In this document: piece by piece, positions 1 to 35,529 of the stretch
Numbering within the stretch: the stretch's first letter is position 1
Layout: each line of letters opens with the position of its first letter
Source: Candidatus Woesearchaeota archaeon
GTDB lineage: Archaea; Nanobdellota; Nanobdellia; Woesearchaeales; GW2011-AR4
Assembly: GCA_016185805.1 (NCBI GenBank)
Contig: JACPMW010000005.1
Span: 1-35,529, forward strand
DNA: 35,529 nucleotides
Direction: 5' to 3'
The notes under the pieces: generated by a model
Database searches by the model: none
What the model was told of the DNA's origin: nothing
The model's input: only the letters and a program-made list of their open reading frames with translations
Made by a program: the position numbers and the translations under genes

Positions 1-1
1 G

Positions 2-493
2 CATAAAATAAAACAGGTAATAATAGCCTCTCCTGCCTTCTGGAAAGAAGACCTGATGAAAGAGCTTGATGACAATGAGTTAAGGCAGAAAATAATTCTT
101 GCCACTTGCTCTTCTGCAACTAAAAATGGCATTGAAGAGGTTATCAAAAGGCCGGAAGTAAGGGAAGCTGTAAAGCAGGAAAGGGCTGCAAAAGAGATGA
201 ATAAAGTGGAAGAGCTTTTTGTTGAAATTGCAAAGAGCAATCTTGCTGCATATGGGTTGAATGAGACGAAAAAAGCTGCTGAAATCGGCGCTGTAAAGGA
301 ATTGTTGATAACAGACTCCTTCATACAAAAATCAAGGAGTGAAAATTTTTATAATGAAGTTGACAAGGTCATGAAAACTGTTGACAGGGCAAAAGGCGAA
401 ATTGAAATAATAAGCAGCGAGCATGAAGGCGGCAAAAAACTTGACGGACTGGGGGGGATTGCTGCAATTCTGAGGTTCAAGATGAGTTACTGA
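2..493 (+). CDS. pelA: Pelota/Dom34 C-terminal part (5' truncated by window edge)
   Basis: Frame is open from base 2 (HKIKQVIIASPAFWKEDLMKE...) and ends IISSEHEGGKKLDGLGGIAAILRF, typical of the eRF1_3/pelota C-terminal domain. The ORF-track start at 56 is internal. Confidence 0.88.
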   Translation, partial: HKIKQVIIASPAFWKEDLMKELDDNELRQKIILATCSSATKNGIEEVIKRPEVREAVKQERAAKEMNKVEELFVEIAKSNLAAYGLNETKKAAEIGAVKELLITDSFIQKSRSENFYNEVDKVMKTVDRAKGEIEIISSEHEGGKKLDGLGGIAAILRFKMSY

Positions 494-516
494 AACAATA
501 TAACTTTTTAATTAAA

Positions 517-620
517 TCAATCAACTTGAGACCCATGCACTGCATAGTATAATGGGTGCCCCTCACCCAATGGGTTACCTCAATCACAATTACTTTCAGA
601 GGTCATTAAAGATTGATTGA
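517..620 (+). other. Possible structured RNA / 5' regulatory element upstream of acs
   Basis: Nested complementarity: TCAATCAA(517-524)/TTGATTGA(613-620); TTGAGACCCAT(526-536)/ATGGGT-tac-CTCAA(570-583); TGGGTG-cccct-CACCCA hairpin(553-569). GC-rich island in an AT-rich intergenic region. Confidence 0.4.
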
Positions 621-678
621 AAAGTGTAAAGATTAGAAATTAATATAAGTACATAAACTATAGTAAAAAAAGAGGCTT

Positions 679-2625
679 ATGACATACATCGACTCCATCC
701 TGAAGGAAAAAAGAATTTTCTATCCTAGCCATGAGTTCAGCAGGAAATCCCATATAAAAAATATGGCTGAATATTCAAGGCTCTACAAGAAATCTATTGA
801 ATCTCCTGAAAAATTTTGGGCAAAAAAGGCTGAAGAGCTTGACTGGTTCAAAAAATGGGACATTGTCTTGAGAGACGACATGGGATTTTTCAAGTGGTTT
901 GAAGGCGGCTATCTGAATGTGAGCTATAATTGCCTTGACAGGATTGTAAAGTCAGGCAAAAAAGACAAAATTGCATTGATTTGGGAGCCTGAAACAGGAG
1001 AAAGCAGGAAATTTACTTATGGGCAATTGCTGAAAGAAGTTTGCAGGTTTGCAAATGTGCTCAAGAAATTTGGTGTAAAGAGAGGGCATATTGTTGAGAT
1101 TTACTTGCCAATGATCCCTGAATTGATGATTGCAATGCTGGCCTGCGCAAGAATTGGCGCAATCCATTCTATTGTGTTTGCTGGATTTAGCTCTGACGCA
1201 TTAAAGGACAGAGTTCAAGACTCAAAAGCAGAGTTATTGATAACCGCCGATGGAAGCTTCAGGAATGGAAAAATTTTCCCGTTGAAAGAGAATGCAGACG
1301 CTGCGCTGAAAGAGTGCTCCACAGTCAAGAACGTGATTGTTGTAAAAAGAACTGGCAATAAAATCAATGTGATTAATGGAAGAGATAATTGGTGGCATGA
1401 ACTGGCAAATGAAAAAGGCATAGGGGATTTTTGCGAGCCTGAAAGCATGCACTCTGAAGACTCATTGTTTATACTTTACACTTCTGGAACAACTGGCAAG
1501 CCAAAAGGAATTCTGCACACGCAAGCTGGTTATTTGCTTTTTTGTTATCTCACTTTTAAATGGATTTTTGACATTAAAGACAATGACATTCATTTCTGCA
1601 CAGCAGACATTGGATGGATAACAGGCCATTCATACATAGTGTATGGACCTTTATCCAACGGAGCGACTTCTGTAATGTATGAAGGCTCCCCAAACTACCC
1701 AAGCCCAGACAGGTTCTGGAGAATCATTGAGAAGCACAAGGCAACAATATTTTACACTGCACCTACTGCAATCAGGGCTTTGGCAAAAGAGGGAAATGAA
1801 TGGCCAGAAAAATGCAATCTGGACAGCTTGAGATTGCTTGGAACTGTTGGCGAGCCGATAAATCCGGAAGCCTGGATGTGGTATTATAAAATGATTGGAA
1901 AGGAAAGATGCCCCATTGTTGACACATGGTGGCAAACCGAAACAGGAGGCATTTTGATAAGCCCGTTGCCCGGAGCAACCCCATTAAAGCCAGGCTCTGC
2001 CACAAGGCCGTTTTTTGGTATTATAGCGGATGTTTTAAGGGAAGATGGAAGCAAGGCTGATGTAAATGAAGGCGGCTATCTTGTAATAAAAAATCCATGG
2101 CCGGGCATGCTGCGGACAATATGGAATGATCCTCAAAGGTACAAAAGCTCTTATTTTGAGAGATATGGGGTTTATTTGACAGGAGACAGCGCAAGAATTG
2201 ATGAAGACGGCTATTTCTGGATCATGGGGAGGATTGATGACGTGATAAAAGTAGCCGGCCATAGAATTGGAAGCGCAGAGGTCGAAAGCTCTCTGGTAAG
2301 CCACGATGCTGTTGCGGAAGCTGCTGTTGTCCCGTATCCCCATGAAGTCAAAGGCCAAGCAATCTATGCTTTTGTTGTCCTGAATAAGGGTGTTAAGAAA
2401 AGCGAGCAGCTGAAAGAAGAATTAATAAAGCATGTTTCAGAGCATATGAGCCCGATTGCAAAGCCCGACAAGATTCAATTTGCTGATGACCTGCCAAAGA
2501 CAAGGAGCGGCAAGATAATGAGAAGGATTCTGAAAGCTATTGCAGAAAGAAGCAACGATTATGGCAATATAACGACTTTGGCTGATCCAAATGTTGTTAA
2601 TGTCCTTGCAAGCAACAGGGTTTAG
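679..2625 (+). CDS. acs: Acetyl-CoA synthetase (AMP-forming)
   Basis: 648 aa; [12 protein letters not shown]-loop, [29 protein letters not shown], and C-terminal [11 protein letters not shown]. Confidence 0.95.
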
Positions 2626-2643
2626 CTATACTTTTCCAAAACC

Positions 2644-2651
2644 TTTAAATA
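2644..2651 (+). promoter_or_regulatory. Archaeal BRE/TATA promoter for the TrmB-like gene
   Basis: ccaaaaccTTTAAATA, the same form as other TTTAAATA boxes in this window. Confidence 0.5.
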
Positions 2652-2695
2652 GTAGTTGTGTATATACTGTAATAACTAGATAGTCATAATAATCA

Positions 2696-2743
2696 GTTGT
2701 TATTTTATAATGAAATTATCACTAACTGGTTAAAAATAACAAC
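2696..2743 (+). repeat. Perfect 11-bp inverted repeat in TrmB upstream region
   Basis: GTTGTTATTTT (2696-2706) / AAAATAACAAC (2733-2743), with an inner ATAAT-GAA-ATTAT and TAAC-TG-GTTA. Confidence 0.5.
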
Positions 2744-2800
2744 ATTTTAATATTAGCGTTTTTTCATCCCCTTTCAATAATAAAAGGGGGGTGTGGTTGA

Positions 2801-3619
2801 ATGATAGTTAAAGAAGAATTTTTGAGCAAACTTAGAAGGTTCTTTTCATTGAACCTCTATGAAGTGAAGATTTGGACAGCCTTGCTTAGCCGGGGAGTTT
2901 CCACAGCAGGCGAGCTTTCTGACATTGCGAATGTGCCGAGGAGCAGGAGCTACGACGTTCTTGAGTCACTTGAAAAGAAGGGATTTGTTATCATGAAGCT
3001 TGGCAAGCCAATAAAGTATATTGCTGTTCCTCCGAAGGAAGTTGTTGAACGAGTCAAGAAAAATGTGGAGCAAGGCGCAAAGGAAGAGATAAAGAAATTA
3101 ACAGACTTGAAGAATACTGAAGTGATTGATGAGTTGAGCACTTTGCACACGCAAGGCGTTGAGCTTGTCGAGCCTGCTGATTTATCGGGCTCATTGAGGG
3201 GGCGCCATAACTTATACAATCATCTTGAATTGACCATAAGGAATGCAGAAGAAAGCGTCACTTTGATGACAACTGCACAAGGCTTTTTGAGAAAGGTTGA
3301 GGGGTTCAGGCCTACATTTGAAAAATTGAAGAAAAGGGGTGTCAAGATAAGAATTGCAGCCCCTATCACAAAAGATTCCATGCCGGCATTGAAAGAGCTT
3401 CAGGGTCTTGCCGAGGTCAGGCACACAGACAACAAGGCAAGGTTTTGCATTGTAGACGGCAAGGAAATAGTGTTCATGGTGCTGGATGACAATGAAGTCC
3501 ATCCAACCTATGATGTGGGCATCTGGGTCAATACTCCATTTTTTGCAAGCGCACTTGAGAATTTGTTTGAGCTTGCATGGAAGAGCATGAAGCCGGCAGC
3601 AGAGGCTGTCAAGAGATAA
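2801..3619 (+). CDS. TrmB family transcriptional regulator (wHTH + PLD-like effector domain)
   Basis: N-terminal wHTH LSRGVSTAGELSDIANVPRSRSYDVLESLEKKGFV, then a TrmB/PLD-like C-terminal domain. G-rich SD upstream. Confidence 0.82.
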   Translation: MIVKEEFLSKLRRFFSLNLYEVKIWTALLSRGVSTAGELSDIANVPRSRSYDVLESLEKKGFVIMKLGKPIKYIAVPPKEVVERVKKNVEQGAKEEIKKLTDLKNTEVIDELSTLHTQGVELVEPADLSGSLRGRHNLYNHLELTIRNAEESVTLMTTAQGFLRKVEGFRPTFEKLKKRGVKIRIAAPITKDSMPALKELQGLAEVRHTDNKARFCIVDGKEIVFMVLDDNEVHPTYDVGIWVNTPFFASALENLFELAWKSMKPAAEAVKR

Positions 3620-3660
3620 TCCAATTATTTGTTTTTTATTATTTTTGATTTTTCAATAAA

Positions 3661-4275
3661 ATGAGTCACTATTCAGCCGATATAAAACAAGCTGAAGTTT
3701 CTGTTGTAAATTATTTTCAAAGAGCCGAAGGCAATATCGACAAAAGAAGAACTAACGAATTCTTAAATGCTTTTCAAAAAGCTTACAACCAGTGCCTGAT
3801 GTATGTCGACCATTATGATGTATCGGGACTACGCAATGTGTTGTTGCCAGAAGTCAGGGGTGAGTTTACAAGGTTGCGAGAAGAGATAAAAATAATAAAA
3901 CGACAAGAAGAGCTAAGAGAAAGAATAAGAAAAAGAATTGAGCAAAGAGAACACGCTGCGATAGAAAGCGCATATCAAAAATATGTGCATCCAAGTTTGC
4001 CGGAAAGCCTGGGGAGGGCATTCGGGAGCTTGATTTCTACTTTTAATATAGAGATACCATTGGAAGTGTTTCTTGGCCCTGAATTTCAAAACGCCGTAAT
4101 TTCAGATTTTGAGTTTACAAGAGAAGCGGCAGCAGAATTTTTGCCAAATTTGCAGACTGCTGTTCAGAGAAGAATGAAAGAGCCAGAAACCCAGATGGAG
4201 ATGGAGAAATGGCAAAAAGACGTCAGGCTTAGATTAGATATGTTTATGGTCAAAATTTATAGAATTCTGGGGTAA
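3661..4275 (+). CDS. Uncharacterised protein, coiled-coil rich centre
   Basis: 204-aa ORF with ATG, intergenic on both sides, same strand as neighbours. No family recognised. Confidence 0.6.
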   Translation: MSHYSADIKQAEVSVVNYFQRAEGNIDKRRTNEFLNAFQKAYNQCLMYVDHYDVSGLRNVLLPEVRGEFTRLREEIKIIKRQEELRERIRKRIEQREHAAIESAYQKYVHPSLPESLGRAFGSLISTFNIEIPLEVFLGPEFQNAVISDFEFTREAAAEFLPNLQTAVQRRMKEPETQMEMEKWQKDVRLRLDMFMVKIYRILG

Positions 4276-4336
4276 TTCCTATTTTATCTATTTTTTAATG
4301 CAAAAGTATAAAAGAGTATATTGATTCTGTTATGCC

Positions 4337-4588
4337 ATGGGCGAGCTTGACCATTACAGGAAAAGGATTGATGGCATAGATAAGAAGATTGCCAAGCTTT
4401 TAAACTCAAGGTTCTTGATTGCTGGAAAAATCTCAAGCTTCAAGAAAAGCAGCAAAATCATGGTTACGGACAAAAAAAGGGAATTGAAAGTGCTAAGCAA
4501 CATAAAGAAATACTCAAAAAGCCACCAAAAATTCTTGACAGTCATTTTCAAAAAAATCATAGCCTGCTCAAAAAAGCTGCAGAGATGA
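4337..4588 (+). CDS. aroQ: Chorismate mutase (AroQ class)
   Basis: YRKRIDGIDKKIAKLLNSRFLIAGKISSFKK...DKKRELKVL matches the AroQ RxxIDxxDxxLLxLLxxR...K...D..RE pattern. TATAAAAG at 4307-4314 suggests a leaderless mRNA. Confidence 0.87.
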   Translation: MGELDHYRKRIDGIDKKIAKLLNSRFLIAGKISSFKKSSKIMVTDKKRELKVLSNIKKYSKSHQKFLTVIFKKIIACSKKLQR

Positions 4589-4589
4589 T

Positions 4590-5435
4590 ATGGCAACTCA
4601 AAAGTTAATTCTTGGGTTAAAGCAAAAGGCCAAGGGCTTGAGGAAGGATATACTTAGTGTGATTTACAATGCCCAGTCAGGCCATCCGGGAGGCTCCTTA
4701 AGCGCGATTGATGTGCTGGTTGGCTTGTATTACTATAAGCTGAAAATTGATCCGAAAAATCCTTTATGGAATGATAGGGACAGGTTTATTTTAAGCAAAG
4801 GCCACTGCAGCCCTGCAATATATGTAGTTTTGGCTGACAAAGGTTATTTCCAAAAATCTGAATTGGATGGCTACAGAAAAATTGGCAGAATGCTGCAGGG
4901 CCATCCTGAATTAAACACGCCAGGAATTGATTTTGCCGGTGGCGCTTTAGGTCAGGGAATCTGCTTTGCTTTGGGCATTGCATTTGCCTGCAGGCTTGAC
5001 AAGAAAAACTGCAATGTGTATGCAATGATTGGCGATGGTGAATCACAAGAAGGTGCTGTGTGGGAAGCTTCAATGGCTGCCGCCTTTCACAAGATTGACA
5101 ATCTTGTCGTGATATTGGACAAAAACCAGGTGCAGCAAACGGGTAAAGTAAAGGACGTCATGGACATAGGGAATGCTGCCATGAAATGGAAGGCATTTGG
5201 GTGGAATGTCATTGAAATAAATGGCCATGATATGTCGCAAATTATCAAAGCTCTTGACAAGGCATCAAAAATGAAGAACAAGAAGCCAACCATAATAATT
5301 TCAAATACTATTAAGGGCAAGGGAGTTTCATTCATGGAGCTGAATCATAAGTTTCATGGAAAGGCTCCGAATGATGAAGAATATAAAAAAGCTATAGATG
5401 AAATTGAGAATATAGATGTTAAAAAGTTTAAGTAA
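4590..5435 (+). CDS. tktN: Transketolase N-terminal subunit
   Basis: SGHPGGSLSAIDVLVGLYY, GHCSPAIYVVLADKGYF, GDGESQEGAVWEA TPP-binding motif. Confidence 0.94.
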   Translation: MATQKLILGLKQKAKGLRKDILSVIYNAQSGHPGGSLSAIDVLVGLYYYKLKIDPKNPLWNDRDRFILSKGHCSPAIYVVLADKGYFQKSELDGYRKIGRMLQGHPELNTPGIDFAGGALGQGICFALGIAFACRLDKKNCNVYAMIGDGESQEGAVWEASMAAAFHKIDNLVVILDKNQVQQTGKVKDVMDIGNAAMKWKAFGWNVIEINGHDMSQIIKALDKASKMKNKKPTIIISNTIKGKGVSFMELNHKFHGKAPNDEEYKKAIDEIENIDVKKFK

Positions 5436-5436
5436 A

Positions 5437-6375
5437 ATGGAACAACAAAAGGCTGCAACAAGAGACGGATATGGGAAGGCTTTGCTAGAATTGGGCAAAA
5501 GAAACCCCAATGTTGTCGCTTTGGACGCTGACTTGAGCGACAGCACAAGGAGCGAGTATTTTTCAAAGCAGTTCCCTGAAAGGTTTTTCTCAATGGGGAT
5601 TGCGGAGCAGAATATGATTGGTGCTGCGGCAGGATTGGCATTTTCCGGCAAGATTCCTTATGCAAGCACTTTTGCAATTTTCAGCGAAAGGGCATACGAA
5701 TTTGTGAGGAATGTTGTTTCAAGGAATAAATTGAATGTCAAGATTGCAGGCTCCCATGCGGGCATATTTACAGGGGAAGATGGAAAGAGTGCCCAGGCAA
5801 TTGAGGATATTGCCGCCTATAGGGCACTGCCGAACATGGTTGTTCTGCAGCCATGCGATGCAGTCGAATGTGAAAAGATGGTATTTGCATTAGCTGATTA
5901 CAAAGGACCAAGTTACATGAGAATGCACCGCAATCCAGTTCCTGCCATTCATGGCCAGGATTATAAATTTGAGATTGGAAAAGGTGAAATTTTAAAATCC
6001 GGAAAAGATGCTGTGATTTTCGCAACAGGTTCCTTGGTTCATGAAAGCTTGAAAGCAGCAGATATTCTTGAAAAGGAGAATGTTAAAGTTTATGTTGTAA
6101 ATATTCACACGATAAAGCCGCTGGATAAAAATCTGGTTATTGAGCTTGCTAAAAAAACCAATTGCGTTGTCACGGCAGAAGATCACAATGTAATTGGAGG
6201 GTTGGGAAGCGCGGTTGCAGAAGTTTTAGGAGAAAATTATCCATGCAAAATGAAGATGATAGGGATGCAAGACAGGTATGGCGAATCAGGCAAGCCAGAT
6301 GAATTATACAAGAAATACGGCCTCGATGCAGAGTCAATTGCAGAAGAAGCCATGAAATTTGTAAGTAAGAGATAA
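5437..6375 (+). CDS. tktC: Transketolase C-terminal subunit
   Basis: ATRDGYGKALLELGKRNPNVVALDADLSDST, GIAEQNMIGAAAGLA. ATG at 5437 follows the tktN stop; the track start at 5416 would overlap tktN. Confidence 0.94.
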   Translation: MEQQKAATRDGYGKALLELGKRNPNVVALDADLSDSTRSEYFSKQFPERFFSMGIAEQNMIGAAAGLAFSGKIPYASTFAIFSERAYEFVRNVVSRNKLNVKIAGSHAGIFTGEDGKSAQAIEDIAAYRALPNMVVLQPCDAVECEKMVFALADYKGPSYMRMHRNPVPAIHGQDYKFEIGKGEILKSGKDAVIFATGSLVHESLKAADILEKENVKVYVVNIHTIKPLDKNLVIELAKKTNCVVTAEDHNVIGGLGSAVAEVLGENYPCKMKMIGMQDRYGESGKPDELYKKYGLDAESIAEEAMKFVSKR

Positions 6376-6408
6376 AAATAATATTCGTTCAATAAAATAA
6401 ATCACGAG

Positions 6409-6446
6409 AGCGACTTTTATAAGCAAAGTGATAAAAGTGAACCGCT
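6409..6446 (+). repeat. Inverted repeat upstream of transaldolase
   Basis: AGCG-ACTTTTAT-(10 nt)-ATAAAAGT-gaac-CGCT. Confidence 0.45.
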
Positions 6447-6501
6447 TTGAATGTTATATTTTAAGAAAAGGTTAAAAACAACAACGTATTAGTTGAATAA
6501 A

Positions 6502-7152
6502 ATGGAGCTATTTTTAGACACGGCAATACTTGATGAAATTAAGCGTGGAGCAGAGACCGGATTGATATCTGGGGCTACCACAAACCCATCATTAGCTGCG
6601 AAGGCTGGAAAAGACTACAATGATGTCTTGAAGGAAATCTGCTCAATAATAAAAGGCCCTGTCAGCGCAGAGACTGTTTCTCCTGATGCAGATGGCATGG
6701 TAAAGGAAGGTGTTGAATTTTCTAAAATAGCCAAGAATATTATCATTAAAGTTCCGATGACAGTTGAAGGCATGAAAGCCTGTCAAAAGTTAACTAAAAA
6801 AAATATTAAAGTCAATGTAACTTTATGCTTTTCCGCAAATCAGGCTTTATTGGCGGCGAAATCAGGAGCTTTTATCGTAAGCCCTTTTGTCGGCCGCTTG
6901 GATGATATTGGGGAAGTCGGCATGGATTTGATAAAAGACATAAGATTAATTTATAACAATTATAAATTCACAACACAAATACTTGTAGCTTCTGTCCGAA
7001 ACCCGATACATGTCCTTGATGCTGCCAAAATCGGCGCAGACATCGCAACAATGCCATATTCTGTGTTTGAGCAATTGTTTAAACATACATTAACGGATGT
7101 CGGGATTAAAAAGTTCTTAGAGGATTGGGAAAAAGTGCCGAAGAAGAGATGA
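6502..7152 (+). CDS. tal: Transaldolase / fructose-6-phosphate aldolase family (TalC-like)
   Basis: [75 protein letters not shown] at 6502 preferred over TTG at 6493. Confidence 0.92.
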
Positions 7153-7219
7153 GTTTTATATTTTATCAGAATTGTGCATATCAAACATATTGTATAATAA
7201 AAAAGGCTATTTTTTCGTT

Positions 7220-7762
7220 TTATCTTTGCATTAGGGGCACATAATTCCCTTTAGATCTCTTTTTTATAATCTCCCGCCTCTTCTCTACTTTATCCAACGT
7301 TTTGCTAATACAATCCAAATAATAAGGAAGTGCAATCATGTAGAATTGCTCGTATGAGTTCACAACAGGCGTCTCAAAAAATAAGCTTTCAATAATTTCA
7401 CCGCAATCAACTTCTTTCTCCATATAATGCGACTCTACTGATGCCTTTGTGTCTTTGTTATGCATGTATCTTTTTATAGGGTCGTGTCCTTTATATTTGA
7501 ACAGGCATGGGTGTATATTTATAAACTTATTTTTAATAAGCATACTTTCAGGCAGGATTTTCCTGCCGTGGCAGCAGATAAACAAGTCAAAATCTTTTAA
7601 GTTATCAAACGATGTTTCTTCCAAGTCAAAAATTTTTATTGCGTTTTTAATAATGTTGTCTTCAGGAATTACTGAAATCTTTTTTTCTTTTGCAAGTAAA
7701 TACAGCAATGCAATTAGTCCTACTTGAGTTCTCCCATAAAATACTATTTTGCTTATCGCCAT
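7220..7762 (-). CDS. Formyltransferase N-terminal-fold protein (stand-alone, ~180 aa)
   Basis: FINIHPCLFKYKGHDPIKRYMHNKDTKASVESHYMEKEVDCGEII matches the Formyl_trans_N N-x-H...D core. Confidence 0.75.
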   Translation of the reverse strand: MAISKIVFYGRTQVGLIALLYLLAKEKKISVIPEDNIIKNAIKIFDLEETSFDNLKDFDLFICCHGRKILPESMLIKNKFINIHPCLFKYKGHDPIKRYMHNKDTKASVESHYMEKEVDCGEIIESLFFETPVVNSYEQFYMIALPYYLDCISKTLDKVEKRREIIKKRSKGNYVPLMQR

Positions 7763-7929
7763 GTTTCTTTATAGCCGCAGTCTGGGCAAGGCTTGTCTAA
7801 ATCTTTCATATTCTCGCATTTGCACAGCAATGGCAACAATGGTCTTAAAAACTTAAATTTCCACAATATCCTAAACGATGTTTTTTGTTTAATCATTGTA
7901 TTGTGGGCATTACGCAATTTGAGTTTCAT
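7753..7929 (-). CDS. 58-aa small protein with CxC...CPxC zinc-binding motif, overlapping the formyltransferase start
   Basis: My translation: MKLKLRNAHNTMIKQKTSFRILWKFKFLRPLLPLLCKCENMKDLDKPCPDCGYKETWR*. Stop overlaps the formyltransferase ATG. Below the track length cutoff. Confidence 0.55.
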   Translation of the reverse strand: MKLKLRNAHNTMIKQKTSFRILWKFKFLRPLLPLLCKCENMKDLDKPCPDCGYKETWR

Positions 7930-7961
7930 GCGCTCTTCTTCTCTTTAAGGCAGTTTTTTGT

Positions 7962-7991
7962 CAAATCTAATATCACACTAATATTAGTTTG
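7962..7991 (+). promoter_or_regulatory. Palindromic operator-like element next to the wHTH gene TATA box
   Basis: CAAATCTAATATCACACTAATATTAGTTTG contains a perfect 12-bp palindrome ACTAATATTAGT (7977-7988). TATATAAAT at 8001-8009. Confidence 0.5.
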
Positions 7992-8026
7992 ATATATTCA
8001 TATATAAATCTTACCAACTTTGGTGT

Positions 8027-8299
8027 ATGCACAGAAAAATTCCTTTAGACAACCCTGCCATATTTGAGAAAATATGCGAATTATCAAATATCAGTAAATT
8101 CAGGATAGTAGAATTAACACAAAACAAAGAGATAAATATAACCTTGCTAGCAAAAAAAGTAAATCTTGCATTTAACAAATGCTCAAATTACTGTACAGAA
8201 TTAGCAAATCTTAACATTATAATGAAAGAAAAAAGAGGCAAAAATGTTTTTATAAAAAGTAAAGTTAATCTTAGTAAAATAGATTCAGTCTTAAGCTGA
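8027..8299 (+). CDS. Small winged-HTH protein (ArsR-like)
   Basis: 90 aa; FEKICELSNISKFRIVELTQNKEINITLLAKKVNLAFNKCSNYCTELANLNIIMKEKRGKNVFIK. Promoter spacing implies a leaderless mRNA. Confidence 0.65.
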   Translation: MHRKIPLDNPAIFEKICELSNISKFRIVELTQNKEINITLLAKKVNLAFNKCSNYCTELANLNIIMKEKRGKNVFIKSKVNLSKIDSVLS

Positions 8300-8409
8300 G
8301 TTTTTAGATATAACAAAATTTTTTCTTCTAAAGATAAAAAGCTAAAGAAGAGTTACTATCTCTTTATTTCAAACAAACCTTTTTATACAGTTTTCTTTAA
8401 CTTCGTTCT

Positions 8410-9558
8410 ATGGCTCAGCAATATAGCAGGCAGTACAACATAAAGGATGCAAAGCACCATGAATCTGCTTATGACAGGAAGGTAAAGGAATTGGAGGAAG
8501 AGCTTTCCACCACAAAATACAACAAGAAGACGCAAGGCCATATTGGGTTAGTCAAGGCAAAGCTAGCCAAAATCAAGGAGGAATACCAGAGAAAAGCCGC
8601 TTCAAAGGGAAAAGGCGAGGGATTCTCTATAAAAAGGACAGGGGATGCAACTGCAATTATTGTTGGCTTTCCTTCTGTTGGAAAATCAACTCTGTTAAAC
8701 GCAATCACAAACGCAAATTCTCCTGTAGGGGCTTATGCATTCACTACATTGACATGCATTCCCGGCTTGATGGAATACAACCATGCAAAGATACAGGTTT
8801 TGGATGTGCCCGGCATTGTGGAAGGCGCTGCAACCGGCAGGGGAAGGGGGAAGGAAGTTTTGGCATGCGCCCAAAGCGCAGATTTGGTTATAATTCTATT
8901 GGATGTCTTCCATCCTGAGCATATTGATGTCGTAAAAAAAGAAATATTTGAGACAGGATTAAGGATAAACCAAAAGCCACCCCAAGTGAAGATAGCAAAA
9001 AAGCTGAGGGGTGGAATTGACCTGGGATTGACTGTCAAGCTTACAAAGATAAATGAAGAGGCAATAAAAAGCATACTGAAGGAATTAAGGCTGGACAACT
9101 CAAGCGTTGTCATAAGGGAGGACATCACAGACGACCAGCTGATTGACGCCATAGAAGGCAACAAAAAATACGTGCCGGGAATAACTGTCCTGAACAAAAT
9201 AGACATGGTTGACAAAGACGAGCTGGAAAGAGTAAAAGATACTGTAAACCCCGATATCTGTATCTCAGCCGAGGATAAGCTGAACACAGAAGCTTTAAAG
9301 GGATTGATTTTTAAAAAGCTGGAATTCATGAGGATTTATTGCAAGGAGCAGGGTAAAAAGGCCGATATGGGTGTGCCGCTGATAATGAGGAAAGGCAGCA
9401 CATTGAGGGATGTGTGCATGAAGCTTCACAAGGATTTCGTAAATAAATTCAGGTTTGCAAGGATATGGGGCAAAAGCGTGAAGTTTGAAGGCATGGTCCT
9501 AAGGAAGCTTGAGCATGTTGTGCAGGACAATGACATTGTAGAAATTCATGTAAGCTAG
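8410..9558 (+). CDS. DRG-family (developmentally regulated) GTPase with TGS domain
   Basis: GFPSVGKSTLLNAITNA, LDVPGIVEGAATGRGRGKEV, NKIDMV, C-terminal TGS. Confidence 0.95.
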   Translation: MAQQYSRQYNIKDAKHHESAYDRKVKELEEELSTTKYNKKTQGHIGLVKAKLAKIKEEYQRKAASKGKGEGFSIKRTGDATAIIVGFPSVGKSTLLNAITNANSPVGAYAFTTLTCIPGLMEYNHAKIQVLDVPGIVEGAATGRGRGKEVLACAQSADLVIILLDVFHPEHIDVVKKEIFETGLRINQKPPQVKIAKKLRGGIDLGLTVKLTKINEEAIKSILKELRLDNSSVVIREDITDDQLIDAIEGNKKYVPGITVLNKIDMVDKDELERVKDTVNPDICISAEDKLNTEALKGLIFKKLEFMRIYCKEQGKKADMGVPLIMRKGSTLRDVCMKLHKDFVNKFRFARIWGKSVKFEGMVLRKLEHVVQDNDIVEIHVS

Positions 9559-9603
9559 TATTTATTTGCCATATTTACATAATAAGCGTTATATGCATTT
9601 TGC

Positions 9604-9620
9604 CGCAACCTTTAAATATT
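9604..9620 (+). promoter_or_regulatory. Archaeal BRE/TATA promoter of the putative leader-peptide gene
   Basis: CGCAACCTTTAAATATT. TATA centre ~9614 gives an expected TSS near 9640, a few nt before ATG 9646. Confidence 0.6.
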
Positions 9621-9645
9621 ACTTCATCTTACCTAGCGTCTTAAA

Positions 9646-9744
9646 ATGATGAAAAGGATAGAAAATTTGATGGCCCAGATTGGGTTCGCTTTCTACAGGC
9701 TGTTTTCAAGCTTCAGGTATTTCTTTTTTTACTTTAAATTTTGA
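9646..9744 (+). CDS. Putative Phe/Tyr-rich leader peptide (32 aa) of the aromatic amino acid operon
   Basis: Codon-by-codon translation: MMKRIENLMAQIGFAFYRLFSSFRYFFFYFKF*; 9 Phe and 3 Tyr in residues 14-32. Own promoter, hairpin at the stop codon, directly upstream of Phe/Tyr biosynthesis and pheST genes. Confidence 0.72.
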   Translation: MMKRIENLMAQIGFAFYRLFSSFRYFFFYFKF

Positions 9745-9773
9745 TTAGCTAAATTTTCTAAAAATGGCTAATC
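9743..9773 (+). terminator. Hairpin immediately after/at leader stop (attenuator candidate)
   Basis: GATTAGC-taa-ATTTT-cta-AAAAT-g-GCTAATC. An upstream direct copy of AAATTTT (9736-9742) could compete for AAAAT. Confidence 0.45.
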
Positions 9774-9821
9774 TTGTGTTGAAGCATGATAAATTTATAA
9801 AAAATGGCAAAAACTGACAAT

Positions 9822-9848
9822 ATGGAAACAAAAAGGTGGGAAATATGA
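9822..9848 (+). CDS. Mini-[15 protein letters not shown]-overlapping the DAHP synthase start
   Basis: ATG GAA ACA AAA AGG TGG GAA ATA TGA. TTTATAAA at 9794-9801 places a possible second TSS near 9822. Confidence 0.3.
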
Positions 9849-10858
9849 TTGTTGTGATGAGAAAAAATGCAAATGAAAGGCAGATTGCAAAAGTAATCGG
9901 GAAGATAAAATCCAGTGGCCTGAAATCGCATATTTCAAAGGGGGAGGTTTTGACAATCATCGGAATAATAGGCGATGAGAGAAAAGTCCCTGAATCCCAG
10001 ATTAGGGCAATGGAAGGCGTTGAAAAGATTATGCCTGTTCTCTCTCCGTACAAGCTTGTGAGCAGGGATTTTCATCCGCACAATAGGATAGTGGCTGTCA
10101 ATGGTGTTAAGATAGGAGGCAATGATATTGTAGTTATGGCCGGCCCATGCTCTGTTGAGAGCAAAGAGCAGATAATAGAAACTGCGAAACAAGTCAAAAA
10201 AGCTGGAGCAAAGATACTAAGAGGAGGGGCTTTCAAGCCAAGAACATCCCCATATTCTTTTCAAGGTTTGGGTGAGGAAGGCTTAAAATTGCTGAAAAAG
10301 GCAAAGGAAGAAACAGGAATGCCTATCATCACAGAGGTGATGGACACAAGGAATGTTCCTCTGGTTTGCAGATACGCTGATATTCTCCAGATAGGCGCAA
10401 GGAACATGCAGAATTATGATTTGCTCAAAGAAGTCGGAAAATGCTCACACCCTGTTTTGCTGAAAAGGGGATTGTCAGCCACCATAAATGAGTGGCTTAT
10501 GAGCGCCGAATACGTCATGTCAGAGGGCAACCATGATGTCATTCTGTGCGAAAGGGGAATAAGGACATTTGAGAATTACACAAGGAATACCCTTGACTTG
10601 AATGCAGTTCCAGCGGTAAAGGAATTGACCCATTTGCCGGTTATTGTTGACCCAAGCCACGGCACAGGCAGATACACTTTAGTAAATCCTATGAGCAGGG
10701 CAGCTGTGGCAGCAGGCGCAGACGGCTTGCTGATAGAAGTCCATCCTAATCCTGAAAAATCTGTCAGTGACGCTGACCAGACCATAAGCACAAAGAAGTT
10801 TGCAAAGCTTATGGATGAGCTGAGATTGGTGGTAAAGGCAATCGGAAGAAATATATGA
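9845..10858 (+). CDS. aroF: DAHP synthase (type I beta, N-terminal ferredoxin-like regulatory domain)
   Basis: [66 protein letters not shown] 9845 after SD GGTGG; the track used GTG 9836. Confidence 0.95.
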
Positions 10859-11469
10859 AATTTGTAATAGTAAGGCACGGCCAAACTTCGTGGAATGAGA
10901 AAAAAAGGTTCCAGGGAAAAACTGACACAGGATTATCAAAAAATGGGCTTAAGCAGGCTGAAATGCTTGCAAAAAAATTGTCAAAGGAAAAAATTGATGC
11001 CATTTACACAAGCATGCTAAAAAGGGCGATAGTGACAGCGGAAAAAATCCAGAAATTCCACAAAGAAGCCAGGATCATAAAGGCAAAAGAGCTGAATGAG
11101 CTGTCATGGGGGATTTGGGAAGGCATCAAGTTAAGTGAAGTCAAGAAAAGGTATCCTGAGCTTTATGAAAAAAGGGAAAAAAACAGGTTTAATTTTAGGA
11201 TCCAAAAAGGCGAGAGCCTGAAAATGGTGAAAAAAAGGATAAAAAAAATTTTAAGCAGCATAAGGAAAAAAGGCAATGGGACTGTTTTGATTGTCGGCCA
11301 CCTCAATGTCAACAGGGCTATAATTGGAACATTGATGGGCTGGAAAGATAAAAAAACATCATCCATAAGCCTGCATAATGCATCGGTAGTGGCCATAGAG
11401 GTAAATAAAAGCAGGGCTAAAATTTTGCGCGCTTCAAGCAGCATTGAAAATGGAAATTTGCCGTGTTGA
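10855..11469 (+). CDS. Histidine phosphatase / phosphoglycerate mutase-like protein
   Basis: [29 protein letters not shown], later [10 protein letters not shown]. 4-nt overlap with aroF. Confidence 0.9.
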
Positions 11470-12538
11470 TTTAAAGGAGGAAACTGGCAATTCATACGAC
11501 ATTATCATAGGCGCTGGCTTAATAGGCAATCTAGCCATAGAATTAAAGCAAAAGCCTGTTGCAAATGCCTATGCGATAATCACCGACTCCAATGTTAAAA
11601 GGCTTTATGGAGAAACGCTGCTGAAAAATTTTCAGGCTAAAAATCTGCATGCCCATCTCATCTCTTTTCCAGCTGGGGAAAAAAGCAAGAGCAGGGATAC
11701 AAAAGAAAAGGTGGAAAATGAGATGCTCAATCTTGGCTTCGGAAGGGACTCGTGCATCATTGCCCTTGGAGGTGGCGTTGTTGGCGACTTGGCAGGCTTT
11801 GTTGCAGCTACATATATGAGGGGCATTCCCTGCATTCAAGTTCCTACTACATTGCTTGCGATGGTTGACAGCTCCATAGGGGGCAAAGTTGCTGTCGATA
11901 CAATGCATGCAAAAAATGCGATAGGGGCTTTCCATCAGCCAAAAAAAGTCATTATAGATATGAATTTTCTGAAAACCCTGCCTAAAAAGGAGCTGGCAAA
12001 CGGCCTGGCAGAGATGATAAAGCATGCGCTAATCAGCGACAGGGATTTTTTCCATTTTTTAGAGAAGAATATTGATAAAATATTAAACTGTGATTTGGAG
12101 ACGCTTGAACAAGCGGTAAAAAGAAGCTGCGAAATAAAAATCCATATTGTTGAGGAGGATGAAAAAGAAAAGGGATTGAGAAAGCTCCTGAATTACGGCC
12201 ACACCATAGGGCATGCAATTGAATCGGCATTAAAATACAAAATAAGCCACGGTCAGGCAATATCCATCGGGATGAGCTATGCCGCAAAGCTCTCTGCAAA
12301 AAATGGATTTTTGGATGAAGGCTCTGTGATAAGGCAGAATAATCTGCTTGAATACATTGGATTGCCCCATAAGCTAAGCCACCGCAAGCTTAAGCCAAGG
12401 GAAATTTTAGAGCATATCCAATATGATAAAAAAATAATAAATAAAAAATTGAATTTTGTGCTGCTGAATTCCATAGGGGATGCATTTGTTTCTGATGATG
12501 TTTCAATGGAAGACTTAAAGGGAATACTTGGGGAATAA
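11450..12538 (+). CDS. aroB: 3-dehydroquinate synthase
   Basis: GGGVVGDLAGFVAATYMRGI, QVPTTLLAMVDSSIGGKVAV, LLNYGHTIGHAIE. ATG at 11450 (track TTG 11444). Confidence 0.96.
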   Translation: MEICRVDLKEETGNSYDIIIGAGLIGNLAIELKQKPVANAYAIITDSNVKRLYGETLLKNFQAKNLHAHLISFPAGEKSKSRDTKEKVENEMLNLGFGRDSCIIALGGGVVGDLAGFVAATYMRGIPCIQVPTTLLAMVDSSIGGKVAVDTMHAKNAIGAFHQPKKVIIDMNFLKTLPKKELANGLAEMIKHALISDRDFFHFLEKNIDKILNCDLETLEQAVKRSCEIKIHIVEEDEKEKGLRKLLNYGHTIGHAIESALKYKISHGQAISIGMSYAAKLSAKNGFLDEGSVIRQNNLLEYIGLPHKLSHRKLKPREILEHIQYDKKIINKKLNFVLLNSIGDAFVSDDVSMEDLKGILGE

Positions 12539-12539
12539 A

Positions 12540-14027
12540 ATGCTTGCAGCAGTCGTATTGGAAAAAACCGCAGAAAAAGCTATGAAAGCTGCTGAGAGAT
12601 GCAAAAAAGCTGACTTGATTGAGTTAAGGCTTGACAGCATAAGGGATTTAGGCCCTGCAACGCTGAAGGAATTGATAGAAAAATGCGGTAAGCCCGTTAT
12701 CGCAACCAACAGGAAAAGTAATGAGGGTGGATTTTTCAGGGGCAATGAGAAGAAAAGGGTTGGCCTATTAAAAACGGCGATTGATTTGGGGGCTGATTAT
12801 GCGGATATTGAGTATTCAAGCCAAGCTTCCTCAAAATTCCTGATTAAAAATAAAAAAAACACGAAAATCATTGTTTCTTACCATAATTTTAAGGAGACTC
12901 CGGATAGCATAAAAAAGACATACGGCAACATTAAAAGCTTAAATCCTGACCTGATTAAAATCGTGACACGGGCAAATTCTGCAGCTGACAATTTCAGGAT
13001 TTTTGATTTAATAAATAAAGCAAATGATGAAAAAAGAAAAATTGTTGCTTTCTGCATGGGACACTATGGGCAGTTTGGCAGGATTTTGGGCATTATACTC
13101 GGCTCCAAAATAGCTTATGCCTCAATTGAAGAGGGGAATGAGTCTGCAAGCGGGCAATTGACGCTAAATGAATTGATAAGTCACTACAAGCTAAGGAAGT
13201 TAAATAAAAACACGAAAATAGCCGGCTTGATAGGAAATCCAGTTGCACATTCCTGGTCCCATATAATGCACAATGAGGGCTTTGACAAGTTAAGGATAAA
13301 TGCAGTCTATCTGAAGTTTCAGGTTGACAAATTAAGGGAATTTATTGATTATTTTAAAAATTTGAACTCTCTTGGCTTTAGCGTCACAATACCTTATAAG
13401 ATTGAGGTTATGAAATATTTGGACAAGATTGATGAGAAAGCAGAAGAGATTGGCGCTGTCAACACAATAGTCATGCGAAACAAAAAATTGATTGGGTATA
13501 ATACAGACTGCCAAGGCGCAGTAATGGCATTAAAGGAAAAAGTAAGTCTAAAAGGAAAAAGGGCTGTTCTTTTAGGCGCAGGCGGCTCAACAAGGGCTAT
13601 TGCTTATGGATTAATGGAGGAAAACATGAATAATATAACCATATTGAACAGAACAATAAAAAAGGCAAAAGACATTGCGAATGATTTTGGCTGTGGTTAT
13701 GGCTCTTTGAGTGATTTGAAAAATGTTGATTATGATATGTTGATCAACACAACTTCAGTCGGCATGCATCCAAACGCTGATGAGTCAATAATACCTTCAA
13801 ACCTGATAAAAAAAAACTCTGTTGTCTTTGATATTGTTTTTAACCCTTCCAAGACACGGCTCCTCAAAGATGCTGAAAAGAAAAGCTGCACAATAATTCC
13901 AGGATTCGAGATGCTTGTTCAAGGTGCGATGCTCCAGTTCAGGCTCTGGACAAGCAAAAATGCGCCTGAAAAGGCAATGAAAAGAAAAGTTTTGGACTAT
14001 TTGAAAAATGCTGGCAATAAAAACTAG
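12540..14027 (+). CDS. aroDE: Bifunctional type I 3-dehydroquinate dehydratase / shikimate dehydrogenase
   Basis: AroD half: DLIELRLDSI, IVSYHNF, KIVTRA, AFCMGHYGQFGRI. AroE half: AGLIGNPVAHSWSHIMHN, GAVNTIV, NTDCQGA, LGAGGSTRAI, INTTSVGMHP. ATG at 12540. Confidence 0.95.
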   Translation: MLAAVVLEKTAEKAMKAAERCKKADLIELRLDSIRDLGPATLKELIEKCGKPVIATNRKSNEGGFFRGNEKKRVGLLKTAIDLGADYADIEYSSQASSKFLIKNKKNTKIIVSYHNFKETPDSIKKTYGNIKSLNPDLIKIVTRANSAADNFRIFDLINKANDEKRKIVAFCMGHYGQFGRILGIILGSKIAYASIEEGNESASGQLTLNELISHYKLRKLNKNTKIAGLIGNPVAHSWSHIMHNEGFDKLRINAVYLKFQVDKLREFIDYFKNLNSLGFSVTIPYKIEVMKYLDKIDEKAEEIGAVNTIVMRNKKLIGYNTDCQGAVMALKEKVSLKGKRAVLLGAGGSTRAIAYGLMEENMNNITILNRTIKKAKDIANDFGCGYGSLSDLKNVDYDMLINTTSVGMHPNADESIIPSNLIKKNSVVFDIVFNPSKTRLLKDAEKKSCTIIPGFEMLVQGAMLQFRLWTSKNAPEKAMKRKVLDYLKNAGNKN

Positions 14028-15261
14028 AAGGCATGTAAATGCCACGATAGAAGCGCCCTCTTCTAAAAGTTACACGCAAAGAGCTTTAATAGTTGCATCC
14101 CTTGCAAATGGGAAGTCCGTAATAAAAAATCCGTTGTTTAGCGAGGACACGTTTTATATGATTTCTGCGCTGAAGCAGTTTGGCGTCAGCATAGTTAAAA
14201 AAGGCAGAAATTTGATTGTGCACGGGACTAATGGAAACTTAAAATCCCCTGACAAGCCTGTTTTTGTCGGAAATGCCGGCACTGCAATGCGGTTTTTGTC
14301 GGCATTTGCTTCCCTTGCGAAGGAAAAAATAACAATAACTGGAGATAAAAGGATGCAGCAAAGGCCGCTTCAAGATTTGATAGATGCTTTGAAGCAATTA
14401 GGCGTGAAAGTTGAAAGCAATGGCGGCTGCCCCCCTGTGGATATTTATGGAAATTTTGCAGGCGGGAACGCCCGATTGAAGAGTGGCATAAGCAGCCAGT
14501 ATTTGTCATCTATATTGATGTGCGCCCCCTACGCCAAAAAAGATGTTGCAATAAGCATAGCTGGCAATTTGACCTCAAAGCCGTACATAGACATTACATT
14601 GGATGTTATGAAAAACTTCGGAGTTAACGTAAAAAACCATGATTATAAAAAATTCACAATAAGAAATACCGAAAAATATAAGCCAAGAGTTTATAAGGTT
14701 GAGGGAGATGCCTCGAGCGCGAGCTATTTCTTTGCAGCAGCTGCCATAACAAAAGGGAAGGTTATGGTAAAGAATATAAACCCGCGCAGCAAACAAGGCG
14801 ATATAAAGTTTTTGGACACACTTAAAAGAATGGGGTGTGGTGTAAGGAAAGGAAATGATTTTGCTGAGGTTAAGGGTGAAAGCCTCAAGGGCATTGACGT
14901 TGAAATGGGTAATATGCCTGACATTGTGCCCACGCTGGCTGTCACAAGCATATTCGCTGATGGCATGACAATAATAAGGAATGCTTCAAATTTAAGGTAT
15001 AAGGAGACTGACAGGCTGAAGGCATTGGCATTTGAGCTTAGAAAGATAGGCGCAAATGTTGAGGAAAGACAGGATGGCCTGGCAATAAAAAGAAAAAGGC
15101 TTCAAAAGGCTGTAGTTGAGACTTACAACGACCACAGGATGGCGATGAGCTTTGCAATAGCGGGGTTGGCAATCAGCGGAATCAGGATAAAAAACCCGAA
15201 TTGCGTTGCAAAATCCTTTCCTGATTTTTGGGAAAAATTCAGCTTGCTTTATAAGAAATGA
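14008..15261 (+). CDS. aroA: EPSP synthase (3-phosphoshikimate 1-carboxyvinyltransferase)
   Basis: PSSKSYTQRALIVASLA, GNAGTAMRFL, SSQYLSSILM, RYKETDRLKAL, YNDHRMAMSFAIAGL. Confidence 0.96.
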   Translation: MLAIKTRRHVNATIEAPSSKSYTQRALIVASLANGKSVIKNPLFSEDTFYMISALKQFGVSIVKKGRNLIVHGTNGNLKSPDKPVFVGNAGTAMRFLSAFASLAKEKITITGDKRMQQRPLQDLIDALKQLGVKVESNGGCPPVDIYGNFAGGNARLKSGISSQYLSSILMCAPYAKKDVAISIAGNLTSKPYIDITLDVMKNFGVNVKNHDYKKFTIRNTEKYKPRVYKVEGDASSASYFFAAAAITKGKVMVKNINPRSKQGDIKFLDTLKRMGCGVRKGNDFAEVKGESLKGIDVEMGNMPDIVPTLAVTSIFADGMTIIRNASNLRYKETDRLKALAFELRKIGANVEERQDGLAIKRKRLQKAVVETYNDHRMAMSFAIAGLAISGIRIKNPNCVAKSFPDFWEKFSLLYKK

Positions 15262-15770
15262 ATATTGCATTGATAGGGTTCAGGGGCGCGGGAAAAACCA
15301 CAATCGCTAGGCTGCTGGCTGCAAGGCTTGATAAGAAGCTAGTCTCTACAGATGAAGAGATTGCAAAAAAAACAAAAATGCCGATTGCAAAGTTTGTCAA
15401 AAGCTACGGCTGGGACAAGTTCAGGGAAGTGGAATCAGATGTGGTGGAATCCATAAGCGATTTTGATGAATGCATCTTTGACACAGGCGGCGGCATTGTG
15501 ATGAGGAATGAGAATATTATAAATCTAAAGAAGAGTTCCCTGATTGTGCTGCTGACCGCAGATGTGAACACTATAAAAAGCAGGATAAAAAACAGCAAAA
15601 GGCCTCCGTTGACAAACAGAGGGAATTGCATCGATGAGGTAAAGGAAGTTCTTCAGGAAAGGGAAGCAAGATACAAGAGGGCTGCCGATTACACTATTGA
15701 TACCTCAAGGCTGACTGCCGAGGAGGCTTGCGACTTGATAATGCATTATGCGCAAATGGAGCTGCAGTAA
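15258..15770 (+). CDS. aroK: Shikimate kinase, bacterial P-loop (AroK) type
   Basis: IALIGFRGAGKTTIARLLA, STDEEI, FREVESDVV, DTGGGIV, RPPLTNRG. Confidence 0.95.
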   Translation: MNIALIGFRGAGKTTIARLLAARLDKKLVSTDEEIAKKTKMPIAKFVKSYGWDKFREVESDVVESISDFDECIFDTGGGIVMRNENIINLKKSSLIVLLTADVNTIKSRIKNSKRPPLTNRGNCIDEVKEVLQEREARYKRAADYTIDTSRLTAEEACDLIMHYAQMELQ

Positions 15771-15771
15771 T

Positions 15772-16848
15772 ATGAACACCTTCGGCACTTTGTTCAGGAT
15801 AACTACATGGGGGGAGAGCCACGGCAAGGCCATAGGGGTTGTGGTGGATGGGTGCCCTGCCGGGCTTGAGATTGATGAAAAAGATATACAAAAAGAGCTT
15901 GACAAAAGGGCGCCTGGGCAAAGCGAGGTCATGAGCCCGAGGAAAGAAACTGATAGGGTGGAGATTTTGAGCGGAATTTTTGAGGGTATGACAACTGGAA
16001 CTCCAATCTCGATGATCATCTACAACAAGGATGCAGACTCCTCAAAGTATGAAAAGATAAGATACTTGCTGAGACCCGGGCACGCTGACTTTTCTTATCA
16101 AGCAAAATACGGCCACAGGGACTATAGGGGAGGCGGGAGGAGCTCTGCCAGAGAGACGGCTGCAAGGGTTGCCGCAGGGGCTATTGCAAAAAAATTGCTG
16201 GAGTTTCATGAAATAAAAATCATAGCTTATGTCAAGGAATTGGCTGGAATAAAATCGAGCAGGATGGATTATAGCCAGATATATGGAAATAATGTGAGGT
16301 GCCCTGACAAGAATGCCGCGAAAAAAATGGAAAAGGCAATCCTAAAGGCAAAAAATGAAGGTGATTCAGTCGGTGGGATTTGCGAGATTATCGCAATGAA
16401 TGTGCCTGCAGGGCTAGGCAAGCCAATTTACAGCAAGCTTGAATCTGATTTGGGGTCTGCAATCCTTGGCATCAATGCAGTCAAGGGAATTGAATTTGGC
16501 ATGGGATTTGAACTGGCAAGAATGAGGGGCAGCCAGTCAAATGACGAATTTATTGTAAAAAATAATAAGATTGCAACAAAAACAAACCACCATGGCGGCA
16601 TTTTAGGTGGTATATCAACTGGAATGCCAATCATTATGAGGGCTGTCGTAAAGCCTGCATCAAGCATATTGAAAAAGCAAAAAACAGTCAATTACAAGAC
16701 GATGAAGCGGGAGATAATTTCAGTTGAGGGGAGGCATGACCCTGCAACTATAGTCAGGTTCCCGCCGATTGCAGAGGCCATGGTTGCTATAGTGCTGGCT
16801 GACCACATGCTCATGGCCGGCAGGATAAATCCTGATAAGATGGGATGA
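15772..16848 (+). CDS. aroC: Chorismate synthase
   Basis: [68 protein letters not shown]. Start moved from 15748 to ATG 15772. Confidence 0.96.
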
Positions 16849-17690
16849 ATTCTATGAAAAGAGTTTCAGTTGGAATTATTGGCGGCACTGGAAAAATGGG
16901 GAGATTCTTCAAAAAATTTTTCGAAAAGAACAAATGCAAAGTCTTGGTTTCATCAAGAAGAACAAGGCTAAAACCAACAGAGTGCGCAAAAAAAAGCGAT
17001 GTCGTTCTTGTCTCTGTACCGATAGGCGCCACTTTAAAAGTCATCAGGGAAATAAGCCCTTGTATAAATAAAAAATCCTTGCTGATTGATACAACCTCCA
17101 TTAAAAAAGAGCCTGTCAATGCAATGCTGAAATATTCCAAATGCGAGGCTATCGGCATGCACCCTGTTTTCGGGCCTAATGTCGGTTCAGTAAAAAACCA
17201 GGCAATTGTATTGTGCCCGGCCAGAGGAAAAAAGTGGCTCAGGTGGATTGCCAATATTTTTGAAAAGAATGGGGCAAAAATCAGGATTGTGACTGCAAAA
17301 AAACACGATGAGATGATGTCCATAATTCAGGGGCTTAATCACTTCAGCACTTTGGCTGTCGCTCATGCGATGAAGCGGTCCGGAATAGCCATAAATGAAA
17401 GCCTTGAATTCGCAAGCCCTGTTTACAGGCTAAGAATGATGATGGTTGGGAGAATCCTAAACCAGAATCCTGAGCTGTATGCCGACATTGAAATAATGAA
17501 TTCCAAGAACAGGGAAATGTTGGACCTGCTGGAAAAATCCTCACAGCAGCTTAAAAAAATAATAGAATCAAAAAATAAAAGGGAGTTTGTGAAATACTTC
17601 AATGAATGCTCGCAGTTTTTTGGGGGTTTCAGGAAAGATGCTGAAAGGACAAGTGACTATCTCATAGAAAAGATGGTGGAGATGGAATGA
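16845..17690 (+). CDS. tyrA: Prephenate dehydrogenase
   Basis: VGIIGGTGKMGRFFKKFF NAD-binding motif, AIGMHPVFGPN, QGLNHFSTLAVAHAM. Confidence 0.92.
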   Translation: MNSMKRVSVGIIGGTGKMGRFFKKFFEKNKCKVLVSSRRTRLKPTECAKKSDVVLVSVPIGATLKVIREISPCINKKSLLIDTTSIKKEPVNAMLKYSKCEAIGMHPVFGPNVGSVKNQAIVLCPARGKKWLRWIANIFEKNGAKIRIVTAKKHDEMMSIIQGLNHFSTLAVAHAMKRSGIAINESLEFASPVYRLRMMMVGRILNQNPELYADIEIMNSKNREMLDLLEKSSQQLKKIIESKNKREFVKYFNECSQFFGGFRKDAERTSDYLIEKMVEME

Positions 17691-18496
17691 GAATAGCAAC
17701 TTTGGGCCCGGAAGGCACTTTCAGCCATGAAGCATCCTTAAAATACGGAAAAAGCTCGCCAATCTCATTTGCAAACACCATCAGGGATGTGTTCGGGCTT
17801 GTTGCTGACGGCAAAGCGGACATCGGAATTGTTCCTGTTGAGAATTCAATTGCAGGCACAATAGGTCAAACCCTTGATTTGCTGTTGGATTATAAGCTTA
17901 TGATTAAGGCAGAGGAGATTATGCCGATAAGCCATAATCTGGTGGGGTTTGGCAGGGCTAGCGAGATAAAAGTTCTTTACCTCCACCCGCAAACTTACGA
18001 GCAATGTGAGATTTTCATCAAAAAGAACTTTCCTAAGGCAGAGATATTGCAAACCTCCAGCAATGGGAGGTCTGCAGAGATTGTCGCAAATGCGAAAGAC
18101 AAATCAAAGGCATCCATAATCCCAAAGATTGCAGCCAGCATTTACAAGCTGAAGATATTGAAGAGAGATGTCCAAGACAGCAGGTTCAATGTCACAAGAT
18201 TCTTTGCCATTGGCAGGAATGATGGGAAAAAAACAGGCTATGACAGGACCAGCATTGCAATTTATCCCCAGGCTGACAGGCCAGGCCTGCTGCATGAAAT
18301 GCTTGGGGAGTTTGCAAAAAGAAGGATAAATTTGACAAAGATTGAGTCCAGGCCTTCAAAGGGCAAGCTTGGCGATTACGTTTTTTTTATTGATTTCCAG
18401 GGGCATAGGGCAGAAAAGAACTCTGCAGATGCTCTTAAAAATCTTGAAAAGAATTTTTTTGTCAAAATATTGGGGAGCTATCCGAGGAAATACTGA
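17687..18496 (+). CDS. pheA: Prephenate dehydratase with ACT domain
   Basis: IATLGPEGTFSHEA, GIVPVENSIAGTI, NVTRFFAIG, ACT GLLHEML...KIESRP. Confidence 0.94.
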   Translation: MRIATLGPEGTFSHEASLKYGKSSPISFANTIRDVFGLVADGKADIGIVPVENSIAGTIGQTLDLLLDYKLMIKAEEIMPISHNLVGFGRASEIKVLYLHPQTYEQCEIFIKKNFPKAEILQTSSNGRSAEIVANAKDKSKASIIPKIAASIYKLKILKRDVQDSRFNVTRFFAIGRNDGKKTGYDRTSIAIYPQADRPGLLHEMLGEFAKRRINLTKIESRPSKGKLGDYVFFIDFQGHRAEKNSADALKNLEKNFFVKILGSYPRKY

Positions 18497-18498
18497 AT

Positions 18499-20016
18499 AT
18501 GGAGATTAAAAAGCTGGCAGAAAGCCTTAACCCTGTTGAAAGAAAGGTTTTGAAAGTTCTTGATAATTTTGATTACTTTCATGACATCATGAAAGCCACA
18601 AATCTCAAGGATGTCGAGGTTTCAAGAGCATTGCAATGGCTGCAGAACAAGAATGTTGTCGAGCTGAAAGAGCAGCAGAAAGAAATGGTGTTATTGGATG
18701 AGAATGGCCTGAAATATCTGAAATCTGGTCTGCCTGAAAGAAAATTCCTTGATGCCATTGAGAGAAAAACATCAGTTTCCGAGATAGCAAAAAAGGCTGG
18801 ATTGAGCAATGAGGAAATTGCAATTTCCCTTGGCGCTTTGAAATCAAAAGCTGCAATTGAAATGGAAAAGGGCAAGGAGCTTCTGGTTTCAATAACTGGC
18901 AATGGAAAGCATTTGCTGAAGCATGGATTTCCTGAAGAGCAGTTCCTAAGGGAAATCTTTCCGAAGGAATTAAGCTCTTTGAATGAAGAGGAAAAGTCTG
19001 TCCTTGAAAATCTAAGAAAAAGAAAAAAAATCATCAGGGTTGAGCTGTCCAAAATAATAAATGTTGAGCTGACAGAAACAGGAAAGAAGCTGCTGAAGGA
19101 AAAAATTGAAGATGATTTGATTGAGAAATTAAGCCCTTCACTGGTAAAGGCAAGTGCGTGGAAGGGCAAGAAATTCAGGCGCTTTGATGTAAAAATCAAT
19201 GTGCCCTCAATTTTCGGAGGCAGAAAGCAGCACTACAGAAGATTTCTTGATGAGGTCAGGCAGAAATTTGTTGCGCTTGGCTTCAAGGAGATGACAGGCC
19301 CGATTGTCGAGACTGATTTTTGGGATATGGATTCCTTATTCATGCCGCAGTTCCACTCTGCAAGGGAAATTCATCAGGCTTATTATGTAAAGGAGCCGAA
19401 ATACGGAAAATTGGATGAAGCTCTTGTCAAGAGAGTGAAGGAAGCTCATGAAAATGGATATGAAACAGGCTCAAAAGGCTGGCGCTATGAGTTTGATGTG
19501 AAAAGAACGCATAGGCACATGCTAAGGACCCAGGGAACTGCATCTTCTGCTAGGATGCTTGCATCAAAAGAGCTGCAAATTCCGGGAAAGTATTTTGCGA
19601 TTTCAAGATGTTTTAGGTATGATATTATTGATGCAACCCACTTGTCGGATTTTTTCCAGACAGAGGGCATTGTTGTCGAGGAAAATCTGAATTTCAGCCA
19701 TTTGAAGGGTTTGCTTAAGATGTTTGCAGAGGAATTTGCAGAGACTGATCAGATAAAGATAACACCGGGCTATTTTCCATTCACAGAGCCAAGCGCAGAG
19801 CTGCATGCAAAGCATCCGGATTTGGGATGGATTGAGCTGGGAGGCTCGGGAATTTTTCGCCCGGAAGTTGTAAAACCCCTTCTTGGAAGGGAAATGCCTG
19901 TGCTTGCATGGGGCATCGGTATAGACAGGATTGCGATGTTCAAGCTCGGAATCAGGGACATTAGGCAGTTATTCAGCCATGACTTGGAATTTTTGAGAAG
20001 TGCAAAAATAGTTTAA
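18499..20016 (+). CDS. pheS: Phenylalanyl-tRNA synthetase alpha subunit
   Basis: FWDMDSLFMPQFHSAREIHQAYY, RTQGTASSARML, class II motif 3 GIDRIAMFKLGIRDIRQLFSHDLEFLR. Confidence 0.96.
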   Translation: MEIKKLAESLNPVERKVLKVLDNFDYFHDIMKATNLKDVEVSRALQWLQNKNVVELKEQQKEMVLLDENGLKYLKSGLPERKFLDAIERKTSVSEIAKKAGLSNEEIAISLGALKSKAAIEMEKGKELLVSITGNGKHLLKHGFPEEQFLREIFPKELSSLNEEEKSVLENLRKRKKIIRVELSKIINVELTETGKKLLKEKIEDDLIEKLSPSLVKASAWKGKKFRRFDVKINVPSIFGGRKQHYRRFLDEVRQKFVALGFKEMTGPIVETDFWDMDSLFMPQFHSAREIHQAYYVKEPKYGKLDEALVKRVKEAHENGYETGSKGWRYEFDVKRTHRHMLRTQGTASSARMLASKELQIPGKYFAISRCFRYDIIDATHLSDFFQTEGIVVEENLNFSHLKGLLKMFAEEFAETDQIKITPGYFPFTEPSAELHAKHPDLGWIELGGSGIFRPEVVKPLLGREMPVLAWGIGIDRIAMFKLGIRDIRQLFSHDLEFLRSAKIV

Positions 20017-20017
20017 A

Positions 20018-21673
20018 ATGCCGACTATAACTTTTTCACTGAAGGATTTGCAACATCTTGTAGGCAAAAAAATATCCGTTGAGGAGCTGCAGGAACTGGC
20101 CCACTACGGCAAGGGCGACTTTGAAGGCTATGACAAAGAAACAGATGAAGCCAAGATTGACTTCGGGGACACAAACCTTCCATATCTCTGGAGTGTTGAG
20201 GGTGTTGCACGCTTGATTAAGGGAATTCTTGGATTGCAGAAAGGCATTCCTGAAATAAAAGTCAGCAAAGGAGGTTACCAAGTTGTTGTTGACAAGTCTG
20301 TAATCAAATACAGGCCATATATTGCATGCTTCGCTGCAAAAGGCAAAAAGATGGATGATTATTTGATAAAGCAGATGGTGCAGCTGCAGGAGAAATTCTG
20401 CGAGAGCTATGGCAGGAGAAGGCAGAAAGTTTCAATTGGGCTGTATTCCTACAAAAGATTGAAATTTCCGGTGCATTACAAGGCTATTGAGCCATTGTCG
20501 ATAGAGTTCGTGCCTTTGGAATTCAAGGCAAAGATGAACTTAAAGGAGATTTTGGCAGAGCATCCAAAAGGAAGGGATTATGCATGGGTGCTTGAGGGAT
20601 TTGACAAATATCCTGTATTGATGGACGACAAGAATGAAGTGATGAGCTTCGTTCCAATAATCAATTCCAATTTTACAGGAAAGCTCGAGATTGGGGATGA
20701 AGACTTATTTTTTGAAGCTACTGGAATTGACGAGGAAGCTGTCAACCTAGCTGCAAGCATATTTGCTTATGCCCTGCATGACAGAGGCTTCCAGATTTAC
20801 TCTGTTGAGGCAAAATATCCTGACAAAAAAGTTATGATGCCAAATCTGAAGAATGAGTCTATACAGATAAAGAGCGAGCAGATAAAGCATTTGTTTGGAT
20901 TGGAATTAAAAGAAAATGAAATAAAGCAATTACTTGAGAAATCCCAATATGACTTTGCCAATTGGAAAGTGAAAATTCCTGTTTACAGGAATGACATCCT
21001 GCACCCTTATGATATAATAGAAGATATTGGCATAGCCTATGGCTTTGACAAAATAAAAGAATTGCCATTGACAACATTTACGCATGGCTCGACTTTCAAA
21101 TTGAATGAGTTCATTGACAAGGTAAGGGAAATCATTGTGGGGCTTGGCTATCAAGAGATTTTGAGTGCAATATTGGCCAACAAGGAACTGCTTTACAGGA
21201 AGATGAACATCAAAGATTTTGGCACTATTGAGATAGACGACTACATGTCCGAGACTTATTCTGTTGTAAGAAGCTGGATTTTGCCGAATTTGATGGAAGT
21301 TTTTTCAAAAAACAAGCATGTTGAATTTCCCCAGAAGATTTTCGAGCAGGGGCTTGTGAATTCAAGAAAAGGTGATGAAATTTTCGAAAGCCATAGGATA
21401 GCAATTGCTTCTTCCCATGAAAATGCAAACTACACAGAAATGAGGCAGATTTTGGATTATATAATGAAATGCTTTGGCTTGAGCTGTGATATAGAAGAAG
21501 CAGAGCATGATTCTTTCATTGAAGGCCGAGTTGGAAGGGCTATAGTGAAAGGCAAGAAGGTGGCTTATTTGGGAGAAATTTCGCCTGTTGTAATTACAAA
21601 TTGGGGCCTTGAAATGCCAGTTGTCGCTTTGGAGCTGAATTTGAGCGAATTGTGGGAAGTGATGGAAAGGTAA
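20018..21673 (+). CDS. pheT: Phenylalanyl-tRNA synthetase beta subunit (archaeal type)
   Basis: 551 aa; PTITFSLKDLQHLVG..., PVYRNDILHPYDIIEDIGIAYGFDKI, YLGEISPVVITNWGLEMPVVALELNL. Confidence 0.96.
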   Translation: MPTITFSLKDLQHLVGKKISVEELQELAHYGKGDFEGYDKETDEAKIDFGDTNLPYLWSVEGVARLIKGILGLQKGIPEIKVSKGGYQVVVDKSVIKYRPYIACFAAKGKKMDDYLIKQMVQLQEKFCESYGRRRQKVSIGLYSYKRLKFPVHYKAIEPLSIEFVPLEFKAKMNLKEILAEHPKGRDYAWVLEGFDKYPVLMDDKNEVMSFVPIINSNFTGKLEIGDEDLFFEATGIDEEAVNLAASIFAYALHDRGFQIYSVEAKYPDKKVMMPNLKNESIQIKSEQIKHLFGLELKENEIKQLLEKSQYDFANWKVKIPVYRNDILHPYDIIEDIGIAYGFDKIKELPLTTFTHGSTFKLNEFIDKVREIIVGLGYQEILSAILANKELLYRKMNIKDFGTIEIDDYMSETYSVVRSWILPNLMEVFSKNKHVEFPQKIFEQGLVNSRKGDEIFESHRIAIASSHENANYTEMRQILDYIMKCFGLSCDIEEAEHDSFIEGRVGRAIVKGKKVAYLGEISPVVITNWGLEMPVVALELNLSELWEVMER

Positions 21674-21684
21674 ATTGAGCAAAA

Positions 21685-21900
21685 ATGTCTAATTATCTTG
21701 TTGGTGTTATTTTCTTAACAATTGGGCTAGTGATTATTTTAATTAATGATAAGTTAATAGACTGGAACAGAAAATACTATGGCAAATTTTTATCAATTAA
21801 AGTTAAGAAAAGGAAATTTTTCTATTATTTTCATAAAATTGTGTATTATTTAGGAGGATTATTTGCAATCGTATTCGGAATAAAAAATTTAATAAATTAA
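21685..21900 (+). CDS. Small two-helix membrane protein, unknown
   Basis: 71 aa with two hydrophobic segments (YLVGVIFLTIGLVIILI; KIVYYLGGLFAIVFGI). Confidence 0.5.
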   Translation: MSNYLVGVIFLTIGLVIILINDKLIDWNRKYYGKFLSIKVKKRKFFYYFHKIVYYLGGLFAIVFGIKNLIN

Positions 21901-21911
21901 AAAAATAAAAT

Positions 21912-22403
21912 TCACTCCTTTTTCTTCGGAGCAGCTTTCTTCGGCTTTGATTCTTTGGCTGGTTTCTCAGTTTCCTCTTCTGCTGTTGTTTCTGTTTTCT
22001 CCTCAGCCAGTCCTGCCTTCTCTTCAAGTGAAGTTTCCTCAGCTTTTTCTTCCTTTTTCTTTGGCTTAAAGAAGTCCCTCAGCTTTCTTTTCTCTTCCTT
22101 CTGCACCCTCAATTGCTCTGGTGTTTTTCTTTTTGCTCTTGGTCTTTCTGTTTTTGGTTTCGGCTTTGAAACTCTTGCCTTCAACCCAAATTCATCAAGT
22201 GCTTTGGCAACTTCCTCATGGGAAGCATTCTTTTCTATCTTTAGGACTTGGTTTAATGGCTCCAAATGAAGGATATTCACTTTTCTCCTTCTTGTCTCTC
22301 CATCCAAAAGCACAAATTTGTCATCGAGAATGTCTATTAGGATTCCTTTCTTGCCGGCATCTCTTCCTGCAATCTTAACACATACTCTTCCAATCTCAAT
22401 CAT
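21912..22403 (-). CDS. rpl14e: Ribosomal protein L14e with long charged C-terminal extension
   Basis: IEIGRVCVKIAGRDAGKKGILIDILDDKFVLLDGETRRRKVNILHLEPL. SD GGAGG at 22409-22413. Confidence 0.9.
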   Translation of the reverse strand: MIEIGRVCVKIAGRDAGKKGILIDILDDKFVLLDGETRRRKVNILHLEPLNQVLKIEKNASHEEVAKALDEFGLKARVSKPKPKTERPRAKRKTPEQLRVQKEEKRKLRDFFKPKKKEEKAEETSLEEKAGLAEEKTETTAEEETEKPAKESKPKKAAPKKKE

Positions 22404-22414
22404 TTTTTCCTCCG

Positions 22415-22455
22415 ATCACTCAATTTAAAGTGGTGTCACCATCCACTCAAGTGAT
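22415..22455 (-). promoter_or_regulatory. Hairpin in L14e 5' UTR abutting SD
   Basis: ATCACT (22415-22420)/AGTGAT (22450-22455) with inner GTGG/CCAC pairing. Confidence 0.4.
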
Positions 22456-22515
22456 TTCTTTGTTGTTTATGTTATTAATTTTGAATTGTTTGATTTAAAA
22501 TATTAGTTTAAATTT

Positions 22516-22782
22516 TTATTGCCTTGCCTTGTCTATTATTTTTTGCCTCATGCATCTGCTGCATAAGATTCCTCCAAACGGCCTCTCTGGTCTTTTTTTT
22601 GTCTTGGCCATGCTTCTCATCCTGAAGGGCAATTCTCTTGGGATTCCTTTTAGCACAGCGCCGCAGTTGCCGCACCTTGCAGCTGGTGGCTTTCTTTTTT
22701 TATAGTGAAGGCTAACCCTGTTGCCTGGTACTTTTCTGAAAATCCTCCTTAAGCTTCTGCTCCTTAATCTTGGCGCTGGCAT
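22516..22782 (-). CDS. rpl34e: Ribosomal protein L34e
   Basis: MPAPRLRSRSLRRIFRKVPGNRVSLHYKKRKPPAARCGNCGAVLKGIPRE... Start set at ATG 22782, not 22920. Confidence 0.93.
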   Translation of the reverse strand: MPAPRLRSRSLRRIFRKVPGNRVSLHYKKRKPPAARCGNCGAVLKGIPRELPFRMRSMAKTKKRPERPFGGILCSRCMRQKIIDKARQ

Positions 22783-22812
22783 GCCTTTTAGGAAGGCCAA
22801 GCTATTTAAAAA

Positions 22813-22842
22813 GGTTATGAAATCTTTAAAGATTTCATAGCC
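22813..22842. repeat. Near-perfect 30-bp palindrome between divergent L34e and pilin promoters
   Basis: GGTTATGAAATCTTT|AAAGATTTCATAGCC; the inner 22 bp is a perfect palindrome. Confidence 0.75.
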
Positions 22843-22868
22843 CAGGAAAAACTTTGTTTTTCCGCTGG
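22842..22868. repeat. Second hairpin adjacent to the palindrome
   Basis: CCAG-GAAAAAC-TTT-GTTTTTC-cg-CTGG. Confidence 0.65.
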
Positions 22869-22914
22869 TTAGCATAATCTTTAAATAGGAATACTTTGAA
22901 ATGGAGTTAAGTAT

Positions 22915-23403
22915 ATGCAAATATTTTTTCGCTTAAAAAGAGGAGTGTCTCCGTTGATAGCCACTATTCTTTTGATAGCTTTTGCTGTTGCACTCGGCTC
23001 GGTTGTCATGAATTGGGGCTTGAGCCTCAGCCTTGGAAAATCAGAAGACGGGTGCAGGAATGTTGAGATTAAAATAAGAAGCCCGGATTCATCTGATGTT
23101 TGTTTCGGCGGCTTCGGGCAAAATGGGTATATAAACTTCATAGTCGACAACACCGGCAATGCTGATATAAGCGGCTTGGCAATATGGATTGTGGGCGACA
23201 AGGGCACGAGGCTTTTTGACCTTGACAATATCCTGATAAAAAAAGGCTCTTTGTACGACAAAAAGGACAAGGAAGTGGGCTATGACTTCACACAATTTGG
23301 CAACATAAAGCAAGTGCAATTCATTCCAAAGGTAAAGGCTGAAACGCAAGAGATATGCCCAAAGAATTCCATAAAAGCTGAAAAAATCGGAGTATGTCAA
23401 TAA
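22915..23403 (+). CDS. Archaeal type IV pilin-like / archaellin-like protein
   Basis: KRGVSPLIATILLIAFAVALGSVVMNWG: class III signal peptide and hydrophobic stalk helix. Cys-rich globular part. TTTAAATA TATA near 22881. Confidence 0.82.
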   Translation: MQIFFRLKRGVSPLIATILLIAFAVALGSVVMNWGLSLSLGKSEDGCRNVEIKIRSPDSSDVCFGGFGQNGYINFIVDNTGNADISGLAIWIVGDKGTRLFDLDNILIKKGSLYDKKDKEVGYDFTQFGNIKQVQFIPKVKAETQEICPKNSIKAEKIGVCQ

Positions 23404-24146
23404 ACTTTCATGATTTTCCTTAATATCATTGTGAATGCCAAAGAGAAGATGATGTAAGTTCCAAGCCAGCCAAACCAGTCTTTATACCCAACCGGCAAAA
23501 CCACCCTTTTTTTATGATTTGTCTGTATAGATTTTATTGAGCCGTTTGTTTTTTTGATTGGGTTGGGGTATTTATTTTCATTTGTTATCAATACGCTGTG
23601 CTGCTGCTTCTCATTGCCATAGATAATCTCCAAGAGATGCTCTCCCTCTTCCCCTTTCAATGCCCATGCTGCCTGGGAATTTTCTATTTTCTTTGTTTTA
23701 CCGTCCACTATGATGATTTCGTCAGGCACCTCCAGCTCAACGTTCCCCTGTGCGTTTTTATCAAAATTTGCTGTGACTGAAAATTCCTGCTGCGGCTTTA
23801 TGCCTTCATATGCAAATGTCGAGCTCATCCATCCGAATATCAGGATTATTGGGATGAATGTAATCAGCGTGGGCTTCAGCGAATGGGTCATGTACTTCAT
23901 GTTGACTTCCATTGCCTTTTTCTGCAGCGCCATTGCCCTTGCAGGCTCATTTTTTGCTTCCTTGATTTGCTTCTGGTAGCTTTTGATTTCGTCCTTGAGG
24001 TTTTTCATCAGGGATTGGTTGGTTGTGTATTTTGTTATCAGCATTATTATTAAGGATACTATCAATGAAAGTATTACTATTGCCCACAATGCAGGCAGCT
24101 TGAGCAGAGGCGCAAACACCACATTCAAAAAATCGTAGTATGCCAT
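23397..24146 (-). CDS. DUF106 / EMC3-TMCO1 family (YidC-like) membrane protein with inserted extracytoplasmic domain
   Basis: N-terminal TM, coiled-coil LKDEIKSYQKQIKEAKNEPARAMALQKKAMEVNMKYM, TM pair; ~110-residue hydrophilic insertion. Confidence 0.8.
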   Translation of the reverse strand: MAYYDFLNVVFAPLLKLPALWAIVILSLIVSLIIMLITKYTTNQSLMKNLKDEIKSYQKQIKEAKNEPARAMALQKKAMEVNMKYMTHSLKPTLITFIPIILIFGWMSSTFAYEGIKPQQEFSVTANFDKNAQGNVELEVPDEIIIVDGKTKKIENSQAAWALKGEEGEHLLEIIYGNEKQQHSVLITNENKYPNPIKKTNGSIKSIQTNHKKRVVLPVGYKDWFGWLGTYIIFSLAFTMILRKIMKVY

Positions 24147-24147
24147 T

Positions 24148-25434
24148 TTAACCTCCCATAAATTTTCTCAACATTGGATTCATGTCCATCATGTGCTGCC
24201 TTGCTATGTCTTCATACAGCCTGTAAACTATCATGACTGTAAGCAGCAGTCCTGTGCCGCTTGTTAATGCTCCTGTCAAATCTGCGAATGCAGCCAAAAA
24301 TCCCACTGTGATCCCTCCCATTATAGTCAATGGCCATATATACCTGCTCAGCAATCTTTCAAGCACCCTCTCATCTTTCCTGAAGCCGGGAATCTGCAAT
24401 CCGCTTGAAATCATCTGCTTCGCTTGGCTTTTTGCATCCATGCCGGCAGTCTGCACCCAAAAAATGCTGAATATTATGCTGCCCAACATAAAAAATAAGA
24501 TATAAAACAAGGCCTGCAGGTATGGTGCGATTCCTATGAATAGTGTGTGCTGCTGTATGACACTTCTTATTATGTGAGGTCCCTGGAGCCAGTATACAAA
24601 TCCTGAAATTGGCTGGTTACTTGAAGAGCTGAATGCTCCTAGCAGAGGGTAGCCGATATTCTGCAATAACCTTCCCCACAGCTGGAAGTTGGCAATCAGG
24701 GCTGCTACAAGTATAACTGGAATATTTGATGTATAAATAAAAGACAGTGGCCATCTTATGCCGTGTCCCCTTACAATGCCGAAAGAAAGCGGAATCTCAA
24801 CCTTCATAGATTGCGCATATACTGCAATCACAAAAACAAGAAGTGTTGATAAAACAGCAGATATCATGATGAGCGCTGTTGTCACATCCCCATTGACAAG
24901 GCTTTGGAAAAATGCCGGGACTGCACCAGATGAATACGTGATGCCAGCCAGCCCTGAAGGCCCGGGCAGCCAGTTGAATGCCCGCAAAAAAAGGCTTTTG
25001 CTGACCCCTGCTGCGATAAATAAGCTTATCCCTGAGCCAAAGCCCCACTTGCTGACCACTTCATCTAAAAATAGGATTAATAGCCCTCCCAAGAACAGCT
25101 GGAAAATCATGATAAGTTGCAGCTGGAAATAAAATGTTGAACCCCTAAACTGCTCCTGTGGTGCCAATCCGCCCATAAAAACAAAAATTGAGCTTTCGAA
25201 AAGTATGAAGAATAATGATAAAAATTTTTGAGTGCCTTGAAAAGCCCTTTTGCCTTCAGGAGTTGTCAAGTCAAATTTCCATATTCCTGAACCGTTAAGC
25301 AGTTGAAGTATGATGGATGCCGTAACTATGGGGCCTATGCCCAGCGAAATAATAGACCCAAATTCTGCCCCTAATATCACAGAGTATATTTCAAATGTCT
25401 GCAAGGCATTTTTCCCCATGCCAAACAGCGGCAA
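24148..25434 (-). CDS. secY: SecY translocase subunit, apparently lacking N-terminus/TM1
   Basis: LGAEFGSIISLGIGPIVTASIILQLLNGSG, LDEVVSKWGFGSGISLFIAAGVSKS, AQSMKVEIPLSFG. TTG start at 25434 or ATG at 25419. Confidence 0.92.
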   Translation of the reverse strand: MPLFGMGKNALQTFEIYSVILGAEFGSIISLGIGPIVTASIILQLLNGSGIWKFDLTTPEGKRAFQGTQKFLSLFFILFESSIFVFMGGLAPQEQFRGSTFYFQLQLIMIFQLFLGGLLILFLDEVVSKWGFGSGISLFIAAGVSKSLFLRAFNWLPGPSGLAGITYSSGAVPAFFQSLVNGDVTTALIMISAVLSTLLVFVIAVYAQSMKVEIPLSFGIVRGHGIRWPLSFIYTSNIPVILVAALIANFQLWGRLLQNIGYPLLGAFSSSSNQPISGFVYWLQGPHIIRSVIQQHTLFIGIAPYLQALFYILFFMLGSIIFSIFWVQTAGMDAKSQAKQMISSGLQIPGFRKDERVLERLLSRYIWPLTIMGGITVGFLAAFADLTGALTSGTGLLLTVMIVYRLYEDIARQHMMDMNPMLRKFMGG

Positions 25435-25490
25435 CGGACATTTTATAGGATGGTATTCAGTTTGTTTTTAAATTTATTGAATGGGATAAA

Positions 25491-25943
25491 TCATTTTGCT
25501 ATCATGCCAAGGACTTCGCCGCCGGCCTCTTTCACTTTTTCAACAGCAATTTTTGATGCATAAGGCGTTGTTATCCTGAGCTTGACAGAAACCCTTCCAT
25601 CGCCAAGCAGCTTGTTGAATCCCAATTTTCCCAGTTCGAGCGAGTAAGAATCTTGTTCTTTTTTTGCCAAGCCGCTGGAAACAAATTTTTCCATGTGCTG
25701 CTCTATGTAGCTTATGTTGACTGCGTTTATCTTTATTTTTGGGGTTTTGCTTACAAAGCCGTGTTTTCCAAAATAATTCTTATCTTTCCATATGCTGGGT
25801 TTTTTCGCATCAGATCTTTTGCCGGAACTTGCCATGCCAGCTCCTCCCTGATGCCCTTTTCCCCTGTGCTTTTTCTTTGCGCCCCATCCATGAGTTTTGC
25901 TGCCTCTCTGCCTCTCGTTTTTCTTGCGCTTGTTAACAGTCAT
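25491..25943 (-). CDS. rpl15: Ribosomal protein L15
   Basis: KKNERQRGSKTHGWGAKKKHRGKGHQGGAGMASSGKRSDAKKPS. Confidence 0.93.
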   Translation of the reverse strand: MTVNKRKKNERQRGSKTHGWGAKKKHRGKGHQGGAGMASSGKRSDAKKPSIWKDKNYFGKHGFVSKTPKIKINAVNISYIEQHMEKFVSSGLAKKEQDSYSLELGKLGFNKLLGDGRVSVKLRITTPYASKIAVEKVKEAGGEVLGMIAK

Positions 25944-26374
25944 TATAGCATCCTCCTTATCAGGTCGTTGATTGCCCCTCCCCTGTAGCCAAGTGCCCCT
26001 CCATCTTTAAACGTGTGCTTCAGGCCCTTTCTTCCAAATCCTTTTCTGGGTGCATTGAGCCTGAAATATTTTTTTATTTTTTTGCCGTCTGCAGTTATGA
26101 AATCGTTGTATCTTATTTTTCCTGCTGCATCAGTCTCTCTGTCTTTGAATTCCTCTCCCCTCTTGCCCACAAGGGCATTGAAGGTTTCTTCATTGATCTC
26201 GCCCCAAGTGACGTAGTCCTTTACTTTTTTAAGCATTCCAACGCAAGAGGGGTTGCCTGAAATTACCGTGCAATAATTTTTCCGGTAAAGTTTCAGCATG
26301 GACAGGGTGCTCTCTACTCTTTGGTTCATTCCCACAATTCCCCTCACTCTGATTGCCGCGAGTTTTGTTTCCAT
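25943..26374 (-). CDS. rpl30: Ribosomal protein L30
   Basis: LAAIRVRGIVGMNQRVESTLSMLKLYRKNYCTVI...FRLNAPRKGFGRKGLKHTFKDGGALGYRG. Confidence 0.94.
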   Translation of the reverse strand: METKLAAIRVRGIVGMNQRVESTLSMLKLYRKNYCTVISGNPSCVGMLKKVKDYVTWGEINEETFNALVGKRGEEFKDRETDAAGKIRYNDFITADGKKIKKYFRLNAPRKGFGRKGLKHTFKDGGALGYRGGAINDLIRRML

Positions 26375-26375
26375 T

Positions 26376-27254
26376 TTATATCCTTGCTGTCACAGTGCTT
26401 CCTTCAATTATATGCAGGGTTTCGGCGCTCTTTTGGCTCATTTTGAATTGTATTATCTTTTTAAGTGCGCTGAAGCACGCATATAGCACATTCAGCTTGC
26501 TTCTTGTTTGTCCTTCCGCCTTTGCCCACACGTCTTTAATCCCAGCCAGCTTCAGTATTTTCTGGCACTCCTTTTCAATAATCAGCCCAGTTCCTTTTGG
26601 TGCAGGTATTAGTGTCATCACCACGGAGCCTGCTTTGCCGCTGACTTTGAAGGGCACGGTATGCGCGTCTCCGCAGCCGCATCTCCAATTTCCGCAGCCT
26701 CTCTTTATTTTTATTAAGTTGAGTTTTGCCTGCCTTATGGCTTTTTCTCTCGCTGGAACTGTTTCTTTTGATTTGCCGTATCCTACGCCAACATGCCCGT
26801 CCTCATCTCCAACAACGGCAAATGTCGCGAATTTCGGCTTGTTTCCTTCTGCAGTTTTCTTTTGCGTTTGCTTGAATATTCTTTTCTGGCCTCCTCCAAA
26901 CTTTCCTTTTGACTGGCCGACCATCAGGAGTTCTGTAGCAAGTTTAGGCAGCAGCGCATCCACTATTTCAGGCTCGAGGATTTTTATTCTGTGGTCAAGC
27001 GCATAGTCAATATCCGACAATTCGCCTTTCTTAACCTTCATGCCAAGTGACGTCTTGGGCTTCCATGACTCCTTCTCAAAAGCGTCTTTCTTCTTTACCT
27101 CTTCTACTATGACCTCTTCAATCTCCTTTACTTCGCCAAGCTCCACAGCTAATCCCTCTGCTGGCTTTTCTATTATGGCTTCTTCCTGCATATCTGCTTC
27201 CTTGACTTCCTCTTTTTTCTCTTCAGCTGTTTCCTTTTGTTTTTTCTTAGCCAT
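26376..27254 (-). CDS. rps5: Ribosomal protein S5 with acidic N-terminal extension
   Basis: TFAVVGDEDGHVGVGYGKSKETVPAREKAIRQAKLNLI; GCGNWRCGCGDAHTVPFKVSGKAGSV. Confidence 0.94.
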   Translation of the reverse strand: MAKKKQKETAEEKKEEVKEADMQEEAIIEKPAEGLAVELGEVKEIEEVIVEEVKKKDAFEKESWKPKTSLGMKVKKGELSDIDYALDHRIKILEPEIVDALLPKLATELLMVGQSKGKFGGGQKRIFKQTQKKTAEGNKPKFATFAVVGDEDGHVGVGYGKSKETVPAREKAIRQAKLNLIKIKRGCGNWRCGCGDAHTVPFKVSGKAGSVVMTLIPAPKGTGLIIEKECQKILKLAGIKDVWAKAEGQTRSKLNVLYACFSALKKIIQFKMSQKSAETLHIIEGSTVTARI

Positions 27255-27822
27255 GTATTTTTCCCTTTACATCATTAAAATGCTTCACTATATCCTCAGG
27301 ATTGAGCCCGTTTTTTAGATAAGTATAAAACTGCTTTTCATATCTTGGCCTGTCGTTTTTTATCGATTGGGCATATTGCGAGATGTGCTCTCCTGAAACC
27401 CTTTCCTTTGGCGGCAGCACTTCCGTGTTTGAGGGTATTTTCATGCCTGCATCAAGTGCGCCGGCAAGTGCCGCATAAAGCCTTGATCCCTTGGTGGAGT
27501 TATTCAGCCCTATGTCCAGTATGGCTTCTTTGATTCCGCTTTGGACTGCTTTCTTCCCTGCTATCATTCCGGTCAGATACGCGCTAGGCAGATTTCCCGT
27601 GTTTCCCTTCCATCCAAATTTTCCCAAAGTTTTTGAGTCTACTGTAAATATTATTTTATCTCCCTTTGGGTTGTACTCCACTATCGAGGCCTTTATGCCG
27701 TTAAGTGATTTCCTCACCACGAGCCTGAATTTATTTGAAAGCAGTATTTTCAGTCTTTTTTTGTAGTGGGTTTTCCCTTCTCTCTTACGTTTGAATGAAA
27801 GAGAAATATTAATTTTTTTCAT
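27247..27822 (-). CDS. rpl18: Ribosomal protein L18
   Basis: SFKRKREGKTHYKKRLKILLSNKFRLVVRKSLNGIKASIVEY; AYLTGMIAGKKA. Confidence 0.94.
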   Translation of the reverse strand: MKKINISLSFKRKREGKTHYKKRLKILLSNKFRLVVRKSLNGIKASIVEYNPKGDKIIFTVDSKTLGKFGWKGNTGNLPSAYLTGMIAGKKAVQSGIKEAILDIGLNNSTKGSRLYAALAGALDAGMKIPSNTEVLPPKERVSGEHISQYAQSIKNDRPRYEKQFYTYLKNGLNPEDIVKHFNDVKGKIHG

Positions 27823-28264
27823 TTTTTAAAAATCCTCTTTCTTGGGTGTATGTCTTCAAGTGCCTTAAGCTCCTAAAAAATCCGCCCTTGCTTTTAAAAT
27901 AAAGCTCATGGTACGCTGCGCTTGTTATTGTATTCTTAACCCTGAGCAGCTTTATGAAATTCCTCTGCAGCCTTATGTTGTTTATCCACCTTCTCTTTGG
28001 CTCCAGCCTTGCTGTTTTCTTGCCTTTCCTTGAGCCTGGTCCTTTTTGCTTGCCGAGGCTCTTTTGGCCTTTTGATTTCCTCGCCCAAAACCGTGAAGTG
28101 TTGAGCAGCCTTCTTTTTGTGATTGCTCCGTTGCTGATCAATGCCCTTATATCGCTCTTCGTTATGGATTCCTTTATATCGTCAGTCCTGCCTGGGTCAA
28201 ATCTTACCCTGTTTTCGCCGCATTTCAGGATGCTGGCTGCCAGTCTTCTTTGTACGTCGAGCAT
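27809..28264 (-). CDS. rpl19e: Ribosomal protein L19e
   Basis: LDVQRRLAASILKCGENRVRFDPGRTDDIKESITKSDIRALISNGAI. Confidence 0.95.
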   Translation of the reverse strand: MLDVQRRLAASILKCGENRVRFDPGRTDDIKESITKSDIRALISNGAITKRRLLNTSRFWARKSKGQKSLGKQKGPGSRKGKKTARLEPKRRWINNIRLQRNFIKLLRVKNTITSAAYHELYFKSKGGFFRSLRHLKTYTQERGFLKNEKN

Positions 28265-28266
28265 TT

Positions 28267-28836
28267 TTATACCTTTTTTGTGAGCAATTTGTCTTTTTCT
28301 TTTTTATCAATCTCCTTTTTTTTATCTTCTGTTAATTCAGCAGGTTTTTGCCCATGCTCTTTTGCTTCCGGTTTTTCCTTTGAATCTTTTTTAGTTTCTT
28401 TCTGCTTTTTTTTGGTGTTCATGAACTCCTCAATGTTTTTGATTTGCTCATCTATATTGAGGTTTAGTGCGGTTATGCCAAGCTCTTTGGCTTTTTTGAG
28501 TATTTCTGCTTTTTTCCTTATGCCAACTTGACTTGAGATTATCATTCCCTCATTTTCTTTTTTGACATTGTTTACATCGCTGACTGAGTGCACGTGTATT
28601 ATTTTCAATCCTGTAGCGTGAAGCCCAAAAACTTTTGATGGTGATTTGTAGCCTGGAGACGGCATTTTCCTCCTTCCTTTGAGGTGATGCCTGATTTTTG
28701 AATGTATTCCTTTTGGTTTTCTCCACTTAATTTTCCTCCCAAGCCGCTTTCTTCTTTGGTAGTCTTGTCTTATGAATGCCGGCTTCCCGTCTTTAAGTTC
28801 CTTCCTTGCATCCAGCAATTCTTTGAGTTCTCTCAT
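28267..28836 (-). CDS. rpl32e: Ribosomal protein L32e with charged C-terminal tail
   Basis: FIRQDYQRRKRLGRKIKWRKPKGIHSKIRHHLKGRRKMPSPGYKSPSKVFGLH. Confidence 0.94.
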   Translation of the reverse strand: MRELKELLDARKELKDGKPAFIRQDYQRRKRLGRKIKWRKPKGIHSKIRHHLKGRRKMPSPGYKSPSKVFGLHATGLKIIHVHSVSDVNNVKKENEGMIISSQVGIRKKAEILKKAKELGITALNLNIDEQIKNIEEFMNTKKKQKETKKDSKEKPEAKEHGQKPAELTEDKKKEIDKKEKDKLLTKKV

Positions 28837-29381
28837 TTCAGCTCTTTACCATCTTTATTGATGACATATATTCCGTCTTGAAAAACGCGAGTGTCATATC
28901 CCGGCCTTCTTGTAAGCTGCTCTATGTCAGCGCTCACTTGCCCGGCTGTCTCCTTGTTCGGGCTAGTCACATATATCAGCTCGCCTTCCACTTTTACGCT
29001 GGCCTCATTTTTTAGTTCCAGTTCTCTTGGGATCTTTTCCCCGAGGAAATTTTTGACAATCAGCCTCTTGTTTGCCACGCTTACATTAATGGGAAAGTGC
29101 CCGGAGCACACCTTCAGCACATATGTGTGGTTTTGCGCGCTTCCCTTTATCATATTTTTGATATGGGCTGCCAAAGAGCCCATGATTTTTTTATCTTTTT
29201 TTGTCTCTCCTTTTGACTCGAGTATGATTTTTGTGCTATCGGCGAGTATCGAAACGTTCCGCTGCTTGATTTCTCTCCTGACTTCACCTTTTGCTCCTTT
29301 GATTTGCAAAGTGCGTCCGGTCATAGATGCCATTACTCCGTTAGGCAATTCAACGATTTTTGTTATTCTTTCTTTTCCCAT
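28833..29381 (-). CDS. rpl6: Ribosomal protein L6
   Basis: ITKIVELPNGVMASMTGRTLQIKGAKGEVRRE...QLTRRPGYDTRVFQDGIYVI. Start probably MGKERI at 29381. Confidence 0.93.
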   Translation of the reverse strand: MGKERITKIVELPNGVMASMTGRTLQIKGAKGEVRREIKQRNVSILADSTKIILESKGETKKDKKIMGSLAAHIKNMIKGSAQNHTYVLKVCSGHFPINVSVANKRLIVKNFLGEKIPRELELKNEASVKVEGELIYVTSPNKETAGQVSADIEQLTRRPGYDTRVFQDGIYVINKDGKELK

Positions 29382-29383
29382 CT

Positions 29384-29773
29384 TCAATAGCAATAGGCCA
29401 AAAGCCTTCCTCCTATCTTCTTAGCCTTCGCATCATAATGTGTCATTATCCCCCTTGGCGTTGAAATAAACAATATTCCGATATCCTTGGCTGGCAGATA
29501 TCTTTTCTCAAACTTCTCAAAATCTTTGGCCTTAACGCTGTACCTTGGCTTGATGACGCCGCATTTGTTGACATTTCCACTCAGCACAAGCTTAATATGA
29601 TTGCCCCGGCTATCTTCTATCTCCTTGAATTCGCTGACATAGCCGTTTTCTTTCATCACCCTCAAAAGTTCTTTTATCATTTTTGAGCTTGGCTTTACCA
29701 GGCATTCCTGTCTTCCGACAAGTTCATTGTTGAGTATTAATGACATCATGTTTGCCAGTGGATCGTTGAGCAT
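29384..29773 (-). CDS. rps8: Ribosomal protein S8
   Basis: NDPLANMMSLILNNELVGRQECLVKPSSKMIKELLRVMKENGYV...STPRGIMTHYDAKAKKIGGRLLAYCY. Confidence 0.95.
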   Translation of the reverse strand: MLNDPLANMMSLILNNELVGRQECLVKPSSKMIKELLRVMKENGYVSEFKEIEDSRGNHIKLVLSGNVNKCGVIKPRYSVKAKDFEKFEKRYLPAKDIGILFISTPRGIMTHYDAKAKKIGGRLLAYCY

Positions 29774-29784
29774 TTTTTCACCTT

Positions 29785-30015
29785 TCAGCTGTATTTTTTG
29801 AATCCTAGACTTATCGCGGTTTCCCTAAAGCATGTCCTGCAAAGGCCAAGTCCGTACTTGCGTATATACCCCCCGGGCCTGCCGCATCTTCTGCATTTTT
29901 TTGTTGACCTGCCGTGCTTTCTCTGTTTTGGTGCATTGTGTTTTATGTACTTCTGCATTTTGACGGGTTTTGATTTCAGTTGCTTGAATGCTTTTCTGTA
30001 GTCGCTGTACGTCAT
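29785..30015 (-). CDS. rps14: Ribosomal protein S14 (zinc-binding type)
   Basis: [36 protein letters not shown]. Confidence 0.94.
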
Positions 30016-30527
30016 TACTCTGCCCCCACTTTCGTCTTGAAATTATCTGCCATGAAGATAATCGCTTCCTGTTTTGTTATCCTGTGTCTTGCTGGTATTT
30101 TTCGGGCCAGCAGCCTTCTTTTTTTGATTCTGTAGCCTGGTCTTTCTAGCGTAATACAGACCTGAAGTCCCATAATTCCTATCTTTGGGTCGTACTTCAC
30201 TCCAGGTATCTCTATGTATTCCTGAATTCCGAATGCTATGTTGCCGTTCTCATCAAATTGCCTTTCGTCCAATTTGTTTTCCATTGCTTCGAGCAGCCTT
30301 GGGAGCAGCTTGATTGCTTTGTTTTTCCTCAATGTCAGCTTGCATCCTATCGGCAGGCCCGGCCTTAAACCCCATTCCTGTATTCTTTTGTTTGTGATTG
30401 TTTTGACTGGGGTTGACTCTGCAATAGCGGCAAGCAATGCCACTCCTTTTTCAAGCCTTGGCTGGTCCTTTCCCGCCCCTATATTCAATGTTACTTTCTC
30501 TATTCTGATGCCCTTCATTTTGCTCAT
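30015..30527 (-). CDS. rpl5: Ribosomal protein L5
   Basis: [61 protein letters not shown]. Confidence 0.95.
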
Positions 30528-31219
30528 GTTTCGCGAATCGTTACCAATGGCTTGTCGTCTCCAATAACAAATGCATATTTTTTTGACGTCTCAACCAACT
30601 CTCCATTCGGGTTTTTGTAGATTATCTTGTTTCCGGATATGTCCTCAACATGGCCTGTTTCTCCCATGTGCTTTCCTCCCGTCAGGAGGATAGCTGATTT
30701 TTTGTCCAGTTTCAGGTGTTTCGCTATCTTTTTGCCCGGCAGTTCAAGGAGAAGGGTGTCCCCAACTTTGTATGACTTGTTATCGGTCAGTATGTTGTTC
30801 CCGTCAAACAGGTTCAGTTGAATCTTGCCCCTGACTGGAGTTTTTCCTATGATTTTGCATGGCTTTAGCGAAGCTTCCTCTTTTTTTATTTTGGCAAGCC
30901 CTATTTTGCCATTTTTGTCCGCAATGACTCTGAAATTCTCATTTATATTTGAAAATTCTATGGTATCAAAAATTCCCACCGGAAACCTGAAATCCTTCCT
31001 TGCTTTCCCGTCAATCTTTATTTGATGGGTGTTTATTATTTTCTTGGCTTCTCTGCTGGAATTTGCATAGGAGAGCATCTCCTTCAAAAGTGTTCCAAAC
31101 GAGATTCCTTCTTTCGGGCTGTGGGTGCCTGAAGCAGGCTTTATTATGAATTTGAATTTTTTCCTTGCGACTTGCCATGTTCTTGGCGCTGCCAGCCTTT
31201 TTAGGTGTTCCTTTCCCAT
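30524..31219 (-). CDS. rps4e: Ribosomal protein S4e
   Basis: KEHLKRLAAPRTWQVARKKFKFIIKPASGTHSPKEGISFGTLLKEML. Confidence 0.95.
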   Translation of the reverse strand: MGKEHLKRLAAPRTWQVARKKFKFIIKPASGTHSPKEGISFGTLLKEMLSYANSSREAKKIINTHQIKIDGKARKDFRFPVGIFDTIEFSNINENFRVIADKNGKIGLAKIKKEEASLKPCKIIGKTPVRGKIQLNLFDGNNILTDNKSYKVGDTLLLELPGKKIAKHLKLDKKSAILLTGGKHMGETGHVEDISGNKIIYKNPNGELVETSKKYAFVIGDDKPLVTIRET

Positions 31220-31237
31220 TTTATATTTAGTCCTCCA

Positions 31238-31615
31238 TTATTTTCTCTCAAGTATTTTCTGCCTGAGCTTGTCATCTAGATTCAATTCAATTATCATTAC
31301 ATTTGATGGATGCATGGCCAGCATCTTTTTTGTACCGTCTCTTTTTGTAGTTTCAATCCCATTGACAAACACGTTTGCTTCCTTTAGATTGATTTCTTCG
31401 ATTTTTCCTTCGTGTTTCGTGAATTTTCCTGCAATTACCATGACTTTGTCGCCTTTTCTCATGCCAACGCTCCTCTTCCCGTATTTTTTCCTCAAGTCCT
31501 TTGAGAGATGGGCATGTATGAATTTTTGCCTGATGTGCAGGGGCGCGGCTATCTTGTATTTTCTCTGCTTTCTTGGCTTGCTGCTGCCTTTCCACGCATT
31601 TGAAAAATTCGACAT
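31238..31615 (-). CDS. rpl24: Ribosomal protein L24
   Basis: HIRQKFIHAHLSKDLRKKYGKRSVGMRKGDKVMVIAGKFTKHEGKI. Confidence 0.94.
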   Translation of the reverse strand: MSNFSNAWKGSSKPRKQRKYKIAAPLHIRQKFIHAHLSKDLRKKYGKRSVGMRKGDKVMVIAGKFTKHEGKIEEINLKEANVFVNGIETTKRDGTKKMLAMHPSNVMIIELNLDDKLRQKILERK

Positions 31616-31616
31616 T

Positions 31617-32018
31617 TTAAACCACTATGCTTGCTATTTTTGCGATGCCGGGCCATCTTTCGCATGCTTCTTTGGCTATTGCCCCCTTGAAAATTGTCCC
31701 TTTTGGGTTTCCTTTGTCATCCTTCAAAACCACTGCGGAATTGTCCTCAAATTTTATTCTCATTCCATCCTGCCTTCTGAATTCTTTCCTTTGCCTCACT
31801 ATAACCGCATATACGACTTGTTTTCTCATGTCAGGCTTGCCGCTGACAACAGAAGCCTGGACTATGTCCCCCACCCCGCAGCTTCCTATCCTCCCCTTTG
31901 TAGTTTTTAGCCCGACAACTGTAAATATTTTTATTATCTTGGCTCCAGAGTTGTCGCAGGTTTCTACCCTGCTGCCTACTGGCAATGACCGTGTTACATT
32001 CGCTTTTAATGGCTGCAT
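31617..32018 (-). CDS. rpl14: Ribosomal protein L14
   Basis: GSRVETCDNSGAKIIKIFTVVGLK...GVGDIVQASVVSGKPDMRKQVVYAVIVRQRKEFRRQDG. Confidence 0.95.
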   Translation of the reverse strand: MQPLKANVTRSLPVGSRVETCDNSGAKIIKIFTVVGLKTTKGRIGSCGVGDIVQASVVSGKPDMRKQVVYAVIVRQRKEFRRQDGMRIKFEDNSAVVLKDDKGNPKGTIFKGAIAKEACERWPGIAKIASIVV

Positions 32019-32019
32019 T

Positions 32020-32493
32020 TTATCCTGTTTCCTCAGCCTTGTCCTTCTCTTTTTTTATAACCTTGGCCGCTTCTCTTGCTTCCATTCTTCCCTTAAACTT
32101 TTTTTCAATGCCTAGTTTCTGCACAATTACAAAATTTTTTGTCTTGCTTAAAGGCCTGCACTCAATTATATTTACAACATCTCCATCCTTTGCACTGATG
32201 CAGTCTGGATTGTGCGCCTTGAGCCTTGTCCTTCTCTTTTCGTACCTTTCATATTTTTTAAGATAGTTAATCCTCTCAAATTCTATGACTGCCGTCTTTC
32301 TCATTTTTGTCGATGCAACTATGCCGATGAATTGCCTGCCCCTGGCGCTTAATTTGCCGTGAAAAGGGCATTTTATGTCGTGGCACTCCTGTTTCGGCGC
32401 CTCGAATGTTCCTATATTTCTCGCTTCTATTGCTGTCATTTTGTGGTTTATTTTGTAGCCTGCCGTGTGTTTTTTTGCCTCTTTAAGCTGCAT
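32020..32493 (-). CDS. rps17: Ribosomal protein S17 (start 32493, or ATG 32439)
   Basis: DIKCPFHGKLSARGRQFIGIVASTKMRKTAVIEFERINYLKKYERYEKRRTRLKAHNPDCISAKDGDVV. Confidence 0.93.
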   Translation of the reverse strand: MQLKEAKKHTAGYKINHKMTAIEARNIGTFEAPKQECHDIKCPFHGKLSARGRQFIGIVASTKMRKTAVIEFERINYLKKYERYEKRRTRLKAHNPDCISAKDGDVVNIIECRPLSKTKNFVIVQKLGIEKKFKGRMEAREAAKVIKKEKDKAEETG

Positions 32494-32495
32494 TC

Positions 32496-32804
32496 TTATT
32501 TTATCTCGACGCTGCTTGGCGCAAAGCCGTGCTCAATCAAAATTTTCCTCGTCTTCTGCTTGTGCTCGCCCTGAAGCTCTATCTTCCCGTCTTTTATTGT
32601 GCCGCCGCATGCAAGCGCTGACTTGAGCTTTTTTGCCAAATCTTTAAGGTCTATCTCTTTTTGGTCTATGCCTTCTACAATTGTGTAGTTTTTGTTGAAT
32701 TTTTTCTTCTCAGTATAAACCAATATCTTTTGGCTTTCTTTTGCTATCGTCTCGCATACACACAGCTCTTTTACCAAGCCGCAAATCTGGCAGATTTCAC
32801 TCAT
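32496..32804 (-). CDS. sui1: Translation initiation factor aIF1 (SUI1)
   Basis: ICQICGLVKELCVCETIAKESQKI zinc knuckle plus SUI1 core ACGGTIKDGKIELQGEHKQKTRKILIEHGF. Confidence 0.95.
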   Translation of the reverse strand: MSEICQICGLVKELCVCETIAKESQKILVYTEKKKFNKNYTIVEGIDQKEIDLKDLAKKLKSALACGGTIKDGKIELQGEHKQKTRKILIEHGFAPSSVEIK

Positions 32805-33018
32805 TCCTTTTTGATACCTCCGTTTTCTGTTTAGCTTTTTCCTGTTTAAGGGTCAATATTTTTGCGATTGTTCTCCTTATCTCCCTTGCCTTGCTTGGGT
32901 TTTTTGGGGACATCCCTATTGCGATCTGCGAGTTTGCTTTCATAAGCTCTTTTTTCAGATCGGCCATTCTGTTGTCCATGTCTGTTTCATTCATCAGCTT
33001 TAGTTCCTTTGTTTTCAT
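32797..33018 (-). CDS. rpl29: Ribosomal protein L29
   Basis: MKTKELKLMNETDMDNRMADLKKELMKANSQIAIGMSPKNPSKAREIRRTIAKILT. Confidence 0.92.
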   Translation of the reverse strand: MKTKELKLMNETDMDNRMADLKKELMKANSQIAIGMSPKNPSKAREIRRTIAKILTLKQEKAKQKTEVSKRNE

Positions 33019-33724
33019 TTTTTTTCCTTCTCGTCTTTTTTGGCTTGCCTTCGGAAACTGCTTTGGTTTCCGTCATTTCTCTCTCATGGTTTGCTTCTCC
33101 CTTTAACTCCCCTGCTTTTACTTCTTTCTGCTCAATCAGCTCTATATCGTCCGGCAGCTTGATGTCTGGAGGCATTATCCTTACTTTGACTCCAATAATT
33201 CCTGTCTTCAGCTGTGCTTGAGCATCTGCTCTTTTGACTCCTGTTACTGCTATGTCGCCGCATTTCTTAAGGTAGCCTGTATAAAACCTCCACGATTTGG
33301 CCCTTGCACTCGGGACTTTGCCGCTTATCGTAATCTCTATACCTAAAGCGCCGGATTTCATTACATCTCCCATTATCTTGTGGCTTATTGCCTTGAATTT
33401 TTCTGAGCCGAATTTTTCCAGGGCATCAACTATCTTTTCCGCAACAATCCGTGCATCAAGATTTGGATTTTCCACCTCGCTGATTTCTATCTGCGGATTT
33501 TCCAAGTCAAATCTCTTTTTGAGCGTCTTTGTAAGCTGTTTTATGTTCTGCCCTTTTTTGCCAACTATCAGTCCAGGCCTCGATGTAAATATTATTATCT
33601 TCTCCCCCAGTGGCGTCTTTACCATCCTCGTATGGCTGTGCCCCACATTCTTCAGGCTTTGAGTTATATATTCCTGTATCTGAAACTCTTTGAATTTCTG
33701 CGCCACGAATTTCCTTTCTATCAA
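32987..33724 (-). CDS. rps3: Ribosomal protein S3 (TTG start)
   Basis: MIERKFVAQKFKEFQIQEYI...IIFTSRPGLIVGKKGQNIKQLTKTL; SGKVPSARAKSWRFYTGYLKKCGD. Confidence 0.95.
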   Translation of the reverse strand: MIERKFVAQKFKEFQIQEYITQSLKNVGHSHTRMVKTPLGEKIIIFTSRPGLIVGKKGQNIKQLTKTLKKRFDLENPQIEISEVENPNLDARIVAEKIVDALEKFGSEKFKAISHKIMGDVMKSGALGIEITISGKVPSARAKSWRFYTGYLKKCGDIAVTGVKRADAQAQLKTGIIGVKVRIMPPDIKLPDDIELIEQKEVKAGELKGEANHEREMTETKAVSEGKPKKTRRKKNENKGTKADE

Positions 33725-33773
33725 AATCCCACCCCGATTAGGATTTTGGGAGTTCCGAAAATTGAAATTTTCG
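33722..33773 (-). promoter_or_regulatory. Two tandem hairpins between L22 stop and S3 start
   Basis: CGAAAATT-ga-AATTTTCG (33756-33773) and CAAAATCC-(11 nt)-GGATTTTG (33722-33748), the second overlapping the S3 TTG start. Confidence 0.55.
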
Positions 33774-33782
33774 AGACTATCA

Positions 33783-34265
33783 TTATCTATCCCCTCTCAT
33801 TTTTGTCTTTTCCTGCTTTCCCTCTTGCGCTTTCTTTTTCTCCTCAACTACTATCTCTACGTTTGTCCTTTTCATTTTTCTTCTGGTCTTTCTGCCAAAA
33901 TGCCATGTTTTGCCTGCTTTGTGCGCCGACACATGGGTAATTATGAGGTTTGAAGTATTTAACCCCTTGAACTGGGCGTTTGCCTCAACGCTCTCTATCA
34001 GCCTTATGAATTCCTTGGATGCTTTTTCCGGGTAACTCGCAGGACCAAGCTTCTTTTTGTGCCCCAAATCCCAGTTATATCTTTTGAAGGGGACTGCTGC
34101 TTTCTTTTCAGCGACATTATGCAGTATTTTTTTAGCCTCCTCAACGTTCCTGTTTTTGATAAACCTGCATATCTCGACGCTTTGCTTGAACGAGATGGGC
34201 AACGCTGTCCCAAGCGCCTTTGCCATATGTTCTTTGCTGTAATTAGTGTATGTGTATCCTTTCAT
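33783..34265 (-). CDS. rpl22: Ribosomal protein L22
   Basis: KEHMAKALGTALPISFKQSVEICRFIKNRNVEEAKKIL...ITHVSAHKAGKTWHFGRKTRRKMKRTNVEIVV. Confidence 0.94.
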   Translation of the reverse strand: MKGYTYTNYSKEHMAKALGTALPISFKQSVEICRFIKNRNVEEAKKILHNVAEKKAAVPFKRYNWDLGHKKKLGPASYPEKASKEFIRLIESVEANAQFKGLNTSNLIITHVSAHKAGKTWHFGRKTRRKMKRTNVEIVVEEKKKAQEGKQEKTKMRGDR

Positions 34266-34267
34266 TT

Positions 34268-34651
34268 TTATTTTACCGACAAGCTTGCGCTCGACCTTGT
34301 GGCGCCTATGCCAGGTGCGCTATGGGCAACTTTCTTTCTCGTCAATGCAAATTCCCCAAGATAGTGTCCTATCATCTCCGTCTCTATCGCAACTGGAACA
34401 AATTCCCTGCCTTGATGTACTTTTATTGTTACGCCAACCATCTCTGGAAGTATGATCATGTCCCTGCAATGAGTCTCTATGTTCTTCTCATTTGCCCTCA
34501 TTTTTTTTAGCAGTATTTTTTGCTGCTCGGTCATTCCCCTCTTTATTGTTCGCCTTTGCCTTGAGGTGAGTATCTGGGCCACCTCATTCGCATTCATTTT
34601 TTTGAGCTCTTCCAGTGTTTTTCCCTTGATTGTTGTTTCTTTTTTTGCCAT
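34268..34651 (-). CDS. rps19: Ribosomal protein S19
   Basis: [71 protein letters not shown]. Confidence 0.95.
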
Positions 34652-34665
34652 CTTATCAAAAATAT

Positions 34666-35382
34666 TTACCTCTTACTTCTTCCTGTCCTCTTTGGGGCTA
34701 TCTTCCCAACTTTCCTTCCGGGCGGCGCGTTTCTTGAAGATTGTGTCGGAATTCCTTTTGCGTGCGAGCTCTTCCCTCCAAATGGATGATTTACTGAATT
34801 CATTGATGTACCGCTCACTATCGGCCACAATTTGTTTTTTGCCCTCATTGCAAAGGATTTTGTTCCTGCCTTCAGGAACGGCTTTTCAGGCCTGCCAGAC
34901 CCGGCTATAATCCCCACAACTGCCCTGCATTCCGGCAAAAATGTCCTTCTTTTGCTCGAGGGCAGCTCCACAACAATCCCATTGTCCATTTTTGTTATTA
35001 TTCTCGCAAATGTTCCGCTTGCCCTTACAAATTTTCCCCCATCTCCGGGATTTGCTTCTATGTTGTATATGGGTGTTCCTTCCGGAATATTCTTTAGTGG
35101 AAGCACGTTTCCTATCTTGGTTTCTATATCAACCCCTATCTCTATTTTATCTCCGGATTTTATACCCTCGGGAGCTTGCAGCAGTCCAGTCTCGCCGTTG
35201 CTGTACTCCAGTTCCATCAATGGGGCGCTGTGGCCGCTGCTGTGCAAAATGTCGGATATCGTGGCATTCATTGGCTTGTTCTCATACCTCGAGAAATTCA
35301 CCTTGCCCTTGTACCTGAAACTTGGCGCCCTATACCTTGGGCTTCCTTTGCCCCTTTTCTGTTGTATCAAGCTTTTTCCCAT
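34666..35382 (-). CDS. rpl2: Ribosomal protein L2
   Basis: [18 protein letters not shown]...[51 protein letters not shown]...NHPFGG. Confidence 0.96.
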
Positions 35383-35394
35383 TTTAATTCACCA

Positions 35395-35529
35395 TCACAT
35401 TAGTCCTAATTGAGTAGCTATGTCTATTGCCGGGTTTTTTGAGGAAAATTTGACGTATGCTCTTTTCTCGCCGTCTGCATTTATGAAGGTATTCACCTTT
35501 TCTATCTTTACTTTAAACATCTCCTCTAC
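35395..35529 (-). CDS. rpl23: Ribosomal protein L23, C-terminal part (truncated by window edge)
   Basis: My translation of the minus strand: VEEMFKVKIEKVNTFINADGEKRAYVKFSSKNPAIDIATQLGLM*. Confidence 0.88.
   Translation of the reverse strand, partial: VEEMFKVKIEKVNTFINADGEKRAYVKFSSKNPAIDIATQLGLM

Follow-up and report, generated by a model that had tools for sequence, protein, structure and literature searches.

A Phe/Tyr-rich leader peptide probably regulates aromatic amino acid biosynthesis in Woesearchaeales by a ribosome-mediated mechanism

The window, by which we mean the whole stretch of 35,529 nucleotides that was analysed, carries on its forward strand a short open reading frame (ORF) at positions 9646 to 9744 that encodes, over 32 codons, the peptide MMKRIENLMAQIGFAFYRLFSSFRYFFFYFKF, with 9 Phe and 3 Tyr. 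A second possible start lies at 9649. We consider it a leader peptide ORF on the basis of its conservation in relatives. Its putative sensor codons, TAT TTC TTT TTT TAC TTT AAA (codons −8 to −2 before the stop, 9718 to 9738), include the positions −3 to −5 at which aromatic residues are conserved and, as part of the TTTCTTTTTTTACTTTAAATTTTGA tract, a run of seven T at 9724 to 9730. Ribosomal frameshifting at T TTT TTA C was considered and rejected: the −1 frame stops immediately and the heptamer, as judged by eye, is not general.

The leader ORF is placed between an archaeal TATA box and the DAHP synthase (DAHPS) of an operon that continues with shikimate, tyrosine and phenylalanine genes and then with PheS and PheT, all on the forward strand. 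The first structural gene is the DAHPS, which has a ferredoxin-like regulatory domain (9845 to 10858; PF00793, PF18152) and is preceded by the Shine-Dalgarno sequence AGGTGG (9834 to 9839). A gene of the histidine phosphatase superfamily (10855 to 11469; PF00300) sits within the operon, between DAHPS and 3-dehydroquinate synthase (AroB, 11444 to 12538; PF01761, PF24621). Then come a 3-dehydroquinase/shikimate dehydrogenase fusion (AroD/AroE, 12528 to 14027; PF01487, PF08501, PF01488), EPSP synthase (AroA, 14008 to 15261; PF00275), shikimate kinase (15258 to 15770; PF01202), chorismate synthase (AroC, 15748 to 16848; PF01264), prephenate dehydrogenase (TyrA, 16845 to 17690; PF02153, PF20463) and prephenate dehydratase with an ACT domain (PheA, 17687 to 18496; PF00800, PF01842). 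The alpha (PheS, 18499 to 20016; PF01409) and beta (PheT, 20018 to 21673; PF17759, PF03484) chains of phenylalanyl-tRNA synthetase complete the series. Thus, a run of Phe/Tyr codons directly precedes genes that make these amino acids or charge tRNA-Phe, so that the genes under the putative control, DAHPS to PheA together with PheS and PheT, make or charge the amino acids that would be sensed. No match to the window was obtained with the Rfam models, and hence none to a T-box or to another known riboswitch or RNA family. Near the aromatic operon, at 4337 to 7152 of the window, we noted that a free-standing chorismate mutase gene (CM_2) precedes split transketolase genes and one gene of the transaldolase type, a cluster that likely serves the supply of erythrose-4-phosphate.

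The predicted promoter (9605 to 9618) consists of a BRE-like GCAACC and the TATA box TTTAAATA (9611 to 9618), 35 nt before the leader ATG. Of 39 non-redundant loci, 32 have a perfect TATA box 29-39 nt upstream of the leader ATG; among the short ORFs that served as controls, 22 of 489 do. In Archaea, the TATA box usually lies about 25 nt before the transcription start. Given this spacing, the transcript is predicted to be nearly leaderless, with the leader ORF translated first; the DAHPS start, with its own Shine-Dalgarno sequence, follows the leader by about 65-300 nt. Between leader and DAHPS, the TATA-like TTTATAAA (9794 to 9801) could act as a second promoter; comparable sequences recur at several distant loci but are inconsistent within the genus.

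How widespread is this arrangement was addressed in the order Woesearchaeales, where DAHPS of this type is present in 78 of 362 genomes. Five other genomes of the genus encode this peptide, which differs there by synonymous and a few further changes. A leader was scored as a short ATG-initiated ORF with at least 6 Phe, Tyr or Trp in its last 12 codons, located no more than 450 nt upstream of DAHPS. By this measure 42 of 87 DAHPS loci have a leader, while only 3 of 180 other genes with upstream gaps in the same genomes pass the scan; with a stricter cut of at least 7 aromatic codons the counts are 35/87 and 0/180. Two weaker leaders were accepted by eye, and six more lie further upstream, several of them heading operons in which DAHPS is not the first gene (for instance MYKMIVLERINAVLDEFFLDRSCYFYFW in genome G219). 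Overall, about 50 of the 78 DAHPS-bearing genomes have a leader. The same scan returned 5 of 79 bacterial DAHPS, and none of the 6 DAHPS loci examined in other orders of the class, a number too small for a conclusion. A pattern search with TRATTYTTYTCATTGTY allowing 2 mismatches was too loose and was discarded. At loci L042 and L039 (genomes G277, G279) and L030 (G058), a tandem pair of DAHPS genes stands behind a single aromatic leader.

What is conserved in these leaders is the aromatic run near the stop, their N-termini being unrelated between families. An aromatic residue is encoded at codon −3 in every one of 42 leaders and at codons −4 and −5 in 90%; all 42 contain both Phe and Tyr, and about half contain Trp. 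The comparison of relatives with control genes places the leader ORF itself beyond chance, as a short ORF with a run of product codons between the promoter and the first structural gene. These sequence comparisons make it very probable that the leader senses aromatic aminoacyl-tRNA in these archaea. The proposal of the first-pass annotation that a Phe/Tyr leader peptide would act as a ribosome sensor ahead of aromatic genes is thus borne out, as far as sequence can tell, by the relatives, the control scan and the placement of the TATA box.

In the window, a hairpin begins inside the stop codon of the leader (9743 to 9773): its 5′ arm, GATTAGC (9743 to 9749), overlaps the TGA stop (9742 to 9744) and pairs with GCTAATC (9767 to 9773), with a fold energy of −10.9 kcal/mol (z of about −2). 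Over 39 loci, the stretch of 60 nt that begins at the stop codon folds more stably than dinucleotide shuffles (mean z of −1.69, 16 loci below −2), and in 30 of 38 loci, where 14 would be expected, the main stem starts inside the stop codon or no more than 2 nt after it. The stop-codon hairpin therefore exceeds chance, in accordance with the first-pass annotation, which had tied it to the stop codon. The outer 7-bp stem is kept in all 6 genomes of the genus, with an A-U to G-U change in 3 of them. Between families the stems are wholly different (GCGCTTTTT/AAAAAGCGC in G020, AAACCTTTTGG/CCAAAAGGTTT in G155) while their place is kept, which is consistent with selection for a stem and its position and not for its sequence. 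Formal covariation, sought with MAFFT/RNAalifold inside genera and families, is weak, as the stems hardly vary in the genus and cannot be aligned between families. Four aromatic leaders with a clear codon run (G009, G019, G058, G295) are without a good hairpin.

We also searched for the structures on which bacterial attenuators are built. Alternative partners for the hairpin arms, sought elsewhere in the leader or downstream at 37 loci, were at chance level (mean z of 0.03 to 0.18), and no mutually exclusive antiterminator and terminator hairpins were found. The first-pass annotation had proposed competing partners for the arms, and all the letters it named (the tract, the hairpin, AAATTTT at 9736-9742 and 9751-9757, GCTTCA at 9710-9715, TGAAGC at 9780-9785) are indeed at the positions it gave. 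Since arm partners are unconserved across loci, this competition appears specific to the sequence of the window: neither the inner ATTTT:AAAAT stem nor TGAAGC, the proposed partner of GCTTCA, occurs in the relatives of the genus. Its view of the element as hairpin-light fared better, as no bacterial-type terminator, that is a hairpin followed by a T-run, precedes DAHPS in these archaeal loci.

Altogether, we propose that Woesearchaeales probably regulate their synthesis of aromatic amino acids through the ribosome that translates this leader, the likely switch being the position of the ribosome relative to the stop-codon hairpin. From a TATA promoter, a nearly leaderless RNA would be produced whose first gene is a short Phe/Tyr (often Trp) ORF with the aromatic codons peaking at −3 to −5. 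A shortage of charged Phe- or Tyr-tRNA would stall the ribosome with codon −3 or an earlier one in its A site. Its edge would then halt at the stop codon, the hairpin would form behind RNA polymerase and the operon would be expressed. When the tRNAs are charged, the ribosome would reach the stop codon, cover and melt the 5′ arm, and then leave; the leader RNA would be open and the transcript lost before DAHPS. This loss would occur, in the most tentative step of the model, by premature cleavage and termination by FttA (aCPSF1) on the U-rich leader RNA, with no terminator hairpin.

The geometry is compatible with this scheme. In toeprinting, the leading edge of the ribosome lies about 15 nt past the first base of the P site. 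With codon −3 in the A site, this puts the edge at the last base of the stop codon, and nothing hinders the hairpin from forming; once the stop codon has entered the A site, the 5′ arm lies under the ribosome. The match between the invariably aromatic codon −3 and the start of the stem is the strongest hint to such a switch. We infer the direction of the switch, as well as the route from hairpin to expression, which may pass through FttA termination, mRNA decay or another process. The hairpin could re-form once the ribosome is released, a point that we count against the model.

Premature FttA termination is the output that we prefer, for three reasons. First, archaeal termination needs no terminator hairpin, and aCPSF1 cleaves downstream of U-rich tracts (PMC7515710), U-rich RNA being required at −30 to −36 of the FttA site (PMC11616081). 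Second, FttA and a coupled ribosome were proposed to be mutually exclusive on RNA polymerase (PMC11616081; PMC8116511). Finally, FttA is encoded, above the cut-off, in 18 of 20 genomes of the order, three genomes of the same genus being positive; no FttA was detected in the genome to which the window belongs, an assembly 86% complete.

A further element follows the hairpin. CATTGT is present there in 11 of 39 loci against 0.8 expected; in the window, the position that carries CATTGTY in relatives (9774 to 9785) holds the degenerate TTGTGTTGAAGC, with TTGTGTT in place of the motif. A general gene-end signal was considered and rejected, as CATTGT was seen at only 1 of 56 and 1 of 123 ordinary gene ends. 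CATTGTT or CATTGTC also lies 6-9 nt past the stop in leaders of two other types, Trp (G153, G277) and His (G249). These two types were chosen post hoc, with the TATA rule as an aid. The Trp-type are TATA-positioned short ORFs in which Trp codons stand shortly before the stop; almost all precede trpE or a trp-linked DAHPS, and their endings are LWTWC, SWRW, NWRWN, NWC, YSWY, PWHR, FWCFWE, NNWQL, ILWK and RPSW (loci L141, L060, L063, L034, L031, L143, L153, L158, L159, L165). The His-type precede his genes and read, up to the stop codon, ASHHHH (L171, minus strand, 612-671, in G249, followed by TTTTTCTCATTGTC), MNRVGYLHHH (L110, G310), CIHHR (L129, G058) and DCIHHQGS (L122, G153). Trp- and His-type leaders have no strong hairpin. 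We regard these sequence resemblances, including the CATTGTY shared by some, as leads. They allow a wider and much more tentative proposal: in archaeal attenuation of aromatic, Trp and His operons, the position of the ribosome on the leader would decide on termination by FttA, a CPSF73/INTS11-type nuclease, and a lone stop-codon hairpin together with CAUUGUY would replace the terminator/antiterminator pair.

The first-pass annotation favoured a different switch, in which the Phe codons, as an oligo-T run, double as the terminator: a stalled ribosome would cover the run, and a departing one would expose it. The last 24 nt of aromatic leaders are indeed 60% T, in line with the need of aCPSF1/FttA for U-rich RNA (PMC7515710, PMC11616081) and with the presence of FttA in the order. 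Moreover, in Trp- and His-type leaders, which are not built of U-rich codons, the mean T content immediately past the stop exceeds that of aromatic leaders (0.48 vs 0.31), although this comparison is post hoc with n=14. Against a null in which synonymous codons were resampled with each genome's own usage, selection for the tract was not apparent: the longest T-run averages 5.8 (6.5 expected), runs of at least 8 T are rarer than expected (2 vs 7.3), and the counts of TTT (92 vs 87 ± 5) and TAT (39 vs 35.5 ± 3.3) are close to expectation. An apparent excess of TAT and TTT, obtained with a noisier codon baseline, was gone with a cleaner one. In the GC-rich relative G230 the sensor run is TTC-rich (TTC TTC GGG TTT TTC TTC TAT), and a terminator made of the codons alone leaves the hairpin without a role. 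The oligo-T run is a by-product of Phe/Tyr codons that selection has not lengthened, and the tract as a selected feature has to be abandoned; the run as the terminator itself is a possible but doubtful reading. As aromatic codons are U-rich by nature and FttA acts on U-rich RNA, the run may nevertheless be used by aCPSF1/FttA when exposed.

RNA stability or ribosome pausing as alternative outputs are live rivals to FttA termination. The hairpin could block a nuclease, or act as a roadblock that prolongs the pause of the ribosome at codons −3 to −5, and not affect transcription. The stem stands precisely where a ribosome that decodes codon −3 has its edge and, with no conserved alternative pairing, a lone hairpin must act by itself. 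However, neither effect alone explains how the operon is switched, and we judge it somewhat unlikely that the hairpin works in this way only. Control of translation, with leader RNA masking the DAHPS ribosome-binding site unless a ribosome stalls in the leader, is improbable. With the ribosome stalled, the site is more open than with the ribosome at the stop in 10 loci and less open in 3, but mean openness hardly differs (0.44 vs 0.39) and, over 39 loci, the site pairs with the leader region no more than chance would give (mean z of 0.05); in the window, the leader region does not sequester the AGGTGG of DAHPS.

Outside the order, the closest relatives of this DAHPS are bacterial, which suggests past exchange of DAHPS with Bacteria. 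Aromatic leaders precede DAHPS in L203 (Calditrichota), L249 and L276 (Clostridia) and L278 (Desulfuromusa), apparently as ordinary bacterial attenuators; the L203 enzyme is 63% identical and its leader is MASTERLNHFFGFYFGYYYWTQ. The archaeal leader could accordingly be a non-working leftover of an attenuated bacterial operon gained by gene transfer. This is very unlikely, given that the leader is kept across more than 30 families of the order while its N-termini and stems have turned over, which argues for upkeep in Archaea, and given its archaeal TATA box at a fixed spacing and its different RNA layout, a stop-codon hairpin in place of hairpin and T-run. That the ORF encodes a functional small peptide is the least credible explanation of all: the product is hydrophobic and by all appearances translated, but families share no more of it than the aromatic codons near the stop, the rest being unrelated.

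Leader-peptide attenuation is a kind of regulation known from Bacteria, for which pheL and pheM, the leader attenuators of the phe and pheST operons of E. coli, are examples. Like these, the archaeal leader ORF is short, has a Phe-rich run ahead of its stop, lies upstream of Phe biosynthesis or PheRS genes, and would sense Phe-tRNA. Unlike them, archaeal leaders have a TATA promoter, a nearly leaderless start and a stem starting at the stop codon, and are without conserved alternative structures or a hairpin and T-run terminator. The same difference sets them apart from the four bacterial leaders above, with which they have in common the downstream gene family and the kind of sensor run: all four have a hairpin and then a T-run just before DAHPS. 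Among known regulators of archaeal aromatic and trp genes, TrpY of Methanothermobacter and Tar/TK0271 of Thermococcus control the same pathways as DNA-binding proteins with no leader peptide (PMC6737238). Termination by aCPSF1/FttA, described at gene ends and inside operons, could supply the hairpin-independent terminator on ribosome-free U-rich RNA (PMC7515710, PMC11616081, PMC8116511). Our literature search, which covered mostly open-access papers and is no proof of absence, returned no report of leader-peptide attenuation in Archaea nor of leader-peptide control of aCPSF1/FttA termination, so that the archaeal form, without the bacterial terminator, is apparently undescribed as far as we found. 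If the proposed role holds, an aromatic leader conserved in a whole archaeal order would place the sensing of aminoacyl-tRNA by the translating ribosome in both prokaryotic domains. It would also offer a natural case for archaeal transcription-translation coupling, in which RNA polymerase is proposed to accommodate either FttA or the ribosome but not both.
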